Positions 1 through 64,000 of a stretch of 64,000 nucleotides of DNA are shown in pieces. The stretch is taken from positions 1,503,262 to 1,567,261 of the forward strand of contig NZ_CP016604.1 in the NCBI RefSeq assembly GCF_009684715.1. The letters run 5' to 3'. Position 1 is the first letter of the stretch; each line of letters opens with the position of its first letter. This DNA comes from Otariodibacter oris. GTDB taxonomy: Bacteria > Pseudomonadota > Gammaproteobacteria > Enterobacterales > Pasteurellaceae. A program made the position numbers and the translations under genes. A model generated the notes under the pieces. That model saw only the letters and a list, made by a program, of their open reading frames with translations, was not told where the DNA came from and did no database searches.

Positions 1-805
1 GAAAATCACCCCGATCACCGCCACCAACCCAACCGTGAATTTGCTCTAAAGGTGAGCTTATCCAAATAGCATCCACACCTAATTGTTGTAAGTAATCTAA
101 TTTTTCCGTTAATCCTTTTAGGTCACCACCATGGAAAGTGCCAATTTCTTCCATGCCATCTTTATGACGGCCATAACTGTTATCATTGCTTGGATCACCA
201 TTATAGAATCGGTCAGTTAAAGCAAAATAAACTGTCGCATTTTTCCAATCGAATACCGCTGATTTATCAGTTTGAGTATCCGACTCCAACAGCAATAATC
301 CATTTGCCTCTGAGGAAGGGAGCAAATTGATTTTTCCATCTTTTACCACTGCACTCTGCCCTGAATAAGCATCTCGAACAGTTTCCCCATCTTTGAACAC
401 TTTAGAAACATCTATCTCTACACTTTTATGATCCCATACGGGACAAACTGCACCGAAATCATCATTACTTTTCATTGCTTCAACGGATAAAGTCAGCGAA
501 GGAACACCATCACTTGTGATTATTTGTGCAACATATTGTCCATCTCTAAATAAACGCGTTGAGGGTGAAGGATCAGTACAAGCCACCAAAGCCATTGCTT
601 GATTTAATTTCATGGCTGATTCTGGCTGGAAACAATTATCGCCATCAAAAAATTGAAAAGGGTAAGTCCCCTTCTTCAAAAATGTACTGGCTCTAATCAC
701 ACTTTTATCGACGGGTTGAAATTCAGAAAAATAATCACTCTTCCATGCACTAGCCTTAAGAGAGATAATCGAAAATAAAGAAAGGAAAAGAAAAGTAGGT
801 TTCAT
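1..805 (-). CDS. malS: Periplasmic alpha-amylase, 3' part cut by window edge
   Basis: Reading the minus strand from ATG at 805 gives an open frame running off the window start (about 268 codons seen). It begins with a signal peptide (KPTFLFLSLFSIISLKASA), so the product is secreted to the periplasm. Around residue 190 the motif ALTDRFYNGDPSND, typical of the start of the GH13 barrel in MalS, appears, followed near the edge by GVDAIWISSP, a conserved early-barrel motif. MalS hydrolyses linear maltodextrins. A GGGGGA ribosome site precedes the ATG. It lies 93 bases after malM on the same strand, so it is probably the last gene of malK-lamB-malM-malS; in E. coli malS sits elsewhere. The catalytic Asp/Glu residues lie outside the window. 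Confidence 0.88.
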   Translation of the reverse strand, partial: MKPTFLFLSLFSIISLKASAWKSDYFSEFQPVDKSVIRASTFLKKGTYPFQFFDGDNCFQPESAMKLNQAMALVACTDPSPSTRLFRDGQYVAQIITSDGVPSLTLSVEAMKSNDDFGAVCPVWDHKSVEIDVSKVFKDGETVRDAYSGQSAVVKDGKINLLPSSEANGLLLLESDTQTDKSAVFDWKNATVYFALTDRFYNGDPSNDNSYGRHKDGMEEIGTFHGGDLKGLTEKLDYLQQLGVDAIWISSPLEQIHGWVGGGDRGDF

Positions 806-854
806 TTTGTCCCCCGAATAGCACCTATTCATATTCAGTTCACAAAGTTAGAAA

Positions 855-876
855 TAAGCGGAACTCAGTCCGCTTA
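855..876. other. Hairpin between malM and malS
   Basis: Inverted repeat TAAGCGGA / TCCGCTTA with a 6-base loop and no T-run. It lies in the junction between two same-strand genes, so it may stabilise or attenuate the mRNA rather than end it. Confidence 0.4.
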
Positions 877-898
877 ATAGATGAAATATCTTGAACGT

Positions 899-1798
899 CT
901 ATTTCTGTATAGAAATATTTTTAATGAAGATCTTACGAGGCTCTTCCAAACCTAATCTTTCAGCTTCATTAACCAAGTTCATTGCCTTGTTTACATCATT
1001 ATTTTTTAATGCATCCAACACCGCTTGATTGAAATAAGCCTCTGTACTTTGCTCTACTGGTTTTGGTTTAGCGACTGGTTGTGGTTGTACAGTAGGCTGT
1101 GCAACAGACTGTACTGCTGATGTACTCACATTAGCTTGCGATGCAGTACCAACAACCTGAGGCGCTGGCTCTGATTTTTTCATTTCGAATAATGGTCCGC
1201 CCAGTCCGATAAATTGAGTAGATTGTGCGCCATCAACTTCAATATCCAATTTTCCTTGAAGTGTATGCTGAACGGTTAAATCTGGAATTGATGGTGGTTG
1301 ATTACCTTGTGCTTTAGCTAATAACTTAGCAGGATGAGTAACAGTTGATGTCCCTTGTAAATCTTGATCCGTTGTATAAACGACTAAATAAACAAAATCT
1401 TGATTAGGAGTTGGAGTTAAATTTAATTCAGTTTGATATTGTGCTGCAGCTAATCCTCTTTCTTGTTGAAATTGGAATTGTGAAGCAGGATATTCTACAG
1501 AAGGATTAAAATTAGCATCCAACACTAAAACATTCGGCACAAAAACCGTTTTGTTTTGAATTACAGGGCTACTAATTCTAATTTTCAAAGCTCCTTGGTT
1601 AGCCGGCAATTTATAGGCGGCAACCACATTCGCGGATTGAAATTTATGACTATCTGATAAAACCATTGATCTTTGGTCTGATAAATTCATATCAACCCAT
1701 GAAATCCCTTGAATATCAGCTCTAGATAAATTTAAGGTATTCGCAAATGCTGATGACATCAACAATAGACTTGATAAAAGTGCGACTTTAAGTTTCAT
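899..1798 (-). CDS. malM: Maltose operon periplasmic protein MalM
   Basis: A 299-residue protein with a cleavable signal peptide (ends MSSAFA, about residue 19), close to the length of E. coli MalM (about 306). A Pro/Gln/Val-rich linker lies near residues 225-248 (for example QPTVQPQPVAKPKPVEQ), followed by a short helical tail. MalM is a periplasmic protein of the maltose regulon whose exact job is not settled. It sits directly behind lamB, the same order as malK-lamB-malM in E. coli. The identification rests on both sequence features and position. Confidence 0.9.
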   Translation of the reverse strand: MKLKVALLSSLLLMSSAFANTLNLSRADIQGISWVDMNLSDQRSMVLSDSHKFQSANVVAAYKLPANQGALKIRISSPVIQNKTVFVPNVLVLDANFNPSVEYPASQFQFQQERGLAAAQYQTELNLTPTPNQDFVYLVVYTTDQDLQGTSTVTHPAKLLAKAQGNQPPSIPDLTVQHTLQGKLDIEVDGAQSTQFIGLGGPLFEMKKSEPAPQVVGTASQANVSTSAVQSVAQPTVQPQPVAKPKPVEQSTEAYFNQAVLDALKNNDVNKAMNLVNEAERLGLEEPRKIFIKNISIQK

Positions 1799-1821
1799 CT
1801 ATATTCCTTAGTTAAATGTAA

Positions 1822-1865
1822 AAGCGATCAGTATTACAAAACATTACCGTAATCTGACCGCTTGT
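1822..1865. repeat. USS-containing hairpin between lamB and malM
   Basis: AAGCGATCAGTATTAC pairs imperfectly with GTAATCTGACCGCTT. The right arm includes a perfect USS (ACCGCTTGT, 1857-1865). It is placed after the lamB stop on the minus strand and could lower malM expression relative to lamB. Confidence 0.5.
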
Positions 1866-1896
1866 TATTAGTATTTATGTAAGTTGGAAGGTATTC

Positions 1897-3183
<1,287 letters not shown>

Positions 3184-3229
3184 CTATGTTGATAAGTTTT
3201 TATTAAAATTTACACTATGAAAAAATTTG

Positions 3230-4345
3230 TTATACACCAAGTTCTTTGAATAATCGCTTACAAGCCGTACCATCTTCTTTAAATAAATGGCAACGTTCTG
3301 GATTAATTCCGATTGACATTTCATCGCCCTCTTCAACCAATACAATATCAGATTGACGATAAACTAAACTCTGTTTAATAGGTGGCATTTCAACATGAAC
3401 CTGAGTTTCATTACCTAATTGCTCTACCACTTTTACTGTACCTTTGATACATACATCACTTTGATCACAAGGTAATAAATGTTCTGGGCGAATACCAAGA
3501 GATAGATTATCCCCCACATTAACGCCTGTACTATCTACTGGAATCCAAAAATTTAAGTGTGTAGCATCAGGTAACTCAATTTTCACACCATTTTCTTTAG
3601 TTTCAATCACTTTAACAGGTAGGAAGTTCATTTTTGGTGAACCAATAAAGCCTGCCACAAAGCGATTTGCAGGATAATGATATAACTCTAAAGGTTTACC
3701 CACTTGAGCAATACCTCCCGCATTGAGTACTACAATTTTATTAGCAAGTGTCATCGCTTCAACCTGATCATGTGTTACATAAATCATGGTTCTACCAAGC
3801 TTTTTATGTAATTTTGAGATTTCAACACGCATTTGAACACGTAATGCCGCATCCAAATTAGAAAGAGGCTCATCCAATAAAAAGACCTCAGGTTGAGACA
3901 CCAAAGTGCGTCCAATAGCAACACGCTGACGTTGTCCGCCAGATAACTCTTTTGGTTTACGTTGTAACAAATGAGCTAATTGTAAAATTTCAGCCACTTG
4001 ATTCACACGTTGATCAATATCTGCTTTTGAATGTCCTGCAAGCTTTAACCCAAATGACATATTCTCAGCAACATTTAAATGAGGATAGAGTGCGTAAGAT
4101 TGAAACACCATCCCAATATTACGTTTTGCAGGCGGTACATCATTTATCCTTTGATCACCAATATACAAATCACCTGTTGTAATATCTTCTAACCCAGCGA
4201 TCATTCGCAATAAGGTTGATTTACCACAACCAGATGGTCCAACAAATACGACAAATTCGCCATCTTCAATATGTAAATTAATGTCTTTAGAAATATGCAC
4301 ATTACCGTAAGATTTTCCTACGTTAACGAGTTTAACCTCTGCCAT
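3230..4345 (-). CDS. malK: Maltose/maltodextrin ABC transporter ATPase MalK
   Basis: A 371-residue ABC ATPase. Walker [10 protein letters not shown] lies near residues 37-45, the Q-loop follows at FQSYALYPH, the signature is LSGGQRQR, Walker B is [12 protein letters not shown], and the H-loop is VTHDQ. The C-terminal third is the MOI/TOBE-type regulatory domain (SLGIRPEHL), which in E. coli binds MalT and enzyme IIA-glucose. It powers MalFGK2 uptake of maltodextrins. The start is supported by GGAGG eight bases upstream. It is divergent from malE and first in malK-lamB-malM-malS. Confidence 0.97.
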
Positions 4346-4468
4346 TTTCTATTCCTCCAAAAATGATTTGTGGCGTAGATTACTGGTTTTCTTGGCTTTT
4401 GCCATCATACCCCAGCAAATTTATTTACTTTTTTTGAAAAAATTTTTTAACAAAAAAATAGCTTTTTT

Positions 4469-4484
4469 TGTGACATTTATCACA
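4469..4484. promoter_or_regulatory. CRP-cAMP site (strong)
   Basis: TGTGACATTTATCACA: both half-sites TGTGA and TCACA are perfect with the correct 6-base spacer, flanked by T and A runs as in the consensus. Implies catabolite control of both mal operons. Confidence 0.85.
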
Positions 4485-4501
4485 AAATTTATGTAAATTT
4501 A

Positions 4502-4517
4502 TGTGATCTATTTCTCA
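4502..4517. promoter_or_regulatory. CRP-like site (weak)
   Basis: TGTGATCTATTTCTCA: perfect left half, one mismatch in the right half (TCTCA for TCACA). Confidence 0.45.
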
Positions 4518-4540
4518 ATTTTAGGAAAATAAGCGAAAAA

Positions 4541-4556
4541 TGAGATCTAGATCACT
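4541..4556. promoter_or_regulatory. CRP-like site
   Basis: TGAGATCTAGATCACT matches the ideal TGTGATCTAGATCACA at 14 of 16 positions. It is the third CRP-like site in this spacer, about 39 bases from the second. Confidence 0.55.
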
Positions 4557-4569
4557 AATTAAATATTTA

Positions 4570-4591
4570 GGGATGAATCAGGGGGATGATG
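4570..4591 (+). promoter_or_regulatory. Two direct MalT-like boxes upstream of malE
   Basis: GGGATGAA (4570-4577) and GGGGATGATG (4582-4591) are same-direction matches to the MalT box (GGGGA[T/G]GAGG core), spaced about 13 bases. Placed 70-90 bases before the malE start, where MalT activates in enterobacteria. Based on motif match only. Confidence 0.55.
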
Positions 4592-4660
4592 TTTATTTAT
4601 ATGGAATCTTGAAATATGTGCCAGAAAAATTTTATTCATAAAATAATGAGGGGAAAAACG

Positions 4661-5845
4661 ATGACAAAATTAACTAAAACTGCATTAACAGTACTCGCTG
4701 GAGTATTTTTAGCACAAGGTGTTAATGCCAAAATCGTTGAAGGTCAATTAAATATTTGGATAAATGCCGATAAAGGTTATAACGGTCTTGACCAAGTTGG
4801 GAAAAAATTTGAAGAAGAAACTGGAATCAAAGTTGTTGTTGAGCATCCAAGTGGATTAGAAGAAGTCTATCCTCAAGTTGCATCAACTGGTGATGGTCCA
4901 GATATCATTATCTTCGCTCATGACCGTTTCGGTGGTTATGCACAAGCTGGCTTACTTGCTGAAGTACAAACCAGTGATAATTTTAGAAGCAAATTATCTG
5001 ACATTGGTTGGAATGCAACTAAATACAATGGAAAACAAATTGCTTATCCAATCGCTGTAGAATCTTTATCACTTATCTACAATAAAGATTTAGTACCAAC
5101 TCCACCAAGCACTTGGGAAGAAGTTGAAAAATTAGATGCTGATTTAAAAGCTAAAGGCAAAAATGCGATCATGTGGAACCTTACAGAACCTTACTTTACA
5201 TGGCCAGTAATTTCTTCACAAGGTGCTTATGCATTTAAAGTGACTGATAGCGGATATGATGTTAAAGATATCGGTGTTGCAAATGAAGCAGCTCAAACAG
5301 GTTTACAATTTGTTGTTGATTTAGTGAACAAAAAAATTGTAAATGCTGATATGGATTATTCTGTTGCTGAAGCGTCCTTCAACAAGGGTGACACAGCGCT
5401 TACAATCAATGGTCCTTGGGCATGGTCAAATATTGAAAAAAGTGGCATTAATTATGGTGTAGCAGTATTACCAACATTAAATGGTAAGGCATCAAAACCT
5501 TTCGTTGGTGTACTCAGTGCGGGTATTAACTCTGCTAGTCCAAATCAAGATTTAGCAAAAGAGTTCTTAGAAAACTATTTATTAACTGATGAAGGTTTAG
5601 AAACAGTGAATAATGATGTTGCACTTGGTGCTGTTGCATTAAAGAGCTATCAAGCTAAATTAGCGTCAGATCCTCGTATCGCTGCAACAATGCAAAATGC
5701 AGAAAATGGTGAAATCATGCCAAATATTCCACAAATGAGCCGTTTCTGGTATTCAGAAAAAGCTGCGATTAATTCAGCAGTGACAGGTCGTCAATCTGTG
5801 AAAGATGCATTAGATGAAGCCAAAGCGAAGATTGAAAAAGAATAA
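4661..5845 (+). CDS. malE: Maltose-binding periplasmic protein MalE
   Basis: A 394-residue substrate-binding protein, near the 396 of E. coli. The signal peptide (ends AQGVNA) precedes [20 protein letters not shown], the classic mature MalE start. Family motifs [31 protein letters not shown] and [10 protein letters not shown] are intact. It delivers maltose and maltodextrins to MalFGK2. I chose ATG at 4661 because AGGGG lies 8 bases upstream and the signal peptide then has normal length; an in-frame ATG at 4646 would give only a short extra leader. First gene of malEFGQ. Confidence 0.96.
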
Positions 5846-5872
5846 TATTTAGTCTATAAAAACTCACAATCA

Positions 5873-5905
5873 AAAGGTTTGGTGAAAATATTTTGCCAAA
5901 CCTTT
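5873..5905 (+). other. Intercistronic hairpin after malE
   Basis: AAAGGTTTGG / CCAAACCTTT, a 10-bp perfect stem followed by only TAATT. It is in the 174-base malE-malF gap and resembles in position the REP hairpins that protect malE mRNA in E. coli, leaving less malF message. A partial terminator is the alternative. Confidence 0.6.
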
Positions 5906-5943
5906 AATTAAATAAAAAACAAACTAAATTTTGATATTCAATC

Positions 5944-5952
5944 ACAAGCGGT
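5944..5952 (+). repeat. Uptake signal sequence, Apl type
   Basis: ACAAGCGGT. Other perfect copies on either strand that I found: 1857-1865, 12431-12439, 20234-20242, 31036-31044, 50733-50741 (inside fxsA), 53429-53437, 53468-53476, 58926-58934 and 59162-59170 (both inside prmC), 63466-63474. In Pasteurellaceae these mark DNA for preferential uptake during natural transformation. The form identifies the Actinobacillus pleuropneumoniae / Mannheimia-type clade. Confidence 0.85.
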
Positions 5953-6019
5953 CATATTTTCAATTATTTTTGCAATTTGTCTCTATTTTGCCTCTAGGTA
6001 GTTATAAAAGGAATATCTC

Positions 6020-7576
6020 ATGTTATCCTCAACTCAAGCAACAAATTCATCATCCCACACTTGGGTAAAAAGGACGTTTGTCGGGCTACTGTACCTCGTT
6101 GCATTTTATTTAGTGTTCACTATTTATCTTCAAGGTGAAATTCTTTTTGCCCTTTTAGCATTAATCATTATTACTTCGGGTATTTATATTTTCAGTAACC
6201 GTATAACTTACCGCTGGCGTTATGTTTACCCAGGTGTAGCAGCAATGGGAATTTTTGTTATTTTCCCTTTAGTCGCCACAGTTGTTATCGCTTTTACCAA
6301 TTATAGTGGCTCAAATCAGCTAAACTTCAATCAAGTCGTTACTCAGCTACAAAATCAGAAGTATTTTTCAGGTGAGCGATATGGATTCAAATTACTTGAA
6401 TCAGAAGAAGGAATGCACCAAATTGCCTTAGATAATGCTGAATTACAAAAATATTACCTTTCCGAACCGCTTGTTGTTGCGGATCTAGAGGGTGATATCA
6501 CTGTATCTGAAGTAGAAGTACTACCTGAACAACCAGTCGCATCATTACGTGTTACAACACAGAACCGTCAACAATTACAAAGTATCAATGTGATTCTACC
6601 GAGTAATGATAGCTTAACCATGAGTTCATTACGTCAATTTGCACAACAAAGCGCTCGTTACCAATTTGATGACACAACGACTATTCTCACTAATTTAGAA
6701 ACTGGCGATCGCTACAAACCTAATGATGAGATTGGTTTCTTTGAACAAATTGATAATCAAGATCAATTTACTGGAAAACGTTTAGAGCCAGGTTATACCG
6801 TACCAATTGGTTGGAAAAATTTTGTGAAAATTTTAACGGATGAAGGTGTTCAACAACCTTTCATTAAGATTTTCATTTGGACCGTGATTTTTGCCTTACT
6901 AACCGTGGTATTTACCACTACATTGGGTATGATTTTCGCATCATTGGTGCAATGGGAAGCATTAAAAGGAAAAGCAGTTTATCGCTTATTGTTAATTTTA
7001 CCTTATGCCGTCCCTGCATTTATTTCCATGCTGATTTTTAAAGGGTTATTTAACCAAAGTTTCGGGGAAATTAACCTTATCTTAAATAGCTTATTTGGTA
7101 TTCGCCCAGAATGGTTTAATGATCCGTTCCTAGCGAAAGTGATGATTTTAATCGTCAATACTTGGTTAGGTTACCCTTACATGATGATTCTATGTATGGG
7201 GTTATTAAAAGCGATTCCATCTGATTTATATGAAGCCTCATCTATTGATGGTGCGAGCGTATGGCAAAACTTCAGAAAAATTACAGTGCCATTACTCCTT
7301 AAACCACTTATGCCATTAATGATTGCAAGTTTTGCGTTTAACTTTAATAACTTCGTATTAATTCAATTATTAACAGGTGGTGGTCCAAGTATGATTGGAA
7401 CAAGTACACCAGCAGGAAATACTGACTTATTAGTGAGCTATACCTACCGTATTGCTTTCGAAGGAAGTGGCACACAAGACTTCGGCTTAGCAGCAGCAAT
7501 TGCGGTGATCATTTTCTTATTGGTAAGTGTACTTGCACTCTTCCAAATTCGTTTGACCAAAATGCAACAAGAATAG
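6020..7576 (+). CDS. malF: Maltose ABC transporter permease MalF
   Basis: A 518-residue inner-membrane permease (E. coli 514). Three hydrophobic segments come early (to about residue 95), then the large periplasmic P2 loop diagnostic of MalF (about residues 95-275), then five more membrane segments. The EAA coupling motif EASSIDGASVWQNF, which docks to MalK, is near residue 410. With MalG it forms the pore for maltodextrin uptake. It lies after the malE hairpin and USS, with AAAAGGAA as ribosome site. Confidence 0.96.
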   Translation: MLSSTQATNSSSHTWVKRTFVGLLYLVAFYLVFTIYLQGEILFALLALIIITSGIYIFSNRITYRWRYVYPGVAAMGIFVIFPLVATVVIAFTNYSGSNQLNFNQVVTQLQNQKYFSGERYGFKLLESEEGMHQIALDNAELQKYYLSEPLVVADLEGDITVSEVEVLPEQPVASLRVTTQNRQQLQSINVILPSNDSLTMSSLRQFAQQSARYQFDDTTTILTNLETGDRYKPNDEIGFFEQIDNQDQFTGKRLEPGYTVPIGWKNFVKILTDEGVQQPFIKIFIWTVIFALLTVVFTTTLGMIFASLVQWEALKGKAVYRLLLILPYAVPAFISMLIFKGLFNQSFGEINLILNSLFGIRPEWFNDPFLAKVMILIVNTWLGYPYMMILCMGLLKAIPSDLYEASSIDGASVWQNFRKITVPLLLKPLMPLMIASFAFNFNNFVLIQLLTGGGPSMIGTSTPAGNTDLLVSYTYRIAFEGSGTQDFGLAAAIAVIIFLLVSVLALFQIRLTKMQQE

Positions 7577-7581
7577 GATTC

Positions 7582-7629
7582 TGCCCTTCTCACTCAACTC
7601 TCACTCAACTCGCAAAGAGTGAAAGGGCA
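7582..7629 (+). other. Intercistronic hairpin and 11-bp direct repeat, malF-malG
   Basis: TGCCCTTCTCACTC pairs with GAGTGAAAGGGCA (one bulge). The left arm contains a tandem 11-base direct repeat TCACTCAACTC (7590-7600 and 7601-7611), giving two alternative pairings. No T-run follows, so a processing or stability element is likelier than a terminator. Confidence 0.5.
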
Positions 7630-7649
7630 TAAAGAAAAAGGAAAATACT

Positions 7650-8537
7650 ATGGCTATTCAACCAAAATCAATGAAATTGCGTTTATTCGCAACGCACCTT
7701 TTCCTCATTTGTTTCTGTGCGTTAATCATGTTCCCTTTACTTATGATACTCGGTATTTCACTTAGACCGGGAAACCTTGCTTTAGGGGAAATCATTCCAA
7801 GTCAATTTTCACTGGAACACTGGAAATTGGCATTAGGTTTTAGTGTCACGAATGCTGATGGTTCAGTCACGCCTCCACCATTCCCTGTTTTATTATGGTT
7901 ATGGAATTCAGTGAAAGTGGCAACCATTACTGCGTTAATTACATTGGCATTATCGACAACTTCGGCTTATGCCTTTGCGCGTTTCCGTTTTTCTGGGAAA
8001 AAGACGCTGTTACAAAGTATGTTAATTTTCCAAATGTTCCCAGCGGTACTTTCTCTCGTCGCTTTATATGCGTTATTCGACCGCTTAGGGAATTACATTC
8101 CATTACTTGGTTTGAATACGCATGGAGGGGTAATCTTTGCGTATTTAGGGGGAATTGCAATGCATATTTGGACTATCAAAGGTTACTTTGAAACCATTGA
8201 TAAATCCCTTGAAGAAGCAGCAAGTTTAGATGGTGCTACACCGTGGCAAACATTCCGTTTAATCTTATTACCTCTTTCTGTACCGATTCTTGCCGTTGTA
8301 TTTATTCTTTCATTTATTGCGGCAATTACAGAGGTTCCTGTTGCCTCACTCTTACTACGTGACGTCAGCAATTACACCCTTGCAGTAGGTATGCAGCAGT
8401 ACTTATACCCACAAAACTACCTTTGGGGTGACTTTGCTGCGGCGGCAATACTGTCAGCAATTCCAATCACACTCGTCTTTATCGTTGCACAACGTTGGCT
8501 TGTGGGTGGACTCACCGCAGGTGGTGTAAAAGGCTAA
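7650..8537 (+). CDS. malG: Maltose ABC transporter permease MalG
   Basis: A 295-residue membrane protein (E. coli 296) with six predicted hydrophobic segments. The EAA loop [15 protein letters not shown] lies near residues 188-202. It ends TAGGVKG, and the C-terminal tail of MalG inserts into the MalK dimer. It pairs with MalF in the inner membrane. Start ATG is preceded by AAAAAGGAAAA. It follows malF in the operon after a 73-base spacer holding a hairpin. Confidence 0.96.
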
Positions 8538-8541
8538 ATAT

Positions 8542-8576
8542 TCAACGCTCTCTACTAATAAAAATAATAGAGAGCG
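8542..8576 (+). other. Intercistronic hairpin after malG
   Basis: AACGCTCTCTA / TAGAGAGCGTT, an 11-bp perfect stem followed by TTAC only. Weak terminator or stability element in the 88-base gap before malQ. Confidence 0.55.
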
Positions 8577-8625
8577 TTTTACATTCAATTGGTTTTAATT
8601 TTTTGAGATATTTTTAGGACATAAT

Positions 8626-10635
8626 ATGACAAAAGAGCATCCTTATCTTTATCCTTACTTTTTAGATGAGCATGGAAATAAAAAATACGCTGAACAATCG
8701 GTGTATGATCGTATGGCAACATTACTCGGTGAGCCTAAACCAGCAAAAATCCTACCGCCAGTTAAAGTCATTAAACAAGGTGAATCACTAGTTCTTCCGT
8801 TAAATATTGAAGAGCAAAAAAAATCATCACTTGATTGGACATTATCATTGGAAAGCGGTGAGATCATCAAAGGAAAATGCAAATCGAATCAAATCGAATT
8901 ACCCGATACATTGCCCCTTGGTTATCATCAACTCACATTAGCGGACCATTCAGCGGAATGTCGTATCATTGTTACACCAGAAACAGCATATCAACCCCAA
9001 GCATTAAAACAAGGCAAAAAATTATGGGGTTCGATTTTACAACTTTATACGCTACGTTCTGAGAATAACTGGGGGATTGGTGACTTCGGCGATCTCAAAC
9101 AATTCCTTACTCGCTTAGCCATAAAAGGTGGCGATTTTGTAGGATTAAACCCAATTCATGCGCTTTTCCCTGCTAATCCAGAAGGGGCAAGCCCATATAG
9201 TCCATCTTCTCGTCTATGGCAAAATATTCTGTATATTGACGTTACAGCTGTTGAGGCATTCAAACAGAGTAAAGACGCACAAACTTGGTTCTATTCACGT
9301 GAAATTCAACAACAAATTAACGAGGCGCGTTGCAAAGATTATGTTGATTATTCGCAAGTGATTAGATTAAAACTCGAAGGGTTGCATCTTGCTTACAATG
9401 CTTTTAAACAACAAGATCAAACTGAATTTGAGCAATTTATTGCACAAAATGGTGAAGCATTGAAAGTGCAAGGCACTTTTGACGCCTTGCATCAGTGGTT
9501 ATCTTCACAATTTAGCGACCAATGGGGATGGACAAGCTGGGATAGACAATATCAAAGCTATCGAAATTCAGCAGTTAAAGCATTCCAACAAGAACAGTCT
9601 GATTTAGTTAGATTCTATATGTGGTTACAATTTTTAGCACAACAACAACTGAAAAGTTGTAATGAATTAGCTAAAAAACTCGGGATGCCGATTGGTTTTT
9701 ACCGCGATCTTGCAGTAGGCGTTGCAGATAATGGGGCTGAAACTTGGGCAGATAAAGAACTTTATGTACTGGATGCCTCTGTCGGTGCGCCTCCTGATAT
9801 CTTAGCACCACAAGGTCAAAACTGGGGCTTATCGCCAATGCATCCTGAAGTAGTACAACACAGAGGATACCAACCTTTCATTGATTTACTCCGTGCTAAT
9901 ATGAAAGATTGTGGTGCATTACGTATCGACCATATTCTCGGCTTTGCTCGCTTATGGTGGGTAGCTAAAGGTGATTCTGCAAAAAATGGAGTTTATATTA
10001 AATATCCACTTGAAGATCTATTAGCAATTCTTGCTTTAGAAAGCCAACGTCATCAATGTCTAATCGTGGCAGAAGCATTAGGTACAGTTCCAGAAGGTAT
10101 GTTAGAGGCATTAGAAAGCAAAGGTATTCTTGCCTATAACATTTTCTATTTTGAATTTGATAATCAAGGTAGTAAACCATTAGCCGATTATCCATACCAA
10201 GCAATGACAACCCTAAGTACTCACGATTTACCAACAGTGCAAGGTTATTGGAAATTACACGATTTCGATCTAGGGCAACAGTTTGGCGTTTATCCAAATA
10301 AGGATATTTTACATTCATTACGTGATGCTCGTCATGATAATAAAGTTGCCATTCGCCGAGCTGTTGAGGCAGTACAAGAATTAGAGCCTGATTATATGGG
10401 GATTACTCAAAACTTTACCCACCAACTGCAAGGTTATGTAGCTGATACCAATAGTGCCTTATTTGGTACGCAACCGGAAGATTGGCTCAATATGCTAGAT
10501 CCTGTCAATATTCCGGGTACAAGTAGCGAATACCCGAACTGGCGAAGAAAATTAAGCCGTACAGTGAATGAAATTTTTGATGATGAAAAAGTTCAGCAAT
10601 TGCTAGATACTATCAGACAAAAACGTCACGGTTAA
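8626..10635 (+). CDS. malQ: 4-alpha-glucanotransferase (amylomaltase) MalQ
   Basis: A 669-residue GH77 enzyme (E. coli 694). It transfers glucan segments between maltodextrins in the cytoplasm, producing glucose and longer dextrins. Conserved barrel motifs are visible: NWGIGDFGDL near 146, SPYSPSSR near 189, LRIDHILGF (catalytic Asp nucleophile) near 435, AEALGTVPEGM (acid/base Glu) near 482, and STHDLPTVQGYW (stabiliser Asp) near 528. It is last in malEFGQ; no malP (phosphorylase) follows here. A strong hairpin follows the stop. Confidence 0.95.
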   Translation: MTKEHPYLYPYFLDEHGNKKYAEQSVYDRMATLLGEPKPAKILPPVKVIKQGESLVLPLNIEEQKKSSLDWTLSLESGEIIKGKCKSNQIELPDTLPLGYHQLTLADHSAECRIIVTPETAYQPQALKQGKKLWGSILQLYTLRSENNWGIGDFGDLKQFLTRLAIKGGDFVGLNPIHALFPANPEGASPYSPSSRLWQNILYIDVTAVEAFKQSKDAQTWFYSREIQQQINEARCKDYVDYSQVIRLKLEGLHLAYNAFKQQDQTEFEQFIAQNGEALKVQGTFDALHQWLSSQFSDQWGWTSWDRQYQSYRNSAVKAFQQEQSDLVRFYMWLQFLAQQQLKSCNELAKKLGMPIGFYRDLAVGVADNGAETWADKELYVLDASVGAPPDILAPQGQNWGLSPMHPEVVQHRGYQPFIDLLRANMKDCGALRIDHILGFARLWWVAKGDSAKNGVYIKYPLEDLLAILALESQRHQCLIVAEALGTVPEGMLEALESKGILAYNIFYFEFDNQGSKPLADYPYQAMTTLSTHDLPTVQGYWKLHDFDLGQQFGVYPNKDILHSLRDARHDNKVAIRRAVEAVQELEPDYMGITQNFTHQLQGYVADTNSALFGTQPEDWLNMLDPVNIPGTSSEYPNWRRKLSRTVNEIFDDEKVQQLLDTIRQKRHG

Positions 10636-10654
10636 AATGCTATCCCCATAACAA

Positions 10655-10685
10655 AGGGACGAGGTAATATATTTACCTCGTCCCT
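10655..10685 (+). terminator. Terminator after malQ
   Basis: AGGGACGAGGTAA / TTACCTCGTCCCT, a 13-bp perfect stem with a 5-base loop, followed by CTTATTTATAT. Ends the malEFGQ transcript. Confidence 0.8.
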
Positions 10686-10731
10686 CTTATTTATATATCA
10701 CACTTAATCTACTCGTTATGCAATTTTTTCA

Positions 10732-11595
10732 CTAAGCGATTTTCTTAGCCAACATTGTCGCAAATTGCAGTTCAATGCGATTTCCGTTTTCATCCACTTT
10801 ATGTAACTTACCAAGATCTTCATTATATTTTACTAATTCCCAACCTTGATAATATTGTTTTAATTCTCCCTCTGCAAAGGTAAATGAGAATGGCATTTTG
10901 CACGGATATTTATCGGTACTCATTGCACAGACAATCAAGTTATACCCACCGACCTTGGTATTTTTTTGCATATTCTCAATAATGGCAGGAATACGATCAC
11001 GATTTAAGAACATCAACACAACAGTCGAAACAATGAAATCAAACTCACCTTCAATTGTTGCTTCATTGATATCATAAATACCTATACTTAGATTTTTAAT
11101 ATCCTCTTTTTCAATAATACGGTCTAAAAATGCAATGCTTTCTGAATTGAAATCTACCGCAGTCACATCAAAACCTAATAGATTCAGAAATAATGAGTTT
11201 CTGCCTCGCCCACAGCCTAAATCTAATGCCTTACCTTGCTTAATATAATTGACCGCATTTAACACTTCTGAGTGTGTTTTAGTTAGGCTATATTTTTTTG
11301 CGACATAATCTTCTGGTAAGCAATAGAAAGCAAGCTGACATTCTAGATCATCACTCAATGCCTCTACTTTATGCCATACTTGAGGTTCCACAAAATCGGG
11401 CTGATTATCGACATCGAAGATATGTTCTCCAACAACTTCGCCTTCTTCAGTCAAATGATAGAACTTCAATTTGCCTTTTAAAATCGATAATTTCGCCCAT
11501 GTTCCTTCTTTGGTGTTGTGTTTCTCTTGAAACATTTGCGGTAAAGTAGAAACATTCCATACAGGCATTTGTTTATAACAGACTAAATCTTTCAT
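10732..11595 (-). CDS. tehB: Tellurite-resistance SAM-dependent methyltransferase TehB (long form)
   Basis: A 287-residue protein of the long TehB type known from H. influenzae (about 286). Residues 1-90 form the cupin-like DUF1971 domain (MPVWNVSTLPQMFQEKHNTK); residues about 95-287 are the methyltransferase with SAM-binding motif I ALDLGCGRGRNSLFL near 120-134 and VTAVDFNSESI after it. It methylates tellurite/selenite and in H. influenzae also affects oxidant resistance and haem use. A ribosome site AAGGAGAG precedes the ATG. No tehA is adjacent, as usual in this family of bacteria. Confidence 0.92.
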   Translation of the reverse strand: MKDLVCYKQMPVWNVSTLPQMFQEKHNTKEGTWAKLSILKGKLKFYHLTEEGEVVGEHIFDVDNQPDFVEPQVWHKVEALSDDLECQLAFYCLPEDYVAKKYSLTKTHSEVLNAVNYIKQGKALDLGCGRGRNSLFLNLLGFDVTAVDFNSESIAFLDRIIEKEDIKNLSIGIYDINEATIEGEFDFIVSTVVLMFLNRDRIPAIIENMQKNTKVGGYNLIVCAMSTDKYPCKMPFSFTFAEGELKQYYQGWELVKYNEDLGKLHKVDENGNRIELQFATMLAKKIA

Positions 11596-11665
11596 TATCT
11601 CTCCTTAAACTAAAATACATTCATATTGCCTGATAAATATCTTATTCTTTTGTAAAAAACTCGCA

Positions 11666-11692
11666 ATAAAAAAACCGACTAAAATAGTCGGT
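11666..11692 (-). terminator. Terminator after the DNA-mimic gene
   Basis: On the minus strand ACCGACTA-TTT-TAGTCGGT forms an 8-bp stem followed by seven T residues. Ends the transcript of the 11729-12043 gene before tehB. Confidence 0.8.
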
Positions 11693-11728
11693 CTTTATTG
11701 ATCAATTGATATATGTCAAAAGCAAACA

Positions 11729-12043
11729 CTACTCTTTCCAAATGACGTGGTACTCTCGATTATCTTCTTCGTGAGAAATGAGGAAACGGGCAAAAACATC
11801 ATCCATTTCATCATTCTCATTGACCAATCCAACCCATACTTCTGCAAAAGCATCAGGATCGATTAAAGTACCAATTTCTTGATCCCAAGTATCACTGGTT
11901 TCCACCATTTCTACCGCACCACGCTCTTCAAATTGTAAATTGAAAAGTAGAATATCAGCAGGGTCGAGGTTTTCGCCCGCCATTTCTAAGAAAATATCGT
12001 AAGCAATATCAATTGCTTCATCGGGTGTTAATTTTGTTGTCAT
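11729..12043 (-). CDS. Putative double-stranded DNA mimic protein (HI1450/YciU family, DUF440)
   Basis: A 104-residue, very acidic protein. The core [18 protein letters not shown] and the tail [18 protein letters not shown] match H. influenzae HI1450 and E. coli YciU. HI1450 was proposed from its structure to mimic DNA and bind HU-type proteins; an hup gene is present in this window at 60.5 kb but is not linked. It begins 10 bases after ychN ends, so the two are probably co-transcribed. Function in the cell is not established. Confidence 0.88.
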
Positions 12044-12053
12044 AGTTTTCTCA

Positions 12054-12404
12054 CTAAAATGTTAAGACTTTATCCGCTTCCATCGTCCAATCAGCTAACT
12101 CAATCAATGAACCAATCTCCACTCCATCAGCTAAAGGTAAATGCGTAATGCCTCGTGCGGTGGTACAAGTTTTACATAATTTGATGGTTGCCCCTTGCGT
12201 TGCCAAAATTTCGAGCATTTGTTGAGCATGGTAACTTTCTGTCGGATGTTGATTGGCTAATCCTGCAACAACGGCATCAGACATTAAAAATAATCGAATG
12301 GAGGCATTGTGCTGTTCTTGAATTTGCATTGCTAAACGTAATCCACTAAAAAACGTTTCATTTCCATAAGGTGCTGAATTAATGATAAAAAGTAATTTCT
12401 GCAC
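12054..12404 (-). CDS. ychN: DsrE-family protein YchN
   Basis: A 116-residue DsrE/DsrF-like fold protein, length as in E. coli YchN (117). Conserved segments [22 protein letters not shown], and [12 protein letters not shown] with the Cys pair are present; this Cys site is shared with sulfur-relay proteins of the family. It ends [12 protein letters not shown] as in YchN. It is followed after 10 bases by the DNA-mimic gene. Its exact role is unknown; a sulfur transfer role is inferred from the family. Confidence 0.9.
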
Positions 12405-12430
12405 GTTTTCCTCCTAGTTAAATGATAAAT

Positions 12431-12487
12431 ACAAGCGGTAACTTCCATTCCATATTTTGCAAAATAATCGAAGAAAGTTACCGCTTC
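12431..12487. terminator. Inverted USS pair acting as terminator
   Basis: ACAAGCGGTAACTT and AAGTTACCGCTT form an 11-12 bp stem with a loop containing TTTTGCAAAA. Lies between the NCS2 permease stop and ychN start; ends the permease transcript on the minus strand. Confidence 0.65.
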
Positions 12488-12507
12488 TCTATTTACAAGA
12501 ATTTAGA

Positions 12508-13803
12508 TTATCCTACCCAAATAAATTTAGCGATAAAGAGTAAAGAAACGACCGCAACAGGCGCATTAATTTCTTTAAACCTACCAGTACCAATTTTCAT
12601 TACGCAATAGCTAATAAATCCAAATGCAATACCTTCTGTGATTGAATAAGTGAATGGCATCATTGCTGTTGTGATGAATGCAGGCGTTGCTTCCGTTAAA
12701 TCATCCCATTTTACTTCAATTAGGCTTGAAGCCATTAAAATACCAACGAAAACTAATGCACCCGCTGTCGCATACGCAGGGACTAAACCTGCTAAAGGCG
12801 AGAAGAAAATGGTTAATAAGAATAAGATACCCACGACCACAGCAGTAAAGCCCGTACGTCCGCCAACGGAAACACCTGAACCACTTTCAATATAAGTACT
12901 GATTGCAGAAGTTCCCATATAAGAACCGACCATTGCACTCACACTGTCCACATAAAGTGCTTGTTTCATTCTTGGGAAACGACCTTTTTCATCAGTGAAA
13001 CCTGCTTTATTGGTAACGGCAATTAACGTACCTGATGAGTCAAATAAATTGACTAACATAAAAGAAAAAATAATGCCGAGTAACGCTGTATCAAATGCGC
13101 CTGCGACATCTACTTGCCCGACTACTGCCTCTAAACTTGGTGGGAAAGATACCACGCCATTAAAGGTAACCGCCGGATCAAAAGCTAATGCAAGAGCAGT
13201 AATTACGACGATAGAAACTAACACACCAGAGAACACGCCTCTTGCAGCTAAAACCACGATAATGAAAAAGCCTAAGATTCCCATCAATACTTTAGGATCA
13301 TGTAAATCACCTAATGCAACTAATGTTTCTGGATTCGCTACCACAAGCCCCATATTTTTAAAGCCAATCAGCGCAATAAATAAGCCGATCCCTGCGCCAA
13401 TACCGACACGTAAACCAAGTGGAATAGCTGACATAAACCAATAACGGATTTGTAATACAGTAAGGATAAATAAGCCAACTGAACCGAGGAAAATCGCCCC
13501 CATCCCTGTCTGCCAAGAGTAACCCAATTTTTGAACTACTACGAAAGCAAAGAAAGCATTCAAACCCATTGCGGGTGCAAGTGCAATCGGTAAATTACTG
13601 AATAAGCCCATTGCAATAGTACCAAATGCGGCTATCAAACACGTTGTCACAAAGACCACTTGAGTATCCATTCCTGCTACACCAAGAATAGAAGGGTTAA
13701 CGAACACTATATACACCATCGTAAAGAAGGTGGTAATTCCAGCGACAATCTCCGTTTTCACCGAACTGCCTTTTTGTTTAATCTGGAAAAGTTTTTCTAA
13801 CAT
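12508..13803 (-). CDS. NCS2-family purine base permease (adenine/hypoxanthine type)
   Basis: A 431-residue polytopic inner-membrane protein with about 12-14 hydrophobic segments. It starts MLEKLFQIKQKGSSVKTEIVAG, typical of the AzgA-like branch of NCS2 (E. coli AdeP/AdeQ/GhxP). Conserved features include NPSILGVAGMD, ALAPAMGLNAFFAF, GLRVGIGAGIGLFIALIGF and GTSAISTYIESGSGVSVGGRTG. It imports a purine base with protons for salvage. The specific substrate (adenine, hypoxanthine or guanine) cannot be told by eye. It is a single gene, 43 bases downstream of the usg-type gene. Confidence 0.9.
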   Translation of the reverse strand: MLEKLFQIKQKGSSVKTEIVAGITTFFTMVYIVFVNPSILGVAGMDTQVVFVTTCLIAAFGTIAMGLFSNLPIALAPAMGLNAFFAFVVVQKLGYSWQTGMGAIFLGSVGLFILTVLQIRYWFMSAIPLGLRVGIGAGIGLFIALIGFKNMGLVVANPETLVALGDLHDPKVLMGILGFFIIVVLAARGVFSGVLVSIVVITALALAFDPAVTFNGVVSFPPSLEAVVGQVDVAGAFDTALLGIIFSFMLVNLFDSSGTLIAVTNKAGFTDEKGRFPRMKQALYVDSVSAMVGSYMGTSAISTYIESGSGVSVGGRTGFTAVVVGILFLLTIFFSPLAGLVPAYATAGALVFVGILMASSLIEVKWDDLTEATPAFITTAMMPFTYSITEGIAFGFISYCVMKIGTGRFKEINAPVAVVSLLFIAKFIWVG

Positions 13804-13846
13804 AACAATATTCTCTAAGGTTAATTAAAAGGAAATCTTATAAAAC

Positions 13847-14842
13847 TTAATAATCTAAAACACGTTCAAGCAAAGCAACTGAAAGGAATGCCATGCTAAA
13901 ACGTTGTTCATCTGCCACAGACCAAAACTGCAAGCTATTTTCATCTTTATTCAGTAATTGGCTAATTTGTAACACATTACTCTCATTTTCTTCACTGTGT
14001 TCGCCATTTTTAACAGGTGTGACGACTTCTGACTCATTAAATTCAAGCCAGTCTGCTTGTTGCCAAGAGTCACTCAATGCAACAGCATCTAATTGGTAAG
14101 ATGATTGAATCGACACCATTTGGGCACTACCATAAAAGACAGGAACTTGGACAGAATGAAAAGTCACATTAGCGGTCAGATTTGGTAACACTTTTGCAAG
14201 TTGTAATTCAAATGCTCGGGAGAAAGGTAATTGAGCCTCATCGCCTTGCACATTCGCAGGTACAGTATCAAATGCGACTCTCGGTTTATCATCATCTAGC
14301 GGAATACCATTTAACAATTGAGCGGTTTGTCCTGCTAATTCACGCACTTTTTCATCACCGAAGTAAGCTGATGGCAATAATGAAGTCACAAAGATATTGT
14401 CAATTGGCTGAGTTAAAAGTGGTTTGATCGCTAACGCTAATTGGCTAATTTGTGGATTCGCTAATGCGACAATATTACGCTCACGTAAATTCACAATCGC
14501 TTCATCATTCACACTCGGCACAACCACTGGCACATCACCAATCAATGCGGAAATGCCATATAAATCTAAAATAATACATCCCGCTTGAACCGCTTTCGCC
14601 AAATGCTCTGCTTGAGCCATTTTCCCTGCAAATAACACATGGCTAAACTGACTCCAATCCACCTCATCTAATGCGATTTGTGCTACAGCTTTTGTCCCAA
14701 AGCGTAATGAATGTTCTTCCCCAAAACTGTCTAATTCTACGGCACTGACTACCTCAATCTCTAGCTCACTTGTCTCCAAAATTTCTAATATTTTTTCTGC
14801 TAATAAAAAATCTGAAGCAATCGCTAAATGAATATTTGCCAT
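13847..14842 (-). CDS. USG-1-like protein, aspartate-semialdehyde dehydrogenase family
   Basis: With ATG at 14842 (AAGAG upstream) the protein is 331 residues, starting MANIHLAIASDFLLAEKILEIL; 24 further upstream codons in frame overlap the ybaK promoter and look non-coding. It has the NAD-domain and dimerisation layout of Asd (VVPSVNDEAIV, FVTSLLPSAYFGDEKVRELAGQT, RVAFDTVPANV), but lacks the catalytic QNCT-type Cys motif of true Asd: the equivalent stretch reads ALANPQISQLALAIKPLL, so Ser/Gln replace it. USG-1 proteins are inactive Asd relatives of unknown role, often near truA/pdxB in enterobacteria. It is divergent from ybaK. Confidence 0.78.
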   Translation of the reverse strand: MANIHLAIASDFLLAEKILEILETSELEIEVVSAVELDSFGEEHSLRFGTKAVAQIALDEVDWSQFSHVLFAGKMAQAEHLAKAVQAGCIILDLYGISALIGDVPVVVPSVNDEAIVNLRERNIVALANPQISQLALAIKPLLTQPIDNIFVTSLLPSAYFGDEKVRELAGQTAQLLNGIPLDDDKPRVAFDTVPANVQGDEAQLPFSRAFELQLAKVLPNLTANVTFHSVQVPVFYGSAQMVSIQSSYQLDAVALSDSWQQADWLEFNESEVVTPVKNGEHSEENESNVLQISQLLNKDENSLQFWSVADEQRFSMAFLSVALLERVLDY

Positions 14843-14912
14843 TCTACTCTTCTCTTGTAAAAATAAAGGCTGAATTCTACTCTTATTTAAGCTTTTTGAA
14901 AAAGGAAAAACC

Positions 14913-15386
14913 ATGACTCCTGCAATTAATCTTCTTAAAAAACAGAAAATTCCATTTACATTACATCCTTATGAACACGATCCACAAAATACCAATTTCG
15001 GACAAGAAGTCGTTGATAAATTGGGATTAGACCCCAATCAAGTATTTAAAACATTACTTGTTGCTCAAAATGGCGATCAGAAAAAACTGGCTGTCATGGT
15101 TTTGCCTGTGTCTAAAATGTTAAATTTAAAACGCGCAGCACACGCCCTTGAAATAAAAAAAGTGGAAATGGCAGATAAAGACGTTGCACAAAAATCCACA
15201 GGATATCTACTAGGCGGAATTAGCCCTCTCGGACAAAAAAAAGCACTACCTACTATTATTGATATTTCTGCAACACAGTTTGAGACTATTTTTGTTTCCG
15301 GGGGAAAACGAGGATTAGATATTGAGCTATCAGCCAATGCTCTTGCACAATTGCTGAATGCTCATTTTGCTGAAATCTCCGAATAG
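14913..15386 (+). CDS. ybaK: Cys-tRNA(Pro)/Cys-tRNA(Cys) deacylase YbaK
   Basis: A 157-residue member of the YbaK/ProRS-INS editing family, the same size as the H. influenzae HI1434 protein. Visible motifs: [24 protein letters not shown], the catalytic lysine region QVFKTLLV, and [14 protein letters not shown] with the GXXXP loop. It clears Cys mischarged onto tRNA(Pro). Start ATG is preceded by AAAAAGGAAA. Divergent from the usg-type gene with 70 bases between starts. Confidence 0.94.
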
Positions 15387-15390
15387 AATT

Positions 15391-15513
15391 ATTGAAAATG
15401 ATAATTAAATAAATAGTTTTTACCTTTCACAAAGGTGCTATTCTCCCCATTTTCAATAGCTTAAGAGTGTGGTATAGTTAGGTTTTATGAAGTGGTATCT
15501 CATTCTCATTTAG
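15391..15513. promoter_or_regulatory. Possible Fur-binding sites upstream of ybfE-fldA-fur
   Basis: GAAAATGATAATTAAAT (from about 15394) and ATCTCATTCTCATTTA (15497-15512, reading TAAATGAGAATGAGAT on the other strand) both resemble the Fur hexamer array GATAAT. They lie in the 171-base gap before ybfE and would give Fur autoregulation. Motif match only, with several mismatches. Confidence 0.4.
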
Positions 15514-15557
15514 AAATAAATGAAAAAATAGATACTTAGCCCAAGAAATTGATTTAT

Positions 15558-15833
15558 ATGGCAAAACAAGATTTAGATTGTATTACGATTGATCTGTTCG
15601 CGAATATGCCAAGAGTTGGGCGTCCTCGTACTAATCCTCTTAGTCGAGAACAACAAATCCGAATTAATAAACGTAATCAACTGAAACGAGATCGCTCGTC
15701 TGGGTTGAGACGAGTAGAGTTAAAGCTACATTTGGAACTCGTACAAAAATTAGAAGAACAAGCTGGTACTAAAGGTTTATCTCGCGGACAGTTAATTGAA
15801 CACATCTTAAATGAATATATAAATAATCATTAA
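15558..15833 (+). CDS. ybfE: YbfE-type LexA-regulated ribbon-helix-helix protein
   Basis: A 91-residue basic protein. It starts MAKQDLDCITIDLFANMPRVGRPRTNPLSR, the conserved N-terminus of E. coli YbfE, and ends in a ribbon-helix-helix-like part (RRVELKLHLELVQKLEEQA, SRGQLIEHIL). It is thought to be a DNA-binding regulator; in E. coli ybfE is LexA-controlled and sits before fldA and fur, exactly as here. I use ATG 15558 rather than a TTG nine bases upstream. I did not find a clear LexA box in the upstream region. Confidence 0.85.
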   Translation: MAKQDLDCITIDLFANMPRVGRPRTNPLSREQQIRINKRNQLKRDRSSGLRRVELKLHLELVQKLEEQAGTKGLSRGQLIEHILNEYINNH

Positions 15834-15867
15834 TTCATTATATTTAAACAAAAAATAGGTAAGTCAA

Positions 15868-16392
15868 ATGGCAGTTGTTGGTTTATTTTATGGTTCTGAT
15901 ACTGGAAACACAGAAAATGTTTCTAAAATGATTCAAAAACAAATTGGTGAATCGCTTGTCGATATTCGAGATATCGCTAAAAGTACAAAAGAAGATATTG
16001 AAGCCTATGATTTTTTACTCATCGGTATTCCAACTTGGTACTACGGAGAATCCCAAGCAGATTGGGATGATTTTATGCCAACACTCAAAGAAATTGATTT
16101 TTCTGGCAAAGTTGTTGGAATTTTTGGCTGTGGCGATCAAGAAGATTATGCAGAATATTTCTGCGATGCAATGGGTACGGTACGTGATGTAATTGAACCA
16201 AACGGTGCTGTTATTGTAGGCCATTGGCCAACTGAGGGTTATTCTTTTGAATCTTCTCAAGCTCTTGTTGATGAAAATACGTTTGTCGGGTTATGTATTG
16301 ATGAAGATAGACAACCAGAGTTAACAGAAGATCGTGTTAACCGTTGGTGTAAACAAATTTTTGATGAAATGTATTTAGCTGAATTAGCTTAA
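15868..16392 (+). CDS. fldA: Flavodoxin FldA
   Basis: A 174-residue long-chain flavodoxin. The FMN phosphate loop YGSDTGNTENVSK is at residues 8-20, the FMN aromatic stacking segments are at IPTWYYGESQADWDDF (about 52-67) and CGDQEDYAEYFCDAMG (about 89-104), and the long-chain insertion is present. It is a low-potential electron carrier for enzymes such as IspG/H, BioB and MetH activation. It lies 34 bases after ybfE and 42 before fur, the conserved order in enterics. Confidence 0.96.
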   Translation: MAVVGLFYGSDTGNTENVSKMIQKQIGESLVDIRDIAKSTKEDIEAYDFLLIGIPTWYYGESQADWDDFMPTLKEIDFSGKVVGIFGCGDQEDYAEYFCDAMGTVRDVIEPNGAVIVGHWPTEGYSFESSQALVDENTFVGLCIDEDRQPELTEDRVNRWCKQIFDEMYLAELA

Positions 16393-16434
16393 TTCACACA
16401 ATAAGTACAAATAGTAAGTACAGGAGAGATAAAA

Positions 16435-16881
16435 ATGTCCGAAGAAAATGTAACACTACTCAAGAAAGTCGGTTTAAAAGTTACTGAACCACGTTTAACT
16501 ATTCTTGAATTAATGCAAACAACACGCAAAGAAATCCAACATTTTTCTGCTGAGGACATTTATAAATTACTTCTAGAAAAACACTCTGAAATTGGATTAG
16601 CTACAGTTTATCGTGTACTAAATCAATTTGAAGAAGTTGGTATTCTTACCCGTCATAATTTTGATTCAAATAAAGCCGTATATGAGTTAAACTTTAACCA
16701 TGAACACGATCATATTATCTGTATGGATTGTGGTAAAGTGTTTGAATTTAAAGATACAGAAATGGAAAAAAGACAACGTGAAATTAGTCAACAACATGGT
16801 ATAGAGTTGTCTAATCATAGTCTTTACCTTTACGGAAAATGTAGTAATCTACAATCATGTGATGAGAAAGAAAAAAGTTAA
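16435..16881 (+). CDS. fur: Ferric uptake regulator Fur
   Basis: A 148-residue metal-dependent repressor. The winged-helix domain (residues 1-85) includes KKVGLKVTEPRLTILELM and ATVYRVLNQFEEVG. The dimerisation and metal domain has HEHDHIICMDCGKVFEF with metal-ligand His residues and the CXXC pair, and a C-terminal C-N-L-Q-S-C pair. With Fe(II) it represses iron-uptake genes. A ribosome site AGGAGAG precedes ATG. Last gene of ybfE-fldA-fur; followed by an inverted USS-type hairpin. Confidence 0.97.
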   Translation: MSEENVTLLKKVGLKVTEPRLTILELMQTTRKEIQHFSAEDIYKLLLEKHSEIGLATVYRVLNQFEEVGILTRHNFDSNKAVYELNFNHEHDHIICMDCGKVFEFKDTEMEKRQREISQQHGIELSNHSLYLYGKCSNLQSCDEKEKS

Positions 16882-16913
16882 GTTTTCATTTCTTCCATTA
16901 TTCAAATAACAAA

Positions 16914-16960
16914 GCAAGCGGTGAGATTTTAACAAATTTTTGTAAAATCACGCCGCTTGC
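16914..16960 (+). terminator. Inverted USS-like pair after fur
   Basis: GCAAGCGGTGAGATTTTA pairs with TAAAATCACGCCGCTTGC around a T-rich loop. Long stem, likely terminator of ybfE-fldA-fur; the USS cores carry GC in place of AC at the first two bases. Confidence 0.65.
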
Positions 16961-16991
16961 GTTTATGCATTAACATAACAAGTGATACCCT

Positions 16992-19634
16992 ATGACTGAA
17001 CAGAATTCACCCATTCCTGCAAAAGTAAGACAACCTCGCAGAATATCGCCTTTTTGGATACTACCGCTCATTGCCTTTATCATTGGTATTGTACTCTTTT
17101 TTCAAATATTAAAAGAAACTGGAGAAAATATTACAATTCGCTTTCAAAATGGTGCTGGGATTGAAGCAGGAAGAACGGCAATTCGATATCAAGGATTACA
17201 AATAGGTGTAGTAAGAAAAGTTGCATTTGTGGATGACCTAAAAGAAATTGAGGTCACTGCTGAAATAAATCCTGAAGCAACATCGGTATTACGAGAAGGA
17301 ACAAAATTCTGGTTAGTCCAACCAAGTGCTTCTTTAGCTGGTATTTCTGGGATTGATGCTCTTGTTTCAGGAAATTATATTACATTATTACCGGGTAATG
17401 GAGATAGTCAATACAGCTTTCAGGCTGAAGATGAACCACCTTTGGTACCTGTTACTGATGGTGATTTGATGGTAAAACTAGTTGCTGATGATCTAGGTTC
17501 TATTGCTATTGGAGCGAATGTTTATTTTAGAAAAGTACCCGTAGGAACAGTGGCTGATTATCGATTTACACACAATCAAAATAAAGTTGAAATTGATGTC
17601 GTGATTGACAAAAAATATGCTCATCTTGTAAAAAAAGACAGTCGTTTTTGGAACACAAGTGGTATTCGAGCTGACTTAAATTTTCCTTCAGGTATCACCA
17701 TTGAAGTTGACAGTTTAATGTCTGTTGTACAAGGTTCTGTGGCATTCGACTCACCTGAGAATTCCGAACCAGCTTTACAAGGACAGTTTTACTCACTTTA
17801 TAAGAACTTGAAAACAGCTAAACGTGGTACAAGTATCCAAATCACTTTGCCAATCCAGTCTAATGTTGAAGCAAATGAAACTGGACTATTTTACCAAGGA
17901 ACTCAAATCGGAATTCTCTCTGAAGTGGATTCTATCATAGGGCTAGAAAATGAATCCTCTTCAACACTAAATGGTATTTTACTAATTGATCCAAGTTACC
18001 AAGATTTATTGCGAACAGATACAATCATTTTATTAAAAGAACCTAAATTTTCTCTGAATACATCTCAACTAACTAAGTTTAGTGAACTATTCCGAGGAAA
18101 CTACTTTGAAATAATTCCTGGTAAAGCAGAAGAAAATAGTTTCACTTTTAATATCCAGAAAGAATCAGATTATTTACTCAATCGACCAAACACTCAATCA
18201 TTTAGACTAATCTCACCACAATCTTATGGAGTGGATCAGGGTCAAGGAATTTATTATAACGATGTTCAAGTTGGTGAAATTCTCAAAAGAGAGTTAACTA
18301 TTGAAAATGTTAATTTTAGTGCAATTATTTTTCCTGAATATCGACACTTAATTGGTGAAAATAGTAAATTTGTGGCAATCTCTAACCTTGATGTATCAAT
18401 AGGTTTAGATGGTATGAATATTAATGCTGGTTCACCATCTAATTGGTTACAAGGTGGAATTCGCTTACTTGATGCTAATCCTACAGGGCAAATTAAGCCA
18501 GAATATCCTCTATATAAAGATATAGAAAGTGCAGAAAGTGGTTTAACTGACGATAAAAAACAAGCAGCATTAACCCTCTCAGCTAAAAATTTATCAGGTA
18601 TTGATAAAGGATCTGTTTTACTATACAAACAATTCCAAGTTGGTGAAGTGTTAGCAATTCATCCTAAAAAAGACCAATTTAATATTGATCTCTTCATACA
18701 ACCGCAATATAAACATCTATTAAGTGATACAAGTCGCTTTTGGATTGAGCCTGCAGTCAAGGTTGATATCTCAACAAATGGCTTGAGTTTGCAAACGTCT
18801 CCAATCATGAGAACATTAAAAGGTGCAATCAGCTTTGATAATGGTGGTGCTAAAAATAACCTTACCCTCTATTCTGATTTTGAAAAGGCACATTCTGGCA
18901 ATACCTATATTACGATTATTGCCAAAGATGCCACAAAATTAAGCGAAGGTATGCCAATCAAATATATGGGCTTAACGATTGGAACGGTTGAATCCCTCAA
19001 ACTAGATAATAAGAAGAAACAGATAAAATTAAACGTATTCATTAATAGCCAATACTATAATATTGTAGCTAAATCAGGTAGTAAATTTAAGGCAATATCA
19101 CCTGAAATTAATACTACAGGTATCAAGAACTTAGATGCATTACTACAGAACTATATTGAAGTGGAACCTGGTAATGGAAAATATAAAGCACAGTTTTCAT
19201 TAACAGATAGGAATACATTACCAACAACTATCTACAATGGATTCCCAATAATTGTTGAAGCAAGTGATGCGGATGGCATCACACCAGATGCTCCCGTACT
19301 TTATCGAGGAATGCAAGTTGGGGTTGTTGAAAAACTTACCTTAAGTGAATTAGCGGATCGTGTATTCATCCATTTACAAATTAATCCATCTTATCGTCAT
19401 TTAGTACGCAAGAACTCTCAATTCTGGACAGCATCAGGTTATAGCATGAATGTAGGACTCAATGGAGCAACTATTACTTCAGGTACTATGTCACAATTAT
19501 TAAATGGAGGCATTGCATTCTCTACTCCGTCAGGTAAGATTGTTCAACCACAAGCCGAAGCAAACCGCCATTTCCGTTTACAACGCACCTCTCCAGATAA
19601 TGCGTTAAAATGGAGCCAAGGCATTGCTGAATGA
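16992..19634 (+). CDS. letB: LetB (YebT), seven-MCE-domain intermembrane lipid transport protein
   Basis: An 880-residue protein (E. coli LetB 877). One N-terminal membrane anchor (ISPFWILPLIAFIIGIVLFF, about residues 18-37) is followed by seven repeats of the MCE domain, each recognisable by a segment like IRYQGLQIGVV, VYFRKVPVGTV, LFYQGTQIGIL, IYYNDVQVGEI, LLYKQFQVGEV, IKYMGLTIGTV and LYRGMQVGVV. In E. coli LetB hexamers form a periplasm-spanning tube for lipid movement. The usual partner letA (yebS) is not upstream; fur is. It begins 110 bases after fur behind a terminator. Confidence 0.93.
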   Translation: MTEQNSPIPAKVRQPRRISPFWILPLIAFIIGIVLFFQILKETGENITIRFQNGAGIEAGRTAIRYQGLQIGVVRKVAFVDDLKEIEVTAEINPEATSVLREGTKFWLVQPSASLAGISGIDALVSGNYITLLPGNGDSQYSFQAEDEPPLVPVTDGDLMVKLVADDLGSIAIGANVYFRKVPVGTVADYRFTHNQNKVEIDVVIDKKYAHLVKKDSRFWNTSGIRADLNFPSGITIEVDSLMSVVQGSVAFDSPENSEPALQGQFYSLYKNLKTAKRGTSIQITLPIQSNVEANETGLFYQGTQIGILSEVDSIIGLENESSSTLNGILLIDPSYQDLLRTDTIILLKEPKFSLNTSQLTKFSELFRGNYFEIIPGKAEENSFTFNIQKESDYLLNRPNTQSFRLISPQSYGVDQGQGIYYNDVQVGEILKRELTIENVNFSAIIFPEYRHLIGENSKFVAISNLDVSIGLDGMNINAGSPSNWLQGGIRLLDANPTGQIKPEYPLYKDIESAESGLTDDKKQAALTLSAKNLSGIDKGSVLLYKQFQVGEVLAIHPKKDQFNIDLFIQPQYKHLLSDTSRFWIEPAVKVDISTNGLSLQTSPIMRTLKGAISFDNGGAKNNLTLYSDFEKAHSGNTYITIIAKDATKLSEGMPIKYMGLTIGTVESLKLDNKKKQIKLNVFINSQYYNIVAKSGSKFKAISPEINTTGIKNLDALLQNYIEVEPGNGKYKAQFSLTDRNTLPTTIYNGFPIIVEASDADGITPDAPVLYRGMQVGVVEKLTLSELADRVFIHLQINPSYRHLVRKNSQFWTASGYSMNVGLNGATITSGTMSQLLNGGIAFSTPSGKIVQPQAEANRHFRLQRTSPDNALKWSQGIAE

Positions 19635-19663
19635 TTTTTATAAAATACTAAGGAGTAAAATAA

Positions 19664-20173
19664 ATGCCTTTACTAGATAGTTTCAAAGTGGATCATACCG
19701 TGATGAAAGCCCCTGCTGTACGTGTAGCAAAAACAATGACAACCCCAAAAGGTGATGCGATTACAGTGTTCGATTTACGTTTTTGTCGCCCAAATGTTGA
19801 TGCACTTCCGCCAAAAGGAATTCACACCATGGAACACCTTTTTGCTGGTTTCATGCGAGATCATTTAAACAGTGATAGCGTTGAGATTATTGATATTTCA
19901 CCAATGGGATGCCGTACTGGATTCTATATGTCACTCATTGGTACGCCAACACCAGAACAAGTTGCAGAGGCGTGGAAAAACTCAATGGAAGATGTATTAA
20001 ATAAAGTATCCGATGAGTCCCAAATCCCAGAACTCAATAAATATCAATGTGGTTCTTATGAAGAACATTCTTTAGCGGAAGCTCATGAGATTGCACGCAA
20101 TATGCTTAAACAGCCAATTGGTATTAATCACAATGAAGATTTAACCCTTGATGAAGAATTACTGAACCCATAA
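19664..20173 (+). CDS. luxS: S-ribosylhomocysteine lyase LuxS (AI-2 synthase)
   Basis: A 169-residue protein. The metal-binding [14 protein letters not shown] motif (HXXEH) is near residues 54-67, and the later zinc-ligand Cys lies in [12 protein letters not shown]; the catalytic Cys is in [10 protein letters not shown]. It splits S-ribosylhomocysteine into homocysteine and DPD, the precursor of autoinducer-2, in the activated methyl cycle. Ribosome site AAGGAG is present. It stands 29 bases after letB and may share its transcript; an inverted repeat follows. Confidence 0.97.
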
Positions 20174-20186
20174 ATAGACTTCATCA

Positions 20187-20240
20187 AAGCGGTGAGATCA
20201 GCGATTAAATTTGCAAAGTTTAATCACGATCTCACCGCTT
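20187..20240 (+). terminator. Inverted USS pair after luxS
   Basis: AAGCGGTGAGAT pairs with ATCTCACCGCTT, with an inner stem CGATTAAA / TTTAATCACG around a TTGCAAAG loop. The structure ends only 9 bases before the ribosome site of the ABC gene, so read-through would place that site close to a stem. Confidence 0.65.
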
Positions 20241-20258
20241 GTATTTTTGGAGGAAAAT

Positions 20259-22094
20259 ATGTTTAAAAAATTATTTGAATGGTTTGAAACTCGAATCGAT
20301 CCCTATCCCACTGAATTACCTCAAACACCTAAAGCAAAATTAATTTCATTTATCTGGAGTACAACACAAGGCTTACGTAAATATATCCTTGTTGCCATTA
20401 TCCTCAGTATGCTAGTGGGGATCATTGATGCGGTCCTATTTCAATTTATTGGTGAAATTGTCGATTGGGTTTCAAAATACTCACCTCAAACATTATTCTC
20501 AGAAAAATGGGGAAGCATGCTTGGAATGATTACCGTGGCTATCGTTGGGGCAGTCATCACTTATTTATATTCAAGTATTCGCTTTCAAACGATGCAAGGG
20601 GTTTACCCAATGCGGTTACGTTGGAATTTTCATCGCCTAATGCTAGGGCAAAGTATGAAATTCTATCAAGATGAATTTGCAGGAAGAATCTCATCTAAAG
20701 TCATGCAGACAGCACTTTCTACTCGAGATGTCGTAATGACCTTTATCGAAATTGTTGTCTATATGGCTGTGTATTTTATTACTTCAAGTGTTATTCTTGT
20801 ACAGTTTGACGCGTTATTACTTATCCCATTTGCCGTATGGATCATTATTTTAGTGATCAGCATGCGATATTTTATTCCACGCTTGGCAAAAGCCTCCCAA
20901 GCACAATCCAATGCGCGAAGCTTGATGACTGGGCGTATCACCGATGCCTATGCCAATATTTCTACCATCAAACTCTTTTCACATGGTAATCGTGAAACTG
21001 ACTACGTGAAAGATTCCATGCAAGAATTTATGGTTACCGTACATAAGCAAATGCGATTGGTGACAATGATCGATACTGTCATCTATTGTAACGCATTACT
21101 ACTACTTACCATGTCTTCTGTTATTGGTTTATTTCTTTGGTCGAATAGCTTAGTCAGTGCGGGGGCGATTGCTACTTCATTAGCATTATCCCTTCGCTTG
21201 AAATCTTTAGCACAACGTATTATGTGGGAGTTTGCCAGACTATTTGAGCATATCGGGACAGTACAAGATGGCATGGAAATGCTATCTAAACCATATACCA
21301 TTGTTGATAAACCGAATGCGAGCTTGTTAAAAGTTACAACTGGTGACATTCATTTCAACCAAGTTAATTTTGCTTATGATGAAAAAAAACCGCTATTAAA
21401 TGAATTTAATCTACATATTAAAGCAGGTGAAAAAGTAGGGCTAGTTGGACGAAGTGGTGCAGGGAAATCCACACTCACCAATCTTTTACTGCGTTTTTAT
21501 GATATTCAGTCAGGTAATATTGAAATTGATGGACAAAATATCAAAGATGTTACCCAAGAAAGTTTACGGGCAAGTATTGGTTTAGTGACCCAAGATACTT
21601 CATTATTGCATCGTTCTATTCGGGATAATCTCACCTACGGAAGACCAGATGCAACAGAAGAAGAAATTCGGAAAGCAATACAAACCGCTTCTGCCGCTGA
21701 TTTTATTGAGCAACTTTCTGATTCAAAAGGCAGAACAGGGTTAGCAGCTCACGTGGGCGAAAGAGGGGTTAAACTCTCAGGAGGACAACGCCAACGTATC
21801 GCTATTGCACGAGTCATGCTCAAAAATGCCCCAATCTTACTCTTAGATGAAGCAACAAGTGCATTAGATTCAGAGGTTGAAGCCGCTATTCAAGAAAATT
21901 TAACGGAATTAATGGAGGGTAAAACTGTTCTTGCTATTGCCCATCGACTTTCAACCATTATGGCAATGGATCGCTTAATTGTAATGGATCATGGAGAAAT
22001 TGTTGAACAAGGTACGCACAATGAGTTACTAAAACTTAATGGTGTTTATGCTAAATTATGGGCTCATCAAAGCGGTGGTTTCTTAACTGATTAA
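20259..22094 (+). CDS. ABC exporter, fused membrane and ATPase domains (HI1051-like)
   Basis: A 611-residue half-transporter. Residues about 30-320 hold six hydrophobic segments of an ABC type-I exporter; the ATPase part carries Walker A GLVGRSGAGKSTLTN, signature [15 protein letters not shown], Walker B ILLLDEATSALD and H-loop IAHRLS. I chose ATG 20259 because GGAGG sits 5 bases upstream; the in-frame extension before it is only the luxS terminator. Family members such as H. influenzae HI1051 are uncharacterised; lipid or drug export are both possible. Homodimer expected. Confidence 0.88.
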   Translation: MFKKLFEWFETRIDPYPTELPQTPKAKLISFIWSTTQGLRKYILVAIILSMLVGIIDAVLFQFIGEIVDWVSKYSPQTLFSEKWGSMLGMITVAIVGAVITYLYSSIRFQTMQGVYPMRLRWNFHRLMLGQSMKFYQDEFAGRISSKVMQTALSTRDVVMTFIEIVVYMAVYFITSSVILVQFDALLLIPFAVWIIILVISMRYFIPRLAKASQAQSNARSLMTGRITDAYANISTIKLFSHGNRETDYVKDSMQEFMVTVHKQMRLVTMIDTVIYCNALLLLTMSSVIGLFLWSNSLVSAGAIATSLALSLRLKSLAQRIMWEFARLFEHIGTVQDGMEMLSKPYTIVDKPNASLLKVTTGDIHFNQVNFAYDEKKPLLNEFNLHIKAGEKVGLVGRSGAGKSTLTNLLLRFYDIQSGNIEIDGQNIKDVTQESLRASIGLVTQDTSLLHRSIRDNLTYGRPDATEEEIRKAIQTASAADFIEQLSDSKGRTGLAAHVGERGVKLSGGQRQRIAIARVMLKNAPILLLDEATSALDSEVEAAIQENLTELMEGKTVLAIAHRLSTIMAMDRLIVMDHGEIVEQGTHNELLKLNGVYAKLWAHQSGGFLTD

Positions 22095-22181
22095 TATCTA
22101 AAATCATCTTTATGATCATTTTGATCTTAACGACAGTTTACTATAAACTCTAAATGGTAATTTTTATAGAAGAGAGATACT

Positions 22182-23816
22182 TTGAAAGGTTTAGCCATTC
22201 GATTAATCATTGGAATAGCATTAATTCTGTGGGCATGGGATATGACTTCCCCATGGCAGACTGCAATGCAAACAGAACATAATCGTTATACTCAAATTCT
22301 GCAATCAAAAACCATTAGATTCGGGATGATCAATCATCCCCTATCCTATTTTGTCGGTTCACAAGGTAAAGCTGGGGTCGAGTATGACTTAGCCAATGCC
22401 TTTGCCGATTTTTTAGGTGTTGAACTTAAAGAAGAATCTTTTGATAGTAGCGAAGCATTATTCAATGCACTAGCACAAAATAAAATTGATATTGCGGCTG
22501 CAGGTCTGCTGTATTCACCTAATCAAATGGAAAAGTTTCAAATTGGTCCATCATACTATTCTGCCTCATGGCAAGTTGTTTATAAAAAAGGAACCCAAAG
22601 ACCTTACAAAATTGAAGATCTTCCTTCTGAATTAGTAATCTCGAATGGTTCTGCTGTGATTCCCATCTTACAAAAACTCGCTAAGATATATCCTAATTTA
22701 AAATGGAATGTTACAGATGAATTCACGCAAGAAGAGCTATTATTACAAGTTGCTGAAGGTAAAATTCCTTACACCGTCGCCGTTTCTGTCGATATCTCAT
22801 CGGCTCAGCAGATCAAACCTGACATTGCTGTAGGTTTTGACTTAACTGATGAAACCCCTGCAATTTGGTATCTCCAAAATAGCAATTACAGTGAATTGCA
22901 AGCCTCAGTACTTGAATTTATGAACCACGCAAATGAAACTGGGCTTATTTCTCAAATTGAAGAAAAATATTTCAGCCCATTAGCTAGCTTTGATTATGTT
23001 GATACATATAGTTATTTAAAAGCAATTAGAACCATACTCCCTAAATATAAGCCGCTCTTTGAAAAATACAAAGGGGATTTAGAATGGCAAATGTTAGCGG
23101 CTATTGCCTATCAAGAATCAAGATGGGATCCCTCTGCCACATCACCTACTGGTGTAAGAGGTATGATGATGCTAACCAGAGATACAGCTGAAAGAATGGG
23201 TGTTACCAATCGTATTAGCCCAGAACAAAGCATTAAAGCAGGATCTGAATATTTGCAATATTTAATGAATCAACTTCCAGAAACAATTCAACAAGAAGAT
23301 CGGATTTGGTTTGCACTTACCGCTTACAACATGGGGTTAGGTCATCTTATCGATTTACGTCGCCTTACTAAACAACTTGGGGGTGATCCAAACAACTGGT
23401 TGGATGTAAAAAAATACTTGCCATTATTAGCAGAAAAGCGTTATTACAAAGACTTAAAATATGGATACGCTAGAGGATTTGAGGCATTTAGCTATGTTGA
23501 GAATATCCGACGCTATTATTACAGCTTAATTAATTACCAACGTATTACCGAGCCAAAAGAGGAACCTACTGACAGCAAAGTAGAAAGAAAGACCAAGAAC
23601 ACAGCTGAGAATACAACTGATAACACAACTGATAACACAACTGATAACACAACTGATAATACAACTGATAACACAACTGATAACACAACTGAGAATACAA
23701 CTGAGAATACAACTGGAAATACAACCGAACACATGATAGAAAAAGTTTCAGAAACTAAAAATATATCAAATGCTACCCTTGAGCCAACAATAGAAGAAAA
23801 AAATGCTGAAGAATAA
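22182..23816 (+). CDS. mltF: Membrane-bound lytic murein transglycosylase F with Asn-Thr-Thr repeat tail
   Basis: A 544-residue protein read from TTG at 22182 (AGAGAGA upstream). A membrane/signal segment is at residues 1-20, a solute-binding-protein-like regulatory domain at about 30-265, and an SLT lysozyme-like domain at about 285-450 with the catalytic Glu in [26 protein letters not shown] and the AYNMGLGH motif. It cleaves peptidoglycan non-hydrolytically at the outer membrane. The C-terminus (about 460-544) is unusual: ten consecutive tetrapeptides (E/D/G)NTT encoded by 12-base repeats, then an acidic tail. The repeats are absent from E. coli MltF (518 residues). Confidence 0.92.
23607..23726 (+). 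repeat. Ten tandem 12-bp repeats in the mltF 3' end
   Basis: Unit GATAACACAACT with variants (GAG/GGA for GAT, AAT for AAC). It encodes ENTT, six DNTT, two ENTT and one GNTT. The period of 12 keeps the frame, so copy-number change alters length, not expression. Confidence 0.95.
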
Positions 23817-23827
23817 AAGGAAATCAT

Positions 23828-23962
23828 ATGTATAAAAAACTAAAAAGAAAAAAACATCTATACAATAAAAAATCACGCCGTATTTTACGTATTTACCGTA
23901 TGAAACGTCGTATTCTTGCTAGACACAGAATTGGCTTTATGATGTTTCAACAACTTCAATAA
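23828..23962 (+). CDS. Small highly basic protein, 44 residues, unknown
   Basis: An ATG 11 bases after the mltF stop opens 44 codons ending at TAA 23962, with AAAAGGAAA as a good ribosome site. The product starts MYKKLKRKKHLYNKKSRR and has 17 Lys/Arg among 44 residues, no acidic residue, and a hydrophobic tail (IGFMMFQQLQ). Such composition suits an RNA- or ribosome-binding peptide, but I do not recognise it. A bidirectional terminator begins immediately after the stop, which supports it being the last gene of the mltF transcript. Confidence 0.6.
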   Translation: MYKKLKRKKHLYNKKSRRILRIYRMKRRILARHRIGFMMFQQLQ

Positions 23963-23964
23963 AA

Positions 23965-23990
23965 AAAGCCCTTCATATAAGAAGGGCTTT
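23965..23990. terminator. Bidirectional terminator between mltF unit and metE
   Basis: AAAGCCCTTC / GAAGGGCTTT, a 10-bp stem with A-run before and T-run after, serving the plus-strand mltF unit and the minus-strand metE. Confidence 0.9.
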
Positions 23991-24024
23991 TTTATTTATA
24001 TTAAAGGAATATATGACCAACTAC

Positions 24025-26295
24025 CTAAGCCAATTCTTTACGTAATTTCTTCGTAACATCCATCATCACTTGTAATTGTGAAATCGTTTCTGTCCAACCA
24101 CGTGTTTTTAATCCACAATCTGGATTTACCCATAAACGCTCTTTAGGAACAACATTTAATGCCTTACGTAATAAATGTTCAATCTCACCAGTTGCTGGTA
24201 CACGAGGACTATGAATATCATAAACACCAGGACCAATGTCATTTGGATATTTAAAATCACCGAATGCTTCTAATAACTCCATATCTGAACGAGAGGTTTC
24301 AATAGTAATGACATCTGCATCTAATCCAGCAATTTCTGGCAAAATATCATTAAATTCTGAATAACACATATGTGTATGAATTTGTGTATCATCCTGTACA
24401 CCCATGTAGCTCAATCTAAATGCCTCTCCCGCCCAAGCTAAGTATTCTGCCCAATCTGCACGTTTTAGCGGTAATCCTTCACGAATTGCAGGCTCATCAA
24501 TTTGAATTACTTTAATTCCTGCTTTTTCTAAATCAATAACTTCATCTGATAACGCAACGCCAATTTGTTTACACACCGTTGAACGAGGAATATCGTTACG
24601 CACAAAAGACCACTGTAGAATCGTTACTGGACCAGTCAACATTCCTTTTACAACTTTGCTTGTTAAACTTTGTGCATATTGAGACCAACGAACCGTCATT
24701 GGTTCTGGGCGAACTACATCACCATAAATTACTGGTGGTTTCACACAGCGAGAACCGTAACTCTGAACCCATCCAAACTTAGTAAAAGCAAAGCCATCTA
24801 GCAATTCACCGAAATACTCTACCATGTCATTACGCTCAGGTTCACCATGAACTAAAACATCTAAATCTAATTCTTCTTGACGGCGAATAACATATTCAAT
24901 TTCTTTCTTCATCGCTGCTTCATACTCTGCAAGACTTAAATCGCCTTTCTTAAAACTTGCTCTAGCATGGCGAATTTCGACTGTTTGAGGAAATGAACCA
25001 ATAGTCGTAGTTGGAAGAAGCGGTAACTTCAACCATTCATTTTGCAATTTAATTCGTTGTGCAAATGGTGATTTACGTTTATCCGCATTAACAGGCAAAT
25101 TAGCTAATCGCTCCGCCACTTCTGAGCGGTGAATTTCCTTACTATTTGCTCTTTCATCTGCCGCCTTTTGACTATCGGCTAATTCATTCTTAACAGCTTC
25201 TCGCCCTTTTTCTAATGCAGTTTTTAGGATGCTTAATTCTTCAACTTTTTGCAGCGTGAACGACAGCCAATTATACAACCCAGGATTTTTCTCTTTTAAT
25301 TGCGTCTCAACACTTAAATCAAAAGGCGTATGTAACAATGAACAACTTGGTGCAATCCATAAGCGTTCACCTAATTTTGCTTTAAGTGGCTCAAGTACAT
25401 CTAATACGAGATTTAAATTAGCCCGCCAAATATTACGCCCATCAATAATACCTGCTGAAAGGACCTTTGAATAATCTTCAAATGCACTGAGCTGTTCAGG
25501 CGCACGTACTAAATCAATATGTAACCCATCTACTGGAAGTGATTTTAATAAATCAGCATGCTCAGCAACGGATCCAAAATACGTAGCCAATAATAATTTT
25601 ACGTTGACTTGACTTAATGCTGTATAAACTTGCTGATAAGCATCAAGCCATTCTTGAGGTAGATCCAATGCTAATGCAGGCTCATCAATTTGAATCCACT
25701 CTACACCTTCTGCAACTAATGCATTTAATATATCAACATAAACTGGTACTAATTTATTTAATAAACCTAAACGATCAAAATTATCCTCTTTTTCTTTACC
25801 TAACCAAAGGAAAGTAAGGGGACCTACAATTACAGGTTTAGAATCCAATCCCAAAGCTTTTGCTTCACGGATCTGATTAACGTAATGAGATGGATTAGGT
25901 TTAAATTCTGTATTTTTATGAAACTCTGGTACTAAGTAGTGATAGTTTGTATCAAACCATTTCGTCATTTCAATCGCAAATTGTTCCTTATTCCCACGAG
26001 CTAATTGAAAATACTGATCTAATGTTAAATTTTGACTATCAAATCCAAAACGTGAAGGAATTCCTCCTGTTGCCACCTGAAGATCTAATATATGATCATA
26101 AAAAGTAAAATCCCCTACTGCCACATAATCTGCATTAGCATCAGCTTGGTGTTTCCAATTTTTTTCACGCAATGCCTTAGCCAAATCAAGTAAATCTTGT
26201 TCTGCTAATTCCTTACGCCAATAACGCTCTTGTGCAAATTTAAGTTCACGTTTTGCTCCCACTCGTGGAAAACCAAGAATATGAAATGTTGTCAT
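24025..26295 (-). CDS. metE: Cobalamin-independent methionine synthase MetE
   Basis: A 756-residue protein (E. coli 753) with the two-barrel layout of MetE. N-terminal [19 protein letters not shown] and C-terminal zinc motifs [13 protein letters not shown] (His, Cys) and [12 protein letters not shown] (Cys) are intact, as is the folate-linked TTIGSFPQT. It makes methionine from homocysteine and 5-methyl-THF triglutamate. It is divergent from metR, with four MetJ boxes and a MetR site between, so it should be repressed by MetJ-SAM and activated by MetR-homocysteine. Confidence 0.97.
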
Positions 26296-26344
26296 AGATT
26301 AATCCTCTGTATAAATGTTGTGTTATTTTTATTTATAGATACCT

Positions 26345-26376
26345 AGACATTTAGACGTCTAAACATTTAGATGTAT
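26345..26376. promoter_or_regulatory. Four tandem MetJ (met) boxes
   Basis: Consecutive 8-mers AGACATTT, AGACGTCT, AAACATTT, AGATGTAT; the second is the perfect consensus AGACGTCT. They start 50 bases upstream of the metE ATG. MetJ dimers bind such adjacent boxes cooperatively. Confidence 0.88.
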
Positions 26377-26426
26377 AATGAGTAAAATTTTAAATTTATG
26401 CAATATAATAATTTTCACGTTCAACA

Positions 26427-26439
26427 TGAATTATTTTCA
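26427..26439. promoter_or_regulatory. MetR-binding site
   Basis: TGAATTATTTTCA is an exact match to TGAANNNNNTTCA. It lies between the MetJ boxes and metR, positioned to activate metE and autoregulate metR. Confidence 0.8.
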
Positions 26440-26519
26440 TAAATATAAATTACGTTTATACTAGTCAACCAATGCTAAAATCCTGAGTATTAAAAACTGC
26501 GTTAAACGTATTAATCACT

Positions 26520-27449
26520 ATGAAACCAATATTCCTAGAACTTCGTCATTTAAAAACACTTTTGGCCTTAAAAGAAAGTGGCAGCGTTTCACTTGCTGCC
26601 AAGCGAGTTTATCTCACACAGTCTGCTCTTTCTCACCAGATAAAAATGCTCGAAGAACAATATGGTTTACCGTTATTTGAACGAAAAACACAACCCTTAC
26701 ATTTCACTCCTGCCGGAGAAAGGCTTATTAAATTAGCCCATGAAATTATTCCAAAAGTTGTTGAAGCAGAATTAGATTTAACTCGAGTGAAACAAGGGGA
26801 AGCGGGTGAATTGCGTATTGCTGTTGAATGCCATACTTGTTTTGATTGGCTGATGCCTTCTATGGATAAATTCCGTCAAGATTGGCCTTTGGTAGAATTA
26901 GATATCGTCTCAGGGTTTCATATAGACACCATTGGATTATTACTTTCACATAAAGCTGATTGGGCTGTAGTGTCTGCGATAGAAGAAACTGCTGGAGTGA
27001 GCTACAAGCCACTATTTTCTTATGAAATGGTGGGTATTTGTTCTAAAGATCATCCTTTAGCAAATAAATCTATTTGGGAAGCTGAAGATTTTACTAATGA
27101 AACGTTAATTACTTACCCAGTTCCCGATGATATGCTAGACATTTTCAGAAAACTACTTAACCACAATAAAATCAATCCAACTCGCAGAACAAGCGAGCTT
27201 ACTATTGCTATCATCCAATTAGTTGCAAGCAAAAGAGGCATTGCTGCATTGCCTTACTGGGCTGTCAAACCTTATTTAGAAAAAGGCTATATCGTTGCCA
27301 AGCGTATTACTGAAAATGGTTTATACAGCAATCTTTATGGTGCAATGAGAGAAAGTGATATCAATACTGCTTATATTGGTGATTTTCATACGACCGTCAA
27401 AGAACAAAGTTTTTCAACATTCCCTGATCTTATTGTTTTAGATGAATAA
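26520..27449 (+). CDS. metR: LysR-type activator MetR
   Basis: A 309-residue LysR regulator. The N-terminal helix-turn-helix is RHLKTLLALKESGSVSLAAKRVYLTQSALSHQI-type (residues 8-40), followed by the effector domain with CHTCFDWLMPSMDKFR, the MetR-typical homocysteine-responsive part. It activates metE and related genes. It is transcribed divergently from metE, the universal arrangement in gammaproteobacteria. It converges with dspB with 39 bases between stops and no clear terminator there. Confidence 0.96.
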   Translation: MKPIFLELRHLKTLLALKESGSVSLAAKRVYLTQSALSHQIKMLEEQYGLPLFERKTQPLHFTPAGERLIKLAHEIIPKVVEAELDLTRVKQGEAGELRIAVECHTCFDWLMPSMDKFRQDWPLVELDIVSGFHIDTIGLLLSHKADWAVVSAIEETAGVSYKPLFSYEMVGICSKDHPLANKSIWEAEDFTNETLITYPVPDDMLDIFRKLLNHNKINPTRRTSELTIAIIQLVASKRGIAALPYWAVKPYLEKGYIVAKRITENGLYSNLYGAMRESDINTAYIGDFHTTVKEQSFSTFPDLIVLDE

Positions 27450-27488
27450 TAAAAAAGATTATAGGCAAGTTAAAAAAGAAAAATACCC

Positions 27489-28688
27489 TTATTCACTAGC
27501 CTCACTATCATTAGCTCTACTTTTATGGATCACGGCTTTTAATACTCCAGAAGAGTACTCCTGAATTGATTTATCACTTAATCTACCTGCATCTTCTCCC
27601 CAAATAGCCAATGCCGCACCCAAAATATTATCTGTATTTCGAATGGCATTATTCGTATTCTCACCATCCCATACCCCAAGATTCCAGTGATTTTCAATAT
27701 CTTTACCCGCAAAATCAGCTTCCTTGCGCAAATCACTACCTTCTTTTGGCACAAGATAGAGATAGTATGAATTATAGTTTAAAACAGTAAATCCTTTATC
27801 AATAAGATCTGGCACACTAGCACACATTTGACGTCTTCTTATTGCAACAGACCGATTTTCAGTATCTCCATCATAACTCCAATAAGTAATCTGGATATTA
27901 TGATTTAATCCATCTACGTTTTTTGTAATTAACCCATCATTCCATAACCGTGGTGTGAATCCTTTTTGGTCCAAATATGCTGCCAATTCATTTATATAGT
28001 CGATAAATTCCTGATTATATTCTTCACTGTATGCAAATTCATCTCCCCCTATATGAAAATGCTTACTTTGGCTACCAAACGCATCAGCAACTTCGGTAAT
28101 CAGTTTTTTTACAAACTGAACACTTTCAGGTTTAGTAATATCAAGCTCATCATCTACATGGGCAGATTTCAATGAATCCACATAACCTTGTCCATATTTA
28201 TGAACCAAAAGTTGGAAAATACCGTTCATATGGTTAGGGCTGTCAATCTCTGGAATCAATTCAATATTTTTAGACTGTGCATAACGGGTAATCTCTTTCA
28301 ATTGCTCATAACTTAAAAATGGTTTACCTGTTTGTGGATTGATATATGCACCATCTTTTCTCTGAATATCATTTTCTACTTTCTGCCCAAGTAAATCGCT
28401 CTCCAAAGCATAGTTCTCATGATCGGAAAAATGTAAATGTAAAAAACTCCCACCTGATACTGCTAAAGTATCAATAAAATTTTTAATCACATTGACCGAA
28501 TAAAAATGACGTGCGGTATCTAACATTAATCCGATTTCTTTATGTGCGGGAGTGCTAGCGTTATTTGATTGAGCTGGAGAAACAGAAGAAAACAGCGTAC
28601 CATTATTATCGGATATTGTACTATAGGCAGATACATCGCCTAACATCAATCCGAATAAAAGATACGCTGATACGATTTTCAAACGCAT
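27489..28688 (-). CDS. dspB: Dispersin B-like beta-N-acetylhexosaminidase (GH20)
   Basis: A 399-residue secreted GH20 enzyme. A signal peptide (VSAYLLFGLMLGDVSA) precedes a single catalytic barrel: EIGLMLDTARHFYSVNVIKNFID, LHLHFSDHENYALES, IELIPEIDSPNHMNGIFQL, and the catalytic Asp-Glu pair in FHIGGDEFAYSEEYNQEF, then ITYWSYDGDTENR and LGVWDGENTNN. These match dispersin B of Aggregatibacter (381 residues) closely along the whole length. Dispersin B cuts poly-beta-1,6-N-acetylglucosamine and releases cells from biofilm. No pga biosynthesis genes are in the window. The pliC-type gene ends 41 bases upstream on the same strand. Confidence 0.93.
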   Translation of the reverse strand: MRLKIVSAYLLFGLMLGDVSAYSTISDNNGTLFSSVSPAQSNNASTPAHKEIGLMLDTARHFYSVNVIKNFIDTLAVSGGSFLHLHFSDHENYALESDLLGQKVENDIQRKDGAYINPQTGKPFLSYEQLKEITRYAQSKNIELIPEIDSPNHMNGIFQLLVHKYGQGYVDSLKSAHVDDELDITKPESVQFVKKLITEVADAFGSQSKHFHIGGDEFAYSEEYNQEFIDYINELAAYLDQKGFTPRLWNDGLITKNVDGLNHNIQITYWSYDGDTENRSVAIRRRQMCASVPDLIDKGFTVLNYNSYYLYLVPKEGSDLRKEADFAGKDIENHWNLGVWDGENTNNAIRNTDNILGAALAIWGEDAGRLSDKSIQEYSSGVLKAVIHKSRANDSEASE

Positions 28689-28700
28689 AAGCTAATGCGT
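28683..28700. promoter_or_regulatory. Inverted repeat covering the dspB start codon
   Basis: ACGCAT (28683-28688) and ATGCGT (28695-28700) flank AAGCTA; the dspB ATG is inside the first arm. No Shine-Dalgarno sequence is visible. In the mRNA this small stem would pair the start codon. Confidence 0.4.
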
Positions 28701-28729
28701 ATTACTTGATAAGTGTGTCATGTAAAATT

Positions 28730-29065
28730 TTATTCTGTTGTGCAACTTTTTAAGGTCTCATCCCCTGCCATTAACGTTGCGTCTCTACCTTTCGTATAAA
28801 GTGCGAGCGTATAATCAGGGTTAATTGCCTTATAAATTGCACCAGATGCTGATTTTTCTATCTTCATCGGAATCATTTCATCAGTATCAACAACAATCGC
28901 ATAGGAATCTTTGCTTGTATTCACAAATACCACTTCCATAACATCATTGCTTCCACAGGTATAAGCAATTTTTGTTAATTCATCAGTTGATGATTTATCC
29001 ATTACAGTCGCATTTGCTGACATAGATGCCATAGAAAGAAGTAAAACACTCAATAATTTTTTCAT
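28730..29065 (-). CDS. PliC/MliC-type periplasmic lysozyme inhibitor
   Basis: From ATG 29065 (AAAAAAGGAC upstream) the protein is 111 residues, with a signal peptide ending MSANA and no lipobox cysteine, so periplasmic rather than lipid-anchored. The body fits the C-type lysozyme inhibitor fold: IAYTCGSNDVMEVVFVN, then SASGAIYKA (the SGxxY lysozyme-blocking loop) and YTKGRDATLM, with the paired terminal Cys in LKSC. It would protect peptidoglycan from host lysozyme. Same strand and 41 bases before dspB. Confidence 0.75.
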   Translation of the reverse strand: MKKLLSVLLLSMASMSANATVMDKSSTDELTKIAYTCGSNDVMEVVFVNTSKDSYAIVVDTDEMIPMKIEKSASGAIYKAINPDYTLALYTKGRDATLMAGDETLKSCTTE

Positions 29066-29169
29066 AATTTGTCCTTTTTTATTAACCAAAGTTATGGTGC
29101 GCATTCTATAAAAAGTAATATTTTATTCAAATAAATTTTTTCTATAATAAAAAATATAAATTTGTACCC

Positions 29170-31005
29170 TTACCCATTCTGCAAGGTATCAAAAATCACT
29201 TCTGCGAGGGCTTTGGAAATACCAGGGACGGAGGCGATTTCATCTAATGTTGCGGATTTAACCCCCTGCATTCCGCCTAGATATTTTAATAGAGCTTGGC
29301 GGCGTTTTGCGCCTACGCCTGCAATAGATTCTAATCCACTTTCGGTAAAGGCTTTTTGGCGTTTTTTGCGGTGTCCGCTGATGGCGTGATTATGGGATTC
29401 ATCACGAATATGTTGGATCAGATGCAAGGCGAGGCTATCTGGTGGTAAGTGGATCTCTTTATCCCATTTACTAATGAGCAAGGTTTCCAATCCTGCTTTA
29501 CGCTCTACCCCTTTGGACACACCAATTAATAATGGCTTGGTTTTATCCCAATCCACATTTAACTGTGAGAAAGTCGCTAATGCTCGGTTTAATTGCCCTT
29601 TTCCGCCATCAATAAAAATAATATCGGGAATTTTTTCAGGTGGTAAGGGTTTATCGTAACGTTTGATTAGAGCTTGTTCCATTGCGGCATAATCATCGCC
29701 TCCTGTAATCCCTTCAATATTAAATCGACGATAATCCGATTTCAGCGGCCCATTTTCATCAAAGACCACACAAGAGGCGACCGTTTGTTCGCCCATTGTA
29801 TGACTAATATCGAAACATTCCATACGCTTGATTTCAGGTAACTCTAATAAACTTTGTAAAGCTTGGTAACGAGCATGAATCCGGGAGTCTTGCTTTAATT
29901 GCAACATTAATGCTGCCATTGCATTCGTTTGAGCTAAAGCAAGATAGCGACTCTTTTCGCCTCGCACTTTATCTTGAATAACGACTTTATGTCCTGCCTG
30001 TTCACTCAAAACTTTGGCTAAAGAATCCGCCTCACTGACTGGATGATCGATAATAATTTGATTGGGAATCGTGCGATGATGATTCATCTGTAAATAAAAT
30101 TGCCCGATAAATGTATCACTCAATTCAGCTAAATCCGTATGGTTTGGCACTTTGGGAAAATAACTGCGGTTCCCCAATACTTTGCCTTGTCGTACAAATA
30201 AAATATGTACACACGCAACACCGTGCTGATAGGCAATGGCAATAATATCAAGATCATCTAAGCGTTCATTAGACACAAATTGTTTCTCTGTTACCGCTCT
30301 CACTTGTTGAATTTGATCACGGAAACGTGCGGCACTTTCAAAATCTAATGCTTCAGCAGACTTTTCCATTTTACTGATTAAATGTTCAATAACTTGCTGA
30401 TCTTTCCCTTGCAAAAAGAGTCGTACAAATTGCACTTGTTGATCATATTCCTCTTGAGAATAATAACCTTCGACACAAGGAGCTAAACATCGTCCGATCT
30501 GATATTGCAAGCAAGGGCGAGAGCGATTTTTATAATATGAATCTTCGCATTGGCGAATAGGGAAAATTTTCTGTAATAAATTTAACGTTTCCCGAACTGC
30601 TGTAACATTCGGGTAAGGTCCAAAATATTCACCCGCAACCTTTTTACTGCCCCGAAAACTACTCAATCTTGGGTGTTTATGCTTTGAAAGCAGAATATAG
30701 GGATAAGATTTATCATCTCGAAGTAATACATTATAACGAGGCTGATTTTCCTTAATATAATTATGTTCGAGTAATAACGCCTCTGTTTCTGAATGGGTGA
30801 TGGTGGTTTCTATATGCGCAATATTGCTAACTAATGCTTCGGTTTTTCGACTGGATAAATTGGCCCGAAAATAGCTTGATAAGCGTTTTTTAAGATCCTT
30901 TGCTTTTCCCACATAGATAATCGTGCCTTTATCGTCATACATACGATAAACACCCGGTTGATGAGGAACGTTACTGAGAAAAGATTTAGAATCAAAGTTA
31001 GACAT
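29170..31005 (-). CDS. uvrC: Excinuclease ABC subunit C
   Basis: A 611-residue protein (E. coli 610). The GIY-YIG nuclease domain is at residues 10-95 ([25 protein letters not shown]), a Cys-rich part at [19 protein letters not shown], the UVR motif for UvrB contact near 205-240, the RNase H-like endonuclease domain with [11 protein letters not shown] and DGGKGQL, and two C-terminal helix-hairpin-helix motifs ([27 protein letters not shown]). It makes both incisions in nucleotide excision repair. ATG 31005 is preferred to a TTG six bases earlier. It lies downstream of pgsA, behind a USS hairpin. Confidence 0.96.
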
Positions 31006-31025
31006 TGGCAAATTTTTATAAAAAT

Positions 31026-31047
31026 CAGACCGCTTACAAGCGGTCTG
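31026..31047. terminator. USS hairpin between pgsA and uvrC
   Basis: CAGACCGCTT-AC-AAGCGGTCTG, a 10-bp perfect stem with the loop only two bases, including a full USS (31036-31044). Confidence 0.55.
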
Positions 31048-31084
31048 TTTGAGATGAAATTTTACGATTTTAGCGTTTAATAAA

Positions 31085-31630
31085 TTATTTTAACAAACTG
31101 CCTTTTGAGGCTTTAAGATATTGTAGCATAGACCAGATTGTCAGTATCGCCGCAATATAAAGCAGGATGAAAGCTAAGATCTCCATGAGCTCACTTTGTC
31201 GCCAAAGCAAACCACCTAACGACAACAATTGTGCGGTTGTTTTCACTTTACCCCAAATGGATACCGCAACATTGGCTCTTTCGCCAATTTCTGCCATCCA
31301 TTCACGCAATGCAGAAATAATGATTTCACGTCCAATCATAATGGCAGCAGGAATGGTAATCCACCAAGTATGGTAATACTCCACGACGCAAGCTAATGCG
31401 GTTGCCACCAATACTTTATCTGCCACAGGATCTAAAAATGCACCAAGTCGTGTTGTTTGATTCCATTTACGTGCTAAATAGCCATCAAACCAATCTGTCA
31501 TTCCTGCAATAGCAAAAATAAAAGTGGTAATTTCTGGTGAATGAGGAATAGGTAAATAAAATGCTAAAACGAATAGTGGAATTAGCACTACACGAAAAAT
31601 AGTTAAGTAGGTTGGGATATTAAGTTTCAT
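31085..31630 (-). CDS. pgsA: Phosphatidylglycerophosphate synthase PgsA
   Basis: A 181-residue inner-membrane enzyme (E. coli 182). The CDP-alcohol phosphotransferase signature [15 protein letters not shown] followed by [10 protein letters not shown] (D-G-x2-A-R-x8-G-x3-D-x3-D) is at about residues 55-84, with four hydrophobic helices. It condenses CDP-diacylglycerol with glycerol-3-phosphate for phosphatidylglycerol and cardiolipin. ATG 31630 matches the family start [10 protein letters not shown]; a GTG nine bases earlier is possible and no good ribosome site is seen for either. uvrC follows. Confidence 0.94.
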
Positions 31631-31690
31631 CACAATCACACAAAGAAGAAGATGCTATATTCTAGTAGATGCCCGTTAAATAAGAAAGAA

Positions 31691-31746
31691 TAAGCGGTAA
31701 TATTTTAGACATTTTTTGCAAAATTTACCCAAAATCCTACCGCTTA
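31691..31746. terminator. Imperfect USS-like inverted pair
   Basis: TAAGCGGTA and TACCGCTTA with weak inner pairing (TTTTGCAAAA in the loop). Follows the lipoprotein stop on the minus strand. Confidence 0.45.
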
Positions 31747-31758
31747 AATCACATACTA

Positions 31759-32292
31759 TTACTTAGTTGGAACAGCCTGATCTTTCTCTACTTGTGCAAC
31801 ACATAAATGTAGAATTTCTTCTGCACCCTCTTTAATATAATCATCATCACGTACTTGGTTCTTTTGCAAATCAACCATCGCATCATTAATACCCTGCGTT
31901 GTACTCTTCGGTTCAACAAAAGACCAACATTTTGGACTTAAGCGATTTGCATTACCTTGTAACTCTGCCGCATACAATACGCCACTATAATAAGCATAGA
32001 CATCATGATCTAACATTCGATTAAGTAAACTTGCTCTAATTTGCTCAATAGGTAATGTTACACGTTGACTATACCAATCATCCACTCCTCGAGTAAAAGA
32101 ATCTATATCAAAACTTTGATTAACACGATCTAAATACGTTTGTGCCGTTGCACCATAACCTATCGCATAGGATTTTTGGTCAATTTGATCATTAGCAAGT
32201 CGAGTCCAACCGGTAGGTTCATTAAGACTACAAGCAGATAATGCTAAAACAACAACTAAACTAAAGAAATGCTTTAATCCACAATGCTTCAT
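31759..32292 (-). CDS. Putative lipoprotein, unknown function
   Basis: A 177-residue protein from ATG 32292. The signal peptide with lipobox LALSAC gives a predicted lipid-anchored Cys at about residue 21, followed by SLNEPTGW. The mature part contains SYAIGYGATAQTYLDRV, GVDDWYSQRV and CWSFVEPKS and is probably mostly helical. Asn rather than Asp near the Cys (SLN) suggests outer-membrane sorting. I do not recognise the family with confidence. Divergent from thyA and followed by a USS-like hairpin, so it is probably a single-gene unit. Confidence 0.75.
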   Translation of the reverse strand: MKHCGLKHFFSLVVVLALSACSLNEPTGWTRLANDQIDQKSYAIGYGATAQTYLDRVNQSFDIDSFTRGVDDWYSQRVTLPIEQIRASLLNRMLDHDVYAYYSGVLYAAELQGNANRLSPKCWSFVEPKSTTQGINDAMVDLQKNQVRDDDYIKEGAEEILHLCVAQVEKDQAVPTK

Positions 32293-32365
32293 TGTTATAC
32301 TCCTCAGTATCACTTCAACTTATAGGGTCAAATTTATTCTACCTAATAATTAATGGAATTACTAC

Positions 32366-33220
32366 ATGAAACAATATTTAGATTTATGCCAACGCATTGT
32401 TGAAAAAGGTAAATGGGTCAATAATGAACGAACAGGTAAACGTTGCCTAACTGTTATTAACGCTGATCTAATTTATGATGTTGAACACAGTCAATTCCCA
32501 TTAGTTACCACCCGTAAAAGTTTTTGGAAATCAGCCATTGCAGAATTACTTGGCTATATCCGTGGTTATGATAATGCTGCAGATTTTCGTCAACTTGGTA
32601 CAAAATCATGGGACGCTAATGCAAATGAAAATATTGCTTGGTTAAATAATCCTTATCGTAAGGGCGAAGATGATATGGGATTAGTTTATGGTGCTGTAGG
32701 ACGCAATTTTCCTAAAGCGGACGGTTCAGGCAATATTGATTTACTCCGCCAAATTGTTGATGATCTAAAACGTGGTGTGGATAATCGTGGCGAAATTTAT
32801 ACCTTTTATCACCCTGGTGCATTTCATATGGGATGCTTACGCCCTTGTTTACATAGCCACCACTTTTCATTATTAGATGGTGTGCTATATTTGAATAGTA
32901 CTCAACGTTCTGCCGATGTCCCTTTAGGTTTAAATTGGAATATGATCCAATGCTATACATTCTTAGCTTTAATGGCACAAATTACAGGACACAAAGCAGG
33001 ACAAGCATTTCATAAAATTGTAAATGCTCACATTTATGAAGACCAATTAGAATTGATGCGAGACGTGCAACTCAAAAGAGAGCCATTCTCTCCACCTAAA
33101 CTTATTATTAACCCTGAAATTAAATCCTTAGAAGATTTAGAAACTTGGGTAACGCTTGATGATTTCAGTGTAGAAGGCTATGAATTTCATCCGAGTATAA
33201 AGTATCCTTTCTCAGTATAA
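32366..33220 (+). CDS. thyA: Thymidylate synthase ThyA
   Basis: A 284-residue protein, the size of the H. influenzae enzyme (about 283) rather than E. coli (264). Landmarks: [20 protein letters not shown] at the N-terminus, the catalytic Cys in [13 protein letters not shown] (near residue 158), [15 protein letters not shown] (dUMP phosphate and Asn contacts), and [10 protein letters not shown]. It methylates dUMP to dTMP using methylene-THF. The active-site stretch PCLHSH differs from the PCHxxxQF of E. coli ThyA, as in the Pasteurellaceae branch. Monocistronic, followed by a strong terminator. Confidence 0.93.
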
Positions 33221-33261
33221 AATTACCATATGTAGATTTACTGATTAATATCAAGTCCTAA

Positions 33262-33295
33262 AAAATACCCTATCATAAAAATGATAGGGTATTTT
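33262..33295. terminator. Strong bidirectional terminator after thyA
   Basis: AAAATACCCTATCAT / ATGATAGGGTATTTT, 15-bp perfect stem, 4-base loop, T-run. Also in position to end the csbD-side transcript from the minus strand. Confidence 0.92.
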
Positions 33296-33360
33296 TTGAA
33301 TAATTGACTCAATTATATCTACAACAACTAATCTAATTAAGTCTAATCAACTGATAACAT

Positions 33361-33561
33361 TTACTTAATCTTTTTAGCAAACTCATCAACTTGTTTTTCA
33401 GCTTCTTCTTTTGTAATACCGTATTTAGCCTGAATCTTACCAATTAGCTGATCTTTTTTCCCATCTAATTCCTTGATTTCATCATTAGTAAGATCACCCC
33501 ACTGCTCTTTTAAATAACCAGTAACTTGTTTCCATTTACCTTCAACTATATCCCAATTCAT
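33361..33561 (-). CDS. CsbD family stress protein
   Basis: A 66-residue soluble protein of the CsbD/YjbJ family: MNWDIVEGKWKQVTGYLKEQWG, LTNDEIKELDGKKDQLIGKIQ, YGITKEEAEKQVDEF. The family is general-stress induced in many bacteria but lacks a defined activity. AGGAGA precedes the ATG. It is the last of four same-strand small genes (DUF883, membrane protein, YeaQ-like, CsbD) that probably form a stress-response unit. Confidence 0.9.
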   Translation of the reverse strand: MNWDIVEGKWKQVTGYLKEQWGDLTNDEIKELDGKKDQLIGKIQAKYGITKEEAEKQVDEFAKKIK

Positions 33562-33615
33562 TATTAATTCTCCTATATCAAATTAATCATAGACAGTTCG
33601 TTCAAGTTAAATCTT

Positions 33616-33870
33616 TTACTTATTACGCGTAAATAAGCCAACAATATACAATAATAAAATTGCACCTATCACTGCAGTTATAATAGACCCAATCATACCT
33701 GTTGATTGGAAACCAACAAGACTTAGAACAAAGCCACCAAAAACTGAACCTATAATACCAATTATAATATTCCCAATTAGCCCGAACCCAAATCCTTTAT
33801 AAATTTTTCCAGCCAACCATCCGGCAATACCACCAATGAATAACCAAGCAATTAAACCAGCAGACTCCAT
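33616..33870 (-). CDS. GlsB/YeaQ/YmgE family membrane protein
   Basis: An 84-residue protein with three hydrophobic stretches rich in Gly (LIAWLFIGGIAGWLAGKI, GLIGNIIIGIIGSVFGG, GSIITAVIGAILLLYIVGLF). This is the transglycosylase-associated protein family, common in stress-induced operons; no enzymatic activity is known. A GGAGG ribosome site is at ideal distance. Neighbours are CsbD and a membrane protein. Confidence 0.88.
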   Translation of the reverse strand: MESAGLIAWLFIGGIAGWLAGKIYKGFGFGLIGNIIIGIIGSVFGGFVLSLVGFQSTGMIGSIITAVIGAILLLYIVGLFTRNK

Positions 33871-33901
33871 ATTACCTCCATTACCAACTACTTAACTCTT
33901 A

Positions 33902-34345
33902 TCATTTTTTTGAATTAAAACTACCCTTTCCTAAAAGGAACCCTACAACAATTGTACCCAATAAAACCTTTTTTGCATGATTATTTGCCAGATAACCAAT
34001 GGTATTCTTCAATGAATTTTCATCAAATCCTGTTAATTGTGATGTTTCACGAATAGCTTTATCAGTTAAATTAGCATTCTTATAAACTTTCTCTTTAGCC
34101 TTAAGTTTATAGGATAGGTAAAGTTTGTAACACAATCCCAAAACAATAAAAGCAATCGCGAAATATAAGTTTGCGTACATTGAACCATATTGTTGCTTCA
34201 AATAGATATGTAACGTAATTAAAGCAAACAATATGCCGAGAGCAAAGAAAACAACAGGTACAAACCTAAGTTTGAGTTTTTCTGGAGTTGCCCCCGGAGA
34301 TCGCATTACTCTAATTAGTATAGGTAAAATTAGCGATCTAAACAT
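33902..34345 (-). CDS. Small membrane protein, YqjE-like by position, unknown
   Basis: A 147-residue protein with two central hydrophobic helices (VPVVFFALGILFALITLHIYL and LYFAIAFIVLGLCYKLYL), a basic loop, and a C-terminal hydrophobic segment (VLLGTIVVGFLLGKG). It starts 5 bases after the DUF883 stop, so translation is likely coupled. In E. coli the DUF883 gene yqjD is followed by membrane-protein gene yqjE; the placement matches, but sequence likeness is weak, so I leave the family open. Confidence 0.7.
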   Translation of the reverse strand: MFRSLILPILIRVMRSPGATPEKLKLRFVPVVFFALGILFALITLHIYLKQQYGSMYANLYFAIAFIVLGLCYKLYLSYKLKAKEKVYKNANLTDKAIRETSQLTGFDENSLKNTIGYLANNHAKKVLLGTIVVGFLLGKGSFNSKK

Positions 34346-34350
34346 ATCAT

Positions 34351-34698
34351 TTAACGCTTATTATTTAATAAATAACCAACAATTAAACTTACACCAGCAA
34401 CGATACCAACAGTAGCAATCGGGTTGTCTTTTGCCTTACTTTCTACTGTATTAGATGCAGATGCAAATTTTTCTTTTAGATATTGGTAAAGATCTTCACT
34501 TTCATCTTGGAAGTCTTCTAGCAAATCTTCAGCCTTTGAAGATGCTTTATTTAAAGCTTTACTCGCTTTACGACTTAAACGTTTAGATTCGCTTTCACCA
34601 ATATCTTTTACTAACGTTGTTATTTCAGAAAGACTTTCTTTTAATGATTTGATTTCTTCTTCTAGAGATTCAATCTTATCTTTTTCTTGAGTTGCCAT
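34351..34698 (-). CDS. DUF883 (YqjD/ElaB) tail-anchored protein
   Basis: A 115-residue protein from ATG 34698, chosen because AAGGAG lies 7-8 bases upstream; an ATG six bases earlier overlaps that site too closely. It is a long charged coiled-coil helix (IESLEEEIKSLKESLSEITTLVKDI and later EDLYQYLKEKFASASNTV) followed by one C-terminal membrane helix (IATVGIVAGVSLIVGYLL). E. coli YqjD and ElaB are inner-membrane ribosome-binding proteins of stationary phase. First gene of the four-gene stress cluster. Confidence 0.88.
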   Translation of the reverse strand: MATQEKDKIESLEEEIKSLKESLSEITTLVKDIGESESKRLSRKASKALNKASSKAEDLLEDFQDESEDLYQYLKEKFASASNTVESKAKDNPIATVGIVAGVSLIVGYLLNNKR

Positions 34699-34940
34699 TT
34701 GCATTCTCCTTACAAATTTTTAACCAAAAGGTTAGGTTATACTTTGGCTAAACAGCCAATTCTAAATTTATAGACAGATATAATTAAGTTAGATCCGCCC
34801 ACAAACTGTATATATCGTAAACAAAAAAAATATCTCTGTAAATGTTTTATGGATATTTTTTTACTTTTCTTTAACAAAAAATTGTTGAAAAAATTTATTA
34901 GTGCTAATATTTGCCAAATTAATTAGTAAAGTATAGTTAT

Positions 34941-36056
34941 ATGATAAAGACTGATTTTCTGAAACATATGCCTTGGTATGTACTACTATTAGTGGCGATA
35001 CTATTTTTTTATTTGACACGCTCGATCTTAACACCTTTTATTATAAGTGCTGTTTTGGCTTATTTTGTCTCTCCGTTAATTGATAAATTAGAAGCTAGAA
35101 ATATCAGTCGAGCTAAATCAGTAGTCATCGCTTACTCGATCATTATTTTACTCTTAGTCCTATCAATTGTTTTTATTGTTCCTATCGTAAGTGAACAAAT
35201 TAGAGAATTTCAGTATATCAAACCTAAAATAATTCACTTTTTCCAGTATGATTTTTGGCATTATCTGAATAATTGGATTCCATTTGATGTACATATTGAT
35301 GCCAATACTGTTGAAAAAGCTATCAAAGATACTGTAACAAATAAGACAGAAGAGGGGGATAACACTTTAACACAGAGTGTTTTCAATTCAGCCTCATGGG
35401 TCATCTCATTTATAACTAATTTAGCCTTAGTGCCTATTATCACTTATTATTTTTTAAAAAACTACCACGAGATTATCGATAATATATTTAGACTAATCCC
35501 CAAAAGAAATAGAGCAACAATGACCAAAATTGCCAAAGAATCAGATAAAAATCTATCTGCCTTCCTTCGTGGACAATTTCTGGTTATGAACATATTAGCT
35601 GCCATTTATATTGCCTGTTTAGCAATGATGGGACTAAATTACAGCTTACTGATTGGTCTCATCGCAGGTTATCTAAACTTTATTCCATTTATTGGGCTAT
35701 GGATAGGCGCTTCTACCGCCGTTCTCGCTGCTATTTTTCAGTTTAGCGACGTATTACATCCAGTCATTGTCCTGGGTATTTTCACTATTGCACAAATCAT
35801 TGAAGGGAACTTTTTAACACCTAAACTTGTTGGAGATAGAATTGGATTAGGTCCTGTTACTGTTATTTTTGCGGTAATGGCGGGAGGCGAATTGCTCGGT
35901 ATTATTGGTGTACTTATTGCACTCCCCTTATCTGCTGTTCTAAAAGTTATACTGGAACATATTCGAGAATCTTATGAAGAAAGCGAATTATATGAAAATG
36001 ATAGCAAGCTCATTATCCCAGATGATAGCAATCAAAATATGTTTCATGAAAAATAA
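34941..36056 (+). CDS. AI-2E family transporter (PerM-like)
   Basis: A 371-residue protein with seven to eight membrane helices. N-terminal SILTPFIISAVLAYFVSPLIDKLE and the C-terminal GYLNFIPFIGLWIGASTAVLAA and IEGNFLTPKLVGDRIGLGPVTVIFAV are the family signatures. Members include E. coli TqsA, which exports autoinducer-2; others are Na+/H+ antiporters. luxS is in this window (19.7 kb), so AI-2 is probably made, but a transport role for it here is inference. Single gene with a terminator behind it. Confidence 0.88.
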   Translation: MIKTDFLKHMPWYVLLLVAILFFYLTRSILTPFIISAVLAYFVSPLIDKLEARNISRAKSVVIAYSIIILLLVLSIVFIVPIVSEQIREFQYIKPKIIHFFQYDFWHYLNNWIPFDVHIDANTVEKAIKDTVTNKTEEGDNTLTQSVFNSASWVISFITNLALVPIITYYFLKNYHEIIDNIFRLIPKRNRATMTKIAKESDKNLSAFLRGQFLVMNILAAIYIACLAMMGLNYSLLIGLIAGYLNFIPFIGLWIGASTAVLAAIFQFSDVLHPVIVLGIFTIAQIIEGNFLTPKLVGDRIGLGPVTVIFAVMAGGELLGIIGVLIALPLSAVLKVILEHIRESYEESELYENDSKLIIPDDSNQNMFHEK

Positions 36057-36093
36057 AACATTTTTTCTTTAAAAAATTACTCTCATAAGAAAA

Positions 36094-36120
36094 AAAGTCA
36101 CCTAAATATCAGGTGACTTT
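36094..36120. terminator. Bidirectional terminator
   Basis: AAAGTCACCT / AGGTGACTTT, 10-bp stem flanked by A- and T-runs, between the AI-2E gene and the convergent beta-propeller gene. Confidence 0.88.
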
Positions 36121-36157
36121 TTATATATTTTTAAATAGTGAGTTAAAAGAGCAAAAC

Positions 36158-37030
36158 CTATTTCTTCAACGAATAACTATAAACTGTTCCATCAAACATT
36201 ACAGGGACTAACAGATTATCACCATAACTTGAAATATCAGCCGAGCCTCGTCCACTCTCTAGCAATAGTTGTGTTTTACCCTCACTGTACTGAAATATTT
36301 TTCCACTATTTGAATCGCTTACAATAAGATTGCCATTTATTTTAGCAATACCATCTAGGTTGCCAATATGCTCTGCACCTTCTAACACTTTCACCTCTTT
36401 GGTTTTGAGATCGATTGCGAAAATGCTACCTAATTCATCAGTAGAAAAATCTTCATGCATTCCTTCTCCCCAAGTGACCACCAATAACCGATTGCCATCA
36501 ACTAAAACACCATTTGGGCTAGAGAAAGCATCCGTTTCTATCCATTTCTCCAAGGTTTCCCCTTGTAAACGATAAATTGCGCCACCCATAATGTCGCTAA
36601 TATACACATTACCTTCGGCATCTACGGTTATACCATTAAACATTTTACTGTCTTGAGCCGTAATAGATTGTTTAACTTTACCCGTATTAATATCCACAAC
36701 ACGCACTTGCTGTATATCGGCAATGTATAATAAGTCTCCAGATTGAACGATACCTTTTGGAGCATTGATGCCTGTTACCCAATGCTCATCAAGTACCTTT
36801 CCATTTTTATCTAAACGACTAATATAGCCCTCGCCTTTTTGAGCCATTGGACCACCATCATTATTGGTAACATAAACATTTTCTCGTGTTGCATCAAATC
36901 GAGCTGATTCGGGATGAGCAAATCCACTGCTTGTCCACGATAATACTGGTTTACCTAATTCATCAGCATTGGCTATACTCATGACTATTGCTGTACTTCC
37001 TACCATAAGATATTTCTTTAATTGATTCAT
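36158..37030 (-). CDS. Periplasmic SMP-30/NHL-like beta-propeller protein
   Basis: A 290-residue protein with a signal peptide (ends MSIANA). Repeated blade motifs occur: HPESARFDATRENVYVTNNDGG, APKGIVQSGDLLYIADIQQVRVVD, FNGITVDAEGNVYISDIMGGAIYRL, SPNGVLVDGNRLLVVTW, LDGIAKINGNLIVSDSNSGKI. This matches gluconolactonase/SMP-30-like propellers; Asn/Asp at blade ends could bind a metal. The substrate is unknown. It borders the AT-rich four-gene system on the left; gene composition here is normal for the genome. Confidence 0.8.
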   Translation of the reverse strand: MNQLKKYLMVGSTAIVMSIANADELGKPVLSWTSSGFAHPESARFDATRENVYVTNNDGGPMAQKGEGYISRLDKNGKVLDEHWVTGINAPKGIVQSGDLLYIADIQQVRVVDINTGKVKQSITAQDSKMFNGITVDAEGNVYISDIMGGAIYRLQGETLEKWIETDAFSSPNGVLVDGNRLLVVTWGEGMHEDFSTDELGSIFAIDLKTKEVKVLEGAEHIGNLDGIAKINGNLIVSDSNSGKIFQYSEGKTQLLLESGRGSADISSYGDNLLVPVMFDGTVYSYSLKK

Positions 37031-37130
37031 TTATTTTACCTTCATTAAATATAATAAGTTTGATAGTATTTATACTTTAAGAAAAGTTATTATAATAATT
37101 AACTATTTATATAAAAAACAACCAAAACAT

Positions 37131-39038
37131 TTAAAACTCAATATCTGTGATATTGTATTTTTTAATTAAAAATCTAGTAATATAAGATTCTTTTTTTAAT
37201 CTCATAAATCTATATTTTTCTTTTTCTGAAAAATAAGGTATGCTAAAATTTTTTATATAACTTTTTGATAATGCAAAATAATTATTTGAATATGGCTTAC
37301 TTGTTTTTTTAATATAATACCAAAAAACCTTATTTTTTAAAATTTTTTGAACAAACTTTAAATCACATTCAGAGTTTGAAATTAATGAGTATCCATTATA
37401 AAACAATAGTTCTTTATCATCTGTATATACAAAATAAGGGGCATCTGACATATAAGGAAAAAGTAATTTTAATCCGGATATGGTTAAAGCTTGACTCCTT
37501 CCATATGCATACCATGTATCATATTTCCTTTGACCTTTGTCTCTTTTGGCTAATTCATCTTTTTGTGAACACAAATATTCATATGCTTTAGGATAATTAT
37601 GTCTAAATATATCTTCTTCGATTACTTTTACTAATTTAGTATATGTTTTTTTTGATGAATCAAGTTTATTATTTTGAATAATTTCATATGGAAAAATAAT
37701 CTTTTCCATGAAATTATCTAAATCAAACTCTGTTTTCAGTATATTTGGCTTTATAACATCACGACAAATATCTTTCTCTATTTGAACTATTACATCACCT
37801 TTTTTAAAATAGAAAAAAATATCATCCTCTGATATAGGAGAAAATATGTATATATTATTTCTTAATGTAGCAAATCCATTTTTAATATCAAATAACTCTC
37901 CTAATTTTTTACCTGCTGTTTCTAACTTCTGTAAATTAAGCTTAACCTTTGCACTTTCTAATTGCCAACCATCAATATCATTTAAATTTTTATAATCAAA
38001 TATAATAAAATCATTATTCATTAATTTATTTATTTGATGAGGATTAGTATTAGTATAAGCTAGATCCCCATTCCTTCTTTCAATTAAACAAATACACGTA
38101 TATGTTAATCTTGATTTAAATACTTGTTCACTACCGAAATCAATAAGCCTAAAATTATATTTTCCTTCTGAGAAAAATTTTCTTAATGCTCGTCCATTTA
38201 AACTACGATAAAAATTATTTACAGTAATATAACCTAATATTCCGTTATTTTTCAATAAATCTAGCCCTATCTGGAAAAATGGAATATATAGATCCAATTT
38301 TCCAGTTGAAGAAACTGACCAATTCCTCATAAGCATTTTTGTATAATCATCTAAATTTGATGAGCCAACATATGGTGGATTTCCAACAATAGCATCAAAA
38401 CTAGAATCTCTAATAAATGGAATTTTACTCCAATTAAAATCCAATGTATTTCCTTCGAATAAATTAAATTCAAAATACTCCCTATCCTCACCATTTATAA
38501 TGGCATATAAAATTAATAATATTTTTGTTCTAGTAATACTATATTCTTTAATATCTATCCCAAAAATATTTTCTTTGTATATATCAAAAAAGGTTTTACC
38601 AATTCTTTTTCTATACTCCTCTGCTATAGTTTTAAAAAAACCACCACAACCACATGCTATATCTGCAATTTTTAGACTGTCAATATATTTTCTCTCATAC
38701 TTAATTTCAAAGCTATTTAGCACCTGCTCTACAATATATTTCCTAATATATTCAGGAGTAAAAACAGCACCATTAATTTCTTTATCTTCAGGAGAAATAA
38801 TAAATTCAAAAAGCTCAATCAATAATTCAATATCAAAATTTGAATTAAACAAAGATGTGAAACATTTTAGATGTTCATATTCTAATTTATTTTCTTCATT
38901 TATTAAAAAAGATCTAATAAATTTGTTTTTTATGTGTAAAATATTATTCAACTTAATAAAAGATGAAACTAATAATCTATTTACATCCTGTTCATTATAT
39001 GAATAGCCTTTAAGATATTTCAGTATATTTGTATTCAT
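37131..39038 (-). CDS. N6-adenine DNA methyltransferase with target-recognition-like C-terminus
   Basis: A 635-residue protein. Residues 90-98 (GAVFTPEYI) are motif X, 123-135 (KIADIACGCGGFF) the SAM-binding motif I, about 158-166 (IFGIDIKEY) motif II, and 215-223 (DAIVGNPPY) catalytic motif IV. From about 380 on, LGELFDIKNGFATLRNNIYIF starts a TaqI-like specificity region that continues to the C-terminus (FALSKSYIKNFSIPYFSEKE). This is the layout of Eco57I/TaqI-like gamma-class methylases, without the N-terminal PD-(D/E)XK nuclease of type IIG enzymes. It is last in the four-gene operon, 3 bases after the preceding stop. Very AT-rich (a sampled line at 37141 has 13% GC). Confidence 0.88.
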   Translation of the reverse strand: MNTNILKYLKGYSYNEQDVNRLLVSSFIKLNNILHIKNKFIRSFLINEENKLEYEHLKCFTSLFNSNFDIELLIELFEFIISPEDKEINGAVFTPEYIRKYIVEQVLNSFEIKYERKYIDSLKIADIACGCGGFFKTIAEEYRKRIGKTFFDIYKENIFGIDIKEYSITRTKILLILYAIINGEDREYFEFNLFEGNTLDFNWSKIPFIRDSSFDAIVGNPPYVGSSNLDDYTKMLMRNWSVSSTGKLDLYIPFFQIGLDLLKNNGILGYITVNNFYRSLNGRALRKFFSEGKYNFRLIDFGSEQVFKSRLTYTCICLIERRNGDLAYTNTNPHQINKLMNNDFIIFDYKNLNDIDGWQLESAKVKLNLQKLETAGKKLGELFDIKNGFATLRNNIYIFSPISEDDIFFYFKKGDVIVQIEKDICRDVIKPNILKTEFDLDNFMEKIIFPYEIIQNNKLDSSKKTYTKLVKVIEEDIFRHNYPKAYEYLCSQKDELAKRDKGQRKYDTWYAYGRSQALTISGLKLLFPYMSDAPYFVYTDDKELLFYNGYSLISNSECDLKFVQKILKNKVFWYYIKKTSKPYSNNYFALSKSYIKNFSIPYFSEKEKYRFMRLKKESYITRFLIKKYNITDIEF

Positions 39039-39041
39039 AGT

Positions 39042-39767
39042 TCACTTAATGTATAAAGGGAAAACCTTATTGATAGTAAAATCATTGTGAGTATTTGCAA
39101 GAGAAAAAGCTTTAAAATAGGGAACCCATAAGCGTTCCTGTGCCCTTTTTATAATTTCTTGATAATCATAATTTTCTAAAATCTCATTGACAAAATTATA
39201 ATCTTTTCTACTATAAAAATTATTTATTATAAAGTGAATTCCTAAAAAAATATCCATAGGGGGATGAGGTATTCTTGGAGCTGAAAGAATACCTAAATCT
39301 CCCGTATCACACTTATCTATAAATCTCCCCCCAAATTGAAAATGATATGATGGGTGAGTAAATCTTGGAATTCCGTCTCCACCACTTTCTGATTCAATAT
39401 GTCTATCTAAATGCCAGCAACTTTTTAGGGGTGCTTCTTTTTCAAAAGTATATCCCGTTATGTTTATTTCAAATAGATATTCTGATATACAATCTTCATT
39501 AAAAGTATTAGATTTATCTATAGAGATAGAGTTATCAAAAAATATCTGGTATTCTTCCATATCTACTGGGAGACTTCCAGAAATTTTCTTACTTATTTTA
39601 AAAGGAATATTATTTAATGTATATTTAATACTATGACTATGAGGATTGGATAACGTCCCTATTATAGTGTATATTGGATCAATTTGACATGGCACGTGAT
39701 ATTGTTCAAGTAGTTCTGCAAACGTCTGTAAATCTTTATGAAAACTTCTAATTTCCCAATTCTTCAT
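39042..39767 (-). CDS. Unknown protein with conserved-looking His/Asp cluster
   Basis: A 241-residue soluble protein that I do not recognise. The middle is rich in possible metal or catalytic residues: W118-H119-L-D121-R-H123, then H138-P-S-Y141-H142-F-Q-F-G-G, then R165-I-P-H168-P-P-M-D172. The N-terminal 100 residues look like beta-strands. The start overlaps the receiver gene by 20 bases, and the methylase follows after 3 bases, so it is an integral member of the operon. A hydrolase or nuclease role is only a guess from the His/Asp pattern. Confidence 0.75.
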   Translation of the reverse strand: MKNWEIRSFHKDLQTFAELLEQYHVPCQIDPIYTIIGTLSNPHSHSIKYTLNNIPFKISKKISGSLPVDMEEYQIFFDNSISIDKSNTFNEDCISEYLFEINITGYTFEKEAPLKSCWHLDRHIESESGGDGIPRFTHPSYHFQFGGRFIDKCDTGDLGILSAPRIPHPPMDIFLGIHFIINNFYSRKDYNFVNEILENYDYQEIIKRAQERLWVPYFKAFSLANTHNDFTINKVFPLYIK

Positions 39768-40830
39768 TAGCTAAACCTCTTAAATATTTCACATCCAACT
39801 CATTAATATCATTTTTTATTTCCTCTATTTTTTCCAAAGCATATTGTACAGAATAATATTCCTGCTCTTGCCATACTTTATAATCCTTTTTTAATATATT
39901 TATCCCATCAAAAGGATCTAAAGGTGTATTATTTCCTTTACATATAGTCCAAAACTTGTCACTCTTATTAAAGGGTGATTTAATTTCATAAATCAACTTC
40001 AAATCAAATTTATTATTTAATAAATCGACCCTTTCTTTTGCTCCTAACCGTCTTAAGTGATTAATTTCAAAATTAGACTTCCACCACTCTTCTAATTTTT
40101 CTGCCCACCAACGGTCATTTGCATCACTAAAAATACCTTTATATTTAAATTTCTCAAATTGCTCTAAAAGTTGTTCCCAATCCTTTTTAGATTTTTTTTT
40201 ATTTACACCTAATCTTGCAGATAATATGTCCTCTCCAATTAAAGGACCTATAGCATGAATAAGATTATCATCTACAAACCTACTATATTCATAAACCTGA
40301 TGGCCTTTCATTTCTAGCTTTTTAGGGATCAATGAATTAAGTAATGCATAATCCTCCTCTCTCTCTAGTCCCAAAATTTTAAATATATTAAAATTTTCAC
40401 TTCTAATTTTATTATAAGAATTAATATAAGATATTATTTTTTCTTTAAATTTCTCTTTATCGTTATCAAATATTTGTTTTTTTACCGCATAATCAAAAAG
40501 ATCTTGGTTAAGAAAATCTCTATAAAAATCAGCTATATTATTTTCATTTGAAATTAATATAATAGGAATTTCCATTTTCTGCTGGGAGTGCTTATTCCTT
40601 ATCGTAGCAGCAATAGTTGGCGCATCATAACACACGCTATACTTTCCTTCAGTCAACCTGTAATCCATAACAATAATATCTGGGCTATATTCATTTATAT
40701 TACGCATTACCTTATTCATATCACTATTAGGATCATATTGTACTACATGGAATCCTATCTGTTCTAAATCTTTTTTTCTACTCTCTGAACTACTATCTTC
40801 TATATAATATAATCTATACTCCATATTCAT
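39748..40830 (-). CDS. Receiver-domain protein with unknown C-terminal half
   Basis: A 360-residue protein. Residues 5-130 form a full response-regulator receiver: acidic pair E11-D12, phospho-acceptor D56 (VMDYRL), S94 (ILISNE) and K117 (AVKK). Residues 140-360 are not a known DNA-binding output domain; they include WWAEKLEEWW and a strand-like stretch with D269 and E282-I-K284, which resembles the D...ExK pattern of PD-(D/E)XK nucleases. The start overlaps the kinase stop by 17 bases. A run of nine A in the coding strand (40192-40200) lies at codons 211-213. Function is inferred as phospho-controlled effector. Confidence 0.82.
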   Translation of the reverse strand: MNMEYRLYYIEDSSSESRKKDLEQIGFHVVQYDPNSDMNKVMRNINEYSPDIIVMDYRLTEGKYSVCYDAPTIAATIRNKHSQQKMEIPIILISNENNIADFYRDFLNQDLFDYAVKKQIFDNDKEKFKEKIISYINSYNKIRSENFNIFKILGLEREEDYALLNSLIPKKLEMKGHQVYEYSRFVDDNLIHAIGPLIGEDILSARLGVNKKKSKKDWEQLLEQFEKFKYKGIFSDANDRWWAEKLEEWWKSNFEINHLRRLGAKERVDLLNNKFDLKLIYEIKSPFNKSDKFWTICKGNNTPLDPFDGINILKKDYKVWQEQEYYSVQYALEKIEEIKNDINELDVKYLRGLANEELGN

Positions 40831-43123
40831 CCAACTCCTTATCTGTTGCTTTTGGTATCTCTATATATATTGTAGTTGAAAAACCTTCCTTAGGTTTATC
40901 CACATATATCTTTCCTCTATAACTTGATAAAATATCTTTTACTATTTTCAAGCCTAAACCAGTGCCGGTTACCTCATTGCTCGAATTTAAATTATCTAGG
41001 GTATTTGGAGAAGATGTTGTAAAGAACTCATCAAAGATATGATCTTTAATATCATCACTAATTCCATCACCTGTATCTGAAAACTTTAAAAAAATCTTAT
41101 TTTCAGTTTTTCCACACTGAATATCTAATACTCCATCATTTTTAGATCTTCTAATTGCTTTTTTCGCATTAGTATATAAATTAAATAAAATTGAAGACCA
41201 TTCAGAAGGATGCATAGGAGTAGTAAATAAATAATAAGCACTTCTAATTGGCTTTTCAAACTTAATATTACTTTTTTTTGTATCATTTTGAATATTTTCC
41301 CAAAACTCCTCTATTTTGTTTTGCAATTCAATAGGTCTTAAACTACGACTTACATTTTGAGAAATTACAGTATCAAAATATGAAGTATAAGTTTGAAATG
41401 TAGCAACATTTTTTTGTAATATGCTCAATCGGTTAAATATCTCACTATCTGACTCTAAATTTTGCAATAAAAATTTAAGATCAGAATTCATAGATAATAT
41501 ATAGTCTTTTACCTCATGTATAAATAGAGCTATTGTTAAACCAACACTACCCAACACTCTAAGCATCGCTTTTTCTTTTAAATTTTTCTCTTTTTCTTCT
41601 TGACTAACCTTTTTTAACTCTTCTATTTCCTGCCTTACTTGCTGAATTTTTTTCTTTCTCTTTCTTTTAACCTCTAAGCTTCCTGAATCCTTTTCCAGTT
41701 CCCTATCTAATTCTTCTATTGTAAAAGCAATATTTTTTATTCTGACTTCAATAGCTTCATATATTCCATCCACTTGTTTTTGTCCTGATACTATTTTAAC
41801 ATTTCTTTCTTCTGCTATTTTTAAAACAGAGGTCATAATTGTTCTATATACAAAATTTTGTAATTGAATAAATGCTTCATTTTCTACTAACCCTTCTCTA
41901 CTAGATGTTTCATTAAATTCATGATTTTTATCAGTTAATTCCACAAATCCAAAAAAATTAATATTTGCATGTACTGGCAAGATAGTTCTTTTTACTGTTG
42001 AATTATCTAAGCCTAACCAATCATTATTTGGTTCACCGTAAGGTAACACTCTAAATCCATTTCTATATAAACGAATACCTCCTTGGGTTCTGGCTAATTT
42101 TCTAATACTGGATTCCTGCATTTTAGGAACAAGACCAGAATTATATATAAAATAATATGCTCTAAATCTTACATTTCTCAATTTTGAGAAAGGAAGATCA
42201 TTATTATCTGGATCACTACTAATATTATCCAGTTCATTAATATCTAATTTCTTACTTTCCACAGAATATATCCCATATCCATCCTTATCTACAATACCCT
42301 CAATAATTGCTGTTGCATGATCATAAACCATGCTTTTATCATCAGCTATATTAATTTGTTTACCATTAACTATCTTTGAAAAATAGACTTTAAACCCTGG
42401 ATCTATATTTTTATAAATCACATGTTCCTTTACTTCTGATAAGGGAAAAGGTTGCAATATATCACTAACATATTTATATATTCTTCTAATTGATGCTTCT
42501 GACCACTTATCTTTTAAACCTTGAATTTTTAAAATGGTACCATGAGCTTGTTTTTTAGGAAATTGCGTATGTATTTCATTATTTATAAATAATAGGTCTG
42601 TATCATTAGAATATTTATTCCAATTAATATCTATGATAAGGGATTCTTCACTTTCAGCTGTCTGAGTTATAATAGTTAATTTTTCTCCTAATCTTTGCAC
42701 AGAAAATCGTCCAATTCCTTTTTGTCCCGCACGAGTTCTTTTAAATTTATCAGAAGTAGGGTTATGTAACTTATCTGTAGAAGATATTCTCATAAAGCCA
42801 TTAATTAGTTGCTCTCTAGTCATTCCACTGCCATTATCTTCAATCACTAAAGTTCCACCGATATCTTCTGAATTTTCAAACCTAATATTTACTTTCGTAG
42901 CATCAGCATCGTACGCATTTTTTACCAATTCAGAAACAGCTGTTTCTTGTCGAGCAACTAGTTCACTTCCTAATCTATCAATAACTCCCGCATCGACACT
43001 AAAGCGTACGTTATTACTATCAAATTTTGATAAATCCATTGACAATTCTAAAATTTTACTGTAGTTCTTTGGATCATTTTGCAATATCTGCTCTATTTTT
43101 TTTCTTATCTCTTCTTCATTCAT
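40814..43123 (-). CDS. Soluble dual-GHKL ATPase/histidine kinase (MORC-like N-terminus)
   Basis: A 769-residue cytoplasmic protein with no membrane segment. Residues about 38-200 are a MORC/Hsp90-type GHKL domain: E65...N69-A-Y-D72, D96-N-G-S-G100, and GQKGIGRFSVQRLG near 133-146. A linker with a strong coiled coil (about 470-515) follows. The C-terminal quarter is a histidine kinase: phospho-acceptor H536 in ALFIHEVKDYI, N-box N652 (LYTNAKKAI), G1 box D683-TGDG, F-box FDEFFTT, G2 box GTGLGLKIV near 720. Hence it has two separate ATP sites. The first ATG (43123) lacks a clear ribosome site; Met29 is an alternative start. First gene of the operon. Confidence 0.87.
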   Translation of the reverse strand: MNEEEIRKKIEQILQNDPKNYSKILELSMDLSKFDSNNVRFSVDAGVIDRLGSELVARQETAVSELVKNAYDADATKVNIRFENSEDIGGTLVIEDNGSGMTREQLINGFMRISSTDKLHNPTSDKFKRTRAGQKGIGRFSVQRLGEKLTIITQTAESEESLIIDINWNKYSNDTDLLFINNEIHTQFPKKQAHGTILKIQGLKDKWSEASIRRIYKYVSDILQPFPLSEVKEHVIYKNIDPGFKVYFSKIVNGKQINIADDKSMVYDHATAIIEGIVDKDGYGIYSVESKKLDINELDNISSDPDNNDLPFSKLRNVRFRAYYFIYNSGLVPKMQESSIRKLARTQGGIRLYRNGFRVLPYGEPNNDWLGLDNSTVKRTILPVHANINFFGFVELTDKNHEFNETSSREGLVENEAFIQLQNFVYRTIMTSVLKIAEERNVKIVSGQKQVDGIYEAIEVRIKNIAFTIEELDRELEKDSGSLEVKRKRKKKIQQVRQEIEELKKVSQEEKEKNLKEKAMLRVLGSVGLTIALFIHEVKDYILSMNSDLKFLLQNLESDSEIFNRLSILQKNVATFQTYTSYFDTVISQNVSRSLRPIELQNKIEEFWENIQNDTKKSNIKFEKPIRSAYYLFTTPMHPSEWSSILFNLYTNAKKAIRRSKNDGVLDIQCGKTENKIFLKFSDTGDGISDDIKDHIFDEFFTTSSPNTLDNLNSSNEVTGTGLGLKIVKDILSSYRGKIYVDKPKEGFSTTIYIEIPKATDKELDEYGV

Positions 43124-43492
43124 CTGGTAGGCACTCGATAGATTTTAAAATACATAGTTGTAAATTTACCATTATTGACGTTTTAAACAAGAAATTTTTC
43201 CCAAGGCAACTATTAATATTAATTTGAAAGATATCGATCTATCATTTAACACTATTAGTACTAATAATACGAATTAAATCCCATCTATTTATACAAAACT
43301 ATAAGAACTTCTTATTTTTCTATAAAATAGAAAAAAATAACACTATATTATCATTAATGTTTGTAGCAAAAATCCTGATAACATTACTCTACCATAAAGC
43401 TAAACCACCAAGCTTTTGCTATTTCTAGTAAGCTATTTTGTATGGTATATTATTTTCCCTATCAGAAAACCTTACAATCAAAATGGTAAAGT
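43124..43492. other. AT-rich intergenic region between the four-gene system and ywiC-like gene
   Basis: 369 bases with no gene. It must hold the divergent promoters of the kinase operon (minus) and the YwiC-like gene (plus). I see a hairpin TTATTTTTCTA / TAGAAAAAAATAA at about 43310-43338 and a TATGGTATATTATTT stretch at about 43440 that could be a -10 region for the plus-strand gene. No tRNA, direct repeat or integrase remnant is visible. Confidence 0.45.
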
Positions 43493-44218
43493 ATGATGTC
43501 TAAGATACTTAAAGATAAACCCGTTATGTCAAATCAGCATGGTGCCTTAGTAATGGCATTTGTACCATTCTTATACGGAATTTTTGCAAGTCATATTACA
43601 CTTTCACACCTTTGGCTTGGACTATCGTGGCTCTTTATCTATTTTTTCTCTTATCCATTTATGGCGTTATTTAATCGTAAGAACACGCAAAAATATAAAA
43701 AATGGGCGATTATCTATGCCATTATTAGTGTGATCTTGGCCATTCCGTTACTTTATTCAAATTTTGCCATTTTGCAATTTGCCATCCCAATCTTACCGCT
43801 TGTATTGATCGAAATTTACTATGCCAAAAAGAAAGACGAACGCAATTTAATCAATGATATTGCAGGCATATTAACCTTTGGAATTGTCGGAATGGCGAGT
43901 TTCTATCTATCCACTGGGCAATATAATGTTGAGGTATTGATTCATCCAACATTATTTTTTATTGCTGGCACGTTCTATGTAAAAAGTATTGCAAGAGAAA
44001 GAAAAAATCCGTTATATCTGAAATTGAGTATTGGATCACATATTCTATTCGGTATCGGTTATCTGTTATTAGGTTATATTCCCATTGCTATCACCTACGT
44101 ATTTGCACTACTTCGAGCGATTATCGTACCTCAATTAGATTGGAATATTAAAAAAGTCGGTTTATCCGAATTTGCGATTGTGTTGATTTTTGTGATTGGG
44201 TTGTATTTTTCAGTATAG
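43493..44218 (+). CDS. YwiC-like family membrane protein
   Basis: A 241-residue protein with about seven hydrophobic segments. The N-terminal SNQHGALVMAFVPFLYGIF is the signature of the YwiC-like family (NQHGAW-type), and YPFMALFNRK and VKSIARERKNP also fit. The family resembles UbiA-type prenyltransferase folds but lacks an assigned activity. Two adjacent ATG codons could serve as the start. Composition returns to the genome norm here, marking the right border of the AT-rich system. Confidence 0.82.
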   Translation: MMSKILKDKPVMSNQHGALVMAFVPFLYGIFASHITLSHLWLGLSWLFIYFFSYPFMALFNRKNTQKYKKWAIIYAIISVILAIPLLYSNFAILQFAIPILPLVLIEIYYAKKKDERNLINDIAGILTFGIVGMASFYLSTGQYNVEVLIHPTLFFIAGTFYVKSIARERKNPLYLKLSIGSHILFGIGYLLLGYIPIAITYVFALLRAIIVPQLDWNIKKVGLSEFAIVLIFVIGLYFSV

Positions 44219-44383
44219 TAAACTTTTGAGCTAATTTAGCACCTCAACAGCAAAGTTAAATCGATAAGAAAAAAGTGGATCAGCGGTAAGTTTCCTTTTA
44301 TTTTTTGTAAAAATGTTGGAAGAAAATGACCGCTTACTTTTCTACATAAAACTAAACACACTGTAAATGAGACGATATAACAA

Positions 44384-44983
44384 CTAACTAATAAAAGGGT
44401 CTTCGTCATAAGCTTCTTTTACTAACCCAAAACCTGTTAAACCTGACTCAATCACTCGTTGTTTAAATGCTTCTGTGGCAAAAATTCTTGTTTCCATATC
44501 AGGTGTCAAAAATAAGTAATTATCTCCTACCTCTTCTTCTCTCATTACCCATTTCTTTAAAGCACTAAAATATCCTTTCCCTTTATTTTTACCATATTTT
44601 TGTATGTCTCCTATTGTTCTTTCTCGATCAATACAATCAATTACCGTATGCACCACTACCATATAATAAGGTTCATTGCTATCATCTAACGTAACAGGGT
44701 ATAACGTAGCGTGTTTTTCCCATATATCTGCAAGGGCATTTTTTGCTTTTTCACTAATTAAATGCGTAGAACCACTTCGTACAACATCCGTAACTTTGCA
44801 AGGTTTACGCTTCTTCCACTCTTCTCCTAAATATTGAGTGAGTACTGGTGTTTCCCATTTATCAAGCGGGGGTAAAGGATCTCCAATAATGGCATCATAC
44901 CAACACATCATTCTTTCATACTTATCAGTTTTTCCGAGATATCCTGCGTATTTAATACTAGGGTTAGTCCACCAATAAATCAT
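44384..44983 (-). CDS. Imm11-like (DUF1629) immunity protein, copy 2
   Basis: A 199-residue soluble protein, roughly three quarters identical to the upstream neighbour and equal in length. Motifs: MIYWWTNPSIKYAGYLGKTDKYERM, LDKWETPVLTQYLGEEWKKR, HLISEKAKNALADIWEKHATLYPV, VIDCIDRER, FATEAFKQRVIESGLTGFGL. The pattern (Ser-linked segment, IDCID, ESGLTGF) resembles the Imm11/DUF1629 immunity family of polymorphic toxin systems; assignment is by eye. 26 bases separate it from copy 1. No toxin gene is adjacent. Confidence 0.65.
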   Translation of the reverse strand: MIYWWTNPSIKYAGYLGKTDKYERMMCWYDAIIGDPLPPLDKWETPVLTQYLGEEWKKRKPCKVTDVVRSGSTHLISEKAKNALADIWEKHATLYPVTLDDSNEPYYMVVVHTVIDCIDRERTIGDIQKYGKNKGKGYFSALKKWVMREEEVGDNYLFLTPDMETRIFATEAFKQRVIESGLTGFGLVKEAYDEDPFIS

Positions 44984-45009
44984 TTTTTTCTCCTATTTTT
45001 TAGTAACAA

Positions 45010-45609
45010 CTAACTAATAAACGGGTCTTCGTCCCAAAATTCTTTTCTAAGTCCAAAACCTGTTAAACCTGATTCAATTACTCTCTGTTTAAAAGCTTCT
45101 GTCGCATAAATAACCGTTTCATCATCGGGTAATACAAATAAATAGTTATCTCCAATTTCTTCTTCTCTAAATACCCAGTTATTTATCACACTGAAATAGC
45201 CTTTCCCTTTATTCTTACCATACTTTTGTATTCTTCCTTCCGACTTTTCCCGATCGATACAATCAATCTCAGTATGGACTACCACCATATAATAAGGTTC
45301 ATTGCTATCATCTAACGTAACAGGGTATAACGTAGCGTGTTTTTCCCATATATCCGCAAGGACGTTTTTTGCCTTTTCATTAATTAAATGAACAGATGAT
45401 GCACTAACTACATCAGTTAGCGATCTCGGTTTTCGCTCTTTCCCCTCTTCACCTAAATATTGAGTAAGTACTGGGGTCTCCCACTTATCAAGGGAGGGTA
45501 ATGGATATCCTGAAACAGAATTATTCCAGTACATCATCCGCTCATATTTATCTGTTTTTCCAATATATCCTGCATATTTAATGCCAGCACTAGCCCACCA
45601 ATAAATCAT
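45010..45609 (-). CDS. Imm11-like (DUF1629) immunity protein, copy 1
   Basis: A 199-residue paralogue of the 44384-44983 gene and probably first in a two-gene transcript. Differences concentrate at residues 10-35 and about 62-80 and in the last 30 residues, whereas the block NVLADIWEKHATLYPVTLDD is nearly unchanged. This looks like a recent duplication with divergence at surfaces that could contact different toxin variants. AGGAGAA precedes the ATG. A secreted toxin partner, Rhs or CdiA fragment is not visible in the window. Confidence 0.65.
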   Translation of the reverse strand: MIYWWASAGIKYAGYIGKTDKYERMMYWNNSVSGYPLPSLDKWETPVLTQYLGEEGKERKPRSLTDVVSASSVHLINEKAKNVLADIWEKHATLYPVTLDDSNEPYYMVVVHTEIDCIDREKSEGRIQKYGKNKGKGYFSVINNWVFREEEIGDNYLFVLPDDETVIYATEAFKQRVIESGLTGFGLRKEFWDEDPFIS

Positions 45610-45650
45610 ATTTTCTCCTATTTTTATTCTTATTACTCAATTTCAAATAC

Positions 45651-45682
45651 AAAAAAAGCCAAAGAACTTATCCTTTGGCTTT
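45651..45682 (-). terminator. Terminator after ybaB
   Basis: On the minus strand AAAGCCAAAG / CTTTGGCTTT (10-bp stem, 8-base loop) is followed by seven T. Ends ybaB transcription. Confidence 0.9.
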
Positions 45683-45697
45683 CGTTAATCTTAAGCA

Positions 45698-46027
45698 TTA
45701 AAACGGCATTTTCATTCCCGGTGGTAATTGCATGCCTGCGGTTACCGTTGCCATTTTTTCTTTTTGTAATTCTTCTGCACGACGAACTGCATCGTTAAAT
45801 GCTGCAGCGATTAAATCTTCTAGCATTTCTTTGTCGTCTTCCATTAAAGATGGGTCGATTTCAATACGACGGCAATTATGAGCACCATTAATAGTGATTT
45901 TAACCAAGCCTGCTCCAGATTCGCCTGTTACTTCAAGCTGTGCGATCTCTTCTTGCATTTTTTGCATACGCTCTTGCATTTGCTGAGCTTGTTTCATTAA
46001 ACCGCCGATGCCACCCTTTCCAAACAT
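45698..46027 (-). CDS. ybaB: Nucleoid-associated protein YbaB/EbfC
   Basis: A 109-residue protein of the YbaB/EbfC family (E. coli YbaB 109). [35 protein letters not shown]-type N-terminal helix, [41 protein letters not shown]-type centre, and PPGMKMPF end are all typical. It forms tweezer-like dimers that bind DNA. In most relatives it follows dnaX and precedes recR; here it stands alone, between the Imm11-like pair and the ilv operon. Confidence 0.95.
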
Positions 46028-46057
46028 GTGTTTTACCTCATTGATTATAAATTTAAA

Positions 46058-46089
46058 AAACGCTTGGCATTCTACTTAACCAAGCGTTT
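46058..46089 (-). terminator. Terminator of the ilv operon side / before ybaB
   Basis: AAACGCTTGG / CCAAGCGTTT, 10-bp stem; on the minus strand followed by a T-run (TTTTTTAAAT). It ends the ilvG-M-D transcript before ybaB. Confidence 0.85.
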
Positions 46090-46093
46090 AGGT

Positions 46094-46139
46094 GCAAGCG
46101 GTGAGATGCGTAAAGTTTTTTGCAAAACTAACCGCTTGC
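46094..46139. repeat. Inverted USS-like pair
   Basis: GCAAGCGGT (46094-46102) and ACCGCTTGC (46131-46139), stem of 9 bp, directly after the ilvD stop; a second, backup terminator. Confidence 0.55.
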
Positions 46140-46145
46140 CGATTT

Positions 46146-47984
46146 TTACAAGATTTTAGTTTTATCGCGTACTGCACCTTTGTCTGCGGAAGTAGCAAAA
46201 TAGCCATAGACTTTTAATGCGAAAGAAACTTCACGCTGACGATTTTCTGGTTTCCAACCTTTTTGATCTTGGATTTTTCTTCGTTCTGCCAATTCTTGCT
46301 CATCAACAACAAGTTGGATAGAACGATTTGGGATATCAATTTCAATCGTATCGCCATCTTTTACCAAACCAATTAAACCGCCTGCTGCCGCTTCTGGTGA
46401 GCAATGCCCGATTGAAAGTCCTGAAGTACCACCTGAAAAACGTCCATCAGTGAGTAATGCACAAGCTTTGCCTAAGCCCATTGATTTTAAATAACTGGTT
46501 GGATATAACATTTCCTGCATACCCGGACCGCCTTTAGGTCCTTCATAGCGGATCACTACAACATGCCCTGCTTTGACTTTGCCCCCTAAGATACCCGATA
46601 CCGCTTCTTCTTGGCTTTCAAATACAATCGCATTACCGGTAAATTTAAGAATACTTTCATCCACGCCTGCAGTTTTCACGATACAACCATCAAGAGCAAG
46701 GTTTCCTGAAAGCATTGCTAAACCACCATCTTGGCTATAAGCAAATTCTTTGCTACGAATACAGCCATTTTGACGATCATCATCCACAGAATCCCAACGA
46801 CAATCTTGTGAGAAAGCTTGAGTAGTGCGAATACCCGCTGGCCCCGCTCTAAAGAATTTATGGATTTCTTCATCTTGAGTGAGGGTAATATCGTATTTAG
46901 CAATTTGTTCAGCAAGGCTCATGCCAAGAATTGTACGAGTTTGGTTGTTTAATAAGTTAGCTCGATCTAACTCACCCAAAATTGCCATAATTCCGCCTGC
47001 TCGATGGACATCTTCCATATGATATTTTTGCGTGTTTGGCGCGACTTTACTCAAACAAGGCACTCTGCGTGAAAGGCGATCAATATCTTCCATCGTGAAA
47101 TTGACTTCAGCTTCTTGAGCTGCAGCCAATAAGTGTAAAACCGTATTGGTTGAGCCACCCATTGCAATATCTAAACTCATTGCATTATCAAAGGCTTCTT
47201 TAGTTGCAATTGAACGTGGCAAGACTGATTCATCGTCTTGTTCATAGTAGCGGCGACAAATATCTACGATCTGTCTGCCTGCTTGTAAGAATAATTGTTT
47301 ACGATCTGCGTGAGTTGCTAAGCAAGAACCATTGCCCGGTAAACTTAATCCAAGTGCTTCGGTTAAACAGTTCATTGAATTAGCGGTAAACATACCTGAG
47401 CAAGATCCACAAGTTGGGCAAGCTGAACGTTCTATTTGCGCACTTTCTTCATCGGATACATCAGGATTCGCACTTTGAATCATCGCATCAACTAAATCTA
47501 ATTTGATGATTTGATCGGATAGCTTGGTTTTACCTGCTTCCATTGGTCCGCCAGACACAAAAATAGTCGGGATATTAAGACGCAACGCCGCCATTAACAT
47601 TCCGGGTGTGATTTTGTCACAGTTAGAAATACACACCATCGCATCGGCACAGTGAGCATTCACCATATATTCAACAGAATCCGCAATCAGATCACGAGAA
47701 GGCAATGAATAAAGCATTCCGCCATGCCCCATCGCAATCCCATCATCGACTGCAATAGTATTAAACTCTTTCGCCACTCCACCTGCTTTTTCAATTTCAG
47801 CAGCAACGAGTTGCCCCATATCTTTTAAATGCACATGTCCCGGTACAAATTGGGTAAATGAATTGACCACCGCAATAATAGGTTTACCAAAATCATTTTC
47901 TTTCATTCCTGTCGCACGCCACAAAGCGCGCGCCCCTGCCATATTCCGACCTTGTGTACTGGTCGCTGAACGTAGTTTTGGCAT
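46146..47984 (-). CDS. ilvD: Dihydroxy-acid dehydratase IlvD
   Basis: A 612-residue enzyme (E. coli 616). Cluster-binding cysteines are visible in [10 protein letters not shown] and [20 protein letters not shown], and the C-terminal [19 protein letters not shown] is conserved. It dehydrates dihydroxy-isovalerate and dihydroxy-methylvalerate in valine and isoleucine synthesis with an Fe-S cluster. It is the last gene of ilvG-ilvM-lipoprotein-ilvD; ilvE and ilvA are absent from this operon. Gap to the lipoprotein is 36 bases. Confidence 0.97.
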
Positions 47985-48020
47985 AATTTCTCCAACTTCT
48001 ATAAATTATTTAAAATGCTG

Positions 48021-48467
48021 TTAGGTATCAGCATGAGGATAAGCACCTCTCACGGCACATCCTTTTATTATTTTTCCTTGATAATACAATGTTGCAGAGA
48101 ATTCATTTAGGTTATTATTACTATCTCTGCATTCAGTCCCACGAATATCAACCATCACTTCTTTGGAATCAATATATCCAACAAACTCTGCACCTTTAGA
48201 ATACGCTGAACGAGTAACCTCAATGTTTGGGTAATATCCATATTTACTCATTTCTAACGACATCGTATTATTCTGAATCACCGCTCGCCAAGCATTATTT
48301 TCATCGCCACCAAATGCAGTAAATTCTCGAACAACCGTATCAGTCACAGCGACATCTTGATTTACTTTTACATTTGATTGACTGTTTGATTGATTGCTGT
48401 CTTGCACAGAACAGCCAAGTAAAGCAAATAATATTCCAAATTGAGCAACTAAATAACCTTTACGCAT
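48021..48467 (-). CDS. Lipoprotein of the COG3650-like type, embedded in the ilv operon
   Basis: A 148-residue protein with a lipobox (FALLGC, lipidated Cys at about residue 19) and a Ser/Asn/Gln-rich linker. The domain has FTAFGGDENNAWRAVIQNNTMSLEM, ECRDSNNNLNEFSATLYYQGKIIKGCAVRG, like the META-related predicted lipoproteins (F-x-A-x-G-x-E-x-W pattern and paired Cys). Its ATG overlaps the ilvM end by 8 bases, so it is translationally coupled to a branched-chain amino-acid operon, with no obvious functional link. Confidence 0.75.
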   Translation of the reverse strand: MRKGYLVAQFGILFALLGCSVQDSNQSNSQSNVKVNQDVAVTDTVVREFTAFGGDENNAWRAVIQNNTMSLEMSKYGYYPNIEVTRSAYSKGAEFVGYIDSKEVMVDIRGTECRDSNNNLNEFSATLYYQGKIIKGCAVRGAYPHADT

Positions 48468-48696
48468 TTGTTTCCTCTCGTACTTCCATCACATCGGGTA
48501 ATTTCACCAATTGATGAGTTAATAAAGCAATGTCTCTTTGGCTTTTTACCTTAACATCAAGGGCAATGACATTTTCTGTTGTTTTACTTTGTAATTCACT
48601 GATTTCAAAACCTCGATGACGCATCACACGAAGTAGTCTTTCTAAGGTTTCTGGTCGTTTATTTGCTTGAATAGCTAATTGATAAGTTTTCATCAT
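48460..48696 (-). CDS. ilvM: Acetolactate synthase II small subunit IlvM
   Basis: A 78-residue ACT-domain subunit: YQLAIQANKRPETLERLLRVMRHRGFEISEL and LTHQLVKLPDVMEVRE are typical of IlvM (E. coli 87). It supports activity of IlvG. The start overlaps the ilvG stop by one base, and its end overlaps the lipoprotein gene by 8. Lacks the longer regulatory tail of IlvN/IlvH, so valine-insensitive enzyme is expected by family. Confidence 0.93.
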   Translation of the reverse strand: MMKTYQLAIQANKRPETLERLLRVMRHRGFEISELQSKTTENVIALDVKVKSQRDIALLTHQLVKLPDVMEVREETNA

Positions 48697-50354
48697 TACA
48701 CTCCAATATCTTCATCGATCATATCTGTATTACAGGCATTTGGTGGAACAAGTGGCCACACATTTTCTTCATCTGGAATACAAACATGTAATAAATAAGC
48801 CCCTTCTGCATTTAATAATCGATCGAGTGCATCGGAAACTTCATTTGCTTTTTCAATGCGTTCACCTTTGATACCAAAAGCTGAAGCGAGTGTAATAAAA
48901 TCAGGGTTATCATCAAGAATTGTTTGACTATGACGACCTTTAAAAAATAGGGTTTGCCATTGACGAACCATGCCTAAGCGTTGGTTATCTAATAACACCA
49001 TTTTAATCGGTAATTTGCCTCGTTTAATTGAGCCAAATTCTTGAATATTCATCATTAAAGAACCATCACCTGTAATTAAAATGACTGGATCTTGTGGGCG
49101 AGCTTTTGCTACCCCAACAGCCGCGGGCAAACCAAAGCCCATTGTGCCTAATCCAGCCGAGGTTAGATAATTTTCAGGTGCGTAATGTTGCATATGTTGA
49201 GCCGACCACATTTGATGCTGCCCCACATCCGTTGTGACTACGGCATTTTGTGGTTTACGTTGGGAGAGTGTATTGAGTAATGCCCAAGGATCGATTTCTT
49301 TATCTTCACTATTTTCAACATAGCGGAAATCAAAATCAGCTTTTAATTTTTTAATATCATTACGCCAAGCATCAATATCAAGTGGCTCACTGAGATAAGT
49401 AAATGCCTCGGTTAAATCACCTTTTAAGGCAACATCGGCTTTGCGTAATTTGTTAATTTCTGCAATATCAATATCAGCATGGATTACTTTTGCATTCGGT
49501 GCAAAGCTATCTAATTTACCTGTTACACGATCATCAAATCTTGCCCCAAAAGCAATCAATAAATCAGATTCTTGTACCGCATAGTTAGCCGCTTTGGTAC
49601 CATGCATTCCAAGCATTCCCATATAAAGTGGATCTTCTGGTGAAATTGTGCCTAAGCCTTTTAATGTAGAAACTGATGGCATTTTAGTCATTTCTAAGAA
49701 GGATCTAGCCGCTTGTACAGCATTAGCCATACCTACACCGCCACCGACATAAAGCACTGGGCGTTTAGCTTGTTTTAATAGTGCTTTTGCTTGCTCTAAA
49801 GCGGTTGGATCTTGCTTAGGATTTGCAATTTTTTCATAAACAATAGGAGATGCTGAGGTTGGTGCAAATTGAATATCTTTTGGAAGATCAATCAATACCG
49901 GACCAGGACGTCCACTTTGTGCAATTTGAAATGCTTTTGCTAACACTTCGGGTAATTCATCAATATTTTGCACAATAAAACTGTGTTTTGTACAACCTAA
50001 TGATAAGCCTAAAACATCAACTTCTTGGAATGCATCTGTACCAATAAAATCACTCGATACTTGTCCTGTGATTGCCACAACAGGAATAGAATCTAACAAG
50101 GCATCTGCCAACCCTGTAATTAAATTGGTTGCACCCGGTCCTGATGTCGCAATACAAACACCTGTTTTACCCGTTGAACGAGCGTAACCAATCGCTGCAA
50201 TCGCTGCCCCTTGCTCATTTCGACACAATAGATGATCCAACCCTGAATCATAAATTGCATCATACACTGGCATGATTGCCCCACCCGGATAGCCAAACAC
50301 AGTCGTAACACCGTGGGCTTTTAAACTTTCAGTTAATAGATATGAACCATTCAT
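48696..50354 (-). CDS. ilvG: Acetolactate synthase II large subunit IlvG
   Basis: A 552-residue ThDP enzyme (E. coli 548 when intact). The catalytic Glu region [26 protein letters not shown]/quinone-binding [35 protein letters not shown] and ThDP motif [15 protein letters not shown]...NN-type ([14 protein letters not shown]) are complete. No frameshift, unlike E. coli K-12. It condenses pyruvate to acetolactate. The 165 bases upstream show no leader peptide with branched-chain codons or attenuator hairpin. First gene of the operon. Confidence 0.96.
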
Positions 50355-50523
50355 TGATGTTATGTCCTTTATTTTTTAATTTTCTAATTATTATTTGGTA
50401 AAGATACTATTCATAGCATAGTTTGCTCTACTTTTAAACTATTTGATAAAAATTTGTTGCAAAAGGTTGAAATTTATTCGAATGCTACAATCTAATAGTA
50501 CAAGCAGAGGAGAATTGTAGATT

Positions 50524-50997
50524 ATGCCACTATTTATTTTTTTATTCGGTCTTTTTTTATACGTTTATGTTGAAATTTCGTTAATTGTTGCGGTGGGTTC
50601 ATCAATTGGTGTGTTACCACTCATTTTGTTGATGATTGCTATTTCTGCAACAGGATTATGGCTAATTAGAATGCGTGGGCTTGTGACTATTTTAAATATT
50701 CGGAAAGAGATCTCTCAAGGCAAAATACCAACACAAGCGGTGATTTCATCCGTCTTTTTTGCAATTGCTGGAGTATTACTTTTAATTCCCGGATTTTTAA
50801 GTGATATTTTAGCTGTTTTATTGCTACTGCCTTTTACACGCGTTTTATTTCAAGGATTTATCCTCAAACTCTTATCTAATAAATTGAAATTTAGTTATTT
50901 TGCAAGACGTAGCTCTCAAGGATACTATCAACAAAATGAAACGACTTTTGATGCGGAGTTTGAACGTAAAACAGATGAGGATAAATGGATTAAATAA
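50524..50997 (+). CDS. fxsA: FxsA-type cytoplasmic membrane protein
   Basis: A 157-residue protein with four hydrophobic helices in the first 110 residues (MPLFIFLFGLFLYVYVEISLIVAVGSSIG-type start, GLWLIRMRGL, AGVLLLIPGFLSDILAVLLLLP) and a charged tail. The E-I-S-L-I and PGFxSD motifs are FxsA hallmarks. E. coli FxsA blocks phage T7 exclusion by the F plasmid PifA protein. Ribosome site AGAGGAGA. It contains a perfect USS within its codons (50733-50741). Divergent from ilvG. Confidence 0.92.
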   Translation: MPLFIFLFGLFLYVYVEISLIVAVGSSIGVLPLILLMIAISATGLWLIRMRGLVTILNIRKEISQGKIPTQAVISSVFFAIAGVLLLIPGFLSDILAVLLLLPFTRVLFQGFILKLLSNKLKFSYFARRSSQGYYQQNETTFDAEFERKTDEDKWIK

Positions 50998-51036
50998 CGC
51001 TGTTAGAAAAAGCTAACTTAGGCAAGTTATAAAAAA

Positions 51037-51061
51037 ATGGCGTGGGTTTTACCCATGCCAT
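51037..51061. terminator. Bidirectional terminator between fxsA and msrA
   Basis: ATGGCGTGGGT / ACCCATGCCAT (one G-T mismatch pair), 3-base loop, A7 before and T5 after. Confidence 0.88.
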
Positions 51062-51067
51062 TTTTCA

Positions 51068-51574
51068 TTATTGATTTTTAAGAATCTCATTCATTAACTG
51101 AATATCTATATGACAATACCCATTCGGGTTTTTATCAAGATAATCCTGATGATATTCTTCCGCTGGGAAATAATGCTCAAGCATTTCATTTTCGACCGCA
51201 ATCGGTTGATTATAGCTCTTTTGCAATTCATCTAACGCTTGTTTAATCACAGGCTGATCTTGGGGATCAACATAATAAATACCAGTGCGATACTGCACAC
51301 CTTTATCATTGCCTTGCTGATTAATACTGATGGGATCAATCACTTTAAAATAGAAATCAAGCAGTTTAGCTAAGCCAATTTGCTCTTCATCATAAGTCAC
51401 TTTAACCACTTCTGCATGACCACTATTGTTGCATACATCTTGATAAGTTGGATTTAAGCTATTCCCATTAGCATAACCTGATTCTGCATCCAGCACACCA
51501 TTGATGCGTTGCATAAAAGCTTCTGTTCCCCAGAAACAACCGCCTGCTAAATAAATTTCTTTGATGTTACTCAT
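51068..51574 (-). CDS. msrA: Peptide methionine-S-sulfoxide reductase MsrA
   Basis: A 168-residue protein. The catalytic Cys is in AGGCFWGTEAFMQRI (GCFWG), followed by GYANGNSLNPTYQDVCNNSGHAEVVKV and PISINQQGNDKGVQYRTGIYY, all family motifs. It repairs the S-epimer of methionine sulfoxide. Not fused to MsrB. ATG 51574 with GGGAG 7 bases upstream is preferred to TTG 51580. It may be co-transcribed with the upstream membrane-protein gene, which ends 13 bases before. Confidence 0.95.
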   Translation of the reverse strand: MSNIKEIYLAGGCFWGTEAFMQRINGVLDAESGYANGNSLNPTYQDVCNNSGHAEVVKVTYDEEQIGLAKLLDFYFKVIDPISINQQGNDKGVQYRTGIYYVDPQDQPVIKQALDELQKSYNQPIAVENEMLEHYFPAEEYHQDYLDKNPNGYCHIDIQLMNEILKNQ

Positions 51575-51587
51575 ATTCAAACTCCCT

Positions 51588-52247
51588 TTAAACTTCTATC
51601 GTTTTATCTTCTTTTATATATCGTCTAAATAAAATCACTGTAGCTTCAATAATCCAACCGACACCTAAAGCAAAAATAATTGTACTAATACCAACAGTTC
51701 CACCAAGTAAGAAACCAAAAACACAAACAATCACTTCAATTGACGTTCTGACTGTTCCTACTTTCCAATGATATTTAAAGCACAATCCCACCATTAATCC
51801 ATCTCTTGGTCCTGCACCTAATTGGCATGAAAGGTAAAAAGTTGTGCTGATCCCAAAGACAATAAGCCCAATCACCATAAAGATAATTCTCATGGTTAAT
51901 GTATCAGGCACAGGGATATTATCGACTGCCACATCCACAAATATCGCAATAATAATAATATTCAGAATAGTGCCAACGCCAGGGCGTAATTTTAGGGGAA
52001 TCCAAAGTAATAAAACAATGACACTGACAATCCCAATTACTGTACCAATAGAAAGCCCCGTTTGTAATGCAATGCCTTGCGAAAACACAGTCCAAGGGCT
52101 AGAGCCTAAATTAGCAAGTACCAGTAATCCTTCGCCAATACCCATTAACGCCATACTAAAACAAATAACAAATAACGATGACCACTTGGGTTGCCATTGA
52201 TTATCGGCAGCCCATGGCATCGTAGGAATGGGTGATCTTCTACTCAT
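51588..52247 (-). CDS. YczE/YitT-like membrane protein
   Basis: A 219-residue protein with five to six hydrophobic helices. The pattern GIGEGLLVLANLGSSPWTVFSQG and GAGPRDGLMVGL matches the YczE family (YitT superfamily), which in Bacillus influences lipopeptide synthesis but otherwise lacks a known role. From ATG 52247 it overlaps the lolC stop by 8 bases, so coupled translation with lolC is likely. Confidence 0.82.
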   Translation of the reverse strand: MSRRSPIPTMPWAADNQWQPKWSSLFVICFSMALMGIGEGLLVLANLGSSPWTVFSQGIALQTGLSIGTVIGIVSVIVLLLWIPLKLRPGVGTILNIIIIAIFVDVAVDNIPVPDTLTMRIIFMVIGLIVFGISTTFYLSCQLGAGPRDGLMVGLCFKYHWKVGTVRTSIEVIVCVFGFLLGGTVGISTIIFALGVGWIIEATVILFRRYIKEDKTIEV

Positions 52248-53412
52248 AACGTAATGCTTCCGCTGGTTCAATTTTTGCTGCTCGATAAGCAGGATAAAGG
52301 GTACAAATTAACGATAACCCTATCGAAATTAAGATAATAATGGCAACTTGTTGTGGAATAATCTCAGTTGGTAGCATTACCCCTACAGGTAACATCATTT
52401 GTAGTACATCACTCAAATTATTTGCGATCAACACGCCCAATAGCCCACCGACTATCGCACCAATTATTCCCACTAATAACCCTTGTGAAATAAAAATTTG
52501 TGTCACTTGCCGTTTGGTTAAGCCTTGGGTTTGCAAAATGGCAATTTCTCCTTGTTTATCCACCACCATTAAACTAAGAGAAGTCACAATATTAGAAATC
52601 GCTACAATAATAATTAAGCTGACTAATAATCCCATCATATTTTTTTCCATTTTTACCGCTTGAAAAAATTCACCTTTTTGCTCTCGCCAATCACTGATTT
52701 TCCATTTATTCTCAGGGAAATAATTCACAAGCTCAGTCACTAAAAATGGATCAGTTAAAAATACACGAGTCCCTTGTACATGCTCGCTATCAAGACGCAA
52801 TAACCGCCCAACATCTCGCAAATTAGCAAATAAAGTGTGACTAGAATCACTATTACCAAAATAAAAATCAGAAATCGTAAATAAACGTTGAACAGGTACG
52901 CGACCGAAAGGCGTATATTGGCTATTTTCTGTGATCATCAAACGGATCTTATCGCCAATTTTTAAATTGAGTTGTTCGGCTAATAAGCTACTCACCACCA
53001 CATTAAACTCGCCTTCGGGTAACACGTCATTCAAATCGCTCAGTCTTGCTAACAGAGGATCATCTTGTGAATTTTCAACGCCAATCAATTCCCCTGCATT
53101 AATCCCTTGTTGGCTTTGAATCACCATATTAGTTCGATTGATCGCAACTGCTTTTTCTACAAAGTCAGGGAAAATTGTTGGCTGAGCATCCTCTTTTTCT
53201 AAAGGTGAAATAATGGCATGGGGTAATGTAGATAGAAGATTACGTTTTTGGGTTCCTTCCAATCCATTCATTACAGATAGCACAATAATTAATGCCATCA
53301 CACCGAGTACAATACCTAAACTCGCTAAATTAGTCACAAGACGACCAAATCGGTCGCCACTTTTTGAACGCCAATAGCGAAAGGCAATAAATAAAGAAAT
53401 ATTTAAACTCAT
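52240..53412 (-). CDS. lolC: Lipoprotein-releasing permease LolC
   Basis: A 390-residue inner-membrane protein (E. coli LolC 399). It has one N-terminal helix (SLGIVLGVMALIIVLSVMNGLEG), a periplasmic domain (about 60-265), and three C-terminal helices. GEFFQAVKMEKNMMGLL and GEIAILQTQGLTKRQV and the end AKIEPAEALRYE align with LolC rather than LolE. With LolD and LolE it extracts lipoproteins for outer-membrane sorting. lolD and lolE are not adjacent here. Confidence 0.9.
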   Translation of the reverse strand: MSLNISLFIAFRYWRSKSGDRFGRLVTNLASLGIVLGVMALIIVLSVMNGLEGTQKRNLLSTLPHAIISPLEKEDAQPTIFPDFVEKAVAINRTNMVIQSQQGINAGELIGVENSQDDPLLARLSDLNDVLPEGEFNVVVSSLLAEQLNLKIGDKIRLMITENSQYTPFGRVPVQRLFTISDFYFGNSDSSHTLFANLRDVGRLLRLDSEHVQGTRVFLTDPFLVTELVNYFPENKWKISDWREQKGEFFQAVKMEKNMMGLLVSLIIIVAISNIVTSLSLMVVDKQGEIAILQTQGLTKRQVTQIFISQGLLVGIIGAIVGGLLGVLIANNLSDVLQMMLPVGVMLPTEIIPQQVAIIILISIGLSLICTLYPAYRAAKIEPAEALRYE

Positions 53413-53428
53413 AATATATTGAAAACAA

Positions 53429-53476
53429 ACAAGCGGTAAGAAAGTCGTAAAAGATTACCACAATCTGACCGCTTGT
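53429..53476. terminator. Inverted USS pair between sodC and lolC
   Basis: ACAAGCGGT (53429-53437) and ACCGCTTGT (53468-53476), both perfect, with imperfect inner pairing. Ends sodC transcription on the minus strand. Confidence 0.6.
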
Positions 53477-53501
53477 TTCAGTTTAATTTAACTATTTTGA
53501 T

Positions 53502-54041
53502 TTAGTTAATCACACCGCAAGCCATTCTTGGTCCGCCACCACCCAAAGGAGCTGGATGATCTGAATGGTTGTCACCACCAGCATGAATCATCAAAGCATG
53601 TCCTTTAATATCATCTAATTTTTTCAAACGTGGGGCTAATACAGGATAATTTGCATTGCCATCATGATCGACAATAAGCACTGGCAATTCACCTAGATGT
53701 GAATCATCTTGCCATGGGAAACCATGTTTATTAGTGCCATTTGGATCCCAATGTCCACCAGCACCTAAACCCAATACCATTTTGCCATCTTGTTCTTTTG
53801 GTTCGCAACTTGCATTTTGGTGAATATGGAAACCATGTACACCTTCAGTTAGCCCAGTTAAGTTAGGGGTAAAAACTAACCCATACGGCGATTCAGTTAC
53901 CGTTACCATACCAATATCTGTATTACCCTTTAGATCTAATTTTTGTACTTTGACCTCTAGCTTATCTGCTGCATTTGCCATTGAAACAGATGCGCCAAAT
54001 AATGCTGCTAAAGCTAGTACCAATGCACTTTTGGTTTTCAT
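53502..54041 (-). CDS. sodC: Periplasmic Cu,Zn superoxide dismutase SodC
   Basis: A 179-residue protein with a signal peptide (ends SMANA). Copper ligands are in [13 protein letters not shown], zinc/copper ligands in [26 protein letters not shown], and [16 protein letters not shown], with the Cys pair (SCEP and MACGVIN) for the disulfide. It removes superoxide in the periplasm and in Actinobacillus/Haemophilus helps survive host phagocytes. It begins 11 bases after the dehydrogenase stop, so the two may share a transcript. Confidence 0.96.
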
Positions 54042-54052
54042 ATTGCTATCTC

Positions 54053-55000
54053 CTATTTTCCAGTTGCAATAAATTCTTCTATATTCTGTGCTACTTTGTT
54101 AACTAAAATTGTTACCGCAGAATCACTTGCCCACGCAATATGTGGCGTGATCAGCAAGTTTGGTAAGCGTTTCGCCGCTTCCATTAATGGATCGCCTAGT
54201 ACAGGTGGTTCTTTCACCAATACATCTAACGCTGCCCCCGCAATCTTTTTATTCTCTAAGGCTGATAATAATGCTGTTTCATCCACTAAGGGACCGCGTC
54301 CAGTGTTAATTAAATAAGCGGTTGGTTTCATTAGAGCAATAGTCTGCTCATTAATTAAATTTTGCGTACTTTCTGTCAATGGGCAATGCAACGTGACAAT
54401 ATCCGCTTGTTTTAATACTTCTTCAAATGGTGTATAACCTTCACGTATCGAAGTTGCACCTTTATGCTCTGCATATAATACATTCATGCCTAAAAGTTGA
54501 GCTAAACGTCCCACTTCTGTCCCTAAATTCCCTTTACCAAAAATACCCAGCGTTGAGCCTCGAATATCGGTAATTGGATAATCTGTATAGCAAAACTGTC
54601 CACAAGTTGCCCAACGATCTGACGTAACTTGATCACGATGATAACCAACTAAACTATGTTTTAATGCAAACATCATGCCTAGAACATGTTCAGGAACAGT
54701 CACACTTGAATAGCCTGCAACATTTTTTACCACAATACCTAATTCTTTTGCTGCCACTAAATCAATATTATTTGTACCTGTGGCTGTAATAGCAATTAAT
54801 TTCAGTTTAGGTAGCTTGGCTAATAATTCTTTGTCAAATACTACTTTACTTGTTACTACAATATCTGCATCTTTCACTCTATCATAAGTTTCTTCAGGAG
54901 AGGTATGACCATATTCAACCCAATTATGAGGAACACTAGGACGTGGAATATCATGAGTAGCAGGTAGCCCTGTTCGGTCTAAAAACACAATATTAAGCAT
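54053..55000 (-). CDS. D-2-hydroxyacid dehydrogenase (HprA/HI1556-like)
   Basis: A 315-residue NAD-dependent dehydrogenase. The NAD-binding [17 protein letters not shown] motif is near residue 147, the substrate/catalytic residues follow in [10 protein letters not shown] (Arg), and in the Glu/His region DVLVKEPPV and [11 protein letters not shown] (catalytic His). It resembles glycerate/hydroxypyruvate reductases and H. influenzae HI1556, which is also beside lolC. The exact substrate is uncertain. AGGAG ribosome site is present. Confidence 0.9.
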
Positions 55001-55544
55001 AATTTACTCCTAAAATTTGTAATGTTTATTTCTTGTTCACTATACAACAAGCGATCAATTTTTACAAAAAAATCACAAAATCTTACCGCTTATCTCAAAT
55101 TTTTTTAAGTAGAATATAATTGCTTTTTTTAAACACGTAGAAATATAAATGATTTATTTTTCAATTTAGTCTATGTTATATATTTAGCTAGTCGTGTTGC
55201 TCAAGAAGTTGTCATAATTGTATTGAAAAATAAGGGAACTTTATCTCCATTACAATTGTCCAAAGACATGATCCTGAACTAAAGGGATTAGCACTCTTCC
55301 CCCCATCACCCTCTATTGAAGCTGTAACAAAAAATCTAGGTCGGAAGGCATTACCCTTAAAAGAGGATTAAGACCGTGTATAGGTGTTTATTTTAATATC
55401 TATCAATGCGTCGTAAGCCATTTCCCTTTACTAAAGGGGATAAGACATACCCAAAATCACATTGACAGTACTTTCACCTATGCCATTTATGATAGTGTGA
55501 ATCTCCAAAATTCACATCTTATTACATTTGATAAGGAGTCAATT
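55001..55544. other. 544-base region with possible gene remnant
   Basis: No complete gene. It holds a degenerate USS-like pair (about 55047-55090), then from about 55184 a stretch with coding-like codon use in two frames (listed separately), then a spacer and the ribosome site AAGGAG of the amidohydrolase at 55533-55538. A promoter for that gene must lie here. Confidence 0.5.
55184..55371 (+). pseudogene. Possible frameshifted gene fragment
   Basis: One frame reads LASRVAQEVVIIVLKNKG and runs to a stop at 55282; a second frame continues with ITIVQRHDPELKGLALFPP and SPSIEAVTKNLGRKALPLKED to a stop at 55371. Neither has a start codon. The residue mix looks protein-like rather than random for AT-rich DNA, so this may be the C-terminal relic of a gene interrupted by a frameshift. 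I do not recognise it. Confidence 0.3.
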
Positions 55545-56579
55545 ATGGAAGGTAAAATAGCTCTTGAAGAGCACTTCTCCACAGAATTAAATAATAAATA
55601 TTGGGATGCTAAAGGCGAAGAAGATCGTAATGGCGAGGACTATTCACAAGACGTTGCTCGTAAACTTGCCGACCCTGATCTTTGCGTAGCAGAAATGGAC
55701 CGTGCAGGAATTGAAATGTGCATTATGTCACTCACCTCACCGGGCGTACAATCTGTTGAAGATCCTGAAGAAGCGGTTGAATTGGCTCGTAATGCAAATG
55801 ACTACGCTTATTCATTTATTCAAAAACACCCTAACAGACTTGCTTCTTTTGCCTCTGTTGCCCTTCAAAATCCTGAAGCCGCAGCGGACGAACTAGAACG
55901 TGCCGTAACTAAACTCGGTTTAAAAGGTGTCCTAATCAATGGTTATAGCAATATTGGTCCTAATGAACAGGTACAATATTTAGATGAAGCACCTTTAGAC
56001 GTGTTTTGGGATCGTATGGTAAAACTCAATGTACCTATGTATTTACACCCACGTGAACCACTTCCAAGCCAACGCCGTTCTATTCAAGGTTATCCGGAAC
56101 TCGTTGGTTCAGCATGGGGATTTGGTTACGAAACTGCAAGCCACGCAGTAAGATTGATGCTTAGTGGATTGTTTGATCGTTACCCTACTTTACAAGTTAT
56201 TTTAGGTCACTTAGGCGAAGGCTTACCTTATATGCTCCCACGTTTGCAACATAGATTAGATATGCAACGCTTTGGTGCTAAAGGCTCAAAAGCTAAACAT
56301 CGTACAGGTTATTATTTAGCAAATAACTTCCATCTAACTACCAGTGGACACTTCCACTCAAGACCATTACTTGAAGCGATTGATCAAGTCGGTATTGACC
56401 GCATCATGTTCTCAACAGACTATCCTTATGAACATATGGACGCAGGCTCACGTTGGTTTGATGATATCTTGCTTGATAACCAAACTAAGTTACGAATTGG
56501 TCGTGAAAATGCCAATAAACTATTTTCATTAAACCTACCGCCGTTAACAGAAAGCAATGCAGCAACATCTGCCTCTTAA
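55545..56579 (+). CDS. Amidohydrolase-family metal-dependent decarboxylase (gamma-resorcylate decarboxylase type)
   Basis: From ATG 55545 (AAGGAG upstream) the protein is 344 residues, starting MEGKIALEEHFST, with E8 and H10 as metal ligands. Other landmarks are MYLHPREPLP, ILGHLGEGLPYMLPRL (His ligand) and MFSTDYPYEHM (catalytic Asp). This is the non-oxidative aromatic decarboxylase branch of amidohydrolases (gamma-resorcylate, 2,3-dihydroxybenzoate decarboxylases; COG2159). The substrate here is unknown. It stands alone between minus-strand genes, possibly beside a gene relic. Confidence 0.85.
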   Translation: MEGKIALEEHFSTELNNKYWDAKGEEDRNGEDYSQDVARKLADPDLCVAEMDRAGIEMCIMSLTSPGVQSVEDPEEAVELARNANDYAYSFIQKHPNRLASFASVALQNPEAAADELERAVTKLGLKGVLINGYSNIGPNEQVQYLDEAPLDVFWDRMVKLNVPMYLHPREPLPSQRRSIQGYPELVGSAWGFGYETASHAVRLMLSGLFDRYPTLQVILGHLGEGLPYMLPRLQHRLDMQRFGAKGSKAKHRTGYYLANNFHLTTSGHFHSRPLLEAIDQVGIDRIMFSTDYPYEHMDAGSRWFDDILLDNQTKLRIGRENANKLFSLNLPPLTESNAATSAS

Positions 56580-56612
56580 TCGTATTTAGCAGATAAATAT
56601 AAGTTATAAGTA

Positions 56613-56643
56613 AAAAGACCAGCTTTTAAAAAGTTGGTCTTTT
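56613..56643. terminator. Terminator after the amidohydrolase / kdsA
   Basis: AAAAGACCAGCTTTT / AAAAGTTGGTCTTTT, a 15-bp near-perfect stem (one G-T), flanked by A- and T-runs; works for both converging genes. Confidence 0.88.
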
Positions 56644-56681
56644 TGTTTAGTGCCAATTTGTTATCGGTTAATTTTATTCTA

Positions 56682-58401
<1,720 letters not shown>

Positions 58402-58414
<13 letters not shown>

Positions 58415-59271
58415 ACTGCCCACGTTACTCTATCATTACCGCCATAATCTTGAGCGGTTTGGGGTGAATCCCATTTATTCTGTTTAAATAATTCTCTGAC
58501 CTTTTCTGCTTGTTGCCAACCATGTTCTAAAATTAAAGCACCATTGGTGGTTAAATAAAGCGGTGAGTTTATGATGATTTTTTGTAAATCTGCCATGCCA
58601 TGTTGTTGGGCTACCAATGCAGACAAAGGTTCAAACCTTACATCCCCTTGCATCAAATTATCATCTTGTTCATCAATGTAGGGTGGATTACTTACAATGA
58701 GGTCAAATTGGTGATTTTGCAAGACTTGAAACCAATCACTTTGTAAAAAAGTGACGTTGGAAAATCCCAATTGTTGTTGGTTCTGTTGAGCTAACTGTAC
58801 AGCATCGTTATATTTATCTACACCAATAATATGAGCTTGATTTTTTAATTCACTGGCAAGTGCTAATGCAATCGCCCCTGTTCCTGTACCCAAATCTAAA
58901 ATTTGCAGATTTTCTTTCAAATCTAACCGCTTGTAAGCTAACTCTAAAGCCACTTCAACTAGTCTTTCTGTATCGGGGCGAGGAATAAGGGTAGCTGGCG
59001 ATACTTTCAGTGGCAATGACCAAAATTCTCGCTCGCCAAGAATATAAGCAATCGGTTCGCCTTGCATTCTGCGGTGCAAAAAAGATTCTAGTTGGTCTAA
59101 TTCTGTTTGCGTAAGTTCGGTTTCTGAAAAAGCAAAAATGGCAGCTTTAGTCCGCTTTGTGACCGCTTGTAATAATACATTTGCATCAAGTTTAGGATTT
59201 AAGAAAGGATCTTGCTGAACATTATCATGTAACCGCTGTTCAGCAAGTATTAGCCATTGTTGATAATTCAT
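58402..59271 (-). CDS. prmC: Release-factor glutamine methyltransferase PrmC
   Basis: A 289-residue SAM enzyme. Motif I is ILDLGTGTGAIALALASE (about 120-137) and the catalytic NPPY is in DLIVSNPPYIDEQ (about 190), with LIPRPDTERLVE between. It methylates the Gln of the GGQ motif in release factors 1 and 2. It sits 3 bases after prfA, whose product is its substrate. Contains two perfect USS copies within its codons. Confidence 0.96.
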
Positions 59272-59274
59272 TAT

Positions 59275-60357
59275 TTATAATTGTTCTGACAATGCAGCCA
59301 ATTGATCCGCTTGATATTCTGTAATAATTGGTTGAATTAATTCATCAATTTTACCGTTCATGACTTCATCCAAGCGATAAATTGTTAAGTTAATACGATG
59401 ATCGGTCACTCGTCCTTGTGGATAGTTATAGGTTCTAATTTTATCCGAACGATCTCCCGAACCTAATAAGTTACGGCGAGTATCCGCTTGCTCTTGTGCT
59501 TGTTTTTCTTGTTCAGCCTGCACAATACGAGAAGCTAATACAGACATTGCTTTCGCTTTGTTTTTGTGTTGTGAACGCTCGTCTTGACACTCAACGACAA
59601 TTCCCGTTGGAATATGGGTAATACGTACGGCTGAATCGGTGGTATTAACGTGCTGACCACCCGCCCCAGAAGAACGATAAGTATCAATACGTAAATCCGC
59701 AGGGTTAATTTCAGGTAATTCTGATTCAGGTAATTCTGGCATTACCGCCACAGTACAAGCAGAAGTATGAATACGTCCTTGAGATTCGGTCTTTGGTACA
59801 CGTTGTACACGGTGCCCGCCCGATTCAAACTTAAGCTGACCATAAACCCCTTCACCGCTAATTTTAACGATGATTTCTTTATATCCACCTTGTTCACTTT
59901 CACTTGAGGAAAGTTCTTCAATACGCCAGCGTTTTCCTTCGGCATAGCGACTGTACATACGATAAAGATCACCTGCAAAAATACCCGCTTCATCGCCCCC
60001 TGTTCCTGCTCGGATTTCGAGGTAAGCGTTATATTCATCATTTGGATCTCTAGGTAATAATAGAATTTGTAATTGTTGTTCTAGTTGCTCAATTTCCGCT
60101 TTATTTTCTGCAATTTCTTCTTGAGCCATATCTTTCATGTCTGGATCATCAAGCAATAATTGCGCTTCTTCAATATCGTTATTTAATTTATTCCAACGGG
60201 TAAAGGTTCCAACCACTTCTTCTAGTTGAGAATACTCTTTGGAATAAGCACGAAATTTATCTTGATCATTGATAACAGAAGGATCACCAAGCAATGCTTG
60301 TAATTCTTCATAGCGTTCACTTAAACTTTCTAACTTACTGATAATAGATGCTTTCAT
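59275..60357 (-). CDS. prfA: Peptide chain release factor 1 PrfA
   Basis: A 360-residue protein (E. coli 360) from ATG 60357 ([18 protein letters not shown]). The GGQ peptidyl-hydrolysis motif is in [18 protein letters not shown], and the stop-codon reading tripeptide is in the preceding domain (PETS/PAT region [19 protein letters not shown]). It ends translation at UAA and UAG. First gene of the unit. The 23 in-frame codons upstream of this ATG are discarded as non-conserved. Confidence 0.97.
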
Positions 60358-60440
60358 TTGGTTTATATATATTAAAGGTTGAGAATATAAAATATAAATA
60401 GGGATATTGTAACGGAAAACCCACATTATAGAAACGCAAA

Positions 60441-60463
60441 AAGCCTAGATAAGATCTAGGCTT
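60441..60463 (-). terminator. Terminator after hup
   Basis: AAGCCTAGAT / ATCTAGGCTT, 10-bp stem, 3-base loop; on the minus strand followed by TTTGCGTTTC. Ends hup transcription. Confidence 0.78.
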
Positions 60464-60484
60464 ACAATAAAACTAACTAACTGA

Positions 60485-60757
60485 CTATTTCACTAAATCT
60501 TTTAGTGCTTTACCTGCAACAAATGCTGGTACATTAGCTGCTGGAATTTCAATCGCTTGATTTGTTTTTGGATTACGACCTGTACGTGCTTTACGGTGGT
60601 TTACTTTAAAAGTACCGAAACCGATAAGTTGTACAGAATCACCTTTTTTTAAGCTACCAGAAATTGCTTCTAACGTTGCTTCTAATGCCGCTTTCGCATC
60701 TTTTTTACTTAATTCTGCACCTGCTGCAATTGCATCGACTAATTCAGTTTTATTCAT
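60485..60757 (-). CDS. hupA: DNA-binding protein HU
   Basis: A 90-residue HU protein: [25 protein letters not shown]-type N-terminus, [37 protein letters not shown] carries the DNA-bending arm with the Pro tip. It compacts and bends DNA. Gene order hemE-yjaG-hupA is as in E. coli, which supports the hupA name, though Pasteurellaceae often have one HU gene. A 139-base gap separates it from yjaG, so it probably has its own promoter. Confidence 0.95.
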
Positions 60758-60896
60758 GGGTATTATCCTCTAAAGATTTTTATTTATAAATGGCAGTGCC
60801 TGCCTAAACTCTTATTTGCTTTAATGCTAGGATAGCTTAATTCAAACTACGCTATTCTCAAAGCAAATAATGCGGAAATTGTTACATAAATCACAT

Positions 60897-61487
60897 TTAC
60901 TGGTCAACATTTAATCCAATATTACTTACACCACTCTCTCGTAACTCATTTTTTAAGGATAGTATCAGTTCTATATCCCTTTCTTCTACTTCATTGAGTG
61001 ACCGATAAATCTGCCATTGAATATCTAATTCTTCTCCAATTTCAACTGATTCTTTCAATTCTTTTTCACTTAATTCACGATTTTGTTCTGTTTCTAAATA
61101 GGTTGCTACAGTACTTAATGAAAGCTGACTAATCTTGATTGCTTGCTCTAATGTTTCTCCCGCAATAATTGCGTGTAATAATTCAGAAAGCCCGACACAA
61201 GCATCTTCTGCCGGGAAAACACCGTAAAAATCAAATTCATTCACATCAGGAATAATTGCTTCTAATTTTTCTAACTGATTTTCAAAATTAATTTTTGCCC
61301 CTTTAACAGTCAGAAACTCCCACACAAGATTCAAAATATTTTGAAAAACTTTTGCCTGATCTGACCGCTCAGTCACCTCACAAAAAAGCTGAAAATTAGG
61401 ATACATACGTTCACATAAACACGCCATAAAAGTGAGATGTTGCCAACTTTCAAATCGTTCCATTCTCTTATGAATTGGATTTCGCAT
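60897..61487 (-). CDS. yjaG: YjaG-family protein (DUF416)
   Basis: A 196-residue soluble, helical protein. MERFESWQHLTFMACLCERMYPNFQLFCEVT and EDACVGLSELLHAIIAGE fit E. coli YjaG (196 residues). Function unknown; it lies between hemE and hupA in many gammaproteobacteria. It starts two bases after the hemE stop and must be co-transcribed with it. E. coli nfi, which normally sits between, is absent. Confidence 0.9.
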   Translation of the reverse strand: MRNPIHKRMERFESWQHLTFMACLCERMYPNFQLFCEVTERSDQAKVFQNILNLVWEFLTVKGAKINFENQLEKLEAIIPDVNEFDFYGVFPAEDACVGLSELLHAIIAGETLEQAIKISQLSLSTVATYLETEQNRELSEKELKESVEIGEELDIQWQIYRSLNEVEERDIELILSLKNELRESGVSNIGLNVDQ

Positions 61488-61489
61488 AA

Positions 61490-62560
61490 CTAACCCTCTT
61501 GATGATATTGCTTAGAATATTCATGAATAGCATCAACAAAGACCTTTGGACTCTCTTCTGGTACATCTTGATGAATACCATGTCCTAAATTAAAGACATG
61601 CCCTGTTCCTTGTCCAAAGCCTGCTAAAATAGATTGAACTTCTTTTTCAATTCTTTCTGGATTAGCATATAACACACTTGGATCCATATTACCTTGCAAG
61701 GCGACCTTATGCCCTACTCGTGCTTTTGCATCGGCAATATCCACAGTCCAATCTAGCCCTATCGCATCACAACCTGTATCTGCAATAGATTCAAGCCATA
61801 ATCCGCCACCTTTAGTAAATAAAGTCACAGGGACTTTTCTCCCTTCATTTTCACGAATAAGGTTATCGACAATCTTATGCATATAAGGTAAAGAAAAATA
61901 TTGATAGTCTTTGTGAGCAAGCACTCCGCCCCAAGTATCAAAGATCATGACAGATTGCGCTCCCGCTTTAATTTGTGCATTCAAATAAAGAATTACACTA
62001 TCGGCAAGTTTATCTAATAAGCTATGCAATAGTTGAGGCTCCGTATAAAGCATTTTTTTAATTTTTGTAAAGGCTTTGCTACTTCCCCCTTCCACCATAT
62101 AAGTGGCTAACGTCCAAGGGCTCCCCGAAAAACCTATTAGGGGGACTTCACCTTGTAATTCTCGGCGAATAGTACGCACTGCATTCATGACATACTGTAA
62201 TTCATTTTCAGGATCAGGGATCGGTAAATTATCAATATCGGCTTTGCGTTCAATAGGTTTGGCAAATTTAGGGCCTTCTCCTGCTCCAAAACTTAGTCCA
62301 AGCCCCATTGCATCTGGAATGGTTAAGATATCAGAAAAAAGGATCGCAGCATCCAGTTCATAACGACGTAAAGGCTGTAATGTGACTTCACAAGCCAAAT
62401 CCGCATTGCGACAAAGTGCCATAAAATCACCCGCCTCTGCTCGTGTTGCTTTATATTCAGGCAAATAACGCCCTGCTTGGCGCATCATCCACACTGGTGT
62501 CATATCAACAGGCTCTCGCAATAGTGCCTTTAAATAGCGATCATTTTTTAAATCAGTCAT
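61490..62560 (-). CDS. hemE: Uroporphyrinogen decarboxylase HemE
   Basis: A 356-residue protein (E. coli 354) from ATG 62560. [20 protein letters not shown] carries the substrate Arg pair, [18 protein letters not shown] the catalytic Asp, [17 protein letters not shown] the conserved loop, and [13 protein letters not shown] the C-terminal signature. It removes four acetate carboxyls from uroporphyrinogen III in haem synthesis. First gene with yjaG; the mutarotase terminator precedes it. Confidence 0.97.
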
Positions 62561-62583
62561 AAGCTTTCCATTCAAATAAAAAT

Positions 62584-62606
62584 GCCCCATAGAGCAAATA
62601 TGGGGC
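62584..62606 (-). terminator. Terminator after yeaD-type gene
   Basis: On the minus strand GCCCCATA / TATGGGGC, 8-bp stem with 7-base loop, followed by ATTTTTATTT. It lies just before the hemE start, so hemE needs its own promoter or read-through. Confidence 0.8.
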
Positions 62607-62621
62607 GAATCATATCATAAT

Positions 62622-63434
62622 TTAGTTTGATTTCACGCTAATCTTAGCTTGAATCATTTGACCTTTATTCAATGAACTATGAATTCGAGCAGTTTCTGCA
62701 CATACCATTGTTTTATAACCTGAATCAGTCATATTACTGGTTGGCTTATGCCACGGATTCCACACCACCACTTCTGTTGAGTTAATATGTTGCACTTCAA
62801 TTTGACGTTGATAACCTTTATCTACAATAGTCGTGATCGCATTTTCAACGGAGTACATTTCATCAACATTTTCTGAAATTAATCTTGGGGACGAAACTGA
62901 TTCTTGTTGGTGCGTCAGATGATTGAATACAGTAGTTGGTAATCCATGTAGTTCAACTTGGCTAATATCTGCAATATTAAAATAGCTATGTAATGCTGGA
63001 TTAGCCTGTCCTGCACCTTGATGCGTCAAGGTTAATGTGCAAGTTTCGCCTAACTCCATCGCCATTTGTGCATCAAGCCCTTTACCATCTTCTGCTTTCA
63101 AATCAAATCTTAAAAAGACTTTATCTTTGGTAATTTCATATTGATTCAATTCCCACATACGAATACGTGCAGTGCCATGGAAAGGCTCGCCTAAGCTACC
63201 AAACCAAGGATAGCAAATTGGAACACCACCTCGAATTGCACTACCTAATTTAAACGGTTCAATTTCACTCAACCAAAACACATCTTTATCCGTATGCTTT
63301 GGTTGCCAACTGAATAAATGCGCACCTTGTAAAGCCACTTTTGCTTTAACTTCTGGATGATCGATTTCTAATACGGGTATCTCGTTATATTCAACAAGAC
63401 TCAATTCAGGTGTAATTTGTTGAAGTTTTTTCAT
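62622..63434 (-). CDS. D-hexose-6-phosphate mutarotase (YeaD type)
   Basis: A 270-residue aldose-1-epimerase-like protein. ALQGAHLFSWQPKHTDKDVFWLSE, RGGVPICYPWFGSLGEPFHGTARIR (catalytic His region), LHSYFNIADISQV (His) and catalytic Glu in MVCAETARIHS match the YeaD/HI1317 family. It interconverts anomers of glucose-6-phosphate and similar sugars. ATG start with AAGGAG. Single gene, 110 bases downstream of argH. Confidence 0.9.
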   Translation of the reverse strand: MKKLQQITPELSLVEYNEIPVLEIDHPEVKAKVALQGAHLFSWQPKHTDKDVFWLSEIEPFKLGSAIRGGVPICYPWFGSLGEPFHGTARIRMWELNQYEITKDKVFLRFDLKAEDGKGLDAQMAMELGETCTLTLTHQGAGQANPALHSYFNIADISQVELHGLPTTVFNHLTHQQESVSSPRLISENVDEMYSVENAITTIVDKGYQRQIEVQHINSTEVVVWNPWHKPTSNMTDSGYKTMVCAETARIHSSLNKGQMIQAKISVKSN

Positions 63435-63544
63435 TTTGTACTCCTTAATCTGTTATAAAATTAATACAAGCGGTTAGATTATCGCACTATTTTACAAAAA
63501 TAAGGTAAAAAAATAAGGATACCAATTGGTATCCCTCATTCAAT

Positions 63545-64000
63545 TTAATGGGCTAAATATTGTTTTGCGACACTAATCGCTTCGGCGACTCGTTCAAAGC
63601 TTACCCCACCTTTAGCACAACGTTTTGCAAGGCACGAATCTAAAGATAAGATTGGATAAACATCATCACTAATTGTGGTATGGAATTGTTTAAATTCCTC
63701 TAAATTCAATTCTTCGAGTGCTTTTTTCTGACTAATTGCATAAACCACTGCTTCCCCAACAATATGGTGTGCTTCACGGAACGGAATGCCTTTTGCAACT
63801 AGGTAGTCAGCCAATTCAGTCGCATTTGCGTAACCTTGCTGTGCAGCCTCTTTGGTTCTTTCTGTATCAACTTTAATATCTTCTAACACTAATGCAGAAA
63901 TATTGATACACGCTTGCCACGTTTCGATAGCATCAAAGATACCTTCTTTATCCTCTTGCATATCTTTGTTATAAGCCAATGGCAAACCTTTTAAAGTGGT
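63545..64000 (-). CDS. argH: Argininosuccinate lyase, C-terminal part (cut by window edge)
   Basis: The frame is open to the last base of the window; about 151 C-terminal residues are seen. [54 protein letters not shown] and [20 protein letters not shown] are near-identical in kind to E. coli ArgH. It splits argininosuccinate to arginine and fumarate. The stop is at 63545; the N-terminus, including the GSSxMPxKxN loop, lies outside. Confidence 0.95.

Follow-up and report, generated by a model that had tools for sequence, protein, structure and literature searches.

A soluble kinase with two GHKL modules, a receiver protein, a protein of no recognised family and an adenine methylase are encoded side by side in Otariodibacter oris. 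Do these four genes form a unit, and what would such a unit do for the genome that carries it? The genes had previously been described from the sequence alone (the sequence-only reading) as overlapping or abutting on one strand in DNA poorer in GC than its surroundings. Both descriptions hold. All four ORFs, on the minus strand at 37131-43123 of the window (the whole 64,000-nucleotide stretch of DNA that was analysed), are intact and uninterrupted, and they are tightly packed: HK and RR overlap by 17 bp, RR and P2 overlap by 20 bp, and a gap of 3 bp separates P2 from MT. GC content is 27.1% in the cassette versus 36.6% in the rest of the window. The features of the locus, with the handles used for the proteins, are as follows.

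37056..43399 (approximate limits), no strand: inserted segment of ~6.3 kb, absent from the sister species (alignment to the congeneric genome G001, locus L090)
37131..39038, minus strand: MT, N6-adenine DNA methyltransferase, Eco57I/BseCI-like, 635 aa (PF07669, E 1.7e-30; PDLC03335, E 3.7e-106)
38370..38381, minus strand: catalytic motif NPPY of MT, residues 220-223 (24/24)
39042..39767, minus strand: P2, candidate effector of no recognised family, 241 aa (AF2 model, pLDDT 87.9; no family or Foldseek match)
39342..39413, minus strand: invariant segment of P2 with H119, D121, H138 and H142 (HLDxH ... HPxYHF; alignment of 43-44 sequences and residue count in 40 sets)
39748..40830, minus strand: RR, receiver domain plus a C-terminal domain without family match, 360 aa (AF2 model, pLDDT 91.6)
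39751..40470, minus strand: C-terminal domain of RR, mostly helical, with the motif YxGxFS...RWW and invariant C297 and W320 (alignment, model and residue counts)
40471..40824, minus strand: receiver domain of RR with D12, D56, S94 and K118 (residue counts in 40 sets)
40814..43123, minus strand: HK, soluble kinase with two GHKL ATPase modules, 769 aa (Pfam HATPase_c_3 and HATPase_c)
40850..41194, minus strand: C-terminal HATPase_c kinase module of HK, residues 644-758 (PF02518, E 3.8e-25)
41516..41518, minus strand: codon of H536, the phospho-acceptor candidate of HK (residue check, conservation in 40 sets)
42536..42946, minus strand: N-terminal HATPase_c_3 module of HK, MutL/MORC-type, residues 60-196 (PF13589, E 2.4e-24)

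Apart from these features, a search of the locus for structured RNA gave no Rfam match, and promoter-like sites were no more frequent than expected by chance. The remark that no perfect USS lies inside the cassette holds for each of the two 9-mers tested, yet it is uninformative: the ACAAGCGGT-type 9-mer occurs in 13 copies in 64 kb, and ~1.2 copies are expected per 6 kb. The absence is not significant, and it was dropped as a meaningful signal.

A laterally acquired unit of four genes

The cassette is a laterally acquired inserted unit, as seen from an empty site in the sister species and from the placement of its kinase within Bacteroidota. In the alignment to the sister species, the flanks stand ~59 bp apart where the window holds ~6.3 kb, and an SMP-30-like and a YwiC-like gene flank the site in both genomes. 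In the tree, the window HK nests inside Bacteroidota on strongly supported branches, with 76% identity to its nearest relative. Neither an integrase nor a tRNA nor a long direct repeat was found at the cassette ends as a target site. The ybaB neighbourhood was considered as an insertion hotspot shared with a relative (G043) and was rejected: the neighbours of the insertion are the SMP-30-like and YwiC-like genes, and in the relatives examined neither of the two is close to ybaB.

The four-gene set is also a real, conserved and co-occurring unit. Across ~85,000 genomes, a search with a P2 profile recovered 45 loci, spread over at least six phyla. HK, RR, P2 and an adenine MTase stand together at 39 of these, the other six being located at contig ends. 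The complete loci comprise 36 from the automatic count and three more (L059, L065 and L066), in which P2 lay under the score threshold of that count and was found in a separate examination of the locus. Wherever a locus is not truncated by the end of its contig, the set first proposed from a single sequence is thus present as a whole. Scattered homologues without co-occurrence were not found, P2 and RR never occurring apart from the set in the sampled genomes, a comparison of little power. In the first sample of 148 relatives, P2 and RR were found in a single genome, a member of the same taxonomic order, where they adjoin each other together with HK and an MTase between transposase genes. In 396 Bacteroidota and 249 Pseudomonadota genomes, P2 and RR were found in the same genomes only, with at most one carrier per sample besides the reference and hence little power. 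Each of 16 carrier genomes has exactly one copy of P2. No fifth gene is conserved across loci, and the gene families shared by their flanks are AbiE pairs and mobile-element genes. Complete genomes of E. coli matched neither the window cassette (near mode) nor the RR-P2 DNA of Rahnella (distant mode). The distribution of the cassette is patchy, and it is rare even within phyla.

Viral contigs also carry these genes. In an alignment-based scan, five such contigs with P2 were found; four have the complete set, and the fifth is truncated at the contig edge. Scanning the viral contigs with the single window sequence of RR or P2 gave no match, an alignment being required, and no relative of the Myroides P2 was present in phage records. 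At two loci (L092 and L093), P2-like prophages have the cassette flanked by the integrase on one side and the repressor on the other; these prophages also carry CII-like and origin-nicking (gpA-type) genes. This position of P2-like prophages is described as a hotspot of anti-phage defence (PMC9122126). At other loci, flanking genes include AbiEii (9 of 140 proteins), AbiEi, a type I methylase and integrases, counts that are descriptive and without matched background. Additionally, a copy on a Hymenobacter plasmid adjoins a Piwi-domain gene and another MTase. The proposed location in defence islands is therefore borne out as a position beside defence genes and in a prophage hotspot, and is not an enrichment measured against a matched background. 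From this context, it is suggested that the four-gene system is probably anti-phage.

The four proteins and their conserved residues

The residues required of a phosphorelay are kept. As the sequence-only reading had noted, H536 of the kinase and D56 of the receiver are both intact in the window. Across the sets, H536-E537 is found in 40 of 40, as are D12, D56 and K118 of RR, position 94 being either S or T, and the ATP-binding residues at both GHKL sites of HK are kept over 40 sets. The same is true of H119, D121, H138, H142 and R165 of P2. Conservation of all these residues suggests that selection acts on both ATPases and on the relay.

At the sequence level, the receiver of RR is weakly recognised (PF00072, E 0.0024, below the cut-off). 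In the AF2 model, D56, S94 and K118 are situated at the ends of strands 3, 4 and 5, and solved receivers resemble RR by fold (Foldseek E ~3e-5). By this structure model, the matter is settled: the N-terminus of RR is a receiver domain. It had been stated that RR has no DNA-binding output domain, which is correct at the sequence level; the C-terminal domain, of 240 residues, matches no Pfam family and has no recognised nuclease signature or fold match. The assignment of MT as an N6-adenine methylase also agrees with its family matches and its NPPY motif. In the PDB, MT matches BseCI and CamA, the similarity to CamA being distant. Two types of MTase are found among the sets: a BseCI-like type located downstream, which is the form in the window, and a second N6 type located upstream.

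Sequence searches of Pfam, PADLOC, NCBIfam and PDB gave no match to P2. Searches of its model with Foldseek against PDB and BFVD found no resembling structure (best E 0.31 and 0.35), and neither a nuclease motif nor a nuclease fold match was obtained from the sequence libraries, PDB and BFVD. The alignments for the structure models exclude one row originating from a plasmid record. The HP..H motif of P2 resembles a motif of DUF2290-type proteins. Such an identity is disfavoured, as none of five P2 members gave a Pfam match, even at E 10.

Within the clade of the window type, the divergence of RR and P2 is much faster than that of HK (41-45% versus 76% identity between the window and L029). Their variation is also coupled after correcting for HK (partial Mantel r 0.52, p 0.0002), and a test of co-variation showed no link of RR/P2 divergence to MT. 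Joint fast divergence, co-variation beyond HK and the missing link to MT support, but do not prove, that RR and P2 may act as one functional complex and that the methylase is partly exchangeable. Recombination can swap adjacent genes together and is an alternative source of RR-P2 co-variation.

Sister operons and known systems

Two sister operons, one on a Bacteroides plasmid (L019) and the other in genome G261 (L017), consist of an HK, a bare receiver of ~210 aa, an HNH protein and an N6 MTase, and their kinases have full-length but remote similarity to the window HK. They follow the same logic as the cassette, with HNH replacing the C-terminal domain of RR and P2. Since the bare receiver and HNH are found where the cassette has that domain and P2, P2 appears to be the likeliest effector. 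The earlier statement that no separate nuclease is present may not hold functionally: no nuclease signature was recognised in P2 or the C-terminal domain of RR, but HNH occupies the place of P2 in the sister operons, and P2 may itself be the nuclease or another effector. A distant operon on a Rhizobium plasmid carries an RR of the window type (hhalign E 2e-8), a protein with weak similarity to P2, and a further gene whose annotation is GIY-YIG nuclease. As this gene lies in one operon with the weak relative of P2, P2 need not be the nuclease.

Among known systems, type II R-M shares with the cassette an N6-adenine MTase of the BseCI/Eco57I class with intact catalytic motif, whereas the cassette has no recognised cognate endonuclease and two or three added signalling parts. 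In Detocs, the receiver domain is fused to the effector. The wiring of kinase, receiver and effector as a defence, proposed for the cassette, is similar; however, the P2 model has no receiver fold, so that there is no receiver-effector fusion, and family searches found no PNP or other known Detocs effector domain in P2 or the C-terminal domain of RR. The cassette differs from Detocs also in its DNA methylase and its second GHKL module.

R-M operons that include GHKL ATPases (MORC/paraMORC) were reported as early as 2008 (PMC2292703). The cassette resembles these and the BbrUII/HgiDII enzymes in its N-terminal GHKL module with intact ATP motifs and its methylase operon. Unlike MORC/paraMORC systems, it has no helicase, and a histidine-kinase module takes the place expected of a nuclease or S5-linked extension. 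Residues 40-217 of HK match the model of BbrUII/HgiDII GHKL restriction enzymes (NF050001) with E 3.5e-26, at a score far below the model cut-off.

In 2021, Bellieny-Rabelo (PMC8011034) reported, as a genomic pattern, soluble kinases with HATPase_c_3 and HATPase_c that pair with receiver-like proteins in the vicinity of R-M genes; phage is not mentioned there, and C5 MTases predominate. The pairs of the HEF_HK and Response_reg_2 families are alike to the cassette in several respects: HATPase_c_3, a DHp-like His and HATPase_c in the kinase, an acidic residue after this His (H536-E537, 40/40), an adjoining receiver-like protein with a conserved Asp, and R-M genes close by. However, HK and RR of the cassette score below both Pfam families. 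No kinase matched PF19191 (HEF_HK) over the cut-off, the best being that of G101 with 18.2 bits versus 24.1, and PF19192 (Response_reg_2) had no match in the window genome. The cassette also differs in being a constant set of four genes with P2 and an N6-adenine MTase, and in the large C-terminal domain of RR with its own motifs. The sequence-only reading, in which the operon matched no nameable system, is thus narrowed by the published kinase/receiver pairs near R-M genes (PMC8011034) and GHKL proteins in R-M operons (PMC2292703), and upheld in that both Pfam families were missed. As far as the searched libraries and open-access literature extend, the four-gene cassette, P2 and the C-terminal domain of RR are undescribed.

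Candidate mechanism and alternative explanations

Judged from its genes and their surroundings, the cassette probably restricts foreign DNA in a signal-gated manner that has not been characterised before. The reading of it as a mobile anti-phage, R-M-like unit with a destructive arm gated by a phosphorelay is given a probability of roughly 0.55. MT would methylate adenines of host DNA and so mark self. HK would sense foreign or unmodified DNA, probably via its N-terminal MutL/MORC-type ATPase module, and autophosphorylate on H536, from which the phosphoryl group would be transferred to D56 of RR. Phosphorylated RR would activate P2 via its C-terminal domain, and P2, with its invariant His/Asp/Arg site, may then attack the invader, a nuclease being favoured, or stop the cell. 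Gated restriction is suggested by the co-occurrence of the genes, the invariant residues, the prophage hotspot, the flanks with AbiE, type I methylase and integrase genes, the empty site of the sister species, the placement of the kinase within Bacteroidota, the HNH sister operons and the P2-RR co-variation. Against it stand the divergence of RR and P2, which does not follow the MTase, unlike that of a simple matched-specificity enzyme pair, and the absence of a nuclease motif or fold match for P2, together with the Rhizobium GIY-YIG gene. A more detailed version, in which the MORC-type ATPase-kinase would read DNA modification, the His-Asp relay would trigger an attack on DNA and P2 would be a nuclease or other toxin of unsolved fold, is tentative.

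The cassette represents a compact, self-contained, prophage-carried form of the pattern of GHKL-kinase/receiver pairs with R-M genes. If it is protective, a phosphorelay would be shown to be able to run restriction, the wider kinase family would gain a function, and an effector of unmatched fold would be added.

The chief rival of gated restriction is abortive infection of the Detocs kind, in which HK, RR and P2 would be the defence, P2 being a toxin directed at a metabolite, RNA or membrane. The methylase would then not be one half of a restriction pair but would supply or suppress the signal as a sensor or safeguard. It has a precedent in Detocs, a kinase-receiver-effector defence (PMC11249213), and fits both the lack of a nuclease signature in P2 and the methylase, which varies independently of RR and P2 and comes in two interchangeable types. 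Yet every complete set includes an adenine MTase, and the HNH of the sister operons points to a DNA target; this rival is considered unlikely. It is more doubtful still that the relay tunes an R-M pair only, setting the synthesis or activity of P2 as an unrecognised sequence-specific endonuclease matched to MT. The wider kinase family has R-M neighbourhoods (PMC8011034) and MT resembles type II methylases, but RR has no recognisable DNA-binding output, RR and P2 diverge jointly and faster than HK, as is expected of a protein complex, and P2 and MT do not co-vary. Finally, a host epigenetic or gene-regulatory switch, in which the relay would control methylation state and through it expression with no role in defence, draws on the distantly CamA-like adenine MTase with its adjoining signalling pair, but is very improbable for a cassette that is patchy, laterally moved, borne by plasmids and prophages, and rare within phyla.

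Plasmid-borne operons and adjoining defence genes

As seen in the lines below, a copy of the four-gene cassette (HK, the dual-GHKL kinase; RR, the receiver protein; P2, the candidate effector; MT, the N6-adenine methylase) and a related operon are carried on plasmids, and AbiEi/AbiEii-type gene pairs are found directly upstream of HK in 8 Bacteroidota loci.

L013 2324-7961: cassette copy, Hymenobacter plasmid
L021 5983-11038: divergent HK-RR-P2-like operon, Rhizobium sp. TH2 plasmid
L023, L024, L031, L055: AbiEi/AbiEii-type pair just upstream of HK
L044, L054, L060, L061: AbiEi/AbiEii-type pair just upstream of HK

The Hymenobacter copy is adjoined by genes for a Piwi-domain protein and a 1.1k-aa DNA methyltransferase, surroundings that possibly represent a further defence cluster. 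In the Rhizobium operon, the HK-RR-P2-like genes are followed by a gene annotated as a GIY-YIG nuclease, which is DUF4357 by Pfam, and a methylase gene lies upstream in divergent orientation. The AbiEi/AbiEii-type pairs are of two different kinds.

Other kinase and response regulator genes

A different version, consisting of a C5 methylase, a dual-GHKL kinase and an RR, was found in three other Pasteurellaceae genomes. Its RR has a large, unrelated C-terminal domain.

L015 7103-11659: C5 methylase version, genome G043
L016 6067-10570: C5 methylase version, genome G026
L018 6110-12866: C5 methylase version, genome G068

In an Enterococcus faecium strain without m6A, the type I R-M system of a plasmid has genes for a kinase and a response regulator downstream of it, and the m6A-positive strain is without both genes (PMC12323599); this possibly reflects the same theme as the cassette.

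Imm11-type genes beside the insertion

The insertion of about 6.3 kb that carries the cassette is adjoined by a tandem pair of paralogues, each of 199 aa, that match the Imm11 immunity family.

Window 44384-45609: tandem paralogue pair, Imm11 family match (E about 1e-10)
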